Origin: Bryobacteraceae bacterium
Lineage (GTDB): Bacteria; Acidobacteriota; Terriglobia; Bryobacterales; Bryobacteraceae
NCBI GenBank assembly: GCA_029975915.1
Contig: JARKOC010000228.1
Coordinates: 1 to 64,000, forward strand
Reading direction: 5' to 3'
Length of the DNA: 64,000 bases
Position numbers and translations under genes: made by a program. Shown here in pieces: positions 1 to 64,000 of the stretch; the stretch's first letter is position 1, and each line of letters opens with the position of its first letter. The notes beneath the pieces were generated by a model. It saw nothing but the letters and a program-made list of their open reading frames with translations. It had not been told where the DNA came from and made no database searches.

Positions 1-543
1 CACCCCCACGACAAACGACATGAGCGCAGTCAGAACCCCACCGACGAATTCGACCAGGCCCGTGCCGACCAGGTTCCGTACACCCTCGACGTCGTTCATG
101 ATTCGAGAAACGAGTTGGCCGCTCTTGTTGGCATCGAAATAGGTGACCGGCAGACGGTTCACGTGCGCCTGAACCTTGCAGCGCAATTCGGCAATGAGGC
201 GCTGGGCCGATTTCGACAACAGTTGCGTCAGCCAGAACGAACTGCCGGCCTGGACGAGGGTGGCCCCCAGCACTGCCAGAATGATCGGTTCGAGCAAGTC
301 GGTCCGGCGGTTGACCAGCACGTCGTCCACCAGGTATTTGGTTGACGCCGGCAAAACCAATCCCGCGACCCGGCTGATGATGATGAGCAGGAGGCCAAGG
401 GCCAGTTGGCCGCGCCGCGGGCGGATCAGTTCTTTAATGTCCGGCCAGACCGCCTTCCAGTTCGCTGGCCCCTTGGGCGGGCCACCGCCATCGCGCCTGA
501 CGGAGGGGGCGCGCTCTGCTCGGTTCGTGACGCGGGGTACCAT
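1..543 (-). CDS. ABC transporter transmembrane domain (N-terminal part, MsbA-like exporter)
   Basis: This is the amino-terminal 181 codons of an ABC exporter; the reading frame stays open to the left window edge, so the rest of the membrane domain and the ATPase lie outside. After a basic, Pro/Gly-rich tail of about 25 residues comes a region typical of type I exporters: a first membrane helix (GLLLIIISRVAG), the motif KYLVDDVL, a second helix, and then the intracellular-loop signature YFDANKSGQLVSRIMNDV, which couples the membrane domain to the ATPase. MsbA-like exporters flip lipids or export drugs or peptides as dimers; the substrate cannot be told here. The ATG start lies only 6 nt from the start of the divergent foldase gene, so its promoter would sit inside that gene unless the start is further downstream. 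Family assignment is firm, substrate unknown. Confidence 0.85.
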   Translation of the reverse strand, partial: MVPRVTNRAERAPSVRRDGGGPPKGPANWKAVWPDIKELIRPRRGQLALGLLLIIISRVAGLVLPASTKYLVDDVLVNRRTDLLEPIILAVLGATLVQAGSSFWLTQLLSKSAQRLIAELRCKVQAHVNRLPVTYFDANKSGQLVSRIMNDVEGVRNLVGTGLVEFVGGVLTALMSFVVGV

Positions 544-549
544 GGAGAG

Positions 550-1545
550 ATGAAGTTCTTTCTATTGTCGCTTCTGGCTGCCGCCGCGTGGGGCCAGCCT
601 GCCCCCACGCCTGCCAAGCCCGCCAAGCAGGTCCCGGCGGTTAAGGCCGCGCCAGCGAAGGCAGCCGCACCGAAGGCGGCCGCAAGCCCAGCCGCGAAGC
701 CGGCCATCGCGGCACCGTCGGCTTCTCCCGTTGTCCTGAGCGTCGGCGGCGAATCGATGACCCAAGACGAATTCGAGAGCCTTATAGCAGCCCTGCCACC
801 GAATGTCCGCCAGGACGTCGATGCCCCCGGCGGCAAGAGGAGGCTTGCGGAACGCATCATTGAGATCCGCGCCCTAGCCCAGGAAGCGCGCCGCAGGGGC
901 ATTGAGACGCGTCCCGCGGTCCGGCAGCAGTTGCGTCTGAACCAGGACAACCTCCTGGCCAGTCTGCTCTTCCAGGACCTTGTGGCCGAGTCGAAACCGG
1001 CGGAGGCGGAATTCTCCAAATACTACCAGGAGCACCAAAAGGAATATGAACAGGCATCCGCCCGCCATATTCTGATCCGCTTTAAGGGTTCGCGAGTGCC
1101 GCTCAAGCCGAATCAGAAAGACCTCACCGAGGAGGAGGCCCTGGCTAAGACCGAGGAGTTGAGGAAGCGGATTGCTGGCGGCGAGGATTTCGCAGCGGTC
1201 GCGAAGTCCGAGTCTGACGACACTGGGTCGGGCGCGCAGGGGGGCGATCTGGGTTCGTTTGGTCGCGGGCAAATGGTTCAGGTGTTTGAAGATGCGGTGT
1301 TCACTCAGCCTGTGGGCGAGATCAGCCAGCCGGTTAAGTCGCAGTTCGGATACCACTTGATTCAAGTCCAAAAACGAACGACCAGGACGCTTGATGAGGT
1401 CAAACCCGAAATCGAGAAGGCTCTGGCGCCAGAAGGCGCGCAAAAGAAGATGAATGCCATCAGGGCGGCTGCAAACGCTTCGCTGACCGACGCTTATTTT
1501 GGAGCCGCGCCCACGGAGCCGCCCGCAGCGCCAGCAGCGCAATGA
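550..1545 (+). CDS. Periplasmic peptidyl-prolyl isomerase, PpiC/SurA type
   Basis: The 331-residue product starts at ATG 550, preceded by GGAGAG, and opens with a clear Sec signal peptide (MKFFLLSLLAAAAWGQ). An Ala/Pro/Lys-rich linker follows (about residues 18-55), then a SurA_N-like helical chaperone region (about 55-165), and a parvulin PPIC domain (about 167-276). The PPIC domain shows ASARHILIRF, GEDFAAVAKSESDD, GGDLGSFGRGQMV and FGYHLIQVQ. Such proteins fold outer-membrane proteins in the periplasm. The Ala/Pro-rich linker may span peptidoglycan (inference). A longer in-frame ATG at 406 would bury the signal peptide and overlap the divergent ABC gene, so it was rejected. The gene is transcribed away from the ABC transporter and stands alone. 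Confidence 0.93.
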   Translation: MKFFLLSLLAAAAWGQPAPTPAKPAKQVPAVKAAPAKAAAPKAAASPAAKPAIAAPSASPVVLSVGGESMTQDEFESLIAALPPNVRQDVDAPGGKRRLAERIIEIRALAQEARRRGIETRPAVRQQLRLNQDNLLASLLFQDLVAESKPAEAEFSKYYQEHQKEYEQASARHILIRFKGSRVPLKPNQKDLTEEEALAKTEELRKRIAGGEDFAAVAKSESDDTGSGAQGGDLGSFGRGQMVQVFEDAVFTQPVGEISQPVKSQFGYHLIQVQKRTTRTLDEVKPEIEKALAPEGAQKKMNAIRAAANASLTDAYFGAAPTEPPAAPAAQ

Positions 1546-1682
1546 ACTCCGGGCGGGCCGGCCTGCGAAGGAATAGTCTATAGGCTAAGTCGAGTCACCC
1601 CGGCCGCGGGTAAATATCGGAGAAGGATCTCAGGGTTTTCTCGGATAGAACGGATGCATCCCTGTCTTCACAATGGGGAGGC

Positions 1683-2630
1683 ATGACAACGCCTACTGGG
1701 GACAAGACCGAGCGCAGGAGGAGGCATAGGACATCCCGAGTGCCGCCCGTCGAGGTGAAACTGCGGCCACTTGATGGCAGCAACACAGGATTTTTGCCAG
1801 CTTTGCTGATCGATTCGGCCGATGACGGCATCGGCGTTCAGAGCAGAGTCCCGATTAATGTCGGAGCGCAGGTTCTCATCCAGCCCAGTCCGGAGATGAC
1901 CGAAGCGGTTGGGCCGGCCGCGCCGAGGGGGAAAGTGGCCTGGTGCCGCAGGACCAACAGCGGGTTATTCCGAATCGGGGTTGCATTTGCCGCAAAGGAA
2001 AGTCAGCGGCCGCAACAGGAAAAGGGAGACGGAGAGACTCAAGCCGTGGCGGACACGCCGCCCGACTACTACGAAATTCTCCAAGTCCATCCGAAAGCGA
2101 CTGCCGAGATGGTCAACCGCGCTTACCGGTTGCTGGCGCAGATTTACCACCCGGACAACCCATCCACCGGGGACAGCGAGAAGTTCAGGCAACTCTCGGC
2201 GGCGTTCAAGACGCTGAGCGACGATTCCCTGCGCGCCGCCTACGATGTAGCTCGGAACGCGAGCGTACAGACGATCTGGAGCGTTTTCAAGGGGGCGGCC
2301 CCGATGACCGGCATGGCCGCCGAACGCCGGAAGCGTCATGGCATCCTGGCCGCGCTGTTCCAGAAACGGGCGGCTGAACCGCATGCGCCATCGATGTCCA
2401 TATTTGAACTCGAGGACGTTCTTGGGGTTACCCGTGAGCAGATCGAATTCACACTCTGGTACTTGCGTGAGCGGACGATGGTCACCCGTTCTGACAACAA
2501 CCGGTTTCAAATTACAGCGACGGGCGTGGATGGACTGGAGGCGATGGAGCGTGAAGAGGGTCCAGATGCACGCTATTTCCACGACCGGGATCTAATAATG
2601 TTGCCGGCTCCGGCTGCCGACCGATCCTAG
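1683..2630 (+). CDS. PilZ-like / J-domain / winged-helix-like fusion protein
   Basis: The 315-residue protein has an unusual domain order. Residues 10-105 look like a PilZ domain: a basic arginine cluster (RRRRHRTSR) precedes a strand with DSADDGIGVQSR, the usual R-rich plus D/NxSxxG layout for binding c-di-GMP, here in degenerate form. Residues 128-192 are a J-domain beginning DYYEILQVHPKAT and carrying the essential HPD tripeptide at 156-158, which stimulates the DnaK ATPase. The C-terminal part (about 235-300) is helical with a wing-like segment (FELEDVLGVTREQIEFTLWYLRER), resembling winged-helix domains. No Gly/Phe or zinc-finger region of DnaJ is present. A GGGGAG-type ribosome site precedes ATG 1683. 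It could couple c-di-GMP level to chaperone recruitment; that is inference. The stop overlaps the convergent adaptor gene by 4 bp. Confidence 0.8.
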   Translation: MTTPTGDKTERRRRHRTSRVPPVEVKLRPLDGSNTGFLPALLIDSADDGIGVQSRVPINVGAQVLIQPSPEMTEAVGPAAPRGKVAWCRRTNSGLFRIGVAFAAKESQRPQQEKGDGETQAVADTPPDYYEILQVHPKATAEMVNRAYRLLAQIYHPDNPSTGDSEKFRQLSAAFKTLSDDSLRAAYDVARNASVQTIWSVFKGAAPMTGMAAERRKRHGILAALFQKRAAEPHAPSMSIFELEDVLGVTREQIEFTLWYLRERTMVTRSDNNRFQITATGVDGLEAMEREEGPDARYFHDRDLIMLPAPAADRS

Positions 2631-3847
2631 CGCACCCGGCCTTGAACGACCGGTTCGGCCTTCATCCCCTCGGCAAGATCCGCCCCGCTGCCAGTGGCTA
2701 CCAGCGTACCGGGATCCAGACCGCCGGTGACCTGCACCGAAGTCAAGTTCGAGATGCCGGTCCGGACCGGCCGCCATTTCAGGATCCCATCTTCGGCGAT
2801 CAGAACGCCGATTTGTTCATCCCTGCGCCGCAGCGATTCCTTCGGGATGATGAGCGCATCCTCGATCCGTTCGGCTTCCATCTCGACGTTGAGATTGGCG
2901 CCGGCCGGAATCTTGCCGCCGGGGTTTGGCATGGTGGCGAGCACTTCTCCGACCATGCGGGTACCCATGGCGGTGATTTGGGCGGGCACCTGGACAACCG
3001 CCGCATCCCACTCGCGATCGGGCATTGCGTCCCAACGCACCTTGATCTTCATGCCCGCGGCGACGCGACCCAAATCCGGTTCGTCAACATAGACTTTGAG
3101 CCGCATCGTGTCGAGGGCGCCCACTTTTGCAACAACAGTTCCAGGTTCCACCCAATCTCCGGGTTTGGCATTGAGTTCGAAGACGGTACCGGCGGCCGGC
3201 GCAGCGAGCGCGGATCTGCGCTGGCGTGCCAGCACGTCATCCAGTGACTTGCGCGCCTGCTCGACACGGCTTTCGGCCAGCGCCTGGGCGCCAGATTCGA
3301 CCAGAGCTGCCCGGCGGGCCTGACAGGACTTCAGTTCCTGGTTCAACTGGGCGATGCGGTCAGCGAGAGCGTTCAACTCAGCCTTGGTGGCCGCGTTTTT
3401 CTCCACGAGGCGGCCAACCGAGGCATGGTCGCGGCGGGCGGCGGCAAGCTCGACCTGCAGTTTGGATTGGAGCGCATCGAGTTCGGCTTTCTCCCTGGCG
3501 GTTCCGCCCGCGGCAGCCAATTTGAGGGAGGACTCGGCTTCCTTGAGCGAATGGCGCGCGGCTGCGATTTCGCTGTCCAGCCCGGGTTGCTCGACTATGG
3601 CAATGGCTTGAGAGGCAGAGACCCGGTCGCCGGCCTTCACCAGGACACGGGCAATACGTCCGGCTTCAGTCGCCGTCACAGGATTCCACTGGCCCGGCTC
3701 GGCGGTGGCGTTGGTTGAGATCAGACTGAGCAGAGGTCCACGAGATGCCGCCACCACAGGCACTGGCTTCGGCGCCGACTTCCGGGTCCAGGCAAAGGCG
3801 ATGATGGCGACAGCAACCGCCGCCACTCCGATGATCCAGCGTTTCAC
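2627..3847 (-). CDS. RND/HlyD-type efflux periplasmic adaptor subunit
   Basis: The 406-residue product is a membrane-fusion protein of the HlyD/AcrA family. It starts with GTG 3847, preceded by GGATGAAAGG, and has one N-terminal membrane helix (IIGVAAVAVAIIAFAW). A barrel-like strand follows, then the first half of a lipoyl domain (TATEAGRIARVLVKAGDRVSAS), a long Ala/Glu/Lys-rich coiled-coil hairpin (about residues 75-185), the second lipoyl half (APAAGTVFELNAKPGDWV), a beta-barrel and a C-terminal membrane-proximal domain. Adaptors bridge an inner-membrane pump to an outer-membrane channel. No pump or channel gene is adjacent, so the partner is unknown. It begins 4 nt after the upstream 181-residue gene ends, suggesting co-transcription. 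Longer in-frame starts lack the canonical architecture and overlap that gene. Confidence 0.88.
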   Translation of the reverse strand: MKRWIIGVAAVAVAIIAFAWTRKSAPKPVPVVAASRGPLLSLISTNATAEPGQWNPVTATEAGRIARVLVKAGDRVSASQAIAIVEQPGLDSEIAAARHSLKEAESSLKLAAAGGTAREKAELDALQSKLQVELAAARRDHASVGRLVEKNAATKAELNALADRIAQLNQELKSCQARRAALVESGAQALAESRVEQARKSLDDVLARQRRSALAAPAAGTVFELNAKPGDWVEPGTVVAKVGALDTMRLKVYVDEPDLGRVAAGMKIKVRWDAMPDREWDAAVVQVPAQITAMGTRMVGEVLATMPNPGGKIPAGANLNVEMEAERIEDALIIPKESLRRRDEQIGVLIAEDGILKWRPVRTGISNLTSVQVTGGLDPGTLVATGSGADLAEGMKAEPVVQGRVR

Positions 3848-3851
3848 CCTT

Positions 3852-4397
3852 TCATCCTCGCACGCACCAGCCAAATAAGAGGCGCCATTCCGTTTCCTGG
3901 ATCTCGAGAGCGAGTGATTCGGCGGCGGAACCGGCCTTGGATGCCGGCCCCTGGCAGAAGTCGATGAAGGCGAACGGGTCCCACTCGGCTCCCAGGTCGA
4001 AACCGGCAGCGGGACGGGCGGAGGCCAGGCGCCGAGCCTCCTCGGCCAGTTGTTTGAAGACGGGGTGCAGACGGACGCGGCGGAACCAGTAGCCGGAGTT
4101 CCAGCCGTCGGGTTCCTGGCGGTGGATGATGGCGTGCCAGTAGCTTCCTTCGACCGAGGGCAGGTCCTGGGCGATGGTGTGCGCCCGGTCCCATTCAGCG
4201 AATCGGAGCCAGAGTCCGGCCAGCGCCGCATCCGGGTGGCGGCTTTTAGGGAACCACACGGCGGGTTTGGCGGCAGAGAGTTCAGCCGAGGCCCAGGCGG
4301 GCGGTTTTCTATTGCAGATGAGGGCCATGCCTGGATGCGGGTGGTCAAGTAGGCGGCGAACGGGTTCGGAATAGGAGGCAGGGTCCATCAGAAACAT
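3852..4397 (-). CDS. Conserved hypothetical protein (181 aa)
   Basis: I do not recognise a named family with certainty. The 181-residue soluble protein has no signal peptide or membrane helix. It carries the run YWHAIIHRQEPDGWNSGYWFRRV in its middle, rich in His, Trp, Asn and aromatics, a pattern I associate with uncharacterised conserved proteins of acidobacteria and planctomycetes that share WHAI-x-HR...N-x-x-YW-x-RRV. Upstream of it lies LWLRFAEWDRAHTIAQDL. Start alternatives are ATG 4397 or ATG 4388; neither has a clear ribosome site. The gene ends 4 nt before the GTG of the efflux adaptor, so both probably form one transcript. No function is proposed. Confidence 0.7.
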   Translation of the reverse strand: MFLMDPASYSEPVRRLLDHPHPGMALICNRKPPAWASAELSAAKPAVWFPKSRHPDAALAGLWLRFAEWDRAHTIAQDLPSVEGSYWHAIIHRQEPDGWNSGYWFRRVRLHPVFKQLAEEARRLASARPAAGFDLGAEWDPFAFIDFCQGPASKAGSAAESLALEIQETEWRLLFGWCVRG

Positions 4398-4512
4398 CTT
4401 ACAGCGCGAGGCGGCGGAAGAACGAACAAACGAACTGATTCACGATTCAAGTTGTTGTTTCTATACGACTTTTCCAATGAACCGGCTGGCAGACAGGTTT
4501 GTGGGCGAGGCG

Positions 4513-5403
4513 CTAGCGGTTGTCATAGGCCATGCGCAGGAGCGAACCAAGCGCGTCGGCGTTTGCCTCGAGATCCCGTGAAGTTAACCGGAAGCGATAA
4601 CGGCCGTTGCGAAGGTCGTAGTCCATCACGTCAAGTTGGCTACCGGTGACGAGATCGTCTACCTCGGCGGCGCGCCTCAATTTGATGGACAAGTTGAGGC
4701 CTTGTTTCTTTGGGTAGAAGATAGCGAAGTTGAACGGCTGGCCGTCCTTGCCCAGCCCGATGTAGAACTTGTTGTACTTCAGATTAAGTTCCGGAGCGAA
4801 CTCGTGGATCATGACCAGCAGCGCATCGGCGACGGCCAAGGTAGCCGGCGAACTGAACTTCTCCCAATAGGCCCGGCTGGCGGGTTCGCCGGGGTCGTCG
4901 TCCTCCTCAAAACCGCGAACCACTTCGCTCAAAACCGTGGTGAAGATCAGCGATACGGCCGGGCCGATCCGCATGGCTTGCATCTGGATGGCCACCAGAG
5001 GGATGGCGCCGTTGAACAGCGCGGCGACATTTCTAAAGCGGCTGGTGATATCCTCGGCCACCAACACGGCGCAGTGGTCGTACTGGGGATAGCGTTTGCG
5101 CTCGATGTCCCAATATTCGATGGTCCGAATGATGTGAGTCTCGTCGGTCCTACCAAGTTGAATTTCGACCTCGTAGCGGCGCAACGAATCGGGATCCTGA
5201 AGCAGGAGGTCGAGCCGGCCGGCGCGCGGCTGGATGCGCTCGCTGTCGCGCAGGATCAGATCGCCGAGGCCGAGAATCGATGGGTCCTCGGCGATGCGCG
5301 CCTGAACCCATTTCTCGGTCAGTTGTGGGTGATTCTTGAGTGAAATGTGTTCCGGCTTAACGTAATCGGGCAGGCGTGCGGCTTTCAATGATCGAGCGGC
5401 CAT
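4513..5403 (-). CDS. NucS/DUF91-like predicted PD-(D/E)XK domain with DUF5655-like C-terminus
   Basis: The 296-residue protein shows, after a helix (WVQARIAEDPSILGLG), the stretch ERIQPRAGRLDLLLQD followed by RRYEVEIQLGR. This matches the layout of NucS-like restriction-endonuclease folds, in which an early Glu, an Asp in GR(I/L)DLL (D65) and a Glu-x-Lys on the next strand form the metal site. Here the last motif is E80-I-Q82, so the usual Lys is Gln. The C-terminal part (about 205-260, KFYIGLGKDGQPFNFAIFYPKK) resembles DUF5655, often found next to nuclease domains. It is flanked by ordinary genes and may be a solitary DNA-processing or defence gene (inference). It may instead be catalytically impaired because of the Gln. 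The TAG stop and the ATG at 5403 are clear. Confidence 0.6.
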   Translation of the reverse strand: MAARSLKAARLPDYVKPEHISLKNHPQLTEKWVQARIAEDPSILGLGDLILRDSERIQPRAGRLDLLLQDPDSLRRYEVEIQLGRTDETHIIRTIEYWDIERKRYPQYDHCAVLVAEDITSRFRNVAALFNGAIPLVAIQMQAMRIGPAVSLIFTTVLSEVVRGFEEDDDPGEPASRAYWEKFSSPATLAVADALLVMIHEFAPELNLKYNKFYIGLGKDGQPFNFAIFYPKKQGLNLSIKLRRAAEVDDLVTGSQLDVMDYDLRNGRYRFRLTSRDLEANADALGSLLRMAYDNR

Positions 5404-5493
5404 CCTGCTGTTTTTATCGACGGATTTCGTGGATGGCGATAGGCGGCGAGTGGGAGCCGACGCAGAGTTCAGGATATCGGACTCGGCAAAAAG

Positions 5494-5534
5494 AACCCTG
5501 GGGGGCTGGCTCAGGAAAATAGCCCCCCAGGGTT
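5494..5534 (-). terminator. Rho-independent terminator after ftsK
   Basis: A perfect 14-bp inverted repeat (AACCCTGGGGGGCT at 5494-5507 and its complement at 5521-5534) encloses a 13-nt loop. Read on the minus strand, the stem is followed by CTTTTTGCC, giving the T-run of an intrinsic terminator. It lies 18 bp after the ftsK stop codon, so it most likely ends the uppP-ftsK transcript. Confidence 0.88.
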
Positions 5535-5552
5535 TAAGCGTCAGCGCAAACT

Positions 5553-8027
5553 CTAATCGCCCGGCGCGTCCAGGAAGTCGGGACGCCGCAGAACGTCTCT
5601 CGGTCGCGACCCGTCGGGCGGGCCGATAATCCCTTCTCTCTGCATCCGGTCGAGGATGCGGGCAGCGCGGCCGTAGCCCAGCCGCAGGCGCCGTTGCAGG
5701 ATCGATGTCGAGGCTTTGCCCATCTCGCAGACAACGCGGACTGCATCGACGTAGAGCGGATCCTCGACCTCGTCGACGATGTCGGCATCTCCATCCTCGT
5801 CGTCTTCCGACGGCGGGGCGATCAGATAGCTTTCGTCGTAATCCGGCTGCGCCTGCTGACGGCAGAAATCGACCACCTCTGTAATCTCAGTCTCGGTGAC
5901 AAACGCCCCATGGACGCGCAACAGGCGGGCGCTGCCCGGCGGCAGGAAGAGCATGTCGCCTTTGCCCAGCAGATGTTCGGCGCCCATCACGTCGAGCACG
6001 GTGCGGGAATCGACGCGCGTGGCCACGCGGAACGAGATTCTGGCCGGGAAGTTGGCCTTGATCAAGCCTGTGATGACATCCACCGACGGCCGCTGGGTGG
6101 CCAGAACAAGATGAATGCCGACGGCGCGAGCCATCTGGGCCAGGCGAATCACGCTGGCCTCGACGCCGGCGCGTTCGAGCATCATCAGATCGGCGAGCTC
6201 GTCGATGACGACGAGGATGTAGGGAAGCGGCTTTTCCTCTTCGATCACTGGCTGATCGGAATCCGGGAACAGCGACATAGGCTGTTCCTGCTGCTTGCGC
6301 ATTTTCTTGTTGAACTGCTCGATGTTGCGGACGCCATGCGAGGCGAGCAGTTTCAGCCTGCGCTCCATTTCGAGCACAGCGTTGCGCAGGGCATTGACGG
6401 CCTTTTTGGGTTCGGTGATGACAGGCGTAAGCAGGTGCGGGATGCCGTCGTAGATGCCCAGTTCGACGCGCTTGGGGTCCACCATGATCATGCGGACCTC
6501 GTCGGGCGTCGATTTGTAGATCAACGACATGATGAGCGCGTTGAGCATCACCGATTTGCCCGAACCGGTCGAACCGGCAATGAGCAGGTGGGGCATCTTG
6601 TCGAGTTCGGTGATGCGGATGCGGCCGCTGATGTCCTTGCCAAGGGCGATGGTGAGATGGGAGTGAGAATCCTGGAACTCGGCCGATTCGATGATCTGGC
6701 GGAGCGAGATCGTCTCGCGGCGGGTGTTGGGGACCTCGATGCCGACGGTCGGCTTACCGGGGATTCGTTCGATCAAGATGGATTCGGCCTGGAGGCCAAG
6801 GCAAAGATCCTCGGCCAGCGTGGTGATCTTGGCGATCTTGACGCCGGCATCGGGCTTGAATTCGAAGGTGGTCACCACGGGGCCAGGGTTGATCTGGACC
6901 ACGTTGCCGCGGACGTTGAACTCCTCAAGTTTGGCCTTGATGCTGGAGGCGATCTGTTTGAGTTCGTCCGAATCGTAAAGTTCACGTTCCGGCGGGGGAT
7001 TGAGCAGTTTCGTCGCGGGGCGCTGGAAACAGGCCGGCACAGGAGACTGGGAGATTTTGGCGGCCTTGACCGGTTCGGGGGCCGGAGGGGTGATGGCCGG
7101 CTCTTGGTGGTGATGCTCGTGAATCGGGATGGGAGGTTCGGAGACTGCGTCATCGTCCCACGGCGGCAGGCCGTCTTCGACGGCTACGTCCCCATATCCA
7201 CTTGAGAAGCCGCCCGAATCTCCGCCAGAAGAGGAAGAACGGAAGCCTCGGGCGGCTTCGTGGGCAAAGACGCTGTCATGGATATGAGGCTGCTCGTCAT
7301 AGGCCGGGTCGAGATACGCGGCCTCGACGTCGGCGGCCAGTCCGGGCGGCGAGGAGTAGACCATGCCGATTCCGGCGCCGGCGGCGGCGGCGGCCGCTCG
7401 CGGTTCGGCGTGTTGATCGGGGACGTAGACGAGTTCGGGCTGGGATTCCCGGTTCCGGCGACGCAAACGGTCGAACCGCGTAGAAAACCACGATTCGACC
7501 GCGTCGCCGGCGGAGGAGAACGAAAAAGTCGAGACGAGATAGAAGGAGAGGACCAGGAGCGTGGCCAGCAGGATGAGGCTGCCAATCGGGTTGAGCAAGC
7601 CAATCAAGGTGGTTGCCAGCAGATAGCCGGAGACACCACCGATTTCGAAGGCGCCGCCATAGGGGCGGAATGAGCCAACGACACTGAAGCCAGCAGCGAG
7701 CGACACAGTCATCAGGATGTATCCGGCCAAACGAACTCCAGGGGCCGCCCACTCCCGCCGACGGAACCAAGCCCACCCAGAGATGAGAACCACCCCGGGA
7801 AGAAGCCAGGCGGCGAAGCCGAAAGTCTGATAGCAGAGATCAGCGAGGTGAGCGCCGATAGGCCCAATCCAATTGCCCGGTTTGGGTGCAGACGCAGCCG
7901 TGTTGAAGGAGGGATCGGAGGGGGTGTAAGAGAACAAGGCGCAGACAAACGCAAGGCCGCTTGCCAGCAGGACCAACCCCGCCGCCTCGCGGACGCGCGC
8001 GCCAAAACTGGAGATACGTACTCTCAT
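5553..8027 (-). CDS. ftsK: DNA translocase FtsK/SpoIIIE
   Basis: The 824-residue protein is a septal DNA pump that clears chromosomes during division. It has about four N-terminal membrane helices (residues 15-165) and an acidic, Pro/His-rich linker (about 170-345, shorter than in E. coli). The alpha/beta motor follows, with FEFKPDAGVKIAKI, Walker A AGSTGSGKS near residue 482, VDPKRVELGIYDGIPHL, and Walker B YILVVIDELADLMM near 600. The FtsK motif LATQRPSVDVITGLIKANFPARI is intact. The C-terminal gamma winged helix (about 745-815, DPLYVDAVRVVCEMGKASTSILQRRL) binds polar KOPS sequences and contacts XerD. The start lies 5 nt after the uppP stop, so the two genes form one transcript closed by the hairpin at 5494-5534. 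Confidence 0.97.
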   Translation of the reverse strand: MRVRISSFGARVREAAGLVLLASGLAFVCALFSYTPSDPSFNTAASAPKPGNWIGPIGAHLADLCYQTFGFAAWLLPGVVLISGWAWFRRREWAAPGVRLAGYILMTVSLAAGFSVVGSFRPYGGAFEIGGVSGYLLATTLIGLLNPIGSLILLATLLVLSFYLVSTFSFSSAGDAVESWFSTRFDRLRRRNRESQPELVYVPDQHAEPRAAAAAAGAGIGMVYSSPPGLAADVEAAYLDPAYDEQPHIHDSVFAHEAARGFRSSSSGGDSGGFSSGYGDVAVEDGLPPWDDDAVSEPPIPIHEHHHQEPAITPPAPEPVKAAKISQSPVPACFQRPATKLLNPPPERELYDSDELKQIASSIKAKLEEFNVRGNVVQINPGPVVTTFEFKPDAGVKIAKITTLAEDLCLGLQAESILIERIPGKPTVGIEVPNTRRETISLRQIIESAEFQDSHSHLTIALGKDISGRIRITELDKMPHLLIAGSTGSGKSVMLNALIMSLIYKSTPDEVRMIMVDPKRVELGIYDGIPHLLTPVITEPKKAVNALRNAVLEMERRLKLLASHGVRNIEQFNKKMRKQQEQPMSLFPDSDQPVIEEEKPLPYILVVIDELADLMMLERAGVEASVIRLAQMARAVGIHLVLATQRPSVDVITGLIKANFPARISFRVATRVDSRTVLDVMGAEHLLGKGDMLFLPPGSARLLRVHGAFVTETEITEVVDFCRQQAQPDYDESYLIAPPSEDDEDGDADIVDEVEDPLYVDAVRVVCEMGKASTSILQRRLRLGYGRAARILDRMQREGIIGPPDGSRPRDVLRRPDFLDAPGD

Positions 8028-8032
8028 CCCGC

Positions 8033-8851
8033 CTAACGGCGGAAGAAAGCCAGAGCCAGTACAAGAATACCAAAAATGATCCGGTATGCAACAAAAAAGC
8101 GGAGGCTGTGGCTCCGCAGGTAGCGGAGCAGGCCGCCGATGACGAGACAGCCTGAGAGTGCGCTGACTAAGATGCCGACGACGAAGGCGGGCAGTTCCTG
8201 GGACGGAACGCCGCCCGCTTCGTAGAGATCCTTGAAGGCAAGAAGGGCGGCGGCGCCGATGGCGGGCGTGGAGAGCAGGAAGGAGAAGCGGGCGGCGGCC
8301 TCCCGATCAATGTCCCGGAACAGACCGGCGGTGATGGTAATCCCGCTGCGCGAAGTGCCGGGCACGATGGCCAGCGCCTGGGCGAAGCCAATCGTCATGG
8401 CATCGAGGAAGCCGATCTGGCCAATACCCTTGACGCGCCGGCCGGCGTGTTCGGCCCAGAGCATGAGAAGCCCGACGCTGATCAGCATAATTCCGATCAC
8501 CCACGGCGAGCGGAAGGTGGTCTCCGCATCGTCCTTGAAGATGAACCCCAGGACTCCGATGGGAAGCGTTGCCGCGGCAATGGTCCAAAGCAGGCGCGGC
8601 GAAGCTTTCAGGCCCGCGTCCGCGCCAACTTTCAGGCCGAACGCCTGGCCGATGATCTGCATCCAGTCGCGAAAGAAATAGATCAGGACGGCGGCCAGGG
8701 TTCCGAAGTGAAGAGCGATGTCAAAGGTCAGCCCCTGATCCTTCCAGCCCAGCAGCCAAGGGGCCAAGGCGAGGTGGGCGGACGAAGAGATCGGTAAAAA
8801 TTCGGTGAATCCTTGGACGATGGCAAGGATCACGGCTTGGTGGATTGGCAT
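8033..8851 (-). CDS. uppP: Undecaprenyl-diphosphatase
   Basis: The 272-residue integral membrane enzyme of the BacA/UppP family dephosphorylates undecaprenyl pyrophosphate, regenerating the lipid carrier for peptidoglycan and other envelope glycans. The family signatures are present: QGFTEFLPISSSAHL near the N-terminus (the conserved Glu/Ser region) and IVPGTSRSGITI in the second repeat, the arginine-containing active-site loop. About eight hydrophobic helices span the protein and the length is normal for the family. Overexpression in other bacteria gives bacitracin tolerance. It is first in a two-gene unit with ftsK and divergent from pyk with 54 nt between the starts. Confidence 0.97.
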   Translation of the reverse strand: MPIHQAVILAIVQGFTEFLPISSSAHLALAPWLLGWKDQGLTFDIALHFGTLAAVLIYFFRDWMQIIGQAFGLKVGADAGLKASPRLLWTIAAATLPIGVLGFIFKDDAETTFRSPWVIGIMLISVGLLMLWAEHAGRRVKGIGQIGFLDAMTIGFAQALAIVPGTSRSGITITAGLFRDIDREAAARFSFLLSTPAIGAAALLAFKDLYEAGGVPSQELPAFVVGILVSALSGCLVIGGLLRYLRSHSLRFFVAYRIIFGILVLALAFFRR

Positions 8852-8905
8852 AATGGAAAGAGAGTCAAACAGTCATCGTAACCCACATCGGGTGGGACGA
8901 ACCCA

Positions 8906-10327
8906 ATGACAAACACGAAGATCATCGCCACGCTGGGACCGGCGACCGAGTCACAGGAGCGGATAGAAGAGCTGATTCTGGCCGGCGTGGACGTGTTCCG
9001 GCTGAACGCGTCGCACGGGACGGCGGAAGAGCGGACCGAGATGGCGGCGCGAATCCGCAGGGCTGAGCGTGAGTCCGGCCAGCAGATTGGAATCCTGCTG
9101 GACTTGCAGGGACCGAAGATCCGTTTGGGGAGATTTGAAGGCGGGAAGGCGTTACTCGAAGAGGGTTCCACGTTCACAATCACAACCGAGGAGATTCTAG
9201 GCGATGCCACCCGCGCCTCGACGACCTACGCCGACTTCGCCAAGGATCTGAAGCCGGGCGACCGGGTTCTGCTCGCCGATGGAACGCTCGAAATGGAAGT
9301 CACCGGCTGCGACAGCCTGGCGGCGCATTGCGTTGTGAAACGGGGAGGCTGGATCTCCGACCGGAAGGGGATCAACCTGCCGGGCGCCCAGTTGAGTACA
9401 CCGTCGCTGACCCGCGCCGACATGGCCAATCTCCAGGCTGGCCTGGAGGCGGGGATCGACCTGGTGGCGATGTCGTTCGTACGCAAGCCGAGCGACGTGT
9501 TGCGGCTGCGGCTGTTTCTGGAAGAGAAGGGCGCGAACGTGCCCATCATCGCCAAGATCGAGAAGCCGGAGGCCGTGGCGCAGATCAAGGACATCATTAA
9601 CGAGTCGGATGGCGTGATGGTGGCGCGCGGCGACCTGGGCGTGGAGATGGCGCTGGAGCAGGTGCCATTTATTCAGAAGTCGATCATCGAACAGTCGCGC
9701 CGCGCTGGAAAGTTCGTCATCACGGCGACTCAGATGCTCGAATCGATGATCGAGAATCCGGTGCCGACGCGCGCTGAGGTGAGCGACGTCGCCAATGCGA
9801 TCTACGACGGGACAGATGCGGTGATGTTGTCGGCTGAGACTTCGATCGGCAAATATCCGGTTGAGGCGGTCAGGATGATGGACCGGACGGCGAAGCAGGC
9901 TGAGGAAAGCCTGCGCCAGTCCGGATTCCCCGATCCGCCCGAGCGCAGCGGGAACACGCACGCGGAAATCGTCGCCCAGCAGGCTTATCACGCAGCGAAA
10001 CAAGCTGGCGCGGCGGCCATTGTCGTGTTCACGTCGAGCGGATCGAGCGCCAGGCTGGTGTCACGCTTCCGGCCGCCAGTGCCGGTTTTCGCTTTCACGC
10101 AGACCGAGAAGGTCGCGCGGGCGTTAAGCGTCGTCTATGGGGTGAAACCGGTGATTGCGCCCGATCTGAAGTCGACCGACGAGATGATGGGCGAGATGGA
10201 TCGAATGCTGCTCGAACGCGGATGGGTCAGCCCGCGGGAAAGCGTCGTGTTCGTCGCAGGACAACCGATCGGACGCGCCGGGACGACGAATCTCATGAAG
10301 CTGCACCGGGTGGGCGAAGGGCGTTGA
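8906..10327 (+). CDS. pyk: Pyruvate kinase
   Basis: The 473-residue enzyme catalyses phosphoenolpyruvate plus ADP to pyruvate plus ATP, the last step of glycolysis. Visible features include the N-terminal TKIIATLGPAT, the phosphate-binding RLNASHG (the usual Phe replaced by Ala), the B-domain lid with DRVLLADGTL, the catalytic lysine region IIAKIEKPEA, the metal-binding MVARGDLGVEM, and the substrate-loop signature FVITATQMLESM with TRAEVSDVANAIYDGTDAVMLSAETS. A C-terminal regulatory domain (about 355-470) is complete, so this is a full-length tetramer-type kinase. The start was taken as ATG 8906. It is a single-gene unit convergent with the thioesterase gene. Confidence 0.97.
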   Translation: MTNTKIIATLGPATESQERIEELILAGVDVFRLNASHGTAEERTEMAARIRRAERESGQQIGILLDLQGPKIRLGRFEGGKALLEEGSTFTITTEEILGDATRASTTYADFAKDLKPGDRVLLADGTLEMEVTGCDSLAAHCVVKRGGWISDRKGINLPGAQLSTPSLTRADMANLQAGLEAGIDLVAMSFVRKPSDVLRLRLFLEEKGANVPIIAKIEKPEAVAQIKDIINESDGVMVARGDLGVEMALEQVPFIQKSIIEQSRRAGKFVITATQMLESMIENPVPTRAEVSDVANAIYDGTDAVMLSAETSIGKYPVEAVRMMDRTAKQAEESLRQSGFPDPPERSGNTHAEIVAQQAYHAAKQAGAAAIVVFTSSGSSARLVSRFRPPVPVFAFTQTEKVARALSVVYGVKPVIAPDLKSTDEMMGEMDRMLLERGWVSPRESVVFVAGQPIGRAGTTNLMKLHRVGEGR

Positions 10328-10336
10328 GTCCGGCAA

Positions 10337-10861
10337 TTAGTCCTGCGAACCGCTCTGCAACTCATGATCCAGCGCACGGCGTTTGAGTTCCAGGCGCTGG
10401 CCGCGCCGCTGCCCCGCTTCGGCATAGCGGCGTTTTTCGGTTTCGCTCTCAGGGATGACGGGCGGAACCTCAACAGGACGGCCGGACTCATCGAGGGCGA
10501 CGAAGGTGAGAAAGCAGGAATTCGTGTGCTGGATCTCACCGGTCTTGAGGTCCTCCACGGTCACCCGGACGCCGACTTCGAGTGAGGTTCGAAACACGCG
10601 ATTCACCGACGATTTCAGCGTCACCAGTTGTCCGATGCGGACTGGATGGAGAAACGTCATAGAATCGACCGAGGCGGTCACGACGCTTCGGCGCGCGTGG
10701 CGCATGGCCGCGGTGGCGGCGGCGAGATCGACCAGATGCATGATGCGGCCACCGAGCAGATAGCCGAGCGGATTGGCGTAAATCGGCAGAGCGAATTCGG
10801 CGATCTCGCTGGCGGACTCTCGAACAGGGCGGCCTTCCATGAATGGCAGAGTACCATCCAA
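10337..10861 (-). CDS. Acyl-CoA thioesterase, YciA/hotdog family
   Basis: The 174-residue protein is a single hotdog domain (about residues 15-130) of the acyl-CoA hydrolase family. It has the conserved N-terminal YANPLGYLLGGRIMHLVDLAAATAA, where YciA-type enzymes have N-x-x-G-x-x-x-GG and a catalytic Asp, followed by VDSMTFLHPVRIGQLV and a strand with HTNSCFLTFVALD. It probably hydrolyses acyl-CoA esters; chain-length preference cannot be read. The basic C-terminal tail (130-174) is a low-complexity extension. The start may be ATG 10861 or the in-frame ATG 10840. Its start region faces the divergent TPR gene 27 nt away. Confidence 0.9.
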   Translation of the reverse strand: MDGTLPFMEGRPVRESASEIAEFALPIYANPLGYLLGGRIMHLVDLAAATAAMRHARRSVVTASVDSMTFLHPVRIGQLVTLKSSVNRVFRTSLEVGVRVTVEDLKTGEIQHTNSCFLTFVALDESGRPVEVPPVIPESETEKRRYAEAGQRRGQRLELKRRALDHELQSGSQD

Positions 10862-10888
10862 TGGGCCGCCCCGCTACCATGGAGGTGT

Positions 10889-11197
10889 ATGTCAAGATTG
10901 GATGCACTGAAGGGGATGGTCGAGCAGGCGCCCTGGGACAGCCGGGTGCGTTTCATGCTGGCGATGGAGCACTCGAACAGCCAGCGGTTCGATGAAGCCA
11001 AGCGCGAGTTTGATGAACTGATCAGCCGCGACCCGACTTACGTATCGGCGTACTTCATGGCCAGCCGGGTTTGCGAAGCGGTAGGCGATCTCGCCGGCGC
11101 TCGCGGGTACCTCGAAGTGGGTATCGAGACGGCGCGCAAGGTGGGCGACCGCCACGCTGAAAACGAGATGCAGGCGGCAATGGATCTGCTCGGCTAG
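10889..11197 (+). CDS. Small tetratricopeptide-repeat protein
   Basis: The 102-residue protein begins at ATG 10889 with an optimal GGAGGTGT ribosome site just upstream. A longer in-frame start at 10628 would run through the divergent thioesterase gene and was rejected. The sequence consists of about two and a half TPR-like helical pairs: FMLAMEHSNSQRFDEAKREFDELISRDPTYVSAYF followed by CEAVGDLAGARGYLEVGIETARKVGD. Such modules bind peptides or proteins; no partner is evident. No signal peptide, so cytoplasmic. Its stop overlaps the stop of the convergent acetyltransferase gene by 4 bp. Confidence 0.88.
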   Translation: MSRLDALKGMVEQAPWDSRVRFMLAMEHSNSQRFDEAKREFDELISRDPTYVSAYFMASRVCEAVGDLAGARGYLEVGIETARKVGDRHAENEMQAAMDLLG

Positions 11198-11781
11198 GTC
11201 GCCGGCTTCAGCAATGCGCGGTACTCCGCGGACAGCAACCGGAACAGCCGCAGATCCTTGAAGCCGTCCCCGAACCGCTGAGCGTGAAGCAGTAGAGCCT
11301 CTTCGGTAAACCCAAGCCTGAGGGGAATCCCGGCACTGGCCTCATTGCCGACGGCGCAGCGAATTTCCACCCGTTCCAGGCCCAGTATCTCGAAACTGAC
11401 GCCGAGCAGGGCCGCGGCAGCTCGGGTGACAAGGCCTAGGCCGCGCGCCATGGGCTTCAACCAATAGCCGATTTGAGCGCTGCCATTGAGCAGGTCGATG
11501 GCATGAAGGTCGATGATGCCGCTAAAGTCGAGATCCTGCCAAATCCCATAGACGTATGCCTCTCCAGCGGATCGACGGAGTTGAGAGCTCTCGATGAACT
11601 CGATCGTGTCCGCCACGGATTGGGTTGCATCGACCCAGGGGAGCCAGACGCGCAGGTCGTGCCGGTTCCTGTCAACGGTGTGGTAGATGATTGGCGCATC
11701 GCCGAGGGTCGGCTGACGGAGAAAGACCCCTCCGTCGAGTTCGAGCGACGCGGGCGTGTCGGGCGTGGACACTCCGGACAT
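11194..11781 (-). CDS. RimL-type GNAT N-acetyltransferase
   Basis: The 195-residue protein belongs to the GNAT superfamily, closest in layout to the RimL/YdaF ribosomal-protein-serine acetyltransferases. The N-terminal part reads LRQPTLGDAPIIYHTVDRNRHDLRVWLPWVD, matching the family's L-R-x-W-L-P-W segment. A strand IIDLHAIDLLNGSAQIGYWL precedes motif A (ARGLGLVTRAAAALLGVSFEILGLERVEIRCAVGNEASAGIPLRLGF), which binds acetyl-CoA. The likely reaction is acetyl transfer from acetyl-CoA to a protein N-terminus or small amine; the target cannot be decided. It is convergent with the TPR gene and follows ssb on the same strand after 46 nt. Confidence 0.9.
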   Translation of the reverse strand: MSGVSTPDTPASLELDGGVFLRQPTLGDAPIIYHTVDRNRHDLRVWLPWVDATQSVADTIEFIESSQLRRSAGEAYVYGIWQDLDFSGIIDLHAIDLLNGSAQIGYWLKPMARGLGLVTRAAAALLGVSFEILGLERVEIRCAVGNEASAGIPLRLGFTEEALLLHAQRFGDGFKDLRLFRLLSAEYRALLKPAT

Positions 11782-11827
11782 GCGGCTACGCTATCACGCC
11801 GGAGTCCGGATGGGAACGGGCAAGTTA

Positions 11828-12301
11828 TCAGAAGGGAACGTCGTCGTCGCCGAGTTCAGGCATGGGCTCGGGTTCCTGAGGGCCGCCTGCGGGTTTCTGC
11901 GCGGGGCGGTTCATGGGCGCTCGCTGAGTGGCATCGCCCCAGGCGCCGCCGGCATCGTCGCCACGGCCGCCGCCTCCGAGAAGAATGATTTCGTCGACTA
12001 CGACTTCGGTGACATACCGCTTTTGGCCGTCCTTGTCGTCATAGGAGCGGCTGCGGAGTTGGCCTTCGATGAAGACCTGTTTGCCCTTGGTCAGGTACTG
12101 GCCGAGGTTTTCGTTGCGCCACATGGCGATGTTGTGCCAGTCGGTTTCGTCGCGCCAGTCGCCGGTTTGGGAGTCCTTGACGCGGCGGTTGGTGGCGACT
12201 GTGAAACGGGTGAGGGCGGTGCCGGAGGTGGTGAACCGGGTTTCGGCATCCTTACCGAGATGCCCGATGAGAATGACTTTGTTAACGCTGCGTCCAGCCA
12301 T
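11828..12301 (-). CDS. ssb: Single-stranded DNA-binding protein
   Basis: The 157-residue protein is a bacterial SSB. The OB fold (residues 1-105) shows MAGRSVNKVILIGHLGKDAE at the start, TRFTVATNRR, the Trp-rich DETDWHNIAMW segment contacting ssDNA, and LTKGKQVFIEGQLRSRSY. A Gly/Pro-rich linker leads to the acidic tip DDDVPF, the peptide that recruits replication and repair partners; the usual Ile is Val. The start is ATG 12301. Upstream extension into an in-frame open stretch was rejected because it has no SSB character. No rpsF or rpsR neighbours are present, so this is a free-standing ssb. Confidence 0.96.
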   Translation of the reverse strand: MAGRSVNKVILIGHLGKDAETRFTTSGTALTRFTVATNRRVKDSQTGDWRDETDWHNIAMWRNENLGQYLTKGKQVFIEGQLRSRSYDDKDGQKRYVTEVVVDEIILLGGGGRGDDAGGAWGDATQRAPMNRPAQKPAGGPQEPEPMPELGDDDVPF

Positions 12302-12468
12302 ACGTTGGCAGGTTAGCACAGATGGGTGTTTTTGATTGGTGGCCTGAAGTAGGCCAGGGCCGATACCGGTCGAATGATGGGATGGAAAAGCCAACATGGG
12401 AAGCTGCGTGGGGCACGGATCGTTATAAGATTTCGTTGTAGGATAGGAATCGACGAAGGAACTGGGGC

Positions 12469-13746
12469 GTGCGGAGCAACCGGCACACGAGGTTGAGGGC
12501 GGCAGTCCTGTCAGGGGACGGGCGCAAGCTGCTGGCCCTGATTCTCCTCGCCCTGTGGGCCGCACCCTTAGACGCACAAACCAAGCTGACTTCCGCGCAG
12601 GGCGGACCACCGGCAATTGTAGCTTCCGACCTGGCCGTATTCGAGGCGCGCGAGCCGCGCAATGACCTTCCGTGCGTCGTTGAGCCATCTAAGCCACTGC
12701 TGGGCTTTGACTTACGGTTCCATGCGGGTTACCAGATCGCTGTCCCGATGAAGGAGTTGGCGGGCGAAGAGAACCTGTTGACCGTCCTGTTCCGGGTGAC
12801 CCCCGAAAAAGAAGGCGAATCTCCTGTTTACTTTCAGCAGCGCATCCACGTCCCACAAATAGAAGAAGACGCCAAGGGGAACGCGTTCCTCCAGGGTTCA
12901 TTCGATCTAGGCGAGGGCCGTTACAAGGTCGATTGGCTCATGCGGGACCGTCTGGAACGAGTATGCGCACATTATTGGGACGCCGAAGCGAAGCTACAGG
13001 AGAGCGAGAGCCAACTGGCGCTGACGCTGGCGCGCGATCAGGTGGAGGCCACCGAACGGGAGACGTTCGCCGAGGAGCCGCCCATCGAGCGCAGTACGGC
13101 AGGAACTCCAGTCGACGTGAAGGTGATGGTGAACTTCGCACCGCAGAATGCGCGGTCGGCGGCCTTGCGGCCGGAAGATACGCTGGCACTGGTGTCGATT
13201 CTCCGTCAATTCCAGCGGGAGCCGAGGATTCACCGGTTCTCGGTGGTGGCCTTCAACTTGCAGCAGCAGAAGGTAATTTACAGGCAGGAGGCGGCAGGCA
13301 ATATCGACATCCCAGCCATCGGGAAGGCGATCGAGTCACTGCAACTGGGCACGATCGAAATGTCGGCGTTGGCACAGAAGGACTCCGAAACCGGCTTCCT
13401 CTCGAACCTCATCAAGGAGGAGATCGCCTCCTCCACGCCTCCAGATGCACTGATATTCGCCGGGCCAAAAGCGATGCTGGATCGCAATGTCCCGGCGGGC
13501 GAACTGCTGGCCGCCGGCCCAGTGGATTATCCGGTCTTCTACATGAACTACAACCTGAATCCGCAGGCGAATCCGTGGAGGGATTCGATTGGCAACGCGA
13601 TTCGGGTCTTCAAGGGGGTCGAGTTTTCGATCTCGCGTCCGAGGGATCTTTGGCGGGCAGTGACCGAGATCGTTGGCAGGGTTGTACAATCCAAAGCGGA
13701 GAAACAGAGCGCAGCGGCAAAAACGGGCGCTCCTTCAGGGTCATGA
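12469..13746 (+). CDS. Conserved exported protein of unknown function
   Basis: The 425-residue product starts with GTG 12469 after a GGGG-rich ribosome site and has a signal peptide (LLALILLALWAAPLDAQ) behind a basic tail. I know this only as a type of protein frequent in acidobacteria. Its N-terminal domain reads as beta-strands (LLGFDLRFHAGYQIAVPMKEL). A central helical segment follows, and the C-terminal half (about 210-400, DVKVMVNFAPQNARSAALRPEDTLALVSILR) has an alternating alpha/beta layout. That layout resembles a von Willebrand factor A fold without a clear metal-site motif. It heads an eight-gene operon; its TGA overlaps the next ATG as ATGA. No function is proposed. Confidence 0.8.
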   Translation: MRSNRHTRLRAAVLSGDGRKLLALILLALWAAPLDAQTKLTSAQGGPPAIVASDLAVFEAREPRNDLPCVVEPSKPLLGFDLRFHAGYQIAVPMKELAGEENLLTVLFRVTPEKEGESPVYFQQRIHVPQIEEDAKGNAFLQGSFDLGEGRYKVDWLMRDRLERVCAHYWDAEAKLQESESQLALTLARDQVEATERETFAEEPPIERSTAGTPVDVKVMVNFAPQNARSAALRPEDTLALVSILRQFQREPRIHRFSVVAFNLQQQKVIYRQEAAGNIDIPAIGKAIESLQLGTIEMSALAQKDSETGFLSNLIKEEIASSTPPDALIFAGPKAMLDRNVPAGELLAAGPVDYPVFYMNYNLNPQANPWRDSIGNAIRVFKGVEFSISRPRDLWRAVTEIVGRVVQSKAEKQSAAAKTGAPSGS

Positions 13747-14300
13747 GGAAAATTAGCCGGTTCATACTCGTCTTGGCGCTGGCAGCTCTGCCGGCCGCCG
13801 CAATCGAGCCGCCGAGGCCGAAACCGGCCAAGCTGGCTCCGTATGTCGCATCGCCTCAGCCTGTTGTAGACCAGATGCTACGACTTGCGGAGCTCAAGAG
13901 CGGCGAAACGATCTACGATTTGGGGTGCGGCGACGGCAGAATCCTGTTCAGCGCAGCACGAAACTTCGGGGCCAAGGCCGTGGGCGTGGAACTGAGCGAG
14001 ACGCTGGTAAGGCGGACACGCGACCAAAGCGAGTTGATGGGGCTGTCGGGCAGCGTGAAGGTGATCCAGGGCGACATGATGCAGGTTGACCTAAAGGAGG
14101 CCGATGTCGTGGCCCTTTACCTGCTCACCGAGGCGAACGACCAACTCCGGCCCAAACTCGAAAAGGAACTGAAACCTGGCGCGCGAGTGGTGTCGCTGGA
14201 GTTCAAGGTCCGTGGGTGGAAGCCGTCGAAAGTGGAGAAGATTGAAGCGCACCGCCATCCTTACACGATTTACGTTTACGAACTACCCCAGAAAAAGTGA
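13743..14300 (+). CDS. Membrane-anchored or exported SAM-dependent methyltransferase
   Basis: The 185-residue protein has an N-terminal hydrophobic stretch (FILVLALAALPAAA) that reads as a signal peptide or anchor. A compact class I methyltransferase fold follows, with motif I IYDLGCGDGRILFSAA (residues 57-72), GAKAVGVELSETLV and VIQGDMMQVDLKEADVVALYLL. The last segment, with LYLL, resembles the Fam173-like protein lysine methyltransferases, where it follows the acidic SAM site. The substrate is unknown. A cytosolic cofactor and an apparent export signal conflict, so the hydrophobic stretch may be a membrane anchor with the domain inside (inference). The start ATG 13743 overlaps the upstream stop (ATGA), and the stop overlaps the next GTG (GTGA). 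Confidence 0.85.
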   Translation: MRKISRFILVLALAALPAAAIEPPRPKPAKLAPYVASPQPVVDQMLRLAELKSGETIYDLGCGDGRILFSAARNFGAKAVGVELSETLVRRTRDQSELMGLSGSVKVIQGDMMQVDLKEADVVALYLLTEANDQLRPKLEKELKPGARVVSLEFKVRGWKPSKVEKIEAHRHPYTIYVYELPQKK

Positions 14301-16291
14301 TCTTCCACAACCAATCGAAGCTGATCCGCGCGGGCTTCCGCGCGTTTTCTTTTGCACTCGCTTTCACCGCCATCCAGGCCCAGCCGGCGCTTTCACCGGG
14401 CAGGAAGTACACAGCGGTTGAGAGGCTCGCTCCTGAGCGCCTGGCAGCGGTGAAAGCCGCGCGCGCCGAACTAGCCAAAATCCGTAAGCCGCCGCAGCCC
14501 GCCGGCATCTACCAGGACTTCCGAGCAGTCCTCCACATCCATGCCGAGGATGCCGACCATACACTCGGAAGCCGCGCCGAAGTGCTCCGCGCAGCCAAGG
14601 CGACAGGCGTCAGAATCGTGATGTTCAGCGACCATGGCGGTCCGAAGCCGGACACGTGGCACGGCATCCGTGACGACATTATGTTTTTCACAGGCGCTGA
14701 GAACGGCGGCACCCACGAACTTCTCTTCCCGATGCCCGCGCCGGGACTCCGCTTCCACTCCCATGTCGAGCAACAACTCGAGGCCCCGGCCGATGGCTGG
14801 GACGGCATGGAGATCTACAACCGCCACACGGATGCCGAAGATGACAAAGACCTCATCGCCTGGCTCGGCGCCGCGGCGAAGGATCCGGCGAGGCTGAAAG
14901 AGATTGCCGCGCTTGCCAAGGATTACCCCGACGAATTGTTTGGAGCGGGGGCGGATTATTGGCCTTCCATCTTTTCCCGCTGGGACGCAATCCTCGAATC
15001 CCGGCGCTTCACGGGTATCGCCGCCAACGACTCGCACCAGAACCAGTTGCTTGGGCGCGGCGCAGCCCGCGTCACGCTGGACCCGTACGAGGTTGCTTTC
15101 CGCAATGTCAGCACCCACATCCTGGCCATGGAGTTCACCCACCAAGCGATCCAGGATTCCCTGAAGAAGGGCCGCGCCTATGTCTCGCACGATTGGCTGT
15201 GCGATCCGGCAGGGTTCACCTTCGCCGCCGTGAACTCGCTTGGAGTCTATGAAATGGGCGACGGCATCCCACTGGCTCCCGGCACGCGGATGGTGGTCCG
15301 GACGCCCGCTCCGGCGCTGATCAAGCTGATCCACAAGGGCAAGATCGTCTCCGAAACACGCGGGACGGAACTGACAGCCCAGGCCGCGGGGCCCGGCGCC
15401 TACCGCGCCGAGGTCTGGCTGGAAATCGACGGCGAACTGCGCCCCTGGATTTATTCCAATCCCATTTACGGCGAGCCGGTTGGCTTCGGCGCCATGGTGC
15501 TGCCATCGAACAAGCTGGATGAGGGGATCGAGACAGCCGCCGATATCGTCTACACGGAAGGTCAGCCCGAAGACGCCGAGAAGCACAAGTTGGATATCTA
15601 CCGCCGCGCCGGCGCGTCGAACCGTCCTGTTCTGGTTTTCATCCACGGCGGCGCCTGGGTCCGCGGCGACAGGAAGCAATATCCGTTCCTGGGCAACCGC
15701 TTCGCCAAGGAGGGCGCAGTGGTGGTGATCCCCAGTTACCGCCTCGCGCCCAAGCATATGTTCCCTGCGCAGGCCGAAGACGCCGCCGCTGCGCTCAGTT
15801 GGGTGGTGCGCAATATCGAAAAGCATGGCGGTGACCCGAACCGCATTCTCCTCGCAGGTCACTCGGCAGGCGGACATCTGGCCGCCCTGTTAGTGATGAA
15901 TCCGAAGTACCTGGCGGCGCATGGGCTGAAGCCGGACGCTGTGAAACAGGTGGCCGCTCTCAGCGGCGTTTATGACCTGACTGGTCTTGAAGGACGCTCG
16001 CAGGGCCGCGTCTTTCGCCAGGACGAGGCCTCGCTCATCGACGCTTCGCCGTTGAAACACGTCCGCCGCGGCGTGCCGCCATTCCACATCACTTATTGCC
16101 AGTGGGACTATGCCATTCTGCCCCAACAGGCGCGCGAATTCGACTCCGCACTTCGCCGGGCCGGGGCAAGGACCGAATTGATCTATGTGCCTGGCGAAAA
16201 TCACATTTCGGAGATGACATCGCTGGTCAAGCCGGGCGACACGACCGCGGCGCTGGTTGTGCGGTTAATCCGGGCGTTAGAGAATCAATAG
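14297..16291 (+). CDS. Two-domain protein: PHP-like phosphoesterase fused to alpha/beta hydrolase
   Basis: The 664-residue exported protein starts with GTG 14297, coupled to the upstream stop, and has a signal peptide (FSFALAFTAIQAQ). Residues 70-310 form a PHP-like metal-dependent phosphoesterase region: VLHIHAEDADHT (H80-x-H82), VMFSDHGG (D112-H113) and AANDSHQN. The C-terminal part (about 415-664) is an esterase-type alpha/beta hydrolase of the HSL/carboxylesterase kind. It has the oxyanion motif FIHGGAW near 447, the nucleophile elbow LLAGHSAGGH near 518-526, a candidate catalytic Asp in YCQWDYAIL and the His in GENHISEM. Both active sites look complete. The two are joined by a beta-rich stretch (310-415). 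The natural substrate is unknown; a secreted or periplasmic bifunctional hydrolase is plausible. Confidence 0.82.
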   Translation: MIFHNQSKLIRAGFRAFSFALAFTAIQAQPALSPGRKYTAVERLAPERLAAVKAARAELAKIRKPPQPAGIYQDFRAVLHIHAEDADHTLGSRAEVLRAAKATGVRIVMFSDHGGPKPDTWHGIRDDIMFFTGAENGGTHELLFPMPAPGLRFHSHVEQQLEAPADGWDGMEIYNRHTDAEDDKDLIAWLGAAAKDPARLKEIAALAKDYPDELFGAGADYWPSIFSRWDAILESRRFTGIAANDSHQNQLLGRGAARVTLDPYEVAFRNVSTHILAMEFTHQAIQDSLKKGRAYVSHDWLCDPAGFTFAAVNSLGVYEMGDGIPLAPGTRMVVRTPAPALIKLIHKGKIVSETRGTELTAQAAGPGAYRAEVWLEIDGELRPWIYSNPIYGEPVGFGAMVLPSNKLDEGIETAADIVYTEGQPEDAEKHKLDIYRRAGASNRPVLVFIHGGAWVRGDRKQYPFLGNRFAKEGAVVVIPSYRLAPKHMFPAQAEDAAAALSWVVRNIEKHGGDPNRILLAGHSAGGHLAALLVMNPKYLAAHGLKPDAVKQVAALSGVYDLTGLEGRSQGRVFRQDEASLIDASPLKHVRRGVPPFHITYCQWDYAILPQQAREFDSALRRAGARTELIYVPGENHISEMTSLVKPGDTTAALVVRLIRALENQ

Positions 16292-16295
16292 GTAG

Positions 16296-17255
16296 ATGAA
16301 GCAGTTTGATGTAGTTGGCGTCGGCCTGAATGCGACCGACACCATGATCGTGATTCCGCACATGCCCGCCTATGGCGGCAAAGTGCCATTCATAGGCGAT
16401 GTTCTGAGCCCCGGGGGACAGGTGGCGAGCGCCATTGTTTGCTGCGCGATGCTAGGCCTGCGGGCGAAGTACATCGGCACGATCGGCGACGACGAGCGCG
16501 GCGAAATCCAGATGCAGAGCCTGTTGGGCACGGGGGTGAATCTCGACCACGTTCAGAGGCGCTCAGGGTGCCCGAATCAGTCTGCCTACATTCTGATCGA
16601 CCGGACCACAGGCGAGCGGACAGTTTTCTGGAGCCGGCCTGACTGCCTGAAACTCAATGCCAGCGAAATCACCGAAGACCAAATCACCTGCGCCAAACTG
16701 CTTCACATCGACGGGCACGACACTGCCGCAGTGGCGCACGCCGCCCGCATTGCCCGCGAGAACGACATCCCGGTGACTGTGGACGTCGACACGATCTACA
16801 AGGGTTTCGAGCACGTCCTGCCAAATGTTGATTACCTGATCACGTCGAGCGAGTTTCCCGAGAGTTGGACTGGCGAATCTGATCCCTTCAAAGCGCTGGC
16901 GCTGCTTCAGGAAACCTACGGCATGAAGGTGGCCGCCATGACTCTCGGCGCGCATGGCGCGCTGGCCCGTTGCGACGGCCAGTACTATTATTCGCCTGCT
17001 TTCGTGGTGAATTGCGTCGACACAACAGGCGCTGGCGACATCTTTCATGGGGCGTTCTGCTATTCGGTGGTCCAAGGCCTGGGGCTTGCCGAATCGCTCG
17101 AGTTCTCCAACGCCATGGCGGCGCTCAACTGCACGGCCATGGGCGCGCGCGGCGGCATTGCGACGGCCGAAGAGGCACGCCAGTTGATGGTTCGCGGCGA
17201 GAGACGGTCAAGGGCCGATTTCGCGAGTTACTGGGCGGGCCCCATCACCAGATGA
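16296..17255 (+). CDS. PfkB-family carbohydrate/nucleoside kinase
   Basis: The 319-residue protein is a ribokinase-type kinase. The N-terminal DVVGVGLNATDTMIVIP and PGGQVASAIVCCAMLGLRAKYIGTIGDD (PfkB signature 1) form the sugar-binding lid region. The C-terminal VNCVDTTGAGDIFHGAF (signature 2) carries the catalytic Asp in DTTGAGD and the anion hole for ATP phosphates. The likely reaction is ATP-dependent phosphorylation of a sugar or nucleoside hydroxyl; the substrate is not decidable. A GGTAG-type ribosome site precedes ATG 16296. It follows the PHP/hydrolase gene after 4 nt and its TGA overlaps the rhomboid start (ATGA). Confidence 0.92.
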   Translation: MKQFDVVGVGLNATDTMIVIPHMPAYGGKVPFIGDVLSPGGQVASAIVCCAMLGLRAKYIGTIGDDERGEIQMQSLLGTGVNLDHVQRRSGCPNQSAYILIDRTTGERTVFWSRPDCLKLNASEITEDQITCAKLLHIDGHDTAAVAHAARIARENDIPVTVDVDTIYKGFEHVLPNVDYLITSSEFPESWTGESDPFKALALLQETYGMKVAAMTLGAHGALARCDGQYYYSPAFVVNCVDTTGAGDIFHGAFCYSVVQGLGLAESLEFSNAMAALNCTAMGARGGIATAEEARQLMVRGERRSRADFASYWAGPITR

Positions 17256-17917
17256 TTCCAATCCACGACAGCCAAAGGAATTACTCGAAGCCTATCGTCA
17301 CGGCTCTGCTGATCGCCGTGAACGTCTTTATGTTCCTTTACCAGCGGTCGCTTGATCCCTTTACCCAGCGCGATTTCACCTTTATGTTCGGCTTCGTGCC
17401 CAGCCAGTTCTCGTGGCTCAGCATCCTGACGTCGATGTTTATGCACGGCGGCTGGATGCACCTGCTGGGCAACATGCTTTTTCTCTGGGTGTTCGGAGAC
17501 AACGTCGAGGACATCCTGGGGCGCTGGAAGTACATCTTGTTTTATCTGCTCTGCGGCGTGATGGCGGCGCTGGCGCAATATGCCGTCCATCCGGATTCGC
17601 GGGTGCCCATGGTGGGTGCGAGCGGGGCGATTTTCGGCGTCATGGGCGCCTATGCGCTGAAGTTTCCGCATGCGCGGATCGTCATGGTCGGCTGGCTGCT
17701 GTTCGTTTTCAGTTTCGAGGTGCCCGCGTGGCTGGTGATGCTTTACTACATTGCGTTCCAGTTTTTGGAAGGGTTTTCGTCAATTGGCGACGTCTTCGCC
17801 CAGCGCGGCGGCACGGCGTTTTTCGCTCACATCGGCGGCTTCTTCGCAGGCATGGCATTGATCTATTTTTTCCGGCCGCGTGACCGCTATCACAACCGGC
17901 GCGACCTGGTCTGGTAG
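17252..17917 (+). CDS. Rhomboid-family intramembrane serine protease
   Basis: The 221-residue membrane protein carries the rhomboid fold: about six hydrophobic helices, the L1-loop and helix-2 signature MHGGWMHLLGNMLFLWVFGDNVED, the nucleophile motif GASGAIFG with Ser124, and the dyad His193 in FAHIGGFFAG. It should cleave transmembrane helices of client proteins within the inner membrane. The start is ATG 17252, overlapping the upstream kinase stop; a longer in-frame start inside that kinase gene was rejected. An extended helix 5 segment (FQFLEGFSSIGDVFAQRGG) is typical of the GlpG-like bacterial form. No obvious client is encoded next to it. Confidence 0.95.
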   Translation: MIPIHDSQRNYSKPIVTALLIAVNVFMFLYQRSLDPFTQRDFTFMFGFVPSQFSWLSILTSMFMHGGWMHLLGNMLFLWVFGDNVEDILGRWKYILFYLLCGVMAALAQYAVHPDSRVPMVGASGAIFGVMGAYALKFPHARIVMVGWLLFVFSFEVPAWLVMLYYIAFQFLEGFSSIGDVFAQRGGTAFFAHIGGFFAGMALIYFFRPRDRYHNRRDLVW

Positions 17918-17934
17918 GACAATCTGGAGTCCGC

Positions 17935-18681
17935 ATGTTTTATCCACCGCTCCTTGATCTCGACAACGCCCCCGAGTTGGACGTCCTGGCCATTGCCGCC
18001 CACCCCGACGACATCGAGCAGACCTGCGGCGGCACATTGATGAAGATGCAGGAGATGGGTTATCTCACCGGCGCGCTCGACTTGACCGCCGGCGACATGG
18101 GCACCCGTGGAACGCCAGAGATCCGGATGCGGGAAGCGCGCGACGCCGCCGCCATCCTACGGCTCAGTTTCCGCGAAAACCTGCAGATGCCCGATGCCCG
18201 GCTGGAGAACAACATCGCGCTGAAGATGACGCTGATGGGCGTAATCCGGCGACTGAAGCCAAAGACCGTCATCCTGCCTTACTGGGACGCCCGCCACCCG
18301 GATCACTACGTGTCGTCGATTCTCGGATTTGAGGCGTCTTTCCTGGCCGGCCTCACGAAAATGGATGACCAGGCTCCGCCGCACCGTCCGCGCAAGGTGG
18401 TTTACGTATCGTCCTATGCTCCGGTAGCGCCGTCGTTTGTGGTCGATATCACGCCCTACTTCGACCGCCGCATGGAATCGCTGTTCGCCTACAAATCCCA
18501 GTACGCAGAGCAGGTGGACGGAGCCAGTCTCTTCCCGAACCGGGAGGAGATCACAGATCGTCTCCGGTCGCTCGCCCGATATTACGGCAACCTGATTGGC
18601 GCCAAGTACGGCGAACCTTTTGTCGTGAAAGAGACTATGCGCGTGGATGACATTGTCGCCATGGGCAGCCGGACGTTTTGA
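17935..18681 (+). CDS. bshB1: PIG-L/LmbE deacetylase, BshB1-like (bacillithiol biosynthesis)
   Basis: The 248-residue enzyme has the zinc site AAHPDDIEQTCGG (H23, D26), followed by ALDLTAGDMGTRGTPEIR, the block typical of BshB1 enzymes, and the late DARHPDHY. BshB1 removes the acetyl group from GlcNAc-malate to give GlcN-malate, the second step of bacillithiol synthesis. The related thiol-conjugate amidase or other PIG-L de-N-acetylases cannot be fully excluded, but the motif set and length fit BshB1. No bshA or bshC homologue is visible here. Start ATG 17935 is preceded by TCTGGAG. Its TGA overlaps a possible TTG start of the cupin gene. Confidence 0.85.
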   Translation: MFYPPLLDLDNAPELDVLAIAAHPDDIEQTCGGTLMKMQEMGYLTGALDLTAGDMGTRGTPEIRMREARDAAAILRLSFRENLQMPDARLENNIALKMTLMGVIRRLKPKTVILPYWDARHPDHYVSSILGFEASFLAGLTKMDDQAPPHRPRKVVYVSSYAPVAPSFVVDITPYFDRRMESLFAYKSQYAEQVDGASLFPNREEITDRLRSLARYYGNLIGAKYGEPFVVKETMRVDDIVAMGSRTF

Positions 18682-18686
18682 AGAAT

Positions 18687-19010
18687 ATGATTCTCGACAA
18701 CATCGCGGCCCGCGCCGAGTTTAGCTCGTCGAAGATGGGCAAGGTCCGTCTGGCCTCCGCCGCGCACCTCTATGCCGGACTGAACTGCTTCTTGCCCGGC
18801 CAGGAACATGCGGCCCACGTCCACGCGGATCAGGACAAGATGTATGTCGTTTTGGAGGGCCGCGGCGAAGCCTCGGTGGGCGATGATGCGCGCGCCGTTG
18901 CAGTTGGTGACCTGGTTTTCGCGCCTGCCGGCGTCTCCCACGGACTAAAGAATACTGGCGAGGAAAACCTGGTCGTCCTGGTCGTCTTCTCACCACCCCC
19001 AACGAAATGA
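18687..19010 (+). CDS. Small cupin-domain protein
   Basis: The 107-residue protein is a single cupin barrel. Motif 1 is PGQEHAAHVHADQDKMYVVLEG, with the His-x-His...Glu-type metal ligands partly preserved as HVH. Motif 2 is PAGVSHGLKNTG, with its His. Such small cupins bind metals and act as isomerases, dioxygenases or ligand-binding proteins; no specific role can be named. ATG 18687 is chosen; a TTG at 18678 overlapping the bshB1 stop (TTGA) would add three residues. Position between bshB1 and the beta-lactamase gene, with stop-start overlaps on both sides, shows it belongs to the operon. Confidence 0.85.
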   Translation: MILDNIAARAEFSSSKMGKVRLASAAHLYAGLNCFLPGQEHAAHVHADQDKMYVVLEGRGEASVGDDARAVAVGDLVFAPAGVSHGLKNTGEENLVVLVVFSPPPTK

Positions 19011-19882
19011 CTCCATTCTTTTTGCTCGCGCTTCTGGCGCAACCCGACCTTTCCGCACTCGAGAAACAAACCGGAGCGCGCATCGGCGTTTCCATACGGC
19101 ATATCGAATCGGGCCGCGTGTGGAATTGGCGCGGCGACGAGCGGTTCCCGGCGATGAGTGTCTACAAATACCCGATTGCCATTGCGGTGTTGAAGGCGGT
19201 TGATGCGGGACGGTTGAGCCTGAACACGCAGGTCACCATCCGCCAGGAGGACGTCAGGCGGGGCCTGAGTTCATATCTGGACAACCGGAAGCTGCCAGCG
19301 CCGCGGCAGTTCACCGTCCACGAGTTAATCTCCGGCATGGTTTCGCACAGTGACAACACGGCCTGCGACATGCTGCTGGAACGCATCGGCGGCCCGGCCG
19401 AAGTGACGCGCGTCCTGCGTGCGCTGGGCATCACAGGCATCCGCATAGACCGCAGTGAATACGATATGGGCCGCGACATCGGCCGGCTCGGCGCCGAAGA
19501 CTTTGATCGCGACGGGCGCGATTCATCTTCGCCGGTCGCGATGGCTTCGCTTCTGGAGATGACCCAGCGCGCCGAATTGCAGCTAAAACCAGAATCTCAG
19601 CGGATGTTAATCCGTGTGCTGCGTGAGACCGCGACGGGCGCCAAGCGGATCAGGGCGGGGCTTCCGCCCGGCACAGCGTTGTGGCACAAAACCGGCACCG
19701 GGCCGCGCGTCAAGGGAGTCAATCTGGCAACGAATGATGCCGGCGTCTTCACCCTGCCGGACGGCACGCATGTTGCCATCGCCATCTTCGTCAAGATGGG
19801 CACGGCGCCGGACGAAAAGCTGGAATCGTCCATCGCGCAAATTGCGCGGCAGGCTTACTCGTTCGCCGCGGGCGCGAAGTAG
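19007..19882 (+). CDS. Class A beta-lactamase
   Basis: The 291-residue protein has all class A motifs: S51-V-Y-K54 (the S70xxK pair), S115-D-N117 (SDN130), E151 in RSEYDMGRD (the position of Glu166), and K228-T-G230 (KTG234). The wording around Glu151 resembles the A2 subclass (PER/CfxA-type), where an Asn-Glu or Ser-Glu precedes x-x-M. A short hydrophobic N-terminus serves as signal peptide. It should hydrolyse penicillins or cephalosporins in the periplasm. It sits last in a chromosomal operon of unrelated enzymes, with no mobile element nearby, so it looks intrinsic. ATG 19007 overlaps the cupin stop, and the 3' end overlaps dapF by 28 bp. Confidence 0.92.
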   Translation: MTPFFLLALLAQPDLSALEKQTGARIGVSIRHIESGRVWNWRGDERFPAMSVYKYPIAIAVLKAVDAGRLSLNTQVTIRQEDVRRGLSSYLDNRKLPAPRQFTVHELISGMVSHSDNTACDMLLERIGGPAEVTRVLRALGITGIRIDRSEYDMGRDIGRLGAEDFDRDGRDSSSPVAMASLLEMTQRAELQLKPESQRMLIRVLRETATGAKRIRAGLPPGTALWHKTGTGPRVKGVNLATNDAGVFTLPDGTHVAIAIFVKMGTAPDEKLESSIAQIARQAYSFAAGAK

Positions 19883-20679
19883 AATTCGCCGCCGGCGACG
19901 ATCTCCGCCGGGCCCTGCATGTGCAATGCTTCGCCCTCGGCCTTGAACTCCAGCGGGCCGGCCAGAGTTTTCACGGTCACCGGACTCTGCACCAGTCCGC
20001 GGGCCATGGCTGCCGCAACCGCGCCAGTCGAGCCTGTTCCGCTCGACATCGTGAATCCTGCCCCGCGCTCGAAGAAACGCACCTCCAGCGTGTGGCGATC
20101 CACCACGCGGACGAAACTGACGTTGGTCCGACGCGGAAACTGCGGATGGCGCTCGACCATCGCGCCCATCGCTTTCCAGTCGAAGTCGAAATCGTCCACG
20201 AAGAAGGCGCACTGCGGATTGCCCACCCAGAGAATGGTGCACTCCACCGGACCGTCGAGCAAGGCCAGCTTGAACCGCAGATGCTCCGGCTCGATCACCG
20301 CCTGGCCCATGTTCATCTCGAACAGGAAGCTCAAGCCCTGCCGGTCGAGCAGGCGCAACTGCTTGGGTCCGGCGCCGGTTTGGATGACGATCTCCTCGCC
20401 GGCCAGTCCGGCGTCACAGAGGAAGGCCGCCGCGCAGCGTGTTCCATTGCCTGAGATCTCGGCTTCGCCGCCGTCCGGGTTGAACAGGCGGATCGAGGCG
20501 GGCTTGCCGCCGATCGGGCCCGTGACCAGCAGCCAACCGTCGGCGCCGGCGCCGGCGTTACGATCGCAGATTGCCTGGGCGGCGGCCGGAAGCAGCCGCT
20601 CAGCCGGAGCTTTGTGCGACCAGGTCAGCAGAAAATCGTTGCGCGCCCCATGCGCCTTGGTGAACGGAATCGTGATCAT
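19855..20679 (-). CDS. dapF: Diaminopimelate epimerase-like protein (second catalytic Cys replaced by Ser)
   Basis: The 274-residue protein has the DapF fold: FTKAHGARNDFLL at the start, NPDGGEAEISGNGTRCAAAFL with the first catalytic cysteine at C82, and GNPQCAFFVDD in the centre. The second active-site motif reads ERGAGFTMSSGTGS, where E. coli-type enzymes have ERGAGET-x-ACG. The second cysteine is thus Ser213 and the preceding Ala is Ser212; the Glu after GAG is Phe. DapF converts LL- to meso-diaminopimelate by two-base proton transfer, and replacement of one Cys usually abolishes racemisation. The gene may be a variant epimerase or have a changed reaction, as seen in the related proline-racemase family. 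ATG 20679 has no strong ribosome site. It is convergent with the beta-lactamase. Confidence 0.8.
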   Translation of the reverse strand: MITIPFTKAHGARNDFLLTWSHKAPAERLLPAAAQAICDRNAGAGADGWLLVTGPIGGKPASIRLFNPDGGEAEISGNGTRCAAAFLCDAGLAGEEIVIQTGAGPKQLRLLDRQGLSFLFEMNMGQAVIEPEHLRFKLALLDGPVECTILWVGNPQCAFFVDDFDFDWKAMGAMVERHPQFPRRTNVSFVRVVDRHTLEVRFFERGAGFTMSSGTGSTGAVAAAMARGLVQSPVTVKTLAGPLEFKAEGEALHMQGPAEIVAGGEFYFAPAANE

Positions 20680-20685
20680 GGTGTT

Positions 20686-22227
20686 CTACCTGATGTGTCG
20701 CCAAATCTCGACTACCGGAGACCCCTTGACGGCATACATTCTCACACACTCGAAGCGCCGGGGTCCCCGGCGCAGCCGTTGCATCGCCTGCGAGACCTTG
20801 TCGCCCGAATAGGCGATGGCCCATTCCTCCTTCAAAAAGACCTCGGGCCGCATGGCTGCGGCCATCCACGGAGGCCTTTCGACTTCATGAAAGGACTCGC
20901 GCAGCGGAATCCGCGCTTGCCTGAGGATACCGGACAAATCCCCAAAACTCATGAAAACGCCCGCGCCCGGCTTGTAACGCGGCGCAAAATAGGCGGCCGC
21001 CTCGCGTGTCCATGTCCGCCGGCCCTGAGAGTTCAGCTTCGACTCCGTCCAGCAGATCCAACTTTCGGGCCGCGGAGCCATCATCCACGGCGATGCCGCC
21101 AGCGCGGCCAGCGCCAAGGCTGCGCCCCCGCGCCAGCGCACTGGCGCAAACGAAGCCAGTGCCGCCATGCCCGCCACTGCCAGGGGCAGCGCCGCCATGC
21201 CGTAGCGGGTGTTGTAGTATGAGTTCGGCCAGAGTTCAGGCACGAAGATCGGCGTGCCCGAAGAGTAAAGGCTCAGCACATAGAATCCAGGCAAGGCCAG
21301 ACACAGCGCCAGCGGAGCCCAAGCCCGCCTGAGGAGCAACGCAATTACGCCGGCGGCGGACAGAATGGAAAGCGGCCATCCCAGGCAATGCCGTGCGGCA
21401 TAGACAAAGTACTGGAATGCCTGTATCCAGTCATGGTCGCCCGGATACCTGGCCATGCCGGACTCGAGAGCGCGCTGATAGATCGCCTTCGCCGACCAGT
21501 AACCGTTGTAGAACTCGAGTGGATTTGAAAACAGAATCCAGTTGTGAGCGAGCCAGAATGCCGGTCCGAGCAAGGCGACGGCGCCGGCGATGAACGCGTC
21601 TCGCCAGCGGCGCGTCGAGTTGAACAAGCAGGCAAGTATGACGAGCGGAATGAGAAACCAGAACTCGTACCGGGTCAGCGTACCCAACAGCGTGAACGCG
21701 CCGGCCGCGGCCGCCCACCCGGAACCGCAACCTCTCGAGTGCGCCAGCGACCAGACGATTCCCGCGAAACAGCACAGGGCGATGGGCTCGGTCATCGGTG
21801 CGCTTTGCAGGTAAAGCAGGTTTGGATTGAAAGCCCAGCCGGCCAGCGCCGCCCATCCGGCGGCTTCGCTTGAAAACGCCCGCCGCATGGCGAGGAACAT
21901 GAGGAGGCCACCCAGTACGAAACACACCGCGGGCGGGATGGCGCCGCCCAGACCGCCGAACCAAAGATCATCCCGGCGCACCAGCGGAGCCATCAGCAGA
22001 TGAGGAAGCGGAAGCCACACGGTGCCGATCTGTTCGTAGCCGGGCTCGCGGGCGTCGAAAATGCGCCGCGCGATGTTCAGATGCGCTTCGGCGTCGCCAT
22101 ACCAGAGCGTCCAGCCATTTGCCGAGGTGAACCACACGGCCCCGGCGCTGACGCCGGCGAGCAGGATCAACGCCAGCAGCGGCGTCCAGAGCGAACTAGA
22201 ACGAGGTGAGGCGCCTGAACTCGGCAA
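20686..22227 (-). CDS. GT-C-type membrane glycosyltransferase
   Basis: The 513-residue protein has about ten membrane helices. After the first helix comes an acidic periplasmic loop (LWYGDAEAHLNIARRIFDA), the position and style of the Asp/Glu motif in GT-C enzymes that use polyprenyl-phosphate sugars, followed by VWLPLPHLLMAPLVRRDDLW. The C-terminal 130 residues form a soluble, periplasmic-side domain. It probably transfers a sugar from a dolichyl/undecaprenyl-type donor to a protein or glycan outside the membrane; the acceptor is unknown. The start at ATG 22227 lies inside the end of the upstream pfkB gene (32-bp overlap), with no better in-frame start after that stop. The gene ends 6 nt before dapF on the same strand. 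Confidence 0.8.
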   Translation of the reverse strand: MPSSGASPRSSSLWTPLLALILLAGVSAGAVWFTSANGWTLWYGDAEAHLNIARRIFDAREPGYEQIGTVWLPLPHLLMAPLVRRDDLWFGGLGGAIPPAVCFVLGGLLMFLAMRRAFSSEAAGWAALAGWAFNPNLLYLQSAPMTEPIALCCFAGIVWSLAHSRGCGSGWAAAAGAFTLLGTLTRYEFWFLIPLVILACLFNSTRRWRDAFIAGAVALLGPAFWLAHNWILFSNPLEFYNGYWSAKAIYQRALESGMARYPGDHDWIQAFQYFVYAARHCLGWPLSILSAAGVIALLLRRAWAPLALCLALPGFYVLSLYSSGTPIFVPELWPNSYYNTRYGMAALPLAVAGMAALASFAPVRWRGGAALALAALAASPWMMAPRPESWICWTESKLNSQGRRTWTREAAAYFAPRYKPGAGVFMSFGDLSGILRQARIPLRESFHEVERPPWMAAAMRPEVFLKEEWAIAYSGDKVSQAMQRLRRGPRRFECVRMYAVKGSPVVEIWRHIR

Positions 22228-23113
22228 AGCGTGTTTCGATCTCCTCGCGCGTCAACGTGCGGAAGCGGTCGACGCTGAAATCCTCGCAACAGTAGCTTCC
22301 CATGACCGAGCCATAGACCACCGCCCGTGCAAGGTCCTCCTGGCTGGCCGAACCGTCCAGTGGCGAGACGCCGCGCGAGGCCAAGTATCCGGTAAACCCG
22401 CCGGCGAAGCAGTCGCCCGCCCCGGTGGGGTCTTTCAGCGTATCCAGGATGAAGCCGGGCAGGCTGAAACTGCCATTTTCGTGGAACAGCACCGCGCCGT
22501 ATTCCCCGCGTTTGATGACCAGGATCTTCGGCCCCATGGCGCGTATTGAGGCTGCGGCGCGCTTCAAATTCGATTCGCCCGAAAGCAGCCGGGCCTCGCT
22601 GTCGTTGATGAGCAGGAAATCCCAGCCCTTAATGGTTTCGAGCAGCTCGCCGCGATAGTCGTTGATCCAGTAGTTCATCGTATCGCCGCCAGCGAGCTTT
22701 GGGCGGCTCATCTGCGCCAGCACACTGCGCTGAAGCGAAGGCTGGATATTGCCGAGCATCAGATATGGCGCGTTGCGGTAGGCGGCAGGCAGTTTCGGAT
22801 CGAAGCCGGCAAAAACATTCAACTCAGTGGTGAGCGTCGTTCGGTCGTTCATGTCGTCGCTGTAAACGCCGGCCCAGAAAAAGGTCTTGCCAGGTACTCG
22901 TTCGAGGCCTTCAAGTCCGATGCCCCGAGACGCCAAAAAGTCGAAATCTTCCTGGGCGAAATCCTCGCCCACAATGGCGACGATACTGGCGTCTGTGAAG
23001 TACCCGGCTGAAAGGGCGATATAGGTGGCCGCGCCGCCCAGCGCGCGGGCACGTTCGCCGGCAGGCGTTTTCAGTCCGTCGTAGGCGACGGATCCAACAA
23101 TGACAAGAGACAT
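22196..23113 (-). CDS. PfkB-family carbohydrate kinase
   Basis: The 305-residue protein starts MSLVIVGSVAYDGLKTP and has ALGGAATYIALSAGYFTDASIVAIVGEDF as its first PfkB block. DPTGAGDCFAGGFTGYL forms the second, with the catalytic Asp. The short N-terminus and the missing lid residues differ from ribokinase; adenosine-kinase-like or sugar kinases are possible. ATG 23113 was chosen because it begins right at the fold; an in-frame ATG at 23143 exists but neither has a good ribosome site. It leads an operon with the glycosyltransferase and the dapF-like gene. The divergent metallophosphoesterase starts 66 nt away. Confidence 0.9.
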   Translation of the reverse strand: MSLVIVGSVAYDGLKTPAGERARALGGAATYIALSAGYFTDASIVAIVGEDFAQEDFDFLASRGIGLEGLERVPGKTFFWAGVYSDDMNDRTTLTTELNVFAGFDPKLPAAYRNAPYLMLGNIQPSLQRSVLAQMSRPKLAGGDTMNYWINDYRGELLETIKGWDFLLINDSEARLLSGESNLKRAAASIRAMGPKILVIKRGEYGAVLFHENGSFSLPGFILDTLKDPTGAGDCFAGGFTGYLASRGVSPLDGSASQEDLARAVVYGSVMGSYCCEDFSVDRFRTLTREEIETRFAEFRRLTSF

Positions 23114-23179
23114 TGTTTCGATTGTACCGTCCTGGCGGCGCATTCACCTCCGGGGTGGACACTAGAATGAAAGTAAGCT

Positions 23180-24325
23180 TTGAACGAACTCCTTCGCCAG
23201 TTCCTGCCCACAACGGCTGTCGCTCTCGCCGCCGCAGCCGTGCAATGGCTGCTTGCTGTTCGCCTTGCCGCCTCCGCCGGCGCGGCCGGCCACAAGCGGC
23301 GCGCCTTAGTGATCCGGCTTTCGGCGGTCATCCTCATTTGCTGGACTCTGATGATGCCCATCGTCTTCGGGACGCGATTGCAGCTGAAGATCCCGGCTAC
23401 CGGTGCTCAGTGGACCATGGCGGTGACGCTGTTCTGGCTGGCCACGACCTTCGCCGGCGGCATCGCCTTCCTTCTGGCCAAACACACAGTGGAAGACCCG
23501 TCCCGCCGCCGGATGATCAAAGCCGCCAGCGGCGCCATCATTACCCTTCCTGCGGGACTGGCGTCAATCGGAGTCCTTTCCGCCAGAGCGCGGCCGGAGT
23601 TGAGGCAGATTGACGTCAAGATAGCCGGTCTGCATAAGGACCTCGACGGCCTCCGCATAGCGCAGCTCACCGATATTCATTACGGCCCGTTCTTCGGGAT
23701 CCGCGACCTGGAATGGGCCGTGGCCATGGCCAACGAGACCAAACCCCACATTATGGTGGTCACGGGCGACCTGATCACCCGGCGCAACGACAGGCTCGAG
23801 GAGTGCATTTGGCTCCTCAGGGCGCTGCGTGGGGATGCTGGCGTGTTTGGATGCCTGGGTAACCATGAAACATACGCGAAGGCGGAACTCCAGACCGAGG
23901 TATTGGGCCGGTCCGCGGGCATCCGATTCCTGCGATCGAAGACTGAGACATTGCGTTTTGGTTCCGCGTCGTTGGCCGTGACTGGCGTGGATTATCAACC
24001 CGTGGCGAAAAGATACCTGCGCGGGGTGAAGGCCACGCCAGGTTTGCTGAACATACTCCTGTCGCACAACCCCGATGTCTTCGACCGCGCGCGGCAGTTG
24101 GGTTTTGACATTACACTCGCCGGCCACACTCATGGAGGCCAGATCAACGTCGAAATCCTTCATGAGCACCTAAACGTGGCTCGCTTCTTCACCCCCTATG
24201 TTTACGGTCTTTACAACGAGGGCGGCAAATCGATCTATGTCAGCGGCGGCCTTGGAACCGTGGGCGCGCCGGTTCGCTTGGGCGCTCCTCCAGAGGTTAC
24301 ATTGGTGAGACTATGCGCCGGTTGA
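23180..24325 (+). CDS. Membrane-anchored calcineurin-like metallophosphoesterase (YkuE type)
   Basis: The 381-residue protein has about four N-terminal membrane helices (residues 8-140) followed by a metallophosphoesterase domain. The metal ligands are clear: AQLTDIHYG (D-x-H), VTGDLITRRND (GD), LGNHETYA (GNHE) and AGHTHGGQINVE (GHTH). Such YkuE-like enzymes hydrolyse phosphate esters at the outer membrane face, and some act on lipid A precursors or peptidoglycan intermediates; the substrate here is unknown. The start is TTG 23180 after GAAAGTAAGC; an ATG a few bases upstream is out of frame. It overlaps the next metallophosphoesterase gene by 13 bp. Confidence 0.88.
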   Translation: MNELLRQFLPTTAVALAAAAVQWLLAVRLAASAGAAGHKRRALVIRLSAVILICWTLMMPIVFGTRLQLKIPATGAQWTMAVTLFWLATTFAGGIAFLLAKHTVEDPSRRRMIKAASGAIITLPAGLASIGVLSARARPELRQIDVKIAGLHKDLDGLRIAQLTDIHYGPFFGIRDLEWAVAMANETKPHIMVVTGDLITRRNDRLEECIWLLRALRGDAGVFGCLGNHETYAKAELQTEVLGRSAGIRFLRSKTETLRFGSASLAVTGVDYQPVAKRYLRGVKATPGLLNILLSHNPDVFDRARQLGFDITLAGHTHGGQINVEILHEHLNVARFFTPYVYGLYNEGGKSIYVSGGLGTVGAPVRLGAPPEVTLVRLCAG

Positions 24326-25053
24326 TCGTAAGCGACATCCACGCCAACATTGAGGCGCTGGAAGCTGTTCTTAGTGACGCCCGTGGCCTGTATGACGAAG
24401 TGCTCTGCTGCGGCGACCTGGTCGGATATGGCGCGTCGCCAGCGCAGGTGGTAGATTGGGCTGGCGCTCAGGCCAACCTCATCGTACGCGGCAATCACGA
24501 CCGCGTCTGCGCCGGCCTTGAAGACCACGGCTGGTTTAACGCGAAAGCGCAGGCGGCCGCCAGTTGGACTGCCGGACAGCTTGACGAAAGCCAGATGGAC
24601 TGGCTCGCCGCCTTGCCAGCCGGACCGTTGCTGCAGGAGGAATTCGTACTTGCCCACGGATCGCCCGCCGACGAGGACGCTTACCTGCTCGACTACGATG
24701 AGATCTATCCGCTCTCGGAGGTGCTGCTCCGGCCAATCTGTTTCTTTGGCCATACTCATTTTCAAGGGGCTTGGACCTGGTACAAGGACAACCTTTACAC
24801 GCTGACCGGCCCATCGGGGAATCGAACCGAGATGGTCCATGAGCTTCTGCCCGGCAACCAATACCTGATCAACCCAGGCTCGGTTGGCCAGCCGCGCGAC
24901 CGCGACCCGCGTGCGGCCTACGCGCTATGGGACTCCAACTCGAGCGAGTTGCGTTTCAGGCGCGTCACCTATGATGTCGCCTCGGCGCAGAAGCGAATCC
25001 TGGCCGCCGGGCTACCGCAGTTCCTGGCGGACCGGCTGGCGATCGGGCACTGA
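24313..25053 (+). CDS. Cytoplasmic metallophosphoesterase (YfcE/MJ0936-like)
   Basis: The 246-residue protein is a compact calcineurin-like phosphoesterase without membrane segments. Motifs are LIVSDIHANIEALEAV, LCCGDLVGYGASP, IVRGNHDRVC, LAHGSPADED, FFGHTHFQG and NPGSVGQPRDRDPRAAY. The latter is typical of the MJ0936/YfcE-like group, which shows phosphodiesterase activity in vitro. The natural substrate is unknown. ATG 24313 overlaps the 3' end of the membrane-bound phosphoesterase gene by 13 bp, suggesting coupled translation. The 3' end overlaps uvrC by 42 bp, tail to tail. Confidence 0.92.
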   Translation: MRRLIVSDIHANIEALEAVLSDARGLYDEVLCCGDLVGYGASPAQVVDWAGAQANLIVRGNHDRVCAGLEDHGWFNAKAQAAASWTAGQLDESQMDWLAALPAGPLLQEEFVLAHGSPADEDAYLLDYDEIYPLSEVLLRPICFFGHTHFQGAWTWYKDNLYTLTGPSGNRTEMVHELLPGNQYLINPGSVGQPRDRDPRAAYALWDSNSSELRFRRVTYDVASAQKRILAAGLPQFLADRLAIGH

Positions 25054-26847
25054 TTCTAGACAGAACGCTTCGGCCAGGCGGGCCGCCATGGCTTTGCCTG
25101 CCACCGCCGCGAGTTGCTCCGCCGACGCTTCCTTCACGCGGCTCAGACTTCCGAAGTGCTTGAGCAGTTTCTCCACTGTCTTCGGGCCTATGCCGGGGAT
25201 GGCGGACAACTCTGAGGTCAGAGTCCGGGCGTTGCGGCGGCTCCGGTGAAAGGTGACAGCGAAACGGTGCGCCTCATCGCGGATCTGTTGAACCAGATGC
25301 AACACGGGCGACATCCGGTCGATCAAGACAGGTTCTTCCTCGTGGCCATAGACGTACAAAATATCTTCCTTTTTGGCGATAGAAGCCAGGGGTTGATTCA
25401 GGATTCCGAGCGATTCCAGCGCAGCGGCGGCTGAATGAAGCTGGCCCAGGCCGCCGTCGATCAAGACCAGCGATGGCATGGCCGCGCCTTCGGCCTGGAC
25501 ACGGCTGTAGCGCCGCGTGACAACCTCGGCCATTGAAGCGAAGTCGTCGTTGCCTGCGACCGTCTTGATGATGAACTTGCGATAATCCGACTTCTTCATC
25601 CGGCCGTCTTCCCACACCACCATGCTGGCGACCTGGTCGGTGCCCTGGGTGTGCGAGATGTCGAAACACTCAATGCGGCGCGGCGGATCATCGAGCCCAA
25701 GCGCGTCGGCCAGCGCCTCGGCCGTGGCCTTCGACGAGGGTTTCATGACGCGAAACCGCTGCTCGAAGCTGTGGCGGGCGTTCGAGCCAACCAGCGCCAG
25801 CAGCGCCCGCTTCTGCCCACGCTGGGGGGTGTGGATTTCGACCTTCCGGCCACGCTTCTCCGAGAGGAGTTCGGCCAGCGCGTCCTGGTCCTCCAGCTCG
25901 ACCGGAACGTGAATGGTGGACGGCACGGGCTGGCCGGCGCCATAAAGCTGCATCAGCAGCGTGGTGAAGAACTCATCCGGCGAGAACTCATCGAGGTCCT
26001 CCCAAAACATCTCCCGGCGGTCAACGATTTTACCGTGCCTCAAATGAAAGAGATTGACGGCCACCAAAGGCGGTTCGGCGTGAAAGGAGAAGATGTCGGC
26101 ATCGTCGTTGGACGCCGACGCCATTTTCTGCTTTTCTTCGACCTCCTCGACGGTCCGCAACAGATCCCGGAGCGCCGCCGCACGTTCGAATTCCATGGCC
26201 TCGGCGGCGGCCGACATCCGGCGTTCGAGGTCTGCGGCGAGGTCGCGGTGGCGGCCTTCGAGAAACAACTTCAAGTCGTGGACGCTCGCCTGATATGTGG
26301 CCTGGTCAGTCAGCCCGGCGACGCAGGGGCCCATGCAGCGGCCAATGTGGTATTCGAGGCAGGGGTGGGTGTGATTGCGCGAGAAATCGACCTTGCAGGA
26401 CGGGATGCGGAACGAACGGTGCACCAAACGAACGATGCGGTGGGCGAGGTTGCCGGGGAAGTACGGCCCAAAGTAGCTGGCTCCGTCCTTGCGCAGGCGC
26501 CGGGTGACATAGACGCGTGGCCAGGTTTCGTTGGTTAGCTTGATGTAAGGGTAGGTTTTGTCGTCGCGCAGCAGGACGTTGTAGCGCGGCTTGTATTGCT
26601 TGATGAGGTTGTTCTCGAGCGCCAGGGCCTCTTTCTCGTTGTCCAGCAAGATGTAGTCGATGACGGCGGCGGCGTGGATCAGGCTGGAAGTCTTGCGCTC
26701 GGCCAGGCGCTCGTCGCTGAAGTAGCTGCGGACGCGGTTTCGCAGGTTCTTCGCCTTGCCGACATAAAGAACCGTGCCCGCGGCATCCTTATAGAGGTAG
26801 ACGCCGGGACCGGATGGCAGTTGTAAGGCTCGCTCGCGAAGGTCCAT
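25012..26847 (-). CDS. uvrC: Excinuclease ABC subunit C
   Basis: The 611-residue enzyme makes both incisions in UvrABC nucleotide excision repair. The N-terminal GIY-YIG domain (residues 10-90) shows PSGPGVYLYKDAAGTVLYVGKAKNLRNRV; a Cys-rich segment with CLEYHIGRCMGPCVA follows, as in many UvrCs. A UVR helical motif (ERRMSAAAEAMEFERAAALRDLL) contacts UvrB. The RNase H-like nuclease has ECFDISHTQGT and LVLIDGGLGQL, and a C-terminal double helix-hairpin-helix has IPGIGPKTVEKLLKHFG. ATG 26847 gives the normal family start MDLRERALQLP; an upstream ATG at 26880 would overlap the divergent gene. The gene overlaps its convergent neighbour by 42 bp. Confidence 0.97.
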   Translation of the reverse strand: MDLRERALQLPSGPGVYLYKDAAGTVLYVGKAKNLRNRVRSYFSDERLAERKTSSLIHAAAVIDYILLDNEKEALALENNLIKQYKPRYNVLLRDDKTYPYIKLTNETWPRVYVTRRLRKDGASYFGPYFPGNLAHRIVRLVHRSFRIPSCKVDFSRNHTHPCLEYHIGRCMGPCVAGLTDQATYQASVHDLKLFLEGRHRDLAADLERRMSAAAEAMEFERAAALRDLLRTVEEVEEKQKMASASNDDADIFSFHAEPPLVAVNLFHLRHGKIVDRREMFWEDLDEFSPDEFFTTLLMQLYGAGQPVPSTIHVPVELEDQDALAELLSEKRGRKVEIHTPQRGQKRALLALVGSNARHSFEQRFRVMKPSSKATAEALADALGLDDPPRRIECFDISHTQGTDQVASMVVWEDGRMKKSDYRKFIIKTVAGNDDFASMAEVVTRRYSRVQAEGAAMPSLVLIDGGLGQLHSAAAALESLGILNQPLASIAKKEDILYVYGHEEEPVLIDRMSPVLHLVQQIRDEAHRFAVTFHRSRRNARTLTSELSAIPGIGPKTVEKLLKHFGSLSRVKEASAEQLAAVAGKAMAARLAEAFCLESVPDRQPVRQELR

Positions 26848-26873
26848 CTGGATCGAGGTCGTATACTTGAATT

Positions 26874-27275
26874 GTGGCACGGTGGACGCTCCGCATCCTG
26901 CTCATCGAGGTAATGCTTTGGCCAGGCTGGATCCTGGCGCAGCAGCCGCCTTCAGCCGCCGACTTGAAGGAAGAAGATGCCGGGGTAACGGTGGACAAGG
27001 AATATGCCTTCAACCCATTGCAGGCTGAGAAAGAGCTGAAAGTCGGTGATTACTACACCAAAAAGGGCAGCCACAAGGCCGCAGCAGGGCGCTATCTTGA
27101 AGCCGTCAAGTGGAATCCTACCTTAGTTGAAGGCTGGCGCAAGCTGGCATTATCGAGAGAGCGGATCAACGACCAAAAGGCCGCCGCTGAGGCCTGGAAA
27201 AAATACCTCGAGCTCGCCCCGGACGCCAAGGACGCCAAGCAAATCCGTAAGAAACTGGGCGGAGCGGCCAGCTAG
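26874..27275 (+). CDS. Small exported TPR protein (BamD-like N-terminus)
   Basis: The 133-residue product starts at GTG 26874 with a hydrophobic signal-like stretch (ILLIEVMLWPGWILAQ). The rest is about two TPR units: AEKELKVGDYYTKKGSHKAAAGRYLEAVKWNPTLVEGWRKLALSRE and QKAAAEAWKKYLELAPDAKDAKQIRKKL. The wording VGDYY-x-KKGS-x-KAA resembles BamD and other outer-membrane-assembly TPR proteins, but it is too short to be BamD itself and lacks an obvious lipobox. It probably acts in the periplasm as a scaffold. It is divergent from uvrC with 26 nt between starts. Confidence 0.8.
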   Translation: MARWTLRILLIEVMLWPGWILAQQPPSAADLKEEDAGVTVDKEYAFNPLQAEKELKVGDYYTKKGSHKAAAGRYLEAVKWNPTLVEGWRKLALSRERINDQKAAAEAWKKYLELAPDAKDAKQIRKKLGGAAS

Positions 27276-27355
27276 TAAGGGATTCCCCCCTTACGCGCCG
27301 TGCCGGGCCGGCAGAACCGGTGTTGCGCCGCTTGGCAAGACGTGGAGCGTAATGC

Positions 27356-27889
27356 TTAAGTGGTCTTGATCAGCTTCGCCATGGCCAGGCCGGCCAAGGC
27401 GAACGAGAGTGTCGTGTCGAGGATGGAGACCAGGGTGAAGTGGGCCGGGTATCCGAACCAGTTCCAGGCAGAGGCCTGGACGAATAGCGCCGCAAGCAGC
27501 CCGAGTGTGGCGGTGAAACAGACTTTGCGCCAATAGCTCAGTCCAGTGGCCTTGGACAGGAGCCAGGCAGCAAGAACACCGGCCAGCAAGTCGATCAAGA
27601 ACCCGATGGCCATAGCCTGCCCCATCGGCGGGCCAATCACCGGCCGGACTGCGGCAAAGACGGAGGGACCTTTCAGCGCCGCCGCGTTTGACATGTCCGT
27701 GTCTGGCGCCGGGTACGTGTAGATGCCCGCCTCGGGGATCTGTGACATGGCCTCGACAACGGCATGCTGGTTTGGAAACGCTTTGAGCGCCCCTTCATTC
27801 CACGGCAACACCATCCAGGAGATGGCGCTGTAGACAAAAAGTACTACTCCGCCGGCGATGCCAGCCAGCACGACTAAACGGCTCATCAT
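27356..27889 (-). CDS. Hypothetical four-helix membrane protein
   Basis: The 177-residue protein has four hydrophobic helices: one at the N-terminus (residues 5-27), two in the centre (about 92-112 and 122-145) and one at the C-terminus (about 153-172). A soluble loop after the first helix (30-85, VLPWNEGALKAFPNQHAVVEAM...GIYTYPAP) lies probably on the periplasmic side. I do not recognise a characterised family. The ribosome site AGGAGGGA precedes two consecutive ATG codons; the second (27886) has the better spacing. The gene stands alone between convergent and tandem neighbours and no function can be inferred. Confidence 0.75.
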   Translation of the reverse strand: MMSRLVVLAGIAGGVVLFVYSAISWMVLPWNEGALKAFPNQHAVVEAMSQIPEAGIYTYPAPDTDMSNAAALKGPSVFAAVRPVIGPPMGQAMAIGFLIDLLAGVLAAWLLSKATGLSYWRKVCFTATLGLLAALFVQASAWNWFGYPAHFTLVSILDTTLSFALAGLAMAKLIKTT

Positions 27890-27924
27890 TCCCTCCTGAG
27901 TTTCTGCCCGATACCCAGCTATGG

Positions 27925-28380
27925 CTATTTTTCGCGCCTGAGAATCAGGGTTTGGTCCTGCGGTCCGCCGCGCCCCTCGTAGTGGCGCTTTAATGTCAAC
28001 GATTTGCCGTCCGCTGACAGCGAGTAGCGGTCGGTCAGCACGATGGCATTGTCCCCGAAACTACCTTTGGTTACGAGTTCCAGCGTCTCGCCATCCCAAC
28101 GGGCGGCATAGCGCATGCGGTTGCCCAAAACCTCGTTTTCACCCTCGCCGCCAATCCGGTAGCGGGCCGTGCCGGATGTCTCCTGGGCGTCACCATAGGC
28201 GCGAATGGAGTGCATGACAAGATAGGGTTCGTGGTGTTCGATCCGGTCCACGGCCACCCGGGGCGGGGCTTGGCGGTCGAACTGGCTTTTCTCCACGTCG
28301 AGCCGCCACACCCCCGAAAAATCGGGCGGCGCGGCAAGGCCAAGAAGAGAGCTAAGGAAGAAAATGAACAGTCGCATCAT
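27925..28380 (-). CDS. Exported lipocalin-like small protein
   Basis: The 151-residue product has a signal peptide (LFIFFLSSLLGLAA) and a beta-rich body opening with PPDFSGVWRLDVEKSQFD. This GxW-type start is common in lipocalin-like or DUF-type proteins of acidobacteria, which then repeat strands with the form RYRIGGEGE and RWDGETLELVTKG. No enzymatic motif is visible; ligand binding in the periplasm is plausible but unproven. It overlaps the 3' end of the upstream VOC gene (28377-28380) by 4 bp as ATGA, so the two are translated from one message. The start used is ATG 28380; ATG 28377 follows directly. Confidence 0.75.
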   Translation of the reverse strand: MMRLFIFFLSSLLGLAAPPDFSGVWRLDVEKSQFDRQAPPRVAVDRIEHHEPYLVMHSIRAYGDAQETSGTARYRIGGEGENEVLGNRMRYAARWDGETLELVTKGSFGDNAIVLTDRYSLSADGKSLTLKRHYEGRGGPQDQTLILRREK

Positions 28381-28886
28381 TCGGACTTCGCTGCTTGCGA
28401 CGGTTCTCCAAGGGTGGCGCGGCGCCCTGCCTCAGCCATCTGTTCGACCGTCAGGTTCTCGATCCGCTGCGCGAGCGACCAATGGTGGCCGAACGGGTCG
28501 AGCAGCATTCCGTAGCGGTCGCCCCAGAAGGTGTTTTGCAGATCCATGCCGACGCGGCATCCTGCTTTGCGGGCACGCTCCCAGGCGGCATCGACGTTGG
28601 CGCAGTACATATGGATGGTGACCGGCGTGCCTTCGAGCGTTTCAGGGCCTACGACCCCCCATTGCGGGAACTCGTCGTTGAGCAGCAGTTTCGAATCGCC
28701 GATGCGAACGGCAGCGTGCATTACTTTGCCGTCCGGCGACCGGAGGACACCTTCGACTACAGCGCCGAAGGCGTTCGCGTAAAAATCCAGCGCTTCGTCG
28801 GCGTTTTTGACGACGATGTGCGGCGTCAGCGTGTGGAAACCCTCAGGGATGGGCGCGACTTGATCGTTCATGGCTTGCAGTTCCAC
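28377..28886 (-). CDS. VOC-superfamily glyoxalase/dioxygenase-like protein
   Basis: The 169-residue protein has the beta-alpha-beta-beta-beta VOC fold: TPHIVVKNADEALDFYANAFGA, HAAVRIGDSKLLLNDEFP, VTIHMYCANVDAAWERARKAGCRVGMDLQNTFWGDRYGMLLDPFGHHWSLA. The last part, with FWGDRYG...DP-x-GH-x-W, is typical of PhnB-like members. Some bind metal and act in glyoxalase- or antibiotic-resistance-type reactions; the substrate is unknown. The GTG start at 28886 is supported by AGGAG six nt upstream, whereas the later ATG (28871) lacks a ribosome site. It overlaps the next gene by 4 bp. Confidence 0.88.
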   Translation of the reverse strand: MELQAMNDQVAPIPEGFHTLTPHIVVKNADEALDFYANAFGAVVEGVLRSPDGKVMHAAVRIGDSKLLLNDEFPQWGVVGPETLEGTPVTIHMYCANVDAAWERARKAGCRVGMDLQNTFWGDRYGMLLDPFGHHWSLAQRIENLTVEQMAEAGRRATLGEPSQAAKSE

Positions 28887-28923
28887 AGCATACTCCTATT
28901 CATGACCGGTCTGTATGAGAACC

Positions 28924-29532
28924 TTAGTTTGCCAGATCCGGCAGGTCGAGCAGCACGCCGTTCTTGCCGGCATTGAATGCCTCTGTCCTGCCGAGCACGG
29001 CGCTCCGGCCAGCTGCTTCGTGAATGTGGCCGCAGAAGAAGTAGCGCGGTTGGACTTTGTCAATGAAAGCCGCCACGGAGGTGGAGCCGAGATGAATTCC
29101 TTGGCCTGCCTGATCGAGAGGCGTCGATTTGGGCGGGCAATGGCAAATCATCACGAGTGGATCGAATCCCGCGAACGCTTCCAGGCGGCGGGCGAGTTCA
29201 TTTTCGCTGTACTCCCCAGGAGTGTTGAACGGAGTGGGGTTGGAGTAACCTAAACCGGCGACGGTGTAGCCGCCAAACTGGCAACTGCGGCCGTGGAGAG
29301 GGTAAAGGCCGTGTGAGCCGCAGAGGGTCTCGACCTGGGATTCGCTTTCGTGATTGCCTGGCAGCACCCAAATGCGTCCGGCGCGTCTGGCCAGAATTTC
29401 GCCCATTTCTTCCAGCCCACGGGACCAGGTGCAGAGGTCGCCGGCGGCGAAATAGGCATCCGCTTCGATTTCCATGAGCCGGCGGAGCGCGGCCGCATCG
29501 CCGTGGATGTCGGAGAAGACCAGAAGTTTCAC
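28924..29532 (-). CDS. Metallophosphoesterase family protein
   Basis: The 202-residue protein has calcineurin-type ligands: LVFSDIHGDAAALRRL, FAAGDLCTWSRG, VLPGNHESESQVE, VMICHCPPKSTPLD and FFCGHIHEAAGRS. The single domain is soluble. It resembles the small YfcE-like or Rv0805-like phosphodiesterases, but the substrate is not evident. The start is GTG 29532 since the D-x-H motif lies only eight residues in. Third phosphoesterase of this window, not closely related in length to the two at 23180-25053. It diverges from the DUF2490 gene. Confidence 0.9.
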   Translation of the reverse strand: MKLLVFSDIHGDAAALRRLMEIEADAYFAAGDLCTWSRGLEEMGEILARRAGRIWVLPGNHESESQVETLCGSHGLYPLHGRSCQFGGYTVAGLGYSNPTPFNTPGEYSENELARRLEAFAGFDPLVMICHCPPKSTPLDQAGQGIHLGSTSVAAFIDKVQPRYFFCGHIHEAAGRSAVLGRTEAFNAGKNGVLLDLPDLAN

Positions 29533-29602
29533 GCTCCGATTATCGCGGATGGGAACGCCTTCAGTACAATGGAGCGCATTGGATTTGTTTCAGCCGGGTT
29601 AC

Positions 29603-30388
29603 ATGCGTCCATCGATCAGCGCCGGAGCCGCTTTGTTGCTGTTGGCGAGCGGTTTGTTCGCGCAGGGTGGAGGAATACCTTACGACAAGCACCAGCAGTG
29701 GTTTTTTTACAGCGCCGACCACGCGGTGAACTCTAAGTGGGGCCTGCATTTCGACGGCAGTTGGCGCCAGATGAACCATTCTCTCTGGAATCAGTGGAAC
29801 ATCCGGCCGGGTGTCAACTACCAGCTCAACCGCCGGGTTCAACTTTCCGCCGCTTACGCCTATTTCAATTCGCACCCTGAGGGGCTCGCCTCTGCGAACC
29901 GCTCGTTCCCGGAACACCGGCTGCAAGAGCAGGCATTGGTCAGCCAGTCACTTGGGATCCTCCCCGTCAGACACAGAGTGCGGTTCGACCAGAGATTCCT
30001 GGGCAGCGGATACTCGCGCTTGCGTGAACGTAACTGGCATCTGCAATACCGCCTGCGATACATGCTTCGGACAGAGGTCCCTCTGTTGAAAACAGAGGAC
30101 GAACGGCCAGCGGTCTATCTGGGCCTTTACGACGAGGTGTTCCTGCGCTTCAAAGACGCCGGCGCATCAACATTCGAACAAAACAGGCTCTATGCCGGTA
30201 TCGGAGTGCGCCCATCGAAGCGGTTCGGCATCGAGACAGGCGTCTTCAACCAGCGGTTCAAGCCTGTTGTTGGCGGGCGGCTGGAGAACAACTACGTGCT
30301 GGTGGTGACGGTGGCCAACCAGGTTCCGCTGAAGGAGTTGTTCCGGCGGCGGCCTAACGGAAACCGCAGCAGGCCCGCAAACGACTGA
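29603..30388 (+). CDS. DUF2490 outer-membrane beta-barrel-like protein
   Basis: The 261-residue product begins at ATG 29603 with a signal peptide (AGAALLLLASGLFAQ). The rest alternates aromatic and polar residues as in outer-membrane barrels: WGLHFDGSWRQMN, RRVQLSAAYAYFNSHP, RLRYMLRTEVPL, NNYVLVVTVANQV. The run FPEHRLQEQALVSQSLG followed by RHRVRFDQRFLG is the signature of DUF2490, whose function is not known. The gene starts 70 nt from the divergent phosphoesterase gene. An upstream in-frame ATG (29474) lies inside that neighbour and was rejected. Confidence 0.83.
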   Translation: MRPSISAGAALLLLASGLFAQGGGIPYDKHQQWFFYSADHAVNSKWGLHFDGSWRQMNHSLWNQWNIRPGVNYQLNRRVQLSAAYAYFNSHPEGLASANRSFPEHRLQEQALVSQSLGILPVRHRVRFDQRFLGSGYSRLRERNWHLQYRLRYMLRTEVPLLKTEDERPAVYLGLYDEVFLRFKDAGASTFEQNRLYAGIGVRPSKRFGIETGVFNQRFKPVVGGRLENNYVLVVTVANQVPLKELFRRRPNGNRSRPAND

Positions 30389-30444
30389 TTTGTAGCAGAA
30401 CTGGCTTGGCGGTCCGCTGAATGAGCTGGCTGTTCAAATGCCGG

Positions 30445-31212
30445 CTATTGTTTCTTCGGCGGCGCCGGTTTCGGTTGCTCGACTTCGTCGCCGTAGGTGA
30501 TGGTGACGTCGCTCTTAAACTGCTTGTAGTCCCTATAGGTCACCAGCATCTTGATGGGTAACGGGCCGCTTTCAAAAGGCAACGTGTCGTTGGCTGCCGT
30601 GTAGGTCGGGAACCAGTATTTGCCGTCGATCTGCTCGCGCCAAGTCTCAAACTTGGGGAAACGCTGTTTCTCGACACGCTTGCCGATGCCGATCGCCCGG
30701 CCGTATGTCTTCACGATCTGGAGGTCACGATCATCCACCCAGATCGTTCCGCCGAAGTACCGCTTGCCCTCGACCATCTTCTTCGGCTTCACGGCGAACA
30801 CGTAGGTGCCGATGTCGTCGATCTTCTCTCGGCCCAGGAAGCGCACTTTGTAGTCGGCGATGTCCTTTGTCGTAAGAACAAAGGGCTGGACGTTTCTCAG
30901 GTCCTGTTCGTCTTCTGGCGTCATTTGCAGGTTCTGCAGCGTGTTCATCGGCGCAAAAACGATACGTTCGGTCCGCTTGCCGTCGCTGGTGAAAATGATG
31001 TCGGCGACCGTCTCCATTTTGCCGACTACCTTGCCGCTCATGTCGAGTTCCTCGATCTTGTAGCGCTGGCGGTAGGTGTAGTTCTCACGCGCCCTGGCGA
31101 ACTCGGACTCCTTGGCGGCGAACTTTTGGATGATCGCCTCAATCTCCGTTTCGCTCATCTGCTGGCCCCAGGCCGCCGCGGCCAGCAGCAAGGCGATTGC
31201 CAATTTTGCCAT
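30445..31212 (-). CDS. Exported conserved protein, LolA/LppX-like beta-sheet type
   Basis: The 255-residue protein has a signal peptide (LAIALLLAAAAWGQ) and a series of beta strands with YKIEELDMSGKVVGKMETVADIIF, YVFAVKPKKMVEGKRYFGGTIWVDDRDLQIVKTYGRAIG and KYWFPTYTAANDTLPF. This pattern resembles outer membrane lipoprotein-sorting proteins (LolA/MucB-like), and I have seen it often in acidobacteria; no lipid-binding role is proven. The start ATG 31212 is supported by GAGAGGG seven to eight nt upstream; an upstream ATG at 31227 gives a 5-residue longer form. It follows the acyl-CoA dehydrogenase gene by 11 nt. Confidence 0.8.
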   Translation of the reverse strand: MAKLAIALLLAAAAWGQQMSETEIEAIIQKFAAKESEFARARENYTYRQRYKIEELDMSGKVVGKMETVADIIFTSDGKRTERIVFAPMNTLQNLQMTPEDEQDLRNVQPFVLTTKDIADYKVRFLGREKIDDIGTYVFAVKPKKMVEGKRYFGGTIWVDDRDLQIVKTYGRAIGIGKRVEKQRFPKFETWREQIDGKYWFPTYTAANDTLPFESGPLPIKMLVTYRDYKQFKSDVTITYGDEVEQPKPAPPKKQ

Positions 31213-31223
31213 CTTGGTCCCTC

Positions 31224-32393
31224 TCATCCCAGTATCTGCTTTGCAATCGTCAGCAGTTGCATATTCGACGTACCTTCATAGATGCGACCGATCTTTGAAT
31301 CGCGGTACATCTTTTCCACCGGATAGTCTTTCGTGAACCCGGCGCCGCCGAAGATTTCGACCGCGCGCGAGGCGACACTTTCGGCCACCTGCGAGGCCCA
31401 GTATTTCGCCATCGCCGCTTCTTTGACGAAGGGCGCACCGGTCTCCCGCAGCCTGGCAGCGTTATAAACCAATAGACGCGCCGTTTCGATATCGGTTGCC
31501 ATGCGCGCAAGGTCAAATTGAACGCCCTGGAAGTCGGCGATCCGGCGTCCGAACTGCTTGCGCTCCTTGGCGTACGCGGTCGCGGCGGAGAGTGCTCCGC
31601 GCGCCAAGCCGGTCATTTGCGCTCCAATGCCGATCCGGCCCTCGTTCAGCGTCTCGATGGCGATCTTGTAACCCTTGCCCGGCTCTCCGAGGATGTCCTG
31701 TTTCTTCACGCGCACTTCATCGAGCACCACTTCGCAGGTCGACGACGCCCGGATGCCGAGTTTGTCTTCCTTGCGGCCGATGGCGAGGCCGGCCGCGCCG
31801 CGCTCGACGGCGAAACAGGTGATCCCTTTGTAACCGGCCTCCGGATTGATATTGGCAAACACCAGGAACAGCCCGGCCTCCGCCGCATTGGTTATCCACA
31901 ACTTCCGGCCGGTGAGAACATAGGAGTCGCCATCCTCGACAGCTTTCGTTTGCAGAGCAAAAGCATCCGACCCGGCATTGGCCTCCGACAACGCGTAGGC
32001 GCCCACCATTCCCGTAGCCAATCGCGGCAGCCACCGCTGCTTTTGATCGTCTGTGCCCCACCGCATCAGAGCATTGTTGACCAGCGTGTTCTGGACATCG
32101 ACGATCACCGCCGCCGAAGCATCGACGGCCGCCAATTCTTCGATCACGATGAGCGCGTGAAAGAACGTCCCGCCCTGGCCGCCATACTGCTCCGGGATTT
32201 CGACGCCCATCAACCCTTGCTCGAACAACTGCTTCAGAAGGCCTTTGTCGAAAGCTCCGTCCTCATCCATGCGGCGGATCTTGGGCCCGATTTCGTTGCG
32301 GGCGAACTCGCTCACCATGTCCGCAAGCATCCGCTCTTCCTCGTCAAACGAAGTCAAAGCTCTCGCCAGTCCCAGTTTGGTCAGCTCGCCCAT
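31224..32393 (-). CDS. Acyl-CoA dehydrogenase
   Basis: The 389-residue enzyme belongs to the short/branched-chain acyl-CoA dehydrogenases. The N-terminal helical domain reads FDEEERMLADMVSEFARNEIGPK. The flavin/middle domain has ALSEANAGSDAFALQTKA, LTGRKLWITNA and NPEAGYKGITCFAVER. The C-terminal domain carries ERKQFGRRIADFQGVQF and the catalytic glutamate in IYEGTSNMQLL. It oxidises acyl-CoA to trans-2-enoyl-CoA with FAD and passes electrons to ETF. The chain-length preference cannot be read from the sequence. ATG 32393 was chosen; the far longer in-frame reading frame upstream covers a divergent gene. It is followed by the LolA-like gene. Confidence 0.95.
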   Translation of the reverse strand: MGELTKLGLARALTSFDEEERMLADMVSEFARNEIGPKIRRMDEDGAFDKGLLKQLFEQGLMGVEIPEQYGGQGGTFFHALIVIEELAAVDASAAVIVDVQNTLVNNALMRWGTDDQKQRWLPRLATGMVGAYALSEANAGSDAFALQTKAVEDGDSYVLTGRKLWITNAAEAGLFLVFANINPEAGYKGITCFAVERGAAGLAIGRKEDKLGIRASSTCEVVLDEVRVKKQDILGEPGKGYKIAIETLNEGRIGIGAQMTGLARGALSAATAYAKERKQFGRRIADFQGVQFDLARMATDIETARLLVYNAARLRETGAPFVKEAAMAKYWASQVAESVASRAVEIFGGAGFTKDYPVEKMYRDSKIGRIYEGTSNMQLLTIAKQILG

Positions 32394-32407
32394 GCCATGA
32401 TTAAACC

Positions 32408-32572
32408 ATGGCCGATTGGACGAAAGCCGCCGAGTCACGCGGCATTGAACTGAACGAGACGCAGCAGGAGCGGCTTGAGGCGATGGAGAAGTCGATATCT
32501 CTCCTGGCTGCCATGGTGGATTGGAAAGAAGAGCCATGCCAGGTCTTCCGAGTGCAGGAGGACCCGCAGTGA
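32408..32572 (+). CDS. Small AtzG/GatC-like amidase partner (54 aa)
   Basis: This 54-codon frame starts at ATG 32408 and ends at TGA 32572, overlapping the following amidase GTG as GTGA. Its sequence is mostly one or two helices (ADWTKAAESRGIELNETQQERLEAMEKS...) followed by EEPCQVFRV. It resembles the DUF4089/AtzG proteins, tiny GatC-like partners of AtzE amidases that end in EP-x-x-VFR and wrap around the amidase. It is below common size limits for gene calling. The amidase begins in direct translational coupling, and the acyl-CoA dehydrogenase is divergent 14 nt away. The AtzG assignment is by pattern. Confidence 0.7.
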   Translation: MADWTKAAESRGIELNETQQERLEAMEKSISLLAAMVDWKEEPCQVFRVQEDPQ

Positions 32573-33969
32573 CGATCGCCGAAGCAGCCCGCGCGCTCCG
32601 CTCCGGAGAGGTTTCCTCAACCGAGCTGACTGAGAGGTGCCTCCAGACGATTGAGCGGCTCAACCCGAAGCTGAACGCCTTCATCACCGTCACCCCGGAG
32701 ATCGCCCGCCGCCAGGCCGCCCAGGCCGACAAGGAACTCCGCTCCGGCCTGGACCGTGGCCCCCTGCACGGCATCCCTATCGCGCACAAGGATCTGCTTT
32801 GCACCTTGGGTGTCCGGACCACGTCCGGATCAAAGATCTTCGAGGACTATACGCCCGACTTCGACGCCACCGCGGTCGAGCGCCTCGCCGAAGCGGGCGC
32901 CGTCATGGTCGGGAAAACCGGCCTGCACGAGCACGCCTGCGGCATCACCTGCAACAATCCGCACTTCGGCCCGATTCGGAATCCGTGGGACAGCAGCCGC
33001 ATTCCTGGCGGGTCTTCCGGCGGGTCGGCAGTCGCCGTCGCCACCGGCATGGCCATCGCCGCCACGGGCTCCGACACGGGCGGCTCGATCCGTGTCCCGG
33101 CGCACTACTGCGGTCTGACTGGGTTCAAGGCGACCTACGGACTTGTCTCCAAGTATGGCGCGCTGCCTCTGGCGTTTTCACTTGATCACGTCGGCCCAAT
33201 CACGCAGACCATCCGCGATTCGGCCATCATGCTCGATGTCCTCGCCGGACATGACCCCAAGGACCCTTCCTCAGTCCAGCGGCCCAAGGAGAGCTTCGTT
33301 CCCGCCGAGGAAGATCCTGCCGCTGTCCTTAAATCCATCCGCATCCTGTTGCCGCGCAACTTCTTTTTCGAGAACATCGACGTCGACGTCAAGCGGACCA
33401 TCCTGCTGTCGGCGCAGAACGCGGAAACTGCCGGCGCCACATTTGTCATGGGCGCCGTCCCCGATGTCAACCAGCTGAACGCTGTCGCCAACCTGACCTT
33501 CTCGGTTGAAGCAGCGGCCGTCCACGAGCCGTATCTGCGCAAGCGCCGCGCTTCTTATGGAGCCGATGTCGCCGCGACGATTGATGTCGGCCGCGCAATT
33601 CCGGCGACCGCGTACGTTCAGGCCCAACGTCTGAGAACTCGCTTCCAGCAAATCTGGAGGATGTTCCTGGACAAAGCCGATTGCATCCTGACGCCGGTGT
33701 GTCCAATCGCCGCGCCGCCGATCGGCCAGAATACGGTTGACGTTGCGAGCCAACTGGAGGACGTTCGCGTGGCTTCGACGCGGCTGCTCCGCGGCATCAA
33801 CGCTCTCGGGTTCCCCACTGCAGTCATCCGGGCGGGCTATACTCCCGCCGGGTTGCCTGTGGGAATCCAATTGATCGGTCGCCCTTTCGGCGATGCCCAA
33901 CTCCTGCGAATCGCTCACGCACTAGAGACCGCGCTCTCCGTGATGAAACTGGCGCCACCAGACGCATAG
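32569..33969 (+). CDS. Amidase of the AtzE/GatA signature family
   Basis: The 466-residue enzyme has a Ser-cisSer-Lys triad: K74 in IPIAHKDLL, S149 in PGGSSGGSA and nucleophile S173 in GSDTGGSIRVPA. Further family features are YCGLTGFKATYG, AFSLDHVGPI and TPAGLPVGIQLIGRPFG. The GTG start overlaps the stop of the 54-residue upstream gene. That pairing, plus the presence of a separate gatC-gatA pair in the window, suggests an AtzE-type or other small-molecule amidase rather than a glutamyl-tRNA amidotransferase. The substrate is unknown. A longer in-frame ATG at 32521 would overlap the small gene more deeply. Confidence 0.9.
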   Translation: MTIAEAARALRSGEVSSTELTERCLQTIERLNPKLNAFITVTPEIARRQAAQADKELRSGLDRGPLHGIPIAHKDLLCTLGVRTTSGSKIFEDYTPDFDATAVERLAEAGAVMVGKTGLHEHACGITCNNPHFGPIRNPWDSSRIPGGSSGGSAVAVATGMAIAATGSDTGGSIRVPAHYCGLTGFKATYGLVSKYGALPLAFSLDHVGPITQTIRDSAIMLDVLAGHDPKDPSSVQRPKESFVPAEEDPAAVLKSIRILLPRNFFFENIDVDVKRTILLSAQNAETAGATFVMGAVPDVNQLNAVANLTFSVEAAAVHEPYLRKRRASYGADVAATIDVGRAIPATAYVQAQRLRTRFQQIWRMFLDKADCILTPVCPIAAPPIGQNTVDVASQLEDVRVASTRLLRGINALGFPTAVIRAGYTPAGLPVGIQLIGRPFGDAQLLRIAHALETALSVMKLAPPDA

Positions 33970-33970
33970 G

Positions 33971-34001
33971 TCCTGGATCTTGGGATCTGGACGATTTTTT
34001 T
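33971..34001 (+). terminator. Probable intrinsic terminator after the amidase gene
   Basis: A GATC/GATC core stem extended by CC/GG, with small bulges, spans 33973-33990. After four bases it is followed by seven T residues (33995-34001). It is positioned right after the amidase stop, so it should end that transcript; the stem is modest. It also lies downstream of the minus-strand tRNA, but the T-run orientation fits the plus strand. Confidence 0.5.
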
Positions 34002-34015
34002 GGGAGAGGGATGAA

Positions 34016-34093
34016 TGGTCGGGGCGAGTGGATTTGAACCACCGGCCTCCTGGTCCCGAACCAGGCGCTCTAACCAGGCTGAGCCACGCCCCG
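34016..34093 (-). tRNA. tRNA-Pro(CGG)
   Basis: A complete tRNA can be folded on the minus strand. The 7-bp acceptor stem is CGGGGCG with CGCCCCG. The D-stem is GCTC/GAGC. The anticodon stem CCTGG/CCAGG encloses the loop TTCGGGA with anticodon CGG. The variable loop is 5 nt and the T-stem GGTGG with loop TTCAAAT. The 3' CCA is encoded after the discriminator A. The anticodon reads CCG proline codons, which suit a high-GC genome. Confidence 0.96.
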
Positions 34094-34211
34094 ACACGCG
34101 CCCGCAAAGGACTTGCGGACGCCTTCATGGTAGCCAATCCACCCTGTTTACCGCAACTCGAAGCGCATTCATCTCGTTGACACACTCCGTGCGGTGATAG
34201 GATTTGAACCG

Positions 34212-35285
34212 ATGAAACGAAGGCGCCTGTTCACTCTTGCGGCCGCTCCAGCGGCCGTGTACCTGGCCCCGGCGGGATCGGCCTCCAAGGGCAAGATGGT
34301 GCTCGGCTGCCAGCGCGGGCCCACGTCCGATCAGATGCTCGACTACTTCAAGCGCCATGGTGTCGAGCACATCTGCGGCCACCCGGCGCCATCAGGCGAG
34401 AAGGGCTATTGGGACCGCGATGACCTGTCGCGACTCCGCGAACGTGTCGAAAGACACGGAATCCGGCTCATGATGATCGAGCCGGAACTGAGCTCCGCAT
34501 ACATCACCAAAGCCAAGCGGGCCAGCATCATGCTCGGTCAAAGCCCGGATCGCGACCGCCAAATCGAATACGTGTGTAAAACCATTCAAGCCGCCGCGGA
34601 AGCAGGCATTCCAACGCTCAAATACAATCTGACCGTCCTTGGCGTCGTCCGGACCGCGCCGGCGACAGGCCGCGGCGGCGTCAAGCTAAGCACCTGGAAA
34701 CTGAGCGAAGCCAAACAGGACCCGCCGCTCACCGAAGCAGGTCCGATGCCAGCCGAGACGATGTGGGAGCGGATCACCTACTTTCTCGACCGCGTCATCC
34801 CAGTGGCAAATGAGTACAAGATCCGCATGGCGTGTCATCCGCACGACCCCGGGATGCCGCCGTCTGGCTTCCGGGGCGTGGACCGGGTTCTCGGTACGGT
34901 GGAGGGTCTGCGCAAGTTCCTGGCAATCCGCGAGAGCCCGTATCACGGCCTGAACTTCTGCCAGGGCACGGTGGCGGAGATGCTCGCCGACCCTGGCAAG
35001 CAGATCTACAACGTCATCCGGGAGTTCGCTGGCAAGGGCAAGGTCTTCAACGTCCATTTCCGCAACATCCGCGGCCGCCGCGACGACTTCGTCGAGACCT
35101 TCCCCGACGATGGCGATATCGACATGTGGCGGGCGCTGCTGGAATACAAACGCGCCGGCTACACAGGCATGTTGATGCCGGACCACATGCCCACACACCC
35201 TGACGACCCGGGCGGTCGACAAGCGTTTGCCTATGGCTACGGCTATATCAAGGCAATGATCCAGGCCGCCGAAGCGGCCGGATAG
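34212..35285 (+). CDS. Tat-exported mannonate dehydratase-like (UxuA family/TIM-barrel) protein
   Basis: The 357-residue protein starts with a twin-arginine-like leader (KRRRLFTLAAAPAAVYLAP). The rest resembles the UxuA fold with metal-site regions MACHPHDPGMPP, GLNFCQGTVAEM, VFNVHFRNIRGRRDDF and GMLMPDHMPTHPDDPGG. Mannonate dehydratase turns D-mannonate into 2-keto-3-deoxygluconate in hexuronate breakdown. A Tat leader on such an enzyme is unusual, and the true role could be a related isomerase. ATG 34212 has an AGGA 11 nt upstream; GTG 34194 is the longer alternative. The gene is convergent with a DUF1080 gene. Confidence 0.78.
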   Translation: MKRRRLFTLAAAPAAVYLAPAGSASKGKMVLGCQRGPTSDQMLDYFKRHGVEHICGHPAPSGEKGYWDRDDLSRLRERVERHGIRLMMIEPELSSAYITKAKRASIMLGQSPDRDRQIEYVCKTIQAAAEAGIPTLKYNLTVLGVVRTAPATGRGGVKLSTWKLSEAKQDPPLTEAGPMPAETMWERITYFLDRVIPVANEYKIRMACHPHDPGMPPSGFRGVDRVLGTVEGLRKFLAIRESPYHGLNFCQGTVAEMLADPGKQIYNVIREFAGKGKVFNVHFRNIRGRRDDFVETFPDDGDIDMWRALLEYKRAGYTGMLMPDHMPTHPDDPGGRQAFAYGYGYIKAMIQAAEAAG

Positions 35286-35289
35286 AGGT

Positions 35290-35952
35290 TCACTTTTCCT
35301 TGATCTGCATGTTGCGGAACGCGATCTCGAAGCCTTCGGCCTCAAGACCCAGGAATCCGCGCGTGATGGTGCAGCCTTTCCATACACTGACGACTTTGCC
35401 GTTCAGCCAGAGCCGGAGCGTGTCGCCTTCGGCGTAAATTTCCATAACATTCCACTCGCCGGCCGGTTTCACTCTGTTTTCGATCATTTGGTCGCGAAGG
35501 TTGGTTCGGGCGAGTTTGCCGCCGGCGACATCCACACCAAACAGCCATGCTCCCGCCGGACCGGTCTGGGCCTGATGCCAGATCTCGCCCATCGGGGACA
35601 GCCGGATGCCGATGCCGCTGTTATAACGTGCATCGGCCTGAGGCAGCGGCGTGAACCGCCACTCGACGTGAAAGACAAAATCGCCGTACTCCTTGTCATA
35701 CTTCAACCACTCATGCCCGCCTTTGCCGTTGCAGATCAGTGTGCCGGCGGCTGTATCGACCGACCACTGCTGGCGCGGATCGACGCCAAGCGTCGGCGGG
35801 ATCGGGACCCGTGTCCAGCCTTTCAGATCCGGCGGCGGCATGAGGTTGGTCCAGCCCGCCGGTTCACGTTCGAGCAGGCTTTTCTCTTGGGCCGCCAGCA
35901 CCGGCGCGAGTACCAAGGCCGCGGTGGCGATAAGCGGAAGTCGGCGAAGCAT
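35290..35952 (-). CDS. Exported DUF1080 (3-keto-disaccharide hydrolase type) protein
   Basis: The 220-residue product has a signal peptide (LPLIATAALVLAPVLAAQ). One concanavalin-like DUF1080 domain follows: GWTNLMPPPDLKGWTRV, WSVDTAAGTLICNGKGGHEWLKYDKEYGDFVFHVEWRF, NSGIGIRLSP, GEWNVMEIYAEGDTLRLWLNGK and GFLGLEAEGFEIAFRNMQIK. DUF1080 proteins bind or split sugars and are abundant in acidobacteria and planctomycetes. Some cleave 3-ketoglycosides. Together with the convergent mannonate-dehydratase-like gene it suggests carbohydrate breakdown outside the inner membrane. ATG 35952 is the likely start. Confidence 0.9.
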   Translation of the reverse strand: MLRRLPLIATAALVLAPVLAAQEKSLLEREPAGWTNLMPPPDLKGWTRVPIPPTLGVDPRQQWSVDTAAGTLICNGKGGHEWLKYDKEYGDFVFHVEWRFTPLPQADARYNSGIGIRLSPMGEIWHQAQTGPAGAWLFGVDVAGGKLARTNLRDQMIENRVKPAGEWNVMEIYAEGDTLRLWLNGKVVSVWKGCTITRGFLGLEAEGFEIAFRNMQIKEK

Positions 35953-36133
35953 TTGGATGAGACTCCTGAAGATGGGTTGGCTGATGGGCCGTCCTGAGAA
36001 GTATCAAATGTTGGCGCGGCTGCGCAACCTCGACACTTCATGCGCTGGCGAGCCCGCCAATGATATTCCCATTAGTTCTTTTTATTTTACTCACCTGTTG
36101 CATTTCCAGGGCTTTTGTCTTACCCTGACAAAG
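35953..36133. other. Intergenic region upstream of the ilv leader
   Basis: This 181-bp stretch separates divergent units. It is less GC-rich than its surroundings, with an A/T-rich block at about 36060-36090 (TTCTTTTTATTTTAC), as expected for promoters facing both directions. No open reading frame of its own was found apart from the leader that follows. Confidence 0.5.
36098..36126 (+). promoter_or_regulatory. Candidate sigma-70 promoter of the ilv operon
   Basis: TTGCAT (36098-36103), a 17-nt spacer and TACCCT (36121-36126) match the -35 and -10 consensus at four positions each. The predicted start near 36133 would give a leader RNA containing the Ile/Val-rich peptide and the hairpin at 36275-36313. 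Assignment rests on spacing and position only. Confidence 0.35.
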
Positions 36134-36178
36134 ATGGCACTCGCGGCAAAAGCAATCCTGACAAAGAGGAACGCCGCA

Positions 36179-36247
36179 GTGGTGTCACTGAACTCTGTCG
36201 CTGTAGGTATTATTCGGATCGGAATCCGCCCGCACGGACCCGCCTGA
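36179..36247 (+). CDS. ilv operon leader peptide
   Basis: A 22-codon frame (GTG 36179 to TGA 36247) has an AGAGGA ribosome site eight nt upstream. It contains the run VVSLNSVAVGIIRIGIRPHG: four Val, four Ile and one Leu in 22 residues, clustered before the last six codons. A longer in-frame version starts at ATG 36134 (37 residues). It directly precedes ilvB, whose products make Val, Leu and Ile. Such branched-chain-rich peptides act as sensors in attenuators of enteric bacteria. The codons of the last GGA-CCC-GCC-TGA overlap the arm that can pair with the terminator (36239-36246 with 36284-36291). Confidence 0.72.
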   Translation: MVSLNSVAVGIIRIGIRPHGPA

Positions 36248-36313
36248 GTGAGCCGCAGCGCTTAACGCAAGATTAAAGGCCACCAGGCGGGGCAAAACCC
36301 GATGGTGGCCTTT
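36239..36313 (+). promoter_or_regulatory. Transcription attenuator upstream of ilvB
   Basis: AAAGGCCACCA (36275-36285) and its exact complement (36303-36313) form an 11-bp stem with a 17-nt loop, followed by CTCGC, giving a terminator-like hairpin with a short T-run. CCCGCCTG (36239-36246), at the leader stop codon, is perfectly complementary to CAGGCGGG (36284-36291) in the hairpin's ascending arm and loop, so the two pairings compete. Ribosomes reaching the stop would mask the first arm and favour termination. Stalling at the upstream Ile codons would free it. This is the classical attenuation logic, inferred here. Confidence 0.6.
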
Positions 36314-36355
36314 CTCGCATATGGGCGCAACCTGGAGCGAGAGATAGAACCAAGC

Positions 36356-36375
36356 CTGCCGGACCGAACCGGCAG
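36356..36375 (+). promoter_or_regulatory. Small hairpin before ilvB start
   Basis: CTGCCGG (36356-36362) and CCGGCAG (36369-36375) form a 7-bp stem with a 6-nt loop. It lies 5 bp before ATG 36381 and 29 bp before ATG 36405. It may shape the ribosome entry region of ilvB mRNA. It has no T-run, so it is not a terminator. Confidence 0.4.
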
Positions 36376-36404
36376 ACCGAATGAGAGGAAGCGATCAGAG
36401 CCTT

Positions 36405-38135
36405 ATGTCGAACCTGATGAATGGCGCTCACATCCTGCTGGAATGCCTTGCCAGAGAGGGTGTCGAAGTGATCTTCGGCTATCCCGGCGGCGTCACGCTG
36501 CCGCTTTATGACGCGATCTACGATAACCCGATTCAGCATGTTCTCGTACGGCATGAGGAAAATGCCGCGTTTGCCGCCTCGGGTTACGCGAGGACGACGG
36601 GGAAGGTCGGCGTCTGCTGCGCAACATCCGGTCCGGGAGCGACCAACCTGACCACAGGGCTTGTGGACGCGATGATGGATTCGATTCCTGTCGTCGCCCT
36701 GACGGGACAGGTGACCTCGACTCTCATCGGCTCCGATGCCTTTCAGGAGGCCGATACCTTCGGGATCACTCGGCCATGTACCAAGCACAATTTCCTGGTG
36801 ACGCGGGCCGAGGAGATCGCCGACGTCGTCCATCAGGCCTTCCACATAGCAAGTTCCGGACGGCCAGGTCCTGTCCTGGTGGATATCACCAAGGACGCGT
36901 TACAGGGGCAGGCGCGATACGCCCCGGTCCATGAGATCCATTTGCCCGGCTACAAGGTTGTGACTGAAGGCCACGCCGGGCAGATCCGCCGCGCCGCCCA
37001 GATGATGTGGGAAGCCCGCCGGCCCTACGTTTACGCGGGCGGCGGCATCGTCTCCTCGGGGGCAAGCGAGGAATTGCGCGACTTGGTGGAAACGCTGGAT
37101 GTCCCTGCCGTTTGCACCTTGATGGGACTGGGCGCTCTGCCCGGCAACCATCCCAATTTCATTTCCATGCCCGGTATGCATGGTTCCTACGCAGCCAACA
37201 TGGGGATGTATGAGTGCGATCTGCTGATCGCGCTTGGCGTCCGGTTCGATGACCGTGTCACTGGCAGACTGAACGCCTTTGCTCCCCACGCCAAGGTCAT
37301 CCATGTCGACATCGACCCGGCCGAAATCGGCAAGAACCGCGCCGCCGATCTGCCTATCGTGGGTGATGCCAAAAAGGTGATCGGCAAGCTCGTCAAAACA
37401 TTGAGGGAACTGGCGCCCGAGATGCAAGAAGCTCACGCCGCCGACCGGCGCGCGTGGTGGAAGCGTGTCAGAGAGTGGAAGGCGGAGCATCCGCTGGAAC
37501 CGGTCTTCGGCGTCGATGAAATCAAACCTCAGCAATTGATGTATGAAATCGACAAGATCAGCCAGGGCCGGGCGATCGTCACTTCCGACGTCGGCCAGCA
37601 CCAGATGTGGGCGGCGCAGTTCATCCGGTTTAACGAGCCACGCCTCTGGGTGAACTCCGGCGGCTTGGGTTCGATGGGCTTCGGATTACCTTCTGCCATC
37701 GGCGCGCAGATGGCCAATCCGGACAAGCTGGTGTTCTGCGTCTGCGGCGACGGCGGCTTCCAGATGGCGCTTCCCGAACTGGCCACGCTGGCCAACTACG
37801 GACTGAACGTCAAAGTGGTGGTGATGAACAACGGCTACCTCGGCATGGTCAGGCAGTGGCAGGAATTGTTTTACAACAACCGCCTGTCCTCGGTTGAGAT
37901 CAACACATTCCCGAATGTCGAACATCTTGGAGCGGCGTACGGGATCAAGGCCAAGATCGTGCGTACGCCGATGGAACTCGAAAGGACGCTCAACGAGGCT
38001 GTGGCCGAACCGGGCCCTTATCTGATGGACGTCCGCGTGTCGTCGTTCGAAAACGTCTATCCGATGGTCCCGGCCGGCGCGGCGATCAACGAGATGGTGC
38101 TGGCGCCGCCGCAACCCGTGGCGGTGCCGAAATAG
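36405..38135 (+). CDS. ilvB: Acetolactate synthase large subunit
   Basis: The 576-residue thiamine-diphosphate enzyme condenses two pyruvates to acetolactate, or pyruvate with 2-oxobutyrate, the first common step of branched-chain synthesis. It shows the N-terminal EVIFGYPGGVTLPLYDA and the catalytic glutamate region VRHEENAAFAASGYAR, then FGITRPCTKHNF and the C-terminal ThDP site CVCGDGGFQMALPELATLANYGLNVKVVVMNNGYLGMVRQWQ. Met at 36405 is used; alternatives are ATG 36381, just after a small hairpin at 36356-36375, and ATG 36417. It is first structural gene of ilvB-ilvN-ilvC-cimA and is preceded by a leader with an attenuator-like structure. Confidence 0.97.
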   Translation: MSNLMNGAHILLECLAREGVEVIFGYPGGVTLPLYDAIYDNPIQHVLVRHEENAAFAASGYARTTGKVGVCCATSGPGATNLTTGLVDAMMDSIPVVALTGQVTSTLIGSDAFQEADTFGITRPCTKHNFLVTRAEEIADVVHQAFHIASSGRPGPVLVDITKDALQGQARYAPVHEIHLPGYKVVTEGHAGQIRRAAQMMWEARRPYVYAGGGIVSSGASEELRDLVETLDVPAVCTLMGLGALPGNHPNFISMPGMHGSYAANMGMYECDLLIALGVRFDDRVTGRLNAFAPHAKVIHVDIDPAEIGKNRAADLPIVGDAKKVIGKLVKTLRELAPEMQEAHAADRRAWWKRVREWKAEHPLEPVFGVDEIKPQQLMYEIDKISQGRAIVTSDVGQHQMWAAQFIRFNEPRLWVNSGGLGSMGFGLPSAIGAQMANPDKLVFCVCGDGGFQMALPELATLANYGLNVKVVVMNNGYLGMVRQWQELFYNNRLSSVEINTFPNVEHLGAAYGIKAKIVRTPMELERTLNEAVAEPGPYLMDVRVSSFENVYPMVPAGAAINEMVLAPPQPVAVPK

Positions 38136-38172
38136 GAATGATGGTCTCGATCCCTGGAGTTCACGAATTACC

Positions 38173-38709
38173 ATGCTCATGACAATCTCATTGCTAATGG
38201 AGAACCGGCCTGGCGCTCTGATGCGCGTGACCGGCCTGCTGACTCAGCGAGGCTACAATATCGAGTCGCTCACCGTCGCCCGAACGCTGGACCCAACCCT
38301 TTCGCGGATGACCATCATCGTCGACGTCGAGCCGAAGCTGCGGGCGCTGGTGATCAAACAGATGAACCGGCTGGTCAACGTGCTGCAAGCCACGGACCTT
38401 ACTGAAGTGCAGTCCGTGATAAGAGAACTGGTTCTGTTAAGGGTGCGGGCCCCAATGGAAAGCAGGACGGCGATTCTGAAGGAGGCCGAGATCTTCACCG
38501 CTCGCGTGGTGGATTCCTCGCTTGAAGGCTTCGTGCTTGAGGCCACGGGCGAGAGTGAGAAATTAAGTGAGTTCATCGCCGTGATGGGCTCGTATGGAGA
38601 GATTGAGGTGACGCGTTCGGGCGGCGTCGCCGTGTCGCTGGAAGCGAAGAAATTGCGGCTCGCGCCGCCTGTGCCCAAATCCCAAACAGAAACCGTTGAA
38701 TCGAGATAA
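38173..38709 (+). CDS. ilvN: Acetolactate synthase small (regulatory) subunit
   Basis: The 178-residue protein is the ACT-domain regulatory subunit that activates IlvB and mediates feedback inhibition by valine. The first ACT domain reads TISLLMENRPGALMRVTGLLTQRGYNIESLTVART with the usual MTIIVD strand. A linker contains RELVLLRVRAP, and the C-terminal ALS_ss domain shows FTARVVDSSLEGFVLEATGESEKLSEFIAVM. The length fits a full IlvH/IlvN-type subunit. It starts 37 nt after ilvB. The gene ends 15 nt before ilvC. Confidence 0.96.
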   Translation: MLMTISLLMENRPGALMRVTGLLTQRGYNIESLTVARTLDPTLSRMTIIVDVEPKLRALVIKQMNRLVNVLQATDLTEVQSVIRELVLLRVRAPMESRTAILKEAEIFTARVVDSSLEGFVLEATGESEKLSEFIAVMGSYGEIEVTRSGGVAVSLEAKKLRLAPPVPKSQTETVESR

Positions 38710-39747
<1,038 letters not shown>

Positions 39748-39765
39748 CTCCCAAGGGATTGCCGC

Positions 39766-39815
39766 AATGCCGGGGCCGGTCCGGGCGTTACCATCGCCGG
39801 CTGGCCCCAGGCATT
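39766..39815 (+). promoter_or_regulatory. Strong intercistronic hairpin between ilvC and cimA
   Basis: AATGCCGGGGCC (39766-39777) pairs with GGCCCCAGGCATT (39803-39815), giving a 12-bp stem with one bulged A. It lies between the ilvC stop and the cimA ribosome site (AAAGGAAG). No T-run follows, so it may be an mRNA-stability or processing element rather than a terminator. The ilvC-cimA gap of 90 nt is the longest within this operon. Confidence 0.5.
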
Positions 39816-39837
39816 TGGAAATGAAAGGAAGTCTGAC

Positions 39838-41460
39838 ATGAGGATCTGGACATTCGATACGACTCTCCGTGACGGCACACAGGGCGCGGCCATCTCCTTC
39901 TCGGTGGAAGACAAGATCGCCATCGCTCAGAAGCTGGACGATCTCGGAATCGACTACATCGAGGGCGGCTGGCCCATGTCCAATCCCAAGGACAAGGAGT
40001 TTTTCGCCCGCGCCCGCGATCTGAAATTCAAGCACGCCAAATTGACGGCCTTCGGTTCGACTCGGTTCGCCAGGAACCCGGTTGAGAAGGACGCCAACAC
40101 CCTGGCGCTGCTCGAGGCCGGCACGCCCGCAATCTCGATCTTCGGCAAGACCTGGGACCTGCACGCCACTCAGGTCCTCGGCGTTTCGCTCGAGCAGAAT
40201 CTCGAACTGATCAGCGACTCGGTCGGCTTCCTGAAGTCTCATGGGCGCGAAGTGATCTATGACGCCGAGCATTTCTTCGATGGCTATATCGCCAACCCGG
40301 ACTACGCGCTCAAAACCCTGGACGCCGCGGCCACGGCCGGCGCCGACGTGCTTTGCCTGTGCGACACCAACGGCGGGACCATCACGGGACGGCTGTCCGA
40401 AATTGTCGCCGAGGTCCGCAAGCGGTTTGATGGCACGCTCGGCATCCACTGCCATAACGATTGCGACATCGCCAACGCCAACACCATCGCCGCCGTCGAA
40501 CAAGGCGTCACTCATGTCCAAGGCTGCTTCAATGGTTACGGCGAACGTTGCGGCAACGCCAATCTCGTTTCGGTTATCGCCATCCTCGAAGCCAAATTGG
40601 GGCACACCCTCATTGGCAAGGAGAAACTCCGCAGCCTGACCGGCGTGGCCCATTACATCGCCGAGTTGGCCAACCTGCCGCTTGCGCAGAATCAGCCGTT
40701 CGTGGGCAGGGCCGCGTTCGCGCACAAGGGCGGCGTCCACGTCGCGGCGGTTTTGAAGACGGCGGCCAGCTATGAGCACATGGATCCGGCCGTGCTCGGC
40801 AACCGCCAGCAAGTGCTGCTTTCGGACTTGAGCGGCCGCGGAAACGTCGTCTACAAGCTTAAACAGCACGGGCTGGAAGAGAAACTCGACGACGCCGCGC
40901 GTAGAGATCTGCTCGATCGCATCAAGCATCTCGAATATGAAGGCTACGAACTCGAAGCCGCCGAGGGAACCTTCGAACTGCTGGTCCGCGACGCGCTGAC
41001 GCCTGGCAAGAAGTTCTTTGAGGTCATCTCCTACGAAACGCAATCGCGCAAGATCGATGGCCGCGACGCCATCACTTCGGCAACCGTCATTCTGCGCGCC
41101 GGCGACGAGATCCATTCGGCGCACGCCACCGGCGACGGCCCGGTGAATGCGCTCGATGTCTGCTTCCGCCAGTGCCTGGCCACCGTTTACCCGCAGATCA
41201 AGGAGGTCCGGCTGACCGACTACAAGGTCCGCGTGATCGACTCCGGTAAGGGCACCGCCGCCAAGGTCCGCGTGCTGGTCGGCTGGTCGGATCACAAGCG
41301 TTCGTGGGCAACCGTCGGCGTGTCGACCAACATCATAGACGCCTCCTGGCGCGCGCTCGTCGATGCCATCCAACTTGAGTTGATGCGCCTGTCTGACGCC
41401 GACGACCGGATTGAAAAGGCCGTTGAGGATTTCTGCATCGGCGTAGAGCCGGAACAATGA
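39838..41460 (+). CDS. cimA: (R)-citramalate synthase
   Basis: The 540-residue enzyme condenses pyruvate and acetyl-CoA to citramalate, opening the threonine-independent route to isoleucine. The N-terminal DRE-TIM barrel has FDTTLRDGTQGAAISFSVEDK, YIEGGWP, LCLCDTNGGT, GIHCHNDCDIANANT and GCFNGYGERCGNANL. A linker and C-terminal LeuA-type regulatory domain (about 410-540, KFFEVISYETQSR...SADATV-style strands) would bind isoleucine. The family also includes 2-isopropylmalate and homocitrate synthases. The GGWP...SNPKD and TLRDG-T-Q forms, and location in the ilv operon, support citramalate synthase. The next gene overlaps its stop (ATGA). Confidence 0.93.
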   Translation: MRIWTFDTTLRDGTQGAAISFSVEDKIAIAQKLDDLGIDYIEGGWPMSNPKDKEFFARARDLKFKHAKLTAFGSTRFARNPVEKDANTLALLEAGTPAISIFGKTWDLHATQVLGVSLEQNLELISDSVGFLKSHGREVIYDAEHFFDGYIANPDYALKTLDAAATAGADVLCLCDTNGGTITGRLSEIVAEVRKRFDGTLGIHCHNDCDIANANTIAAVEQGVTHVQGCFNGYGERCGNANLVSVIAILEAKLGHTLIGKEKLRSLTGVAHYIAELANLPLAQNQPFVGRAAFAHKGGVHVAAVLKTAASYEHMDPAVLGNRQQVLLSDLSGRGNVVYKLKQHGLEEKLDDAARRDLLDRIKHLEYEGYELEAAEGTFELLVRDALTPGKKFFEVISYETQSRKIDGRDAITSATVILRAGDEIHSAHATGDGPVNALDVCFRQCLATVYPQIKEVRLTDYKVRVIDSGKGTAAKVRVLVGWSDHKRSWATVGVSTNIIDASWRALVDAIQLELMRLSDADDRIEKAVEDFCIGVEPEQ

Positions 41461-41846
41461 ACCCATCGGAACGCGACCGGAAGCTTCGGCGGCAACTGCT
41501 GAAAACACGGACGCATCCCGGCTCGTTCCGCGACGAGATGATCCGCCGCGTGATCGCGTCCATCCCTCGCGGCAAGGTCTCGTCCTACTCAGAAGTCGCC
41601 GCGGCGGCCGGATTTCCGATGAACCACAGGCTCGTCGTCAAACTGCTGCGCGAGGCCGGTGATCGGTTGCCTTGGCACCGCGTCCTGGGCGCCCAGGGCG
41701 ACATCCGGCTGAAGGGTGAGGCTGCCCTGGAGCAGAGGCGGAGGCTGGAGATGGAGGGCGTCGGTTTTTGCGGCAAGCGTGTCAACCTCGCCAACCACAA
41801 ACACGGCTTCGAAACTTGGACGATAGGAATTCCACCTCAAGATTGA
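41457..41846 (+). CDS. Alkyltransferase-like protein (ATL, MGMT family without active Cys)
   Basis: The 129-residue protein is the small DNA-binding part of the MGMT family. It starts with FRDEMIRRVIASIPRGKVSSYSEVAAAAGFPMNHRLVVKLLREA (helix-turn-helix and the arginine finger NHR). The active-site motif, usually PCHRV, reads LPWHRVLG, so the acceptor cysteine is tryptophan. Such ATL proteins bind O6-alkylguanine and flag it for nucleotide excision repair instead of reversing it. Start ATG 41457 overlaps the cimA stop, so its translation is probably coupled to the amino-acid operon; no metabolic role is known. Confidence 0.93.
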   Translation: MNPSERDRKLRRQLLKTRTHPGSFRDEMIRRVIASIPRGKVSSYSEVAAAAGFPMNHRLVVKLLREAGDRLPWHRVLGAQGDIRLKGEAALEQRRRLEMEGVGFCGKRVNLANHKHGFETWTIGIPPQD

Positions 41847-41934
41847 CTGAGACCAAGTTCACTCCTCAAGACCGTCCTGTGGGCCAGGACTGCGGGGCTT
41901 GGCCAGCCCAAGCAGGATGGTCGCAGGTGCAGCC

Positions 41935-44058
41935 TCAGGGCCGGATCGTCCAGCGGAGTTTGATGGCGATCAACTCGCCTTCCGGCGCCAAGGCTTTGTC
42001 GCGCGGCGAAAGATAGAGCCGTTTCCAGCCGCGATTCCAAACCAAGAACAGGTCGTTGCCCGGCTTGATTGTCCAACGCAGACGCGTGTTCTGGCCGAAG
42101 TCATAGCTCTCGTCGTCGTACTGCAGAAAACTGGTCAGAACTACGTTCGGGCTGAAAGCGTAGGACAAATTGGTCTGGTAGAGGCGCTGCGCGAAGTTGC
42201 CTTGCTTGAGACGGGCGAAGTTGTGTTCCGCTTCGATACCCGCGCTGAAACGGCCCGATGGCGCAGTCCAGGCGAGGCCGGTTTCCTGTTGCAGCAGCGA
42301 GCCCGTATAGAACGAACCGAATCCGGTTTGAGTGGTGAATACCCACGGGCGGTGAGGCGAAGATTCGAACTCAAATTCGCCCCTGTTGAAACGGTATGCG
42401 CCGACGGGCAGCACAACGCCATCGGAGATCTCAAAGATGGCCGGGAGAAACTCATACTGCGGCATAAATTTGAGCGCGATCTTGTCGCCGGAATCGAGGT
42501 CGAGTTCGGCTGGAGTGAATTCGAAGGACCAGGACTCGTTGAAGCCGCGGAGATTATCGACGCGGGTGTAATAGTTCCGCAGCCGGTATTTGCGGATCCA
42601 GTCGAGCGATGACCCGGGGGCGGGACGCGGCCCGAAAGAACAGCCTGTCCGGTATTGGCGTGTGCCGGGACGGGGGAGGAAACCAAGCTCAGGATTGAGG
42701 CCCTCACCGAACTCGAAGGTCTGAGCGAAGCAGTCCAGCCGGTCGTTCGGATAATCGACTTTGTAGCCCCAGCCGTACCGATTCCCGGACGCTGCACCTC
42801 CGCGCGTCAGAACGCTCCATGCGCCAATCAGCAGGTTCTTGTCACCCATGAATCGGGAGGTCCTCCAGACGGCGTCGAGGCCGGCGAGGGTGTTCTTCGT
42901 GACGCCATCGGGGCTGCCATTCGTGATGATCGTGCCGATGCGGAATTCGCGCGAGAGGTCAAAGGAGATGCGGCCGGCGAACAGGTTCGTCCCTGGGACA
43001 CCGCGGATGTCGCGCGTCTTCACGCTAAGCAGGCCGATGTTCCAGCGGCCTGCCCGGCCGTTGAGCTTGACGCCGGCGTCGATGGGGATGAGCTGGCCGT
43101 CATATAGGCCGATCCTGCGGCTGAAGAAGGGGATGAAGGATTCTCCAAGCCCGAGTCCGAATTCGAACTGGTTCGAACCCTCCAGGAAGAACGATCTCCT
43201 CTCCGGAAAGAATAATGAAAAGCGAGTGAGATTGAGTCTGCGTGAATCGACCTCGGTTTCGGCGAAGTCGGTGTTGACGGTAAATACGGCAGCCATTTGG
43301 GGGGTGACGCGCCAGGTTACGTCTACGCCCGGCTGGCCTTTCCAGTTGTGGCTGGGGACAGTGAAATCCTTGGCTGAACGGCCGGCGAAGAAGGGGCTGA
43401 TTTCGAGTCCCTTGCCTTGTTTGAGGATCTCGACGCCTTCGAGACGCCCGGCGCGGCTGAGATCCGGCAAATAGGAATCGAGGGTGGGGGAAAAGGCGCG
43501 CATGACAGTACGGTCACGGGCGATGTTCCTCTCAAGGTTGATCCCCCAGGAGGTTTGCCCCTCGGTGAAGCTGAGGGTGCGGGCGGGGATCTCGAGTTCG
43601 GCGGTCCAGCCCTGGGGCGTGCGGGTGACGCGGGCATCCCAGATGCCGTCCCAGTCGAGGGAAGGGTGTTCAGGCCCTGAGATGAGACCATCGAGGCGCG
43701 CACCGGCTGCGTTCACTTGAAATAGATACCCGGTCCTGCGGTCGCCATACGTATCGAGGACCACCGAGACAGAGTCATCGCCTTCCTGTTCGGCATCGCG
43801 CGTCATCGTGTGGATTGTGATTTGTGAGGGATGGGGGTCAACGCATTCGATGGCGACGTAAAGGGCAGACTCGGTCAATAGCACTTTGGCCGTTGTCTTG
43901 TAAGGGGTGGGGGCGCCCGGGTTGGGTGATTGCTGGGTGAACTCGAAGCTCTTGGCAGCCGCCCAAGCTGCCTCGGTGGGTTTGCCGTCGAGTTGGATGC
44001 GGGGCGCCTGAGCATGAAGCGGGAGAATCAGATACGGGAGCAGGAACAGCGCGCGCAC
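41935..44058 (-). CDS. Outer-membrane DUF5916 protein with CBM9-like domain
   Basis: The 707-residue protein has a signal peptide (LFLLPYLILPLHAQ). A CBM9-like domain follows (IQLDGKPTEAAWAAAKSFEF, ALYVAIECVDPHPS, DDSVSVVLDTYGDRRTGYLFQVNAAGAR, WTAELEIPARTLSF), then a long beta-barrel-like part: SFFLEGSNQFEFGLG, IDAGVKLNGRAGRWNIGLLSVKTRD, and strands with aromatic ends to the C-terminus. DUF5916 proteins are thought to be outer-membrane parts of polysaccharide utilisation or peptidase systems. Specific function is unknown. The gene begins 27 nt from the divergent phosphodiesterase. Confidence 0.85.
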   Translation of the reverse strand: MRALFLLPYLILPLHAQAPRIQLDGKPTEAAWAAAKSFEFTQQSPNPGAPTPYKTTAKVLLTESALYVAIECVDPHPSQITIHTMTRDAEQEGDDSVSVVLDTYGDRRTGYLFQVNAAGARLDGLISGPEHPSLDWDGIWDARVTRTPQGWTAELEIPARTLSFTEGQTSWGINLERNIARDRTVMRAFSPTLDSYLPDLSRAGRLEGVEILKQGKGLEISPFFAGRSAKDFTVPSHNWKGQPGVDVTWRVTPQMAAVFTVNTDFAETEVDSRRLNLTRFSLFFPERRSFFLEGSNQFEFGLGLGESFIPFFSRRIGLYDGQLIPIDAGVKLNGRAGRWNIGLLSVKTRDIRGVPGTNLFAGRISFDLSREFRIGTIITNGSPDGVTKNTLAGLDAVWRTSRFMGDKNLLIGAWSVLTRGGAASGNRYGWGYKVDYPNDRLDCFAQTFEFGEGLNPELGFLPRPGTRQYRTGCSFGPRPAPGSSLDWIRKYRLRNYYTRVDNLRGFNESWSFEFTPAELDLDSGDKIALKFMPQYEFLPAIFEISDGVVLPVGAYRFNRGEFEFESSPHRPWVFTTQTGFGSFYTGSLLQQETGLAWTAPSGRFSAGIEAEHNFARLKQGNFAQRLYQTNLSYAFSPNVVLTSFLQYDDESYDFGQNTRLRWTIKPGNDLFLVWNRGWKRLYLSPRDKALAPEGELIAIKLRWTIRP

Positions 44059-44085
44059 GCATCAACGATATCGCAATAATAGGGC

Positions 44086-45258
44086 ATGATCCGGCTTGGG
44101 TTTGTCTGGTTGGGATTCGCCCTGTCTTCGCTCGCGCAGCCGCTGGTCGTCGTCGCCATTGATGGTCTGCGGCACGACTTCATTGAAATCCACAAGATGC
44201 AAAACCTGGCCCGGTTGCGCAGCGAGGGCGCATTGGTCGAGCGGATCAGACCGAGTTTCCCTTCAACCACGTTCCCCAACTTCCACACTATGGCTACGGG
44301 CCTTGAACCGTCGCGCCACGGGCTGGTTGGCATGGCCTTTTACGACCGTGCCCGCAAGGAGCGGTTCTACTACCAAACGAACTCGACCGACGGTTCCTGG
44401 TACGGCGGCGAACCGTTCTGGGAGACGGCCGAGAAGGCCGGCAAGATCGTAGCGACTTTCTTTTGGCCCGGCACCGACGCAGGCGTCAACGGCAAGTGGC
44501 CAACGTATTTCCGGCGGTATGACTGGCGGGTGCGGCACGAAGAAAAAGTGAAGCAGGTTGGCGATTGGCTGGCCTTACCAGCTTCGCGACGCCCCGACGC
44601 CATTGTTGTCTACCTCTCCGACATAGACTCAATGGGCCACCGCCATGGCCCGCTCGCGCCGGAGACATTCGAAGCGGCGCAGAAGGTGGACGCCTCGGTG
44701 GCGCGCATCAGCGAAATGACGTCGAAGGCCGGCGCGACGCTGCTGATCGTTTCTGACCACGGCCAGAGCGCCGTCGAGGGTCACATCGACCTGACGCCGC
44801 TTGCCGACTTCAAGGGCTGCATCGCGGCCAACGAAGCGCCGATGACCCAGCTCTATTGCGACGATCCGGCGCGCGTCTACTCCGAATTGAAGCCGAAGGA
44901 AAAGGGCTGGAAAGTCTACCGCAAAGCGGAGATTCCAGCGCATCTGAACTATCGCGACAACCCGCGCATAGGCGATCTGGTGATCCTGCCTGACCGACCG
45001 CTGATTGTCCAGGTACTGCCGGCTGGCGATGGGTCTACAGCCTTGCCGCATCTCAAGGGTATGCACGGCTACGATCCCGTGGCAAACAGTGAGATGGATG
45101 CGCTGCTGATCGGCGTGGGCGGTCCGTTCAAGCCGGGCGCGCGAGTCCCGGCGGCGCACAATGTCGATGTTGCGCCACTGATTCTGCACTTGATGGGCGT
45201 CGCCGCGCCGAAAGGAATTGACGGCGACTTCAGTCGCGTCCGCGGGCTGCTGCGATAA
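44086..45258 (+). CDS. ENPP-type phosphodiesterase/nucleotide pyrophosphatase
   Basis: The 390-residue protein is an exported member of the alkaline phosphatase-like type I phosphodiesterase family. A signal-type N-terminus leads to VVAIDGLRHDF (metal Asp26), then FPSTTFPNFHTMATG with nucleophile Thr62, then DIDSMGHRHGP, LLIVSDHGQSAVEG and GMHGYDPVANSEMDAL. These give the two-zinc site of nucleotide pyrophosphatases and autotaxin-like enzymes. It probably hydrolyses nucleotide or lipid phosphodiesters in the periplasm. The start is ATG 44086. Its stop overlaps the convergent hydrolase gene by 29 bp. Confidence 0.92.
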   Translation: MIRLGFVWLGFALSSLAQPLVVVAIDGLRHDFIEIHKMQNLARLRSEGALVERIRPSFPSTTFPNFHTMATGLEPSRHGLVGMAFYDRARKERFYYQTNSTDGSWYGGEPFWETAEKAGKIVATFFWPGTDAGVNGKWPTYFRRYDWRVRHEEKVKQVGDWLALPASRRPDAIVVYLSDIDSMGHRHGPLAPETFEAAQKVDASVARISEMTSKAGATLLIVSDHGQSAVEGHIDLTPLADFKGCIAANEAPMTQLYCDDPARVYSELKPKEKGWKVYRKAEIPAHLNYRDNPRIGDLVILPDRPLIVQVLPAGDGSTALPHLKGMHGYDPVANSEMDALLIGVGGPFKPGARVPAAHNVDVAPLILHLMGVAAPKGIDGDFSRVRGLLR

Positions 45259-45970
45259 CCATCTCTTCCACCTCGCGCCAGAGGGGCATGTCGAACTCCA
45301 TCAAGAGATGTTCGTCCATAAAGAAGGTCTGGAGGCGGGATTGTTCATCAATTTCAATCTCACCTCTGCGGCCTTTATAACTGACTTTTCTGTTGAACAG
45401 GATGCGCGTCCGCGAAGGGTCTTCGGCGCGGAGTTCCGGTGCTCCCTTGATGAATAAGTGGTCTCGCTGGAACCAGTTGGCGGCGGCCAGCACGTTAGAC
45501 GGGACGGTGTAAGGGTCCTTGCCGTAGGCGTCCACAATCGCGACCAAACGAACTGTCGTGCCCCAGCCGTTCAGGGTTCGTGCGAAGCGCAGGGCGGCGC
45601 GCCCGCCGAGCGACTGCCCAAACAGAACCACCCGCGCCGCCTTCGCTTCGTCTAACCCTAACTTGCCGTCGCGGTCGAAATCGAACGCTTCGCGGATCAG
45701 CCGCTCAGCAAGTTCGAGCGAATGGTTTTCAACCGTCTCCACCCACACGCCCTTCAGTTCGCGCCGCTTGATGGCAATCGCCGTCCGCCGGATGCATCGC
45801 CCCGGATTGTCCCAGCGTTCCCAGCCGCCGACGATGCCGAGGACGAGCGTCTCGCCGGGCCTCACCGGCAAGGGTGTAACGAAATCTTCGAAAGTCTGCC
45901 GCCGCGAGTCGGCGCGCGCCACCGTGGCGGCAAAACATATAAGCACGGCGATCTGTAACGAACGCATCAT
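45230..45970 (-). CDS. Exported alpha/beta hydrolase-like protein with an EF-hand loop
   Basis: The 246-residue protein starts at ATG 45970 (or 45967) with a signal peptide (LQIAVLICFAATVARA). It has an alpha/beta layout with VLFGQSLGGRAALRFA, a G-x-S-x-G-G nucleophile elbow with Ser120. Just before it sits D97-F-D-R-D-G-K-L-G-L-D-E108, a complete 12-position EF-hand calcium loop (D, D, D, G, L, E spacing). A catalytic Asp or His cannot be fixed. Calcium-dependent activity is inference. It is divergent from the ECF sigma gene, with starts 9 nt apart, and convergent with the phosphodiesterase. Confidence 0.78.
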   Translation of the reverse strand: MMRSLQIAVLICFAATVARADSRRQTFEDFVTPLPVRPGETLVLGIVGGWERWDNPGRCIRRTAIAIKRRELKGVWVETVENHSLELAERLIREAFDFDRDGKLGLDEAKAARVVLFGQSLGGRAALRFARTLNGWGTTVRLVAIVDAYGKDPYTVPSNVLAAANWFQRDHLFIKGAPELRAEDPSRTRILFNRKVSYKGRRGEIEIDEQSRLQTFFMDEHLLMEFDMPLWREVEEMVIAAARGRD

Positions 45971-45979
45971 GGATGGATA

Positions 45980-46474
45980 GTGTCTAGTGTGAAGGATGCG
46001 CGGGAGCGGTTGCCAGGTTTCGCCGAGGTCTATGGGGCCTGCGCGCGAGACGTTTGGCGATTCGCTTTGTCGCTTTCGGGCAACCGCGCCTGGGCCGACG
46101 ACCTGACGGCCGAAGCGTTCCTGCGCGTTTGGGAGGCCGGCGAGCGCGTGGAGTTGAACTCCGTCAAGGCCTATCTGTTCGCCATCGTTCGCAACCTGTA
46201 CCTGAAGGAACTCGCGAAACGGAGCCGGATGACGGACGTTGTGGACCGTCCACAGTCTGCTCGAACGGCGGGGGCGGAGTTGGAAGAGGTGCTGCGGATG
46301 CTTCAGGAGTTGCCTGAGGACAGCCGCGCGGCGTTGATGCTCCGGGCGGAGCAGGACATGAGCTATGCCGAGATCGGCGCTGTGCTGGGCGTGAGTGAAG
46401 GCGCGGCGCGGGTGAAGGTGCACCGGGCCAGGGCAAGGCTCGAGGAGATGAGGAGCGGGACATGGAAGAAGTGA
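45980..46474 (+). CDS. RNA polymerase ECF sigma factor
   Basis: The 164-residue protein has sigma region 2 (LPGFAEVYGACARDVWRFALSLSGNRAWADDLTAEAFLRVWE, residues 11-55, with the downstream AYLFAIVRNLYLKE) and region 4 (LPEDSRAALMLRAEQDMSYAEIGAVLGVSEGAARVKVHRARARLEE, about 105-155). It lacks region 3, as ECF factors do. GTG 45980 is the start. A membrane protein gene follows and overlaps by 13 bp, the usual place for an anti-sigma partner. The target promoters are not known. Confidence 0.93.
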   Translation: MSSVKDARERLPGFAEVYGACARDVWRFALSLSGNRAWADDLTAEAFLRVWEAGERVELNSVKAYLFAIVRNLYLKELAKRSRMTDVVDRPQSARTAGAELEEVLRMLQELPEDSRAALMLRAEQDMSYAEIGAVLGVSEGAARVKVHRARARLEEMRSGTWKK

Positions 46475-47004
46475 AAGGCGCTTTGTTGCCGGCCGATCTC
46501 GGGCCGGACCGTGATCTGGCCATGGATGCGCTGCGGCGAACGCAAGGGGCAATGCGGCAGCGGGGACGCTCTCTTGGCTTGGCCCTGGTGTGCGTGGTGC
46601 TCGTGTTTGCTTGTCTGCCGGAAGGTCAGGGGCTTGTGGCGGGACTGCGAAAGGGAGGGATTCCCCTTGCCGGGATCTTGCTTGGCGTCGCCGCCTGGTT
46701 CTTCTGGCGATTTGTGCAGGTTTCGCGCCAGCTTGGAGGGACCGGTCTGGCTCCGCAAAGGTCACACGCAGCGCGGGCGGTCTGGGTGTTTGGGGGTTGG
46801 CTGGCAGGGCTCGCGCTGGGCGAGACCCTGTGCTCAGCTCTCGGGTGGCCGTCAAACCGGTCTATACTCTTCGGTGCAGCGATGAGCGGCCTGTTGCTCT
46901 GGGTGGGTGAGAAACTGGGCGAGTTGGCTGAGCCCGCGCCGGTGCGAACCGTGCACACACTTTTCGGATACGACAACCCCGGCGACGATCAGGGCAACGG
47001 ATAG
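46462..47004 (+). CDS. Putative membrane partner (anti-sigma candidate) of the ECF factor
   Basis: The 180-residue protein has a short cytoplasmic N-terminus (about 35 residues, MEEVKGALLPADLGPDRDLAMDALRRTQ) and four hydrophobic helices: 38-53, 66-87, 106-125 and 131-150. Its position and 13-bp overlap with the sigma gene suggest an anti-sigma factor. No HxxxCxxC zinc motif of the common ZAS type exists, so if it inhibits the sigma factor it uses another binding mode. The role is inference from order alone. The tail overlaps the convergent deoxyhypusine-synthase-like gene by 16 bp. Confidence 0.7.
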   Translation: MEEVKGALLPADLGPDRDLAMDALRRTQGAMRQRGRSLGLALVCVVLVFACLPEGQGLVAGLRKGGIPLAGILLGVAAWFFWRFVQVSRQLGGTGLAPQRSHAARAVWVFGGWLAGLALGETLCSALGWPSNRSILFGAAMSGLLLWVGEKLGELAEPAPVRTVHTLFGYDNPGDDQGNG

Positions 47005-48227
47005 CCCAGGCTCTCGCGCAGCCACTCGGCGTTGTCTTTGACCGCCGCGCGCAGGGTTTCCATCAGCCGTTCGCGTTTCTCAAACAGACGGTATCCTTCG
47101 CGGGGGCGCAGGTATCCGCGTGACTTCGGGTCTTCGAGATACAGCTGATCGAGGCCGACCTCGGCCGCGCGCTCCTCATAGCGTTTGCGGTTGTCGAGCA
47201 GCGCCTTGACGATGAACGGGACGACGGCCGAATAGTCGCCTTGCATCGACTCGGTCGTCTTCATGTAGTGGTCCTTGTCCACCTTTCCCCAGGTCACCGC
47301 TTCGGCCGGGAAGCACGACGAAAGCGACCCGTCTGTCACCGGCGCCGAGACGATCTGCACGTCGAACTGATACCCGCGCACATCGGGCAATCCCAAGACC
47401 TGCCCCAGCGCCGGCTCCGGTTGCAGATTGAAATTCTTCGGCACGCCGCCGCCGAGGATCCACGTTCCCAGCGCCTTGGCATCGCTTTCAAACAGGCCCC
47501 AGTAGTGGTACGCGCACGATTCGAAGACTTCGGCGTGGATGTCGAGTTCAAAGCGGTAATCCTCCAGCAGGCCCGCCTCGCGCATGGCCCAGAGCTTCAT
47601 CGAATTCAGGAAAATCGACCCGTCGCCCGGCGCGCCCACGAAATAAGGGATCGCCATTCGATGGCACGTCGCCAGCATGCCCGGCTGGACGCCATTGCGC
47701 TGTTCGAGCCTGTCGAGCCACGCGCCCAGCCGGTAACGGAACTCGGGGCCGGTCATTTTCTGCTGGAATTCGGGCAGTTGGAGGATGGCAGAGAAGAAAC
47801 GGTCCTGATCGAGCAGGACGTCTTCGTCAAACGCCATATCGGTGACGCGGATCGTGCGTTCGTCGCGCAGGGCGGCGTCGTCGCCGAAGATGGGGACTTC
47901 GTGAACTGGCTCAGGCCGCCCGGTCAGCGAGCGGTGCCCGTCGTGGTAACACATGGCGTCGGTGCCGCTGAGGTAAGCGATCCAGCCGGTTTCAAGCAGC
48001 GGGTTGAGCCATGTTTGATGCTGGCCGCTGACTGTAACTGGTCCGGCGAGTGCAAGGGTGAGCGGGCAACCGGCGCCGATGGCGGCGTCCAGGATGGTAT
48101 AGATGCGCCGCAGATACGCCCCGCCAAAGGCAGGCAGGCAGTGCCGGAAGAGTTCATCGAGCGAGGCGACCTCATCGACGCGTCGAGTACGGACAGTGCG
48201 GCGGGAGGGGCAGTCGGAGTGGTTCAT
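46989..48227 (-). CDS. Deoxyhypusine synthase-like protein
   Basis: The 412-residue protein matches the deoxyhypusine synthase fold. PLTLALAGPVTVSGQHQTWLNPLLETGWIAYLSGTDAMCYHDGH is the NAD-binding region. HRMAIPYFVGAPGDGSIF and HAEVFESCAYHYWGLF follow, then GTWILGGGVPKNF, and AVTWGKVDKDHY contains the catalytic-type lysine at residue 315 (human DHS has it in VSWGK). Bacteria lack eIF5A, so the product must modify another target; relatives can form homospermidine from spermidine or putrescine. The exact reaction is unknown. ATG 48227 has GGA upstream. It is convergent with the membrane partner gene. Confidence 0.88.
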   Translation of the reverse strand: MNHSDCPSRRTVRTRRVDEVASLDELFRHCLPAFGGAYLRRIYTILDAAIGAGCPLTLALAGPVTVSGQHQTWLNPLLETGWIAYLSGTDAMCYHDGHRSLTGRPEPVHEVPIFGDDAALRDERTIRVTDMAFDEDVLLDQDRFFSAILQLPEFQQKMTGPEFRYRLGAWLDRLEQRNGVQPGMLATCHRMAIPYFVGAPGDGSIFLNSMKLWAMREAGLLEDYRFELDIHAEVFESCAYHYWGLFESDAKALGTWILGGGVPKNFNLQPEPALGQVLGLPDVRGYQFDVQIVSAPVTDGSLSSCFPAEAVTWGKVDKDHYMKTTESMQGDYSAVVPFIVKALLDNRKRYEERAAEVGLDQLYLEDPKSRGYLRPREGYRLFEKRERLMETLRAAVKDNAEWLRESLGYPLP

Positions 48228-48328
48228 CGTCTGGGGATCCAAATCTGAAGCTAACAGGCTGGAGCGAGGCGGGGCAAGGGTGAACGAATACCGCAAATGG
48301 GGCTACAATCGGGGCGAGGAGGGAACGA

Positions 48329-49267
48329 GTGAGACTGACATTTCTCTTTTTGATCGCCTCGACTTGCACCACGCTGGTTGCGCAGACGCGATTCGTCGAT
48401 GTCCAGCCGAAGCGGACCAGGGACTATGACGAACGGAGAGACAACGGGTATTGCGTTGTCCGGCTCAGGGTGGACGACGAAGTGGTGATCCACATCCGTG
48501 GCAACCGGCTGGGTTTTGAGACGGTGCGCGGGCGCGACGCATATGACGAGGGCTCGGAGTGCTCACAGCCAATGCCGTACGGGAGTGCACTGGCCAACTT
48601 CCGGTTCCGCGGCGTGGACGGGCGCGGACGGGTGGAATTGGCCGAGTCGCCGGATTCGGGCAACCGGTTCACGGCGCGGGTCCGGATCCAGGACCCCAAG
48701 GGCGGCGACGAGGGTTACACATTCAGGGTCCAGTGGGACAACCGGAATCCCGGCATGAGCGCCGACAGCGGCGGCTGGCAGGGCTGGGGCGGCAGCAACC
48801 GGCCCGGCAGCGGTTCGGGCTGGGGCACAGGCGGCAACCAGGGCTCCGGTTGGGGCACGGGCGGCAACCAGGGATCGGGCTGGGGCTCGGGCTCGGGAAC
48901 AACCACCGGTTGGTGGCAGAACGACTTCGAAGCCACCACGCGCGGTACCGGTGTGGCTCGCATGGTGGGCCAGCCGGACCTCAATCTGACATCCACGGTC
49001 CTGCGGCTGCGCCGCAACGGCCAGTTTACGCTCGAAATTTCGGGCGCCGAGACCGTCAGGTTTGCGGGCAGTTGGACCCGGAACGGCGACACAGCCGTGC
49101 TGGACATCCGCAACGGCTTCGCCAACGGCGGCGCCACAGGCTCAGGCAACGCGACGATTGTCAACAATGAGGTCCAGAGCCTGACACTCGACGGCCGCAA
49201 CCGCAACACCAACGCAACGTTCAACGTGCAGTTCCGCGCTGGCGGCCGCGGCGGGCGATTCCGGTAG
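48329..49267 (+). CDS. Exported protein with Gly/Trp-rich tandem repeat linker
   Basis: The 312-residue protein starts with GTG 48329, preceded by GAGGAGGG, and has a signal peptide (LTFLFLIASTCTTLVAQ). An N-terminal beta-rich domain (about 20-145) has NGYCVVRLRVDDEVVIHIRGNRLGFETV. A tandem repeat of 30 nt (two near-identical copies of GWGTGGNQGS plus a third partial copy, about residues 163-192) separates it from a C-terminal beta-rich domain (about 200-305, WWQNDFEATTRGTG, LRLRRNGQFTLEISGAE). I know no family for it. It stands alone between divergent and convergent genes. Confidence 0.75.
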   Translation: MRLTFLFLIASTCTTLVAQTRFVDVQPKRTRDYDERRDNGYCVVRLRVDDEVVIHIRGNRLGFETVRGRDAYDEGSECSQPMPYGSALANFRFRGVDGRGRVELAESPDSGNRFTARVRIQDPKGGDEGYTFRVQWDNRNPGMSADSGGWQGWGGSNRPGSGSGWGTGGNQGSGWGTGGNQGSGWGSGSGTTTGWWQNDFEATTRGTGVARMVGQPDLNLTSTVLRLRRNGQFTLEISGAETVRFAGSWTRNGDTAVLDIRNGFANGGATGSGNATIVNNEVQSLTLDGRNRNTNATFNVQFRAGGRGGRFR

Positions 49268-49279
49268 GTTCTAACAGAT

Positions 49280-50632
49280 TCACGACAGTGCGGCGCGGAT
49301 GGCCTCGGCGATCCGCGCCGTATGTCTTTCGACCAAAGCGGAATCGGCCGCTTCGACCATGACGCGGGCCAGTGGTTCGGTCCCGGAGAAGCGCACCAGG
49401 ACACGCCCGTTTTCACGCATCTCGGCCTGGGCATCCGCGATCGCATGCTGGACATCGGGCAGCTCTTCAAGAGGCCGCTTGATTTTGAAGCGGACATTCA
49501 CCAGCTTTTGCGGATAGACCTCGAAATCCGCGGAGAGTTCGTCAAGCGAAGCACCGGTGCGGCGCGCCACGTCCAGTGCGCGGAGGGCTGACAGCAAGCC
49601 GTCGCCAGTAGTCGCATAGCGGCGGTGGATGATGTGGCCGGACTGCTCGCCGCCGAGCGGCAGGCCGGACCGGATCATCTCTTCGAGAACGTATTTGTCT
49701 CCGACTGCCGTGCGGCGAAGCGCGATGCCGCGCTTGTCCAATGCCCGTTCCAGGCCCAGATTCGACATCACCGTAGCCACCACGACGGGATCGACGCCGT
49801 TGAACCCGCCGCTTCCGAGCAGGTCTCCGGCGGCGATCAGCAGCAAATGGTCGCCGTCCAGAATCCGCCCCGAACGCGACACCATCATGCAGCGGTCGGC
49901 ATCGCCGTCGAAGGCCGCCCCGCAATCGGCTCCGTGGGCAAGGACCGCATCCCGCAGCGCCTCGACGTGCAATGCGCCGCAGGCCAGATTGATGTTCCGC
50001 CCATCAGGCGAGCAGCCAGTTTGAATCACCCTGGCGCCAAGGCGAGTAAACAACCCAGGGCCAAGTCTTGAAGCCGATCCGTTGGCGCAATCGAGCACGA
50101 TGCGCAAGCCGGCGAGATCGCCGTCAAACGTGGAGGCAAGAAAGTCGACGTAATGATTGTCCAGAGTTTCGTCGGGTTCGAGCGGAACAGGACACGGCTC
50201 AATCGTCCCATCCAGGATCTCGAAGATCCGCTGCTCGATTTCGTGTTCGAGGCTGTCGGGCAGCTTGAATCCGGAATGATCAAACGCCTTCAGTCCGTTG
50301 TCCTGGTAGGGGTTGTGCGAAGCCGAGATCATCACGCCGGCGATGAAATCTTCCACCTTCGTCAGATAGGCCACGCCTGGCGTTGTCGACAATCCGGCGA
50401 ACCGGACCTCAACGCCGGCCCGGCGCAATCCGCCGGCGACATGTTCGGCGAGCCACTGGGCCGATTCACGGGTGTCGGTTCCGATGACGACATGGGGACT
50501 GCCGCCGTGAGGAGCGTGGGCAGCGGCCCACTCGCCTAGGGCCTGTCCAAAGGCGAAGACAGTGATACGGTCCAACGGCGCCTCGCCGGCGACACCTCTG
50601 ATCCCGTCGGTCCCAAATAGCTGTCGTGGCAT
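49280..50632 (-). CDS. glmM: Phosphoglucosamine mutase
   Basis: The 450-residue enzyme converts glucosamine-6-phosphate to glucosamine-1-phosphate for peptidoglycan and LPS precursors. FGTDGIRGVAGEAPL is at the N-terminus, the phosphoserine loop is VMISASHNPYQDNG with Ser105, the metal loop is AAFDGDADRC, the sugar-binding loop is GEQSGHIIHRRYATTGDG, and the phosphate site is VRFSGTEPLARVMVEA. It is last of the cdaA-ybbR-glmM unit, 29 nt after the ybbR stop. The order cdaA-cdaR-glmM is conserved in many bacteria, where c-di-AMP synthase binds and is inhibited by GlmM. Confidence 0.97.
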   Translation of the reverse strand: MPRQLFGTDGIRGVAGEAPLDRITVFAFGQALGEWAAAHAPHGGSPHVVIGTDTRESAQWLAEHVAGGLRRAGVEVRFAGLSTTPGVAYLTKVEDFIAGVMISASHNPYQDNGLKAFDHSGFKLPDSLEHEIEQRIFEILDGTIEPCPVPLEPDETLDNHYVDFLASTFDGDLAGLRIVLDCANGSASRLGPGLFTRLGARVIQTGCSPDGRNINLACGALHVEALRDAVLAHGADCGAAFDGDADRCMMVSRSGRILDGDHLLLIAAGDLLGSGGFNGVDPVVVATVMSNLGLERALDKRGIALRRTAVGDKYVLEEMIRSGLPLGGEQSGHIIHRRYATTGDGLLSALRALDVARRTGASLDELSADFEVYPQKLVNVRFKIKRPLEELPDVQHAIADAQAEMRENGRVLVRFSGTEPLARVMVEAADSALVERHTARIAEAIRAALS

Positions 50633-50661
50633 CTTTTTTATTGTTTATCGGCCCACTCTTG

Positions 50662-51345
50662 TTATTTCTTCAGCGCGGGCGAGTCTCCCGCATGAGGCTG
50701 TTCGTCCGGGGCGATGGTGACCTTAACCCTGACCTGTGGGGATGCGGTGAAATTCACGTTGGGGTCGCCTGCATAACAGGTGGTCCGAGCTTCGCCTTCG
50801 GCGTTGAGCATTCGCAGATCAACCGGGTCAGAATAAACCTCATCGATGGTCTTGACGCGGCTCTCTGGACCGATGATCGTCAGCTTGTCCGGCGTCACCG
50901 CGACCGTGGCGACGCGCATCCCTTCCGGCAAATTGGAGTAGCGCACCTTAACGGGCACCGTACGCGCGACGCGCGTTTCGAGCGTCAAGCGGATCTGGCT
51001 TGGGATTGCCCGTTCGAGCATGATGGTCTCGGGCAGGTCGGCGTTTTCGCGGGAGATGGTGAAGGTGGACTCGCCAGGCCCGCGGACGGAGGAGAGATCG
51101 ATGACCAGGGGAAATGGCTGACTGCTTAATCTCGAAAGCGTAAGCGAAGGACCGCGCAAGACAAAATGAACCCGCTCGACCATCTCCGAACTGATTTGGA
51201 GCGTCTTGGGGATGTTTCGGTACTGTACCGGAGCGGTGATCGAAGTTGTGGACTCGCGCGAGCCGCTGAGCCCCAGCCAGATCAAAGTGGCAACGGCCAG
51301 GGATGTGAGCTTCCATCCGAAGTTGCGTGTGAAAAAGCGGGTCAT
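50662..51345 (-). CDS. YbbR-domain regulator of c-di-AMP synthase (CdaR-like)
   Basis: The 227-residue protein has one N-terminal membrane helix (LTSLAVATLIWLGLSG) followed by two YbbR-like beta repeats: SITAPVQYRNIPKTLQISSEMVERVHFVLRGPS and TVPVKVRYSNLPEGMRVATVAVTPDKLTIIGPESRVKTIDEVYSDPVDL. YbbR (CdaR) lies outside the membrane and modulates CdaA activity. The normal family has two to four repeats, so this is a short form. It overlaps cdaA by 4 bp and precedes glmM, the typical order. Confidence 0.93.
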   Translation of the reverse strand: MTRFFTRNFGWKLTSLAVATLIWLGLSGSRESTTSITAPVQYRNIPKTLQISSEMVERVHFVLRGPSLTLSRLSSQPFPLVIDLSSVRGPGESTFTISRENADLPETIMLERAIPSQIRLTLETRVARTVPVKVRYSNLPEGMRVATVAVTPDKLTIIGPESRVKTIDEVYSDPVDLRMLNAEGEARTTCYAGDPNVNFTASPQVRVKVTIAPDEQPHAGDSPALKK

Positions 51346-52163
51346 CGGCGGAAAGCCTCCGGTGTTGACACGCCCATCAGCGGCGAGCGCCTTTTAGAAC
51401 GGCGTCCCAACCGCTGAGCAACCGTATCGATGGTGACCTCAGGCTCCAGTTCGCCCATTTGGGCCAGCGAGATCACACCGCGCTCTTCGCTCACGATGAT
51501 GGACAGGCAGTCGGATTCCTCGGTGACGCCGATGCCCGCCCGGTGGCGCGTGCCGAGCTTTCTGGAAAGCTCTGGATTCATTGTCAGAGGAAGAAAACAC
51601 GCGGCGGCGGCCAGCCGTCCTCCCTGCACGATAACGGCCCCGTCGTGCAGCGCCCCGCCGGGCTGGAAAATGGACAAAAGCAGATCGCGCGTTACCCTTG
51701 AATCCACAGGCACGCCGCTTTCGATGAACGTTCTTAGCCCCACCTCGCGCTCCACCACGATCAGCGCGCCAATCTTGTGCTGGGCCAGGGTAGAAACGGC
51801 GAAAAGGATCTCATCGGCCACCTCGATGTTTTCCAGCCGGCTGCCGAAAGCCAGCCACCGGCGCTCGCCGAGAGTCGACAGCGCGCGCCGGATTTCGGAC
51901 TGGAACATGACGATGAGCGCAAACGCACTGTAAGGCGCGAGAGTTTCGAGAAGCGTGCGGAGCACCTCGAGGTTGGCTGCCACCGACAGCAGATAGATGA
52001 AGATGACGAGTCCGATGCCGATCAGGACCCGCGCCGCCCGGCGTCCCCGGATCAGCATAACGCATTGATAAATCAGGACCGCGACAATGAGAATATCCAC
52101 CACGGCTGTAAACGTAAGCCGGGGCAGACTGCCCATGAGATCTTCTGAGATGTGCGGCGTCAT
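51342..52163 (-). CDS. cdaA: Diadenylate cyclase
   Basis: The 273-residue membrane enzyme makes cyclic di-AMP from two ATP. Three N-terminal membrane helices (residues 18-88) are followed by a DisA_N/DAC domain with the catalytic GGALHDGAVIVQ (D174-G-A) and the ATP-contacting LGTRHRAGIGV (R206-H-R). c-di-AMP controls potassium and osmotic balance. ATG 52163 is the start, with a 4-bp overlap to ybbR. In the family CdaA forms a complex with CdaR and GlmM. The C-terminal tail (about 245-273) is basic and Pro-rich. Confidence 0.97.
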   Translation of the reverse strand: MTPHISEDLMGSLPRLTFTAVVDILIVAVLIYQCVMLIRGRRAARVLIGIGLVIFIYLLSVAANLEVLRTLLETLAPYSAFALIVMFQSEIRRALSTLGERRWLAFGSRLENIEVADEILFAVSTLAQHKIGALIVVEREVGLRTFIESGVPVDSRVTRDLLLSIFQPGGALHDGAVIVQGGRLAAAACFLPLTMNPELSRKLGTRHRAGIGVTEESDCLSIIVSEERGVISLAQMGELEPEVTIDTVAQRLGRRSKRRSPLMGVSTPEAFRR

Positions 52164-52293
52164 GTCCCTTCTGTCCGTCGGCAGTCCTACACGGTCCGAC
52201 CTTCTAGTTTACTCGCAGGGCGGGCGCGTAGTCGCGCACGCTCTCAGAGAATTCCACGCACCCGCGGCCGCTTCCGGCGCGTCAAATGATTCG

Positions 52294-53100
52294 ATGAGGC
52301 TTCTGACAGCACTCGCCGCTTTCACTTTGACCTCTGTCTGGGCAAGCACGGCGGACCGCGACGCTCTCGTGAAAGATGCCGTGGAGAACTACTTCCGTTC
52401 GGCGCGCATGATGCGAGAGTTCGCCGTGGTCCGCGAAACCGAGCGGAACGAATACCACAAAGACGGTGCAATCAAATCACGCGACCATTGGACCCAGCGC
52501 ATCGACTTCATCGACGGCGTCCGTGCCGGCTGGACAATCGAGCGGGACGGAAAACCGGTCAGTGTGGAGGAACGCAGCCGAAGCCAGGCCTCCGCCCGCC
52601 AGGCAGCCGCCGAATGGAAGGCGAAGTCCCCGGCCGAGCGGAGGAAGATTCTGGAAAAGGCCGAGAAGGAAACGGGATACCTGCGTGAGTTCCCTCACGC
52701 CCTGGTTTTCACTGCCCTGCCCGATGAGCGGATCAACGGGCGCACGGCCATGGTGTGGTCATTCAAGCCCAAGCCTGGGTACAAGGCCCAGTCGTTGGGG
52801 GGCCGGGTCTATCAAGGCGTGATAGGCAAGATCTGGCTTGACCGGGAGGAGCGGCAGCTCGCAAGGCTTGAGGCCGAGGTTGTGCGGGATGTCACGGTCG
52901 GCGGGTTCCTGGCGAAGATAGAGAAGGGGACGCGCTTCGAGCTGACACAGATGAGAGTCGAGCCGGGCTGCTGGCTGCCGTCGCATCAACTGGTGCGATA
53001 CTCCGCCAACATAATGCTCGTCAAAGGGATTCACCGCTCTTTGAATACCCGCTATCGCGATTGGCGCAGGAGCGGTGAACCTCTCTGGACCGGCAATTAG
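52294..53100 (+). CDS. Exported conserved protein, unknown function
   Basis: The 268-residue product has a signal peptide (LTALAAFTLTSVWAS). A region rich in charged helices follows (ENYFRSARMMREFAVVRETERNEY and ASARQAAAEWKAKSPAERRKILEKAEKET). The C-terminal half is beta-rich: HALVFTALPDERINGRTAMVWSFKP, VIGKIWLDREERQLARLEAEVVRDVTVGGFLAKIEKGTRFELTQMRVEPG. The strand pattern of the second half is similar to LolA/LppX-like proteins. No active-site motif is visible. ATG 52294 is used; a longer start (52087) lies inside cdaA. Confidence 0.78.
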   Translation: MRLLTALAAFTLTSVWASTADRDALVKDAVENYFRSARMMREFAVVRETERNEYHKDGAIKSRDHWTQRIDFIDGVRAGWTIERDGKPVSVEERSRSQASARQAAAEWKAKSPAERRKILEKAEKETGYLREFPHALVFTALPDERINGRTAMVWSFKPKPGYKAQSLGGRVYQGVIGKIWLDREERQLARLEAEVVRDVTVGGFLAKIEKGTRFELTQMRVEPGCWLPSHQLVRYSANIMLVKGIHRSLNTRYRDWRRSGEPLWTGN

Positions 53101-53143
53101 CGGGCCACGGCCCGGTTCGGATGAGGCGTCGCGTGCGGAGACG

Positions 53144-53470
53144 CTAACCGGTGACGACCGCCGTCCCCGACGCCGTTACCATCAGCATTCCGCCTCCATG
53201 AGCTGTCGAAATCGTCTCGTAGTCGAGATCGACCCCGATGACGGCATTGGCGCCCATTTGCGAAGCTTCTTCGCACATTTCCTGGATGGCAAGGTCCTTC
53301 GCCTTCCTGAGTTCATCCTCGTAGGCTGCCGAGCGGCCGCCGACAATGTCGCGGATGCCGGCAAAAAAGTCCTTGAAGATATTGGCGCCGAGGATCGCCT
53401 CGCCGGAAACCAGTCCGAGGTACTGCTTGATCTCTCTGCCTTGAAGTGTGGCGGTGGTGACGACAAGCAT
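53144..53470 (-). CDS. YbjQ/UPF0145-family protein
   Basis: The 108-residue protein is a small homooligomeric family member, normally 100-115 residues. It shows [85 protein letters not shown], the hallmark of YbjQ/DUF74 proteins, sometimes called heavy-metal-binding; biochemical function is unknown. Start ATG 53470 is five nt from the guanine deaminase stop, so the two are one transcript. Confidence 0.92.
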
Positions 53471-53474
53471 GGTG

Positions 53475-53942
53475 CTAGTAAGGAATTTTAGCCTCAGTCG
53501 CCACCCAAAGCGCAAACGGCTCCAAGCCTTCGCCTTCCAGCCGCCTCTCGGTATGAAGCGTACGAAGTTCGGCCTTCAGCGGCACCTGGGTATAGATGAA
53601 GCTATCATCGAAGCCCGCGCCGGATGCGTCTTTGTGCGACGCTGCGAAATAGAGAGCGTCCAGCCGCGCCCAGTAAATCGCTCCCAGGCACATCGGGCAA
53701 GGCTCGCAACTGGAATAGATTGCACAGCCCTTCAGTTCGAAGCGGTTCAAAGAATGGCAGGCAGCCCGGATGGCGGTGATCTCAGCGTGTGCCGTGGGGT
53801 CGATGGCGCTCGTTACGCGGTTCACCCCCTCGGCGATGATCTCACCCCCTTGAACGATGACCGCACCAAATGGACCGCCGCGCCCCGTCTGGACATTTTC
53901 AACGGCCAAACGAATAGCGCGGCGTAAGAACAGATCGTGCAT
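53475..53942 (-). CDS. guaD: Guanine deaminase
   Basis: The 155-residue protein belongs to the cytidine-deaminase-like GuaD family: [38 protein letters not shown] with zinc His52 and Glu54, and [15 protein letters not shown] with Cys82 and Cys85. It has AGFDDSFIY near the end as in B. subtilis GuaD, and the overall length fits. It converts guanine to xanthine and ammonia. ATG 53942 is supported by GGAG six nt upstream; a longer start at 53987 is less likely. It leads a two-gene unit with the YbjQ gene. Confidence 0.92.
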
Positions 53943-53997
53943 GTAATGCTCCGGGGAGCCCATCGCTTCCGGTCCCCGAAGACTCATTCTACAGCGG

Positions 53998-54612
53998 CTA
54001 CTTGCGCTTGCTGTAAATCTCTTCAGCCTTGGCCCAGTTCACCACGCTCCACCAGGCGGCGAGATAGTCGGCCCGGCGGTTCTGATACTTCAGGTAGTAG
54101 GCGTGCTCCCAGACGTCGCAGCCCAGGACGGCGTACTTGCCTTCCATGAGCGGATTGTCCTGGTTCGGCGTGGACATGATGTCAACGCTGCCATCGGCGG
54201 CGGCGATGAGCCACGCCCAGCCTGAACCGAAGCGGCCCATCCCGGCTGCGTTGAACTGCGCCTTGAAGTGCTCCAGATCGCCGTACTTCGCGTTGATGGC
54301 TTTGATCAGGCTGCCAGACGGAGCGGCCGTGGACGGCGCTCCCATAATCTGCCAGAACATGGCATGGTTCCAGTGGCCGCCGCCGTTGTTACGGACGGCG
54401 GTACGGATCGCTTCCGGCACGGCCTTAACGCCGCCGGCCAGCAATTCGTCCAGGCTTTTGCCGGACAGTTCCGGGGCAGATTCCAGCGCCTTATTCAAGT
54501 TGGCGACATAAGCGGCGTGATGCTTGCCATGGTGGATCTCCATGGTCATCTTGTCGATGGCGGGCTCCAGCGCGTCAACAGCGTAGGGAAGCGGCGGAAG
54601 GGTGAATGACAT
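53998..54612 (-). CDS. Fe/Mn superoxide dismutase
   Basis: The 204-residue protein is the standard iron/manganese type. MTMEIHHGKHHAAYVANLNKAL has the first metal His pair, and NNGGGHWNHAMFWQIM has the second. GSGWAWLIAAADG and TPNQDNPL follow, and DVWEHAYYLKYQNRR closes the metal site. The Gln in TPNQD is usual for Mn-type enzymes, although cambialistic use cannot be excluded. It converts superoxide to oxygen and hydrogen peroxide in the cytoplasm; no signal peptide is present. It has a single-gene layout. Confidence 0.96.
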   Translation of the reverse strand: MSFTLPPLPYAVDALEPAIDKMTMEIHHGKHHAAYVANLNKALESAPELSGKSLDELLAGGVKAVPEAIRTAVRNNGGGHWNHAMFWQIMGAPSTAAPSGSLIKAINAKYGDLEHFKAQFNAAGMGRFGSGWAWLIAAADGSVDIMSTPNQDNPLMEGKYAVLGCDVWEHAYYLKYQNRRADYLAAWWSVVNWAKAEEIYSKRK

Positions 54613-54704
54613 GAACTCTCCTCTGACTACAAATCTGACGAACGTCTTCTACTTAGATGAAAAACGGCGCCCGCCGGATGCGTCTGGATTGAGAGGATTG
54701 TGGG

Positions 54705-56147
54705 TCAGACGGTGAAGCCGCCAGACCGTTCGAATGCCGCGGCCAGCCGGAACATGCCGGGCTCGTCGAAATGGCGTGTCAGAATCTGCATGCCCACCGG
54801 CAGCCCGGCAGGCGTTCTGCCGCACGGCACGCTCATGCAGGGCACCCCCGCAAGGCTGCCTGTAATCGTATAAATATCAGAGAGATACATCTCAAGCGGG
54901 TCAGCCAGTTTCTCGCCTAGCTTAAAAGCCGGGAAGGGCGAAACAGGCGTCACCAGCGCATCCACTTTCTCGAATGCCCTGGCGAAATCGGAAGCAACAA
55001 GCGCCCGGACCTTTTGCGCCTTCAGATAATAAGCGTCGTAGTAACCGGAACTCAGAACGTAGGTTCCGAGCATGATGCGCCGTTTCACCTCGGCGCCGAA
55101 TCCCTCGCCGCGGGTGAACTGGTACATCTCCGACAGCGTTTCCGCCCTCTCGCTGCGCATCGTGTAGCGGACGCCGTCGTAGCGGGCCAGGTTGGCGCTG
55201 GCCTCGGCCGTGCAGATGATGTAATAGGCGGCGATGGCGTATTCGGTGTGCGGCATCGTGATGTCGACGATTTCGCATCCCTGGGTCTTGAGCGTCTCAA
55301 CGCCCTTCATGATCTGGTCGCCGGTCTCGCTGTTCAGACCCTTGAAATACTCCGCCGGCAGGCCAATACGCATCCCGCGCACATCCTGCTTCATTGCTTC
55401 GGCATAATCGGGCACGGGTGCGAATGCGCTTGTTGCGTCTTGCGGATCGCGTCCGGCAATGGTCTGAAGCAAAGTCGCGGCATCCCCAACGGTCCTAGCA
55501 AATGGCCCGATGTGATCCAAAGAAGAGGCGAACGCAACCAGCCCGTATCGCGACACCCGCCCGTAGGTCGGCGTGACCCCAACAACTCCGCAAAAACTGG
55601 CTGGCTGGCGGATCGATCCGCCCGTATCGGAACCTAGCGAGACCGTCGCCGTCCCCTGCGCGACAACCGCCGCCGAGCCGCCGCTCGAGCCGCCCGGTAC
55701 GCGGTCCAATGCCACCGGGTTGCGTACCGGCCCGAAAGCCGAATTCTCGTTCGACGAGCCCATGGCGAACTCGTCGCAGTTCGTCTTTCCGATCACCAGT
55801 CCGCCGGCCGCTTCGAGCCGCTCGACGGCTGTGGCGTCATACGGAGGCGTCCAGTGTTCGAGCATCTTCGAGCCGCAGGTTGTCGTCACACCTTTGGTCA
55901 CGATCACATCCTTGACGGCGATGGGCACGCCCGCCAGTGCGCCTGGTTCCTCCCCCTTGGTGATACCGGCATCCACCCGCTGGGCTGATGCCATCGCGCG
56001 TTCCGGGCACAGCCTCAAATAGGCGTTCGTCTTCGGGTTTTCGGCTTCAGCGATCCGAAGCGCTTCGGCGCACACCTCTAACGCACTGAATTGCCGCGAC
56101 TTAATCCCGTCGCGGATACTTGCGATCGTTCGTTTGGTCAAATCCAT
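54705..56147 (-). CDS. gatA: Asp-tRNA(Asn)/Glu-tRNA(Gln) amidotransferase subunit A
   Basis: The 480-residue amidase supplies ammonia for transamidation of misacylated tRNA. The Ser-cisSer-Lys triad is K79 (VPIAVKDVI), S154 (GGSSGGSA) and S178 (GSDTGGSIR). GatA-specific blocks include EFAMGSSNENSAFGPVRNP and SFCGVVGVTPTYGRVSRYGLVAFASSLDHIGP, and the C-terminal GRTPAGLPVGMQILTRHF. The length fits. It is 6 nt after gatC. Compare the other amidase at 32569-33969, which has the same fold but a different partner. No gatB is visible here. Confidence 0.96.
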   Translation of the reverse strand: MDLTKRTIASIRDGIKSRQFSALEVCAEALRIAEAENPKTNAYLRLCPERAMASAQRVDAGITKGEEPGALAGVPIAVKDVIVTKGVTTTCGSKMLEHWTPPYDATAVERLEAAGGLVIGKTNCDEFAMGSSNENSAFGPVRNPVALDRVPGGSSGGSAAVVAQGTATVSLGSDTGGSIRQPASFCGVVGVTPTYGRVSRYGLVAFASSLDHIGPFARTVGDAATLLQTIAGRDPQDATSAFAPVPDYAEAMKQDVRGMRIGLPAEYFKGLNSETGDQIMKGVETLKTQGCEIVDITMPHTEYAIAAYYIICTAEASANLARYDGVRYTMRSERAETLSEMYQFTRGEGFGAEVKRRIMLGTYVLSSGYYDAYYLKAQKVRALVASDFARAFEKVDALVTPVSPFPAFKLGEKLADPLEMYLSDIYTITGSLAGVPCMSVPCGRTPAGLPVGMQILTRHFDEPGMFRLAAAFERSGGFTV

Positions 56148-56153
56148 GACGGC

Positions 56154-56453
56154 CTACCGGTCGATGATCTTCGGCACTTTGAACTGGCTGGCGCCTGAGA
56201 GCGGCGCGTTGGCCAGCGCCGTTTGGCTGTCGAACCCAGGACGCGGCTCATCTTCTCTGAGGGTGGCGGTCTCGCCGGCTTCATAGAGGACTTGAGCCAT
56301 CGGGACCACCGCCGAAGTATCTAATTCGTTCAGCTTGTCAATGTGCGTCAAGATCTCGTCCAGGTCATGCGCCATCCGGTGAATTTCCTCCGCTGTGAGG
56401 TTGAGATTGGCCAGCGCCGCCACGCTTCGCACTTCCTGCTCAGTGATTTTCAA
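56154..56453 (-). CDS. gatC: Asp-tRNA(Asn)/Glu-tRNA(Gln) amidotransferase subunit C
   Basis: The 99-residue subunit wraps around GatA and GatB. It has the helical N-terminus ITEQEVRSVAALANLNLTAEEIHRMAHDLDEILTHIDKLNELDTS, then the family's LREDEPRPG, and the C-terminal FKVPKIID. Its stop lies six nt before gatA. It overlaps the dciA gene by four bp (56450-56453) as ATGA, so dciA-gatC-gatA form one unit. Start ATG 56453 leaves the normal family length. Confidence 0.95.
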   Translation of the reverse strand: MKITEQEVRSVAALANLNLTAEEIHRMAHDLDEILTHIDKLNELDTSAVVPMAQVLYEAGETATLREDEPRPGFDSQTALANAPLSGASQFKVPKIIDR

Positions 56454-56797
56454 GCTTGCGCCTTCCTTCGCAACTGTCCGGCCAGAATCTGCGGCCGCTC
56501 TTCCCTCATAGGCGGACGTTTGGGCACCGCCAGGGTGAACCGGATATCCTGCGCCAGGTCGAGGCCCGTCAGCCGGAACAGGTTGGATAGGATCTGCCCC
56601 TTCAGGCCGGCCAGGTTCCTTTGCCAGAGTTCGTCTTCCACCTCTACGGTCACCGTGCCTTGGTGGAATGCCGTTACACGCGTGCGGACTGCCAGGCGCT
56701 TGCCAACGGCCGCCGGCCAGGCAGCGGCAACAAGCTCGCCGGGTCCGAGCGCCGACTTCGATTTAAGCCTTGCGATGAGGCGACCAACTCTCTCCAT
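56450..56797 (-). CDS. dciA: DUF721/DciA-like DNA helicase loader
   Basis: The 115-residue protein has the DUF721 core GELVAAAWPAAVGKRLAVRTRVTAFHQGTVTVEVEDELWQRNLAGLKGQILSNL. That is the KH-like domain found in DciA, the ancestral loader of the replicative helicase DnaB in bacteria without DnaC or DnaI. It ends with a basic tail. Assignment to the family is sound; a loader role is from family knowledge. It starts its operon with gatC and gatA. The divergent maf gene starts 82 nt away. Confidence 0.85.
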   Translation of the reverse strand: MERVGRLIARLKSKSALGPGELVAAAWPAAVGKRLAVRTRVTAFHQGTVTVEVEDELWQRNLAGLKGQILSNLFRLTGLDLAQDIRFTLAVPKRPPMREERPQILAGQLRRKAQA

Positions 56798-56879
56798 GAC
56801 TGCCGCAACAACCCCGCTTAAGAAAACCCGATTCTAACATGCCGCCGCCTGGCTGCTCTCCATGTTACGCTCACCCTCA

Positions 56880-57443
56880 ATGCTCGTACTCGCGTCACAA
56901 TCGCCCCGGCGCCGCGAGATCCTCGCCAATGCCGGCTTCCGGTTTTCGATCAGGCCCGCCGGGATCGAGGAGATTCCGCTGGAAGGCGAGGACCCGGCCG
57001 CCTATGTCCTCCGCCTGGCGCGAGAGAAGGCAGCAGCCGTGGAAGCGGCCCCTGAGGAGTTTGTCCTTGCCGCCGATACCACGGTCGCCTCCGCCGGGCA
57101 CATTCTTGAAAAACCACACTCGGAACAGGACGCCGCCCGGATGCTGCGCTTGCTTAGCGGACGGATACACGAGGTCCACACTGGCGTTTGCCTGCGCCAT
57201 GAAGGCCGGGAATGGTTCGGAGTCGAGACCACAAAGGTCAGTTTTGTCCAGTTGTCCGAGGCTGAGATCCTCGCATACGCTCAGTCGGGCGAACCGATGG
57301 ATAAAGCGGGCGGCTACGCCATCCAGGGGTTGGCGTCGAAGTTCATCAACCGCATCGAGGGCTGCTACTTCAATGTTGTCGGACTGCCCATCTCGCTCGT
57401 CTACCGGCTGATGAAACTCGCCGGTTACCCACCGGAGGGTTGA
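56880..57443 (+). CDS. maf: Maf-family nucleotide pyrophosphatase
   Basis: The 187-residue protein starts MLVLASQSPRRREIL, the Maf signature, and has EEFVLAADTTV with the catalytic acidic residue. It continues with LRLLSGRIHEVHTGVCL and GGYAIQGLASKFINRIEGCYFNVVGLP. Maf proteins remove pyrophosphate from dTTP/UTP or modified pyrimidine triphosphates, preventing their incorporation. An in-frame ATG at 56862 would add six residues; neither has a strong ribosome site. It is a single-gene unit. The 3' end is followed by a promoter for the Tat-signalled oxidoreductase. Confidence 0.92.
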   Translation: MLVLASQSPRRREILANAGFRFSIRPAGIEEIPLEGEDPAAYVLRLAREKAAAVEAAPEEFVLAADTTVASAGHILEKPHSEQDAARMLRLLSGRIHEVHTGVCLRHEGREWFGVETTKVSFVQLSEAEILAYAQSGEPMDKAGGYAIQGLASKFINRIEGCYFNVVGLPISLVYRLMKLAGYPPEG

Positions 57444-57552
57444 CCGGACATTGCCGGACGCGCGGTGTGATCGACCTGCCTGCGGTGGCCCGGCCGTCTG
57501 CAATAACCACTCACGGCCTCATTGCGCGCCGGGTCTCAAGCACCGCCTTCGA

Positions 57553-57581
57553 TTGACATCTCACAGGCATTGCGGTACGTT
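57553..57581 (+). promoter_or_regulatory. Candidate sigma-70 promoter for the oxidoreductase gene
   Basis: TTGACA (57553-57558), a perfect -35, is separated by 17 nt from TACGTT (57576-57581), a weak -10. It precedes ATG 57642 with its GGGAGG ribosome site. The rest of the 198-bp gap (57444-57641) shows nothing else I can name. Confidence 0.5.
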
Positions 57582-57641
57582 GCGGCTGTCGTGATTCGCG
57601 GCGGTTTTCAGGCCGCTAGTACTCACATCCGGGAGGTTTCA

Positions 57642-58976
57642 ATGCCCAACATCAGCCGTAGGGACTTGGCGCGCGGAGCGGGGTTCGCCGCTTTCAGTTA
57701 CTCACGCATTCTGGGCGCGAACGACCGCGTCCGTATGGGCTACATCGGAGTCGGCAATCGCGGAGCGCAGGTTCATGACGCCTTCCTCGAATTCGGTGAT
57801 GCCGAAACCACAGCCCTCTGTGATCTGCGCGAGGATTACATGGATTTCGCAGCGAAGAGGTCGCGCGGTAATCCGAAACAGTACGCCGACTACCGCTCGC
57901 TGATCGAGGACAACAACATCGACGCTGTTGTGATTGCGACCCCTGACCACTGGCACGCACTGATGATGATCGACGCATGCAACGCCGGCAAGGACGTCTA
58001 TGTCGAAAAACCGCTCTCGCTCACTGTCTTTGAAGGCCGCAAGATGGTCGAGGCCGCGGAGCGGACCAAACGTGTGGTGCAGGTCGGCACACAGCGCCGG
58101 TCGTCGAAGATGATCGCCGAGGCGGTTGATTATGTGCGCTCCGGAGCGCTTGGGCAAGTTACCGTAGCCCGGTGTTACGACATTCAGAACGAGTGGCCCA
58201 ACGGCATCGGCAACTTCCCCGACGAGGCGCCGCCCACCGAAGAACAGTGGGAGCGCTGGCTCGGGCCGGCGCCGAAGATCCCATATAACCGCAACCGCGC
58301 CTATTACAAGTTCCGTTGGTTCTACAACTACTCAGGCGGCCAGTTGACCAACTTCGGCGTCCACCTCGTCGACACCCTGCGCCGGTGCCTGCAACTTGAG
58401 TCTCCGAAGAAAGTTACGGCCATTGGCGGCCATTGGGCCATCAAGGATAATCGGGAGATCCCTGATACGCTTGAAGTTCTCTGGGAGTATGACGGCCCGA
58501 CGTTGATCACCTTCACTCAGATCAACGCCAACGCCGCGCCTGGCAATTTGCAGGGCTCCGAAATGGAACTTCGCGGCACCAAGGGGACCTTGTACATCCA
58601 CGAGTACAAGTGGGAGGTCGTGCCGGAGCGTGTCACCGATCAGTTCAAGCCGGCGAACACCCCGCTGGACAGAACTTTGGGGCGCGCTTATTCGTCCACC
58701 AAGAAGCCGGCCATCGAGGGCAAGGGCGGCAAAGGTAACGCCTACGCCGATATCGAACACGCCCGCAACTTCCTCGACTGCGTGAAGAGCCGGGCCAAAT
58801 GCAACGCGGATATCCTCACCGGCCACATCTCCACTTCCGCCACGCTGATCGCCAACATCGCTCACAAAACGGAGAGCATGTTGAAGTGGGACGCCAAAGC
58901 CGAGCGGTTCACCAACAACCAGGCGGCCAACAGGCTGTTGCACTACCAGTACCGGGCGCCGTACAAGCTCGCCTAG
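57642..58976 (+). CDS. Tat-exported Gfo/Idh/MocA-family oxidoreductase
   Basis: The 444-residue protein begins at ATG 57642 with GGGAGGTTTCA as ribosome site. A twin-arginine leader (SRRDLARGAGFAAFSYS) is followed by the NAD(P) fold GYIGVGNRG, VVIATPDHWHAL and DVYVEKPLSLT. The substrate domain has the late catalytic-type FGVHLVDTLRRC and DIEHARNFLDC. Such proteins use NAD(P) to oxidise or isomerise sugars, and exported versions need a tightly bound cofactor. The substrate is unknown. A longer in-frame start at 57522 would skip the ribosome site. Confidence 0.92.
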   Translation: MPNISRRDLARGAGFAAFSYSRILGANDRVRMGYIGVGNRGAQVHDAFLEFGDAETTALCDLREDYMDFAAKRSRGNPKQYADYRSLIEDNNIDAVVIATPDHWHALMMIDACNAGKDVYVEKPLSLTVFEGRKMVEAAERTKRVVQVGTQRRSSKMIAEAVDYVRSGALGQVTVARCYDIQNEWPNGIGNFPDEAPPTEEQWERWLGPAPKIPYNRNRAYYKFRWFYNYSGGQLTNFGVHLVDTLRRCLQLESPKKVTAIGGHWAIKDNREIPDTLEVLWEYDGPTLITFTQINANAAPGNLQGSEMELRGTKGTLYIHEYKWEVVPERVTDQFKPANTPLDRTLGRAYSSTKKPAIEGKGGKGNAYADIEHARNFLDCVKSRAKCNADILTGHISTSATLIANIAHKTESMLKWDAKAERFTNNQAANRLLHYQYRAPYKLA

Positions 58977-59037
58977 CCGCTGGAAGCAGCAACGCCAGGC
59001 AGATTGAGCCAGGATCGAAGTTGCTATCCTTGCCCAC

Positions 59038-60840
59038 ATGACCCGCCGCATCGGACTCATTCTTCTCACGTGCGCCCTCTGCTTTGGTCAGCGGTTCGAA
59101 GGGCGCCACTATCGAGGGGCGGGCGATGTTGAGTACATCCAACTACTGGATCAAGCCGCCCGGATGATGGTCCCGGACCCGGAATTTCAGAACCTCTCCA
59201 TGCTTTACACGCCAAAGTGGAACGGGCTCGTCGAGGGGCCCACCTGGGGCGCATGGTGGATCCAGAACAGCTACGGCGCCACGTATGCCGCTCTGCCGCT
59301 ACTGGCCGAACCGTTCGTGACGTTTCTCCAGAACTCTCAGGATTTGTGGTTCGACCAGATGGGCGACGGCAAACGCGAGGGGTGCCCAGGCACACCCAAG
59401 TTGAACTGGGTGGCGCCAGACGGCGCGCTCTGCGACGCCGCCATGCCGGGATGCACCATTTACCGCCAGGGCGACGGCAAACGCGACATCCACGACTGGG
59501 GCATGGAGTTCACCGCAGCCGGCCTGCTCATGCAGGCCGAAGCGTTGCTGATCAGCCGCAATCAGAGTGACCTCGCCCGGCTGCTTCCGCTACTCGAACG
59601 TGCCGCCAACTTCATCGAAACCCGGCGCGATCCGGCCAACAACCTGTTCCTGGCCGGTCCGGCAGGCAACCTGCTGGCGCCGAGCTATGCTGGCTACAAA
59701 CAGCCAGACGGGACTTATGGCAAAGCCTATCTCACCGGTCTGTCCATCACCTACATCGCCGCGCTCGACCGCCTCATCGAAGTGGAAAAGCTGGCCGGCA
59801 ACTCGGCGAAGGCCACTCACTATGCCGGCTGGCGAAGCCTCGCGAAACAGGGGTTGAAATTGTTGACCACCGGCGAGGGATATTTCATCCGGTCGCTGGA
59901 CCCCGACGGAACGCGCCATGGGGTCTATGGAGCCTCGAAACACGGTTATCTGGAGACGTCGCCAAATCACGACGCTATCGCGTTCCGCGTCGTGGACGAT
60001 ATCCAATCGGCGAAGATCTACGAGAAGATCGCCTCCATCCCTCAACTCCGGCCGCATCACCTGATACTGCCCAATTACCCCTCCTACGACGATATGTACG
60101 AAGCGCCGGCCGGCCTGTGGCGCTTCGGCCACTGGGTGAATGGCGGCCACTGGTCGACGTGCGAAGGGCGGATGTTGTTGGCTTATTACAGGCTGGGCAA
60201 GTACGCCGACGCGCGCGAGTCCATGCGGCGGATTCTCGGTTTTGCCGAACGATTCCGGATGGATAACCCGCTGACGGAATTCGGGTCGGCGGTATACCAG
60301 CCCAAAGAGCCCATCAACATCACTTACGACGCGTTCGCTATCCCGGCGGCGTTGCGCCGGGGCCTGTTCGAGTACATTTACTCGGCGGACCGGCTCACCC
60401 TTATTCCACACATCCCGTCCTCCATAACGGAACTGCACCAGATGGACCCTGTCCGCTTTGGGAACAAACGCCTGTACCTGGTGGTTTTCGGCAGTGGCCC
60501 AGTGAGCGGCGTCACGGTGAACGGCCGCCGGCATAAGGACTACACCGCGGAGACGGTCGGCTTGGCGTATGACAAACTGCCGGACGACGCGGTCATTGTG
60601 ATCGCGCGAGGTACAGCCAAGGCAGGAAAAGTGCACTTTGAGATCCAGCCTCCCGAGGATTACGGGACCGCCCACCGGAGACTGGTCTCCGATGCCCAAC
60701 GCGCCTGGGAGATGCGAGCCGAATGGAAGGCGGATGACAGGCTCAAAGCCCTGCCGCCCGAGGTCGAATCAGCCGCGGAGCGGTCTTACGCCGAAACGGT
60801 TCACCGCCTCCGGGAAGGACTCGAAAAGTACGTTCATTAG
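59038..60840 (+). CDS. Exported six-hairpin glycosidase-like protein
   Basis: The 600-residue protein has a signal peptide (IGLILLTCALCFGQ). Helical repeats of the (alpha/alpha)6 type follow: PTWGAWWIQNSYGATYAALPLLAEPFVTFL, WGMEFTAAGLLMQAEALLI, AGLWRFGHWVNGGHWSTCEGRMLLAYYRLG and AFAIPAALRRGLFEYIYSADRLTLIPHIPSSI. This resembles alpha-L-rhamnosidase or other six-hairpin glycosidases. A C-terminal beta sandwich is also present. The specific sugar is unknown. ATG 59038 follows a gap of 61 nt after the oxidoreductase stop. Confidence 0.78.
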   Translation: MTRRIGLILLTCALCFGQRFEGRHYRGAGDVEYIQLLDQAARMMVPDPEFQNLSMLYTPKWNGLVEGPTWGAWWIQNSYGATYAALPLLAEPFVTFLQNSQDLWFDQMGDGKREGCPGTPKLNWVAPDGALCDAAMPGCTIYRQGDGKRDIHDWGMEFTAAGLLMQAEALLISRNQSDLARLLPLLERAANFIETRRDPANNLFLAGPAGNLLAPSYAGYKQPDGTYGKAYLTGLSITYIAALDRLIEVEKLAGNSAKATHYAGWRSLAKQGLKLLTTGEGYFIRSLDPDGTRHGVYGASKHGYLETSPNHDAIAFRVVDDIQSAKIYEKIASIPQLRPHHLILPNYPSYDDMYEAPAGLWRFGHWVNGGHWSTCEGRMLLAYYRLGKYADARESMRRILGFAERFRMDNPLTEFGSAVYQPKEPINITYDAFAIPAALRRGLFEYIYSADRLTLIPHIPSSITELHQMDPVRFGNKRLYLVVFGSGPVSGVTVNGRRHKDYTAETVGLAYDKLPDDAVIVIARGTAKAGKVHFEIQPPEDYGTAHRRLVSDAQRAWEMRAEWKADDRLKALPPEVESAAERSYAETVHRLREGLEKYVH

Positions 60841-60928
60841 AAGTTCTGGCCGCGGCCGGAAACGCGGGCGGTGGCCAGTTTCAGCTCCGGAAACAGGCCG
60901 CCGCGCAAATCTTGCTCTACGAGCGTTC

Positions 60929-61384
60929 TTACCGCCAACCGGCGCGGCCTCGGAGATAGTTCAACTCCTGCAGCCGACGGGCGATCAACTGCCGGTCGCG
61001 CGGATGCAACTGATCGGCGCGGGCCAGATCCGCCATGTTGTCCATGGCGTTGTCCAGGCTGGCGTGGTCAAACCGTCCGCGCCGCGCGTTGCGGTCGAAA
61101 TCCTCCAGTTCACGCAGTGCCCGCCGGAAATGGTTGGCTTCGTGGTTATCGACGCGCGACCTCCGGAACACTACCTCCAGATCGCGCATCGCGGCCGTCA
61201 CCGGATTACCGCTCCGGTATTGCGGCCCGAAGTTGCCGTAGGTCCGGTCACGATCGTATCCATACCGTTCGTCGTAACCATATCCGTAGCCCTGGTAGCG
61301 CTGATTCCCTCGGCGGTCGTCGGCCGCAGCGGGAATCGCGATTGCCGCCATCAACGTCGCGGCCAGGAAGAATTGTCTGCGCAT
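60929..61384 (-). CDS. Exported Arg/Tyr-rich hypothetical protein
   Basis: The 151-residue product has a signal peptide (FFLAATLMAAIAIPAAA), a Gly/Tyr/Arg/Asp-rich linker (YQGYGYGYDERYGYDRDR), and a helical C-terminal half with many Arg and Asp (FRRALRELEDFDRNARRGRFDHASLDNAMDNMADL). No family is known to me. ATG 61384 has a strong ribosome site (AGGAGGT, seven nt away), better than a longer start at 61414. Its 3' end faces the glycosidase gene. No function is proposed. Confidence 0.78.
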   Translation of the reverse strand: MRRQFFLAATLMAAIAIPAAADDRRGNQRYQGYGYGYDERYGYDRDRTYGNFGPQYRSGNPVTAAMRDLEVVFRRSRVDNHEANHFRRALRELEDFDRNARRGRFDHASLDNAMDNMADLARADQLHPRDRQLIARRLQELNYLRGRAGWR

Positions 61385-61691
61385 TGCCGTTACCTCCTGC
61401 CCGTTAGAGCCCACGGGATTGCTCTTGGTTACTGGCCTATTTCAGCCATGGCCACGGTGGATTTCAGCCACCGCAACGGTTGCGAACCGATTCCTTGAAT
61501 CGTGGCCGGTCCGCTGGCCACCTCAAGACGGCGGGTCCGGCTTCTACCGGTCTGAGAGGCGCCCGGAACCGCGTGGGCCAACAGCCAGAATCTCGAAATA
61601 CATGACCGCGTCCTATACGCTGTCCGGCTCCAGTCAGAGAGAGTGTATAGTCATTGGCAGAAGATAGCGACAACCCCAAAAGGAGCATGAC
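61385..61691. other. Intergenic region without recognisable gene
   Basis: This 307-bp stretch separates divergent genes. It contains the ribosome site AAGGAGC before ATG 61692 and that of the minus-strand gene at its left end. I found no credible small gene and no strong hairpin. Confidence 0.4.
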
Positions 61692-62789
61692 ATGCAATTC
61701 GACCGCAGGCTGTGGCTGAAAGGACTGCTGGCCGCCGCGCCGGTGGCAATGGCTCAATCCACCGGCAAACAACTGGGCATCCCTGGACCATTCCCCGGAA
61801 AAGTCGTTGCAGTGAACCACCCGGGCAGCGCCGTCTCCGGCCGCCACCAGGCCGAACCGGTGCGCGAAATGGTTGCGCGCGGGATGAAGGAACTCACCGG
61901 CGCCACAGATGCCACCGAAGCCTGGCGCTACTTCTTCGAGCCGGGCGACGTGGTGGGCATCAAGGTCAACCCGGTGGGACAACCATACCTGATCTCATCC
62001 CCATTCGTGATGCAGGCCATCATCGCCGGGCTGGAATCGGCTGGGGTCAAACGAAACGACATCTTTGCTTATGACCGTTACTACACCGAGTTCGTCAGCG
62101 GCGGCTTTGCCAAGTGGCTGCCCGACGGGGTGCGCTGGGAAGCGGCCACGCAGCGCGCCGTTGATGGCCTCCAACTCGACATGGACGGTTACGACCGCGA
62201 CGTCTACATGGAGATGGCCTTGCTCGCCGCCAAAGCCGATCCCACGAATCCGCATCACCGGCGATCCTATGTGGCCAAGTTCCTCTCGCAGAAGGTGAAC
62301 AAAGTGGTCACCCTCGGAGTCGTGAAACACCACCAATCCGCCGGCGCCACTATCGCCCTGAAGAACCTCTCGCACGGCTTTGTGAACAATGTCGCCCGCA
62401 GCCACGTTAGCTCCACCAACAACGCCTGCGGCATGTTCATCCCGACTGTCGTCGACATGCCTGTTTTCCGCAAGAAGATTGTCCTGCATGTCATCGACGG
62501 CGTCATGGCCGCTTACCACGGCGGGCCTGGCCGGAAGGTGGGCAAGTACCTGTGGGAACACAAGACCATGTACTTCGGCACCGATCCCGTGGCCCTGGAT
62601 ACCATTGGCGTCTCGGTGATTGACACGAAGCGTGGCCAGATGGGCATGGAGCCGCTGGTTCACGCCAAGCCCGATCAAGATAGCCTCTTCGCCAGAATGC
62701 AGCCCGAGTTCATCGAGATCTCCGGATTGCTCGGCCTTGGCGTCAGCGACGAATCGAAGATCGACCTGCGAAAAATCGCCCTGGCCTGA
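61692..62789 (+). CDS. DUF362-family protein with Tat-like leader
   Basis: The 365-residue protein has RRLWLKGLLAAAPVAMAQ at its start, a twin-arginine-type signal. The body shows the DUF362 type: VVGIKVNPVGQPYLISSPFVMQAIIAGLESAGVKRNDIFAYDRYY, VNKVVTLGVVKHHQSAGATIALKNLSHGFVNNVARSH and VSVIDTKRGQMG. DUF362 proteins are associated with iron-sulphur or metal-dependent reactions in acidobacteria and planctomycetes, but their biochemistry is not known. No ferredoxin Cys cluster is visible, so this is the cluster-free form. ATG 61692 has an AAGGAG ribosome site. Confidence 0.85.
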   Translation: MQFDRRLWLKGLLAAAPVAMAQSTGKQLGIPGPFPGKVVAVNHPGSAVSGRHQAEPVREMVARGMKELTGATDATEAWRYFFEPGDVVGIKVNPVGQPYLISSPFVMQAIIAGLESAGVKRNDIFAYDRYYTEFVSGGFAKWLPDGVRWEAATQRAVDGLQLDMDGYDRDVYMEMALLAAKADPTNPHHRRSYVAKFLSQKVNKVVTLGVVKHHQSAGATIALKNLSHGFVNNVARSHVSSTNNACGMFIPTVVDMPVFRKKIVLHVIDGVMAAYHGGPGRKVGKYLWEHKTMYFGTDPVALDTIGVSVIDTKRGQMGMEPLVHAKPDQDSLFARMQPEFIEISGLLGLGVSDESKIDLRKIALA

Positions 62790-62877
62790 TCCTCGATTCA
62801 GCGGGCGGGAGTCCCTGCCTGGAAGCGAGTGTGAGCCCTATTGCGCCGCGATCCGCGCTGGCGGTAGAGTGGCGCGC

Positions 62878-64000
62878 ATGAACCGTCGCGAGTTTATGTC
62901 GACAAGTGCCGCGGCCGCGCTCGCGGCTCAGGCGCCCGCTTTGCGGATGGGCGTTATCGGGACCGGCAACCGGGGCACGGGACTCCTCCGGGTTCTGGCG
63001 CGAATGGACGGGGTCGAGATCAAGGCCCTCTGCGACCCCAACCCTGCCGCACTCGACCGCGCTGCCACCACCGCCGCCGGCCACAATCCTGAGCTGTTCG
63101 GCGGAAGCGATGACGCCTACAAACGTCTCATCGCACGTGGGGGCATCGACGCCGTTGTGATCGCCGCGCCTTGGGCCTGGCATGCCACCATGTCGATCGA
63201 GGCGATGAAGGTGGGCATGGCCGTGGCATGTGAAGTGCCCATCGCCCAGACGGTCGAGGAGTGCTGGCAATTGGTCGACACGCACCAGAAGACTGGAGTC
63301 CCTTGCATGATGCTGGAGAACTGGAGCTTCCGCCGCGACAATCTGGCCGTGCTGAACATGATCCGCGCCGGTCTGCTCGGAGAGATGGTCCATTGCCATT
63401 GCGCCCATTCGCACGACTGCATCGACCACTGGTTCTTCGACAAACAGGGCAACGACCGCTGGCCCGCCCGCTACCTGGCCGAGCGTGACTGTGACCAGTA
63501 CCCAACTCACTCCCTTGGCCCCGTCCTCAGCTGGCTTGACATCAACTGCGGCGACTCGTTCGCCACCATCTCGTCCACATCCACAACACAGCGCGGCATC
63601 AACGCCTATTTCGCCCGGCAGTTCGGCCCCGAGCACCCGAACGCCAAGCGCCGCTTCGCACAAGGCGACATCGTCACCAGCGTCATCATGACCCAGCGCG
63701 GACGCACTGTCGTGGTCAACTACGACATGCAACTGCCCCGCCCTTACGACAATCGATGGATGGCGCAAGGCACGCTCGGCCTTTACGATGAGGACAAACA
63801 GTCGGTCTATCTCACCGGACGCAGCCCGAAGTACCACGAATGGGAACCGTTCGCGCCGTACCAGTCCCAGTACGACCACAAGTGGTGGACCGACATGACG
63901 GCTGGCGGCAATGCCAGCCACGGCGGGACCGATGGCCTCGAATTATCCAAGTTCGTCGAAGCCGTGCGGAGCAAAACGCCCTTGCCACTCGACATCTACG
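62878..64000 (+). CDS. GH109-like exported glycosidase/oxidoreductase (N-terminal part, cut by window edge)
   Basis: The frame starts at ATG 62878 with a twin-arginine-like leader (NRREFMSTSAAAALAAQ) and continues to the right edge (374 codons seen). It has a Rossmann fold (LRMGVIGTGNRGTGLLRVL) with VVIAAPWAWHATMSIEAM, then CEVPIAQTVEECWQLVDTHQKTGVPCMMLENW, and QYPTHSLGPVLSWLDINCGD. These are typical of GH109, a Gfo/Idh/MocA-type family of NAD-dependent alpha-N-acetylgalactosaminidases. Activity is inferred from family likeness; related oxidoreductases are possible. It is incomplete here. Confidence 0.82.
   Translation, partial: MNRREFMSTSAAAALAAQAPALRMGVIGTGNRGTGLLRVLARMDGVEIKALCDPNPAALDRAATTAAGHNPELFGGSDDAYKRLIARGGIDAVVIAAPWAWHATMSIEAMKVGMAVACEVPIAQTVEECWQLVDTHQKTGVPCMMLENWSFRRDNLAVLNMIRAGLLGEMVHCHCAHSHDCIDHWFFDKQGNDRWPARYLAERDCDQYPTHSLGPVLSWLDINCGDSFATISSTSTTQRGINAYFARQFGPEHPNAKRRFAQGDIVTSVIMTQRGRTVVVNYDMQLPRPYDNRWMAQGTLGLYDEDKQSVYLTGRSPKYHEWEPFAPYQSQYDHKWWTDMTAGGNASHGGTDGLELSKFVEAVRSKTPLPLDIY

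Follow-up and report, generated by a model that had tools for sequence, protein, structure and literature searches.

A probable ribosome-mediated attenuator upstream of the ilvB-ilvH-ilvC-cimA operon of a Bryobacteraceae bacterium

The ilvB-ilvH-ilvC-cimA operon (36405-41460 of the window, the whole 64,000-nt stretch of contig JARKOC010000228.1 that was analysed) is preceded by a leader reading frame rich in branched-chain codons, a terminator-like hairpin, and a segment at the end of the frame whose pairing with the hairpin is mutually exclusive with the hairpin itself, and these parts are conserved in close relatives. We are highly confident that together they form a ribosome-mediated transcription attenuator that responds to the charging of Ile-tRNA and Val-tRNA. 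In the mechanism put forward here, RNA polymerase would start at about 36134 and a ribosome would load on the 5'-terminal ATG, so that the transcript would be leaderless. A shortage of charged Ile-tRNA (in relatives, of charged Val-tRNA too) would make the ribosome wait at codons 36209-36226, covering strand 1 and leaving 36239-36254 free to pair with 36278-36291; the terminator at 36275-36313 would then not form in time and ilvB would be transcribed. When amino acids are plentiful, the ribosome would reach the stop codon and cover strand 2, allowing the terminator to fold and transcription to end.

The ilvB leader and its operon

The coordinates of the leader and of the operon genes are collected in Table 1. 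The initial annotation had described a frame beginning at GTG 36179 and specifying 22 codons (VVSLNSVAVGIIRIGIRPHGPA), nine of them for Ile, Leu, or Val, that ends 27 nt before an 11-bp hairpin, and these coordinates check, with the stop TGA at 36245-36247. The frame is, in addition, open upstream as far as ATG 36134, 7 nt past the -10-like TACCCT. Of the 91 family members, 89 carry the promoter motif TTGCAT-N16-18-TANNNT ahead of ilvB; none of the 60 regions from other Acidobacteriota and none of the 74 comparison loci has it, and 2 of 455 shuffles do. A simple promoter scan, which wants TTGACA/TATAAT-like hexamers, called none here.

Table 1. Positions of the leader elements and operon genes in the window.
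Feature	Position	Strand	Remarks
Predicted promoter	36098-36126	+	TTGCAT, 17-nt spacer, TACCCT; from motif search; transcription start putative
Leader ORF	36134-36247	+	37 codons, MALAAKAILTKRNAAVVSLNSVAVGIIRIGIRPHGPA, then TGA
Possible anti-antiterminator (1:2) hairpin	36206-36254	+	-17.0 kcal/mol; 5' strand holds Ile codons 36209-36214
Control region	36209-36226	+	Ile codons ATT 36209, ATT 36212, ATC 36218, ATC 36224
Antiterminator 5' strand (strand 2)	36239-36254	+	Last two sense codons, stop, next seven bases
Terminator hairpin (3:4)	36275-36313	+	11-bp outer stem; -27.3 kcal/mol
Antiterminator 3' strand (strand 3)	36278-36291	+	Overlaps terminator 5' arm and loop
Terminator tail	36311-36316	+	TTTCTC; TTTCTCGC, 4 T in 8 nt after stem core
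ilvB, acetolactate synthase large subunit	36405-38135	+	TIGR00118; start set at ATG 36405
ilvH, acetolactate synthase small subunit	38173-38709	+	
ilvC, ketol-acid reductoisomerase	38725-39747	+	
cimA, citramalate synthase	39838-41460	+	TIGR00977, 680.9 bits (cut-off 450)

A second in-frame ATG for ilvB lies at 36381. Among the listed matches the closest IlvB proteins, at 89% identity, come from two genomes (G120 and G015), and those of the nearest named relatives, Bryobacterales and Acidobacteria MAGs, show 70-75% identity. To the left of the leader the gene-sized frame 35290-35952 runs on the minus strand, beginning at 35952, and the plus-strand frame that precedes it stops at 35285, so the hairpin does not resemble a neighbour's 3' end. 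The window's ilv operon contains cimA, whose route to isoleucine is threonine-free. In 25 of the 26 genomes with both places listed, a weak LeuA-model match occupies the corresponding position and shares its contig and strand with ilvB. A tRNA gene on the minus strand (34019-34093) is the sole Rfam match over threshold in the window.

Alternative pairings and the proposed switch

The tail of the leader frame, CCCGCCTG at 36239-36246, is perfectly complementary to CAGGCGGG at 36284-36291, as had first been reported for an 8-base arm, but the full antiterminator is longer: the pairing continues through 36248-36250/36281-36283 and 36252-36254/36278-36280 to give 14 bp with two bulged A residues. 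Its predicted energy is -26.6 kcal/mol (z -4.58, with 0 of 200 shuffles as good), in folds of eight segments of which six ended at 36306, within the 3' arm, or lacked the whole terminator. The terminator energy in Table 1 is from the folds of the footprint model described below. The candidate 1:2 hairpin has modest statistics (z -2.19 for 36200-36262), and the folding predictions are suggestive only as to its existence.

A footprint model of the window, in which the first free base was assumed to lie 15 nt from the A-site codon, predicts that a ribosome with its A site at Ile 36209, 36212, 36218, or 36224 leaves 36239 onward free, and that the antiterminator forms with a probability of 0.96-1.00 as long as the transcript has not passed 36309. 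At Arg 36227 the antiterminator would persist to 36305 and be lost by 36309, and none is predicted with the A site at His 36233 or at any of the codons tested from there through the stop. The modelled switch point would lie just after the last Ile codon, in agreement with the earlier suggestion that a ribosome stalled at Ile frees the arm and one at the stop codon covers it. Once the hairpin is complete (36313), the terminator is predicted to win at equilibrium with a probability of 0.96-1.00, even behind an Ile-stalled ribosome, so that the switch must be kinetic and decided with the polymerase in the 3' arm. In other attenuators, too, the decision is made during synthesis of this arm. Untranslated RNA is predicted to fold into the 1:2 hairpin and the terminator, and hence the default state would be off.

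The tail of the terminator had been flagged from the outset as weak, and it is. At least 5 T in 8 nt are found in 80 of 88 tails; the window is among the eight with fewer, a weak T-run that it has in common with its two closest relatives, and a better one is found in most relatives. A simple consensus scan did not call the plus-strand terminator because its tail has too few T, and called the same hairpin on the minus strand, in a scan whose match count was no higher than in shuffles. The distance of 27 nt from leader stop to hairpin in the window compares with 19-31 nt in nearly all relatives.

Conservation, covariation, and control codons

An IlvB search matched 199 of 200 genomes, and the upstream regions of the best 90 places (30 loci and 60 regions) were taken, the sample thus lying above the lower-scoring family matches (109 of the 199 genomes). 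Over 500 nt upstream of the IlvB match, a strict detector looked for three things together: a hairpin of 7 bp or longer with 4 or more T in 8; a reading frame of no fewer than 18 open codons, with eight or more I/L/V among the last 22 and a stop that starts 5-48 nt ahead of this hairpin; and 6 bp or more of pairing between the stop-codon region and the 5' half of the hairpin. It fired in 80 of 91 upstream regions (the window and its 90 relatives) and in 0 of 273 dinucleotide shuffles. By inspection, leader and hairpin are present in 88 of 91, including eight that fall below a threshold of the detector (L113, L137, L139, L144, L152, L156, L158, and L160). The other three, L122, L129, and L135, keep the TTGCAT promoter and have neither leader nor terminator upstream of ilvB, and their promoter stands 93-100 nt from the IlvB match vs a median of 284; they are natural losses that serve as deletion controls. 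The element is also found in the named MAG genomes at L119 and L120.

Across both strands of 90 loci (746,164 bases; L089-L118 around ilvB and L241-L300 around genes of leuA and trpE type) the strict detector fired 30 times, of which 29 were upstream of ilvB and the remaining one was the ilvB terminator on the opposite strand. On both strands of the window it fired twice, at the ilvB leader and near 8035, the latter a hydrophobic minus-strand frame stopping before a hairpin that is most likely the end of an ordinary membrane-protein gene. A looser detector dropped the antiterminator requirement; because it inspected the last 20 codons only, it misses the window along with the two relatives closest to it. 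It fired in 81 of 91 family regions, 11 of 60 from other Acidobacteriota, and 0 of 74 comparison loci, with 2/273, 1/180, and 0/222 for the respective shuffles.

Covariation was examined in an alignment of 87 leaders (the 91 without L122, L129, L135, and L171, the last omitted although it carries the element, and with L109 and L155 anchored by hand), which a 90% identity reduction brought to 76. The strongest covariation is in the terminator stem (columns 106-136: CG 47, TA 20, TG 7, GC 2), and the antiterminator column pair 58-114 has CG 72, TA 3, and TG 1. Several high-ranking pairs lie outside any helix, such as 27-70, fourth in rank, so relatedness inflates these values. Two subgroups do not align in register, and an alignment-free co-evolution test was therefore run, in which each leader's tail was paired with its own hairpin or with swapped ones. 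The mean pairing score was 20.51 for own vs 18.31 +/- 0.23 for swapped hairpins (maximum 18.99 in 200 permutations, n=76); own exceeded swapped in 3116 single comparisons and fell below it in 1122, and 71 of the 76 leaders pair over at least 6 bp. Tail/hairpin pairs in relatives include TTCGCCTG/CAGGCGAA, CCTCGCCTG/TGGGCGAGG, CGCCGCC/GGCGGCG, and CCCGTCTG/CGGACGGG. Leader tail and hairpin co-vary, and antiterminator and terminator are mutually exclusive.

The branched-chain codons are kept by position. Across the 87 leaders I/L/V occupies codon -9 in 90%, -7 in 86%, and -5 in 85%, and codons -1 to -4 in only 3-9%. Within the family, Val at -5 is GTA in 61 of 64 cases and Val at -7 is GTC in 50 of 70, and these opposite synonymous preferences at codons two apart suggest base-level selection besides coding. 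In the last 22 leader codons GTA makes up 217 of 436 Val codons and ATT 208 of 317 Ile codons, compared with 4 of 140 and 11 of 93 in the window's four operon genes, a contrast between the leaders of a family and the genes of one genome. According to the available text of PMC1183508, theory on control-codon choice holds that selective charging of isoacceptors matters, not rarity per se. With a 15-nt footprint, Val at codon -5 (64 of 87 leaders) would cover strand 2, and some conserved branched-chain codons therefore misfit the simple model. Comparison of leaders from ilvB relatives, which had been suggested with the initial annotation as a check on its reading of classical ilv attenuation logic, thus finds covarying stems and retains the frame, the hairpin, the alternative pairing, and the Ile/Val codons, so that the loss of frame and stem named there as grounds for abandoning the reading is not what the relatives display.

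Beyond the family, a phylum search matched 146 of 199 genomes, and 60 upstream regions from 59 genomes were taken, skipping the family members G120 and G028. The strict detector fired in only 8 of these 60 vs 0 of 180 shuffles; by eye six are convincing (L182, L187, L188, L219, L226, and L228) and two doubtful (L198 and L204), and the looser detector adds L181, L190, and L195. A few of these other Acidobacteriota have the same stop-codon pairing logic in different sequences, a hint of a possible repeated origin. One genome (G212) has two ilvB-type genes (L182 and L187), and a separate Ile/Val-rich leader and hairpin stands before each. Neither detector fired in the 74 comparison loci, which are nearly all from other phyla (L059 is an Acidobacteria MAG) and are what is left of 80 after removal of L001-L003 (family) and L009, L037, and L075 (too little upstream); in the Bryobacterales MAG L002 the element was not found. 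A matching leader-attenuator search upstream of 30 leuA-type loci gave none. Upstream of 30 trpE-type loci it gave two weak Trp matches (L274 and L298), about 0.7-0.8 kb before the scanned end, which we judged spurious. This control is imperfect: L247 and L270 are without the gene's 5' side, L268 and L269 are citramalate-synthase-type genes within the ilv operon, and the matches for trpE start within the gene.

Rival readings and relation to known attenuators

The same attenuator could instead be translated from GTG 36179, giving the 22-residue peptide behind an ordinary 5' untranslated region. Its AGAGGA, as first annotated, does lie 8 nt before the GTG, the close relative L089 retains AGGA and a nearby GTG, five relatives (L144, L152, L156, L158, and L160) have their ATG 58-63 nt after the -10, and 15 of the 85 leaders with a scored promoter have no promoter-near start or only a later one. 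However, the first in-frame ATG or GTG lies 6-7 nt after the -10 in 42 of the 85 and 8-19 nt after it in 28 (later in nine, absent within reach in six), no out-of-frame ATG or GTG occurs at 6-7 nt in these leaders, and over offsets 3-24 in-frame starts outnumber out-of-frame starts by 83 to 9. In-frame starts thus cluster 6-7 nt past the -10, where transcription should begin, and we regard the leaderless ATG 36134 as the more likely start, with transcription beginning at about the same position, and a start at the GTG as unlikely. L089 and L090, the two closest relatives, are without indels from ATG 36134 onward. The five relatives with distant starts have short Leu/Val-rich leaders of about 19 codons with no Ile, and perhaps sense leucine or valine instead.

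Readings in which the ribosome is not the sensor appear less probable still. That stable alternative structures form without ribosomes would suit a terminator switched by a ligand or a protein (riboswitch, T-box, or RNA-binding protein) with the short frame incidental, yet the leader is kept as a reading frame, with its Ile/Val positions, its promoter-near in-frame starts, and its stop inside strand 2. Nor is there a relevant Rfam match in the leader region: at E up to 10 it has just two unrelated matches, far below gathering scores, with no covariance-model match to a T-box, ilvB-OMG, ppGpp riboswitch, or other RNA family as far as these are part of Rfam, and 20 of the 60 regions from other Acidobacteriota likewise gave no relevant covariance-model match. 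We consider it just as improbable that the peptide is a small protein acting in trans or that the hairpin is a constitutive premature terminator trimming expression without sensing. The window's weak T-run, 4 T in 8 nt, could be taken to favour either, but beyond the Ile/Val positions and the final two residues the peptide sequence differs widely between leaders, and what is kept is codon type, hairpin distance, and tail-hairpin pairing. Ribosome-mediated attenuation is hence our preferred reading. A broader proposal, which we hold possible and put somewhat short of an even chance, is that the element is a lineage-wide leaderless attenuator, in Acidobacteriota, of a citramalate-route operon in which control codons are chosen by position (GTA at -5, GTC at -7, ATT at -9) against operon usage, the same bases serving both codon speed and RNA pairing.

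The mechanism proposed for the window is that of leader attenuation at ilvBN and ilvGMEDA of E. coli. These operons serve the same pathway and are listed as attenuated in the available part of PMC1183508. Unlike them, the window's operon includes cimA and its leader appears leaderless; the comparison is one of description. The ilvBNC attenuator of Corynebacterium glutamicum (ilvB-II motif), in the portions of PMC11857589 and PMC10272879 available, resembles the window in its branched-chain-rich leader before ilvB, in the leaderless initiation discussed for that leader (PMC11857589), and in a three-hairpin terminator/antiterminator/anti-antiterminator model with overlapping strands, the last of these hairpins being a candidate in the window. 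It belongs to another phylum, and its leader is usually 15-17 codons, whereas reading from the promoter-near start gives most leaders of the present family about 30-45. It too is compared by description; the window leader has no Rfam match. Actinobacterial ilvB leaders are described in the accessible text of Seliverstov et al. 2005 (PMC1262725) as short ORFs with Ile/Val/Leu codons that lie, together with terminators, upstream of ilvB, as in the window.

The initial annotation had called this logic little described outside Proteobacteria and Actinobacteria, which is too narrow: the parts of the literature at hand also report amino-acid leader attenuators in Firmicutes (PMC5794164, PMC5864092, PMC2965389) and suggest ilvB-linked uORFs both in Leptospira and, for the ilvB-OMG motif, across a range of phyla (PMC10272879). 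For Acidobacteria, the 2010 survey had almost no predicted attenuator with an assigned function in its available text (PMC2965389). Among the matches listed for ilvB or amino-acid attenuation and leader peptides in Acidobacteria, Acidobacteriota, or Solibacter, a set covering few subscription papers, the element is not described as judged by titles and abstract openings. A broad attenuation survey by Lopatovskaya et al. in 2010 may include it. The mechanism is of a known kind, here in Acidobacteriota and in a form that is probably leaderless.

The Acidobacteriota element has a clear sensor, switch, and target; almost every one of the 90 closest relatives examined carries it, and the three natural losses that keep the promoter offer a useful comparison. 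Attenuation thereby becomes testable in a large soil phylum, and in a leaderless case where ribosome loading and the start of transcription would nearly coincide.
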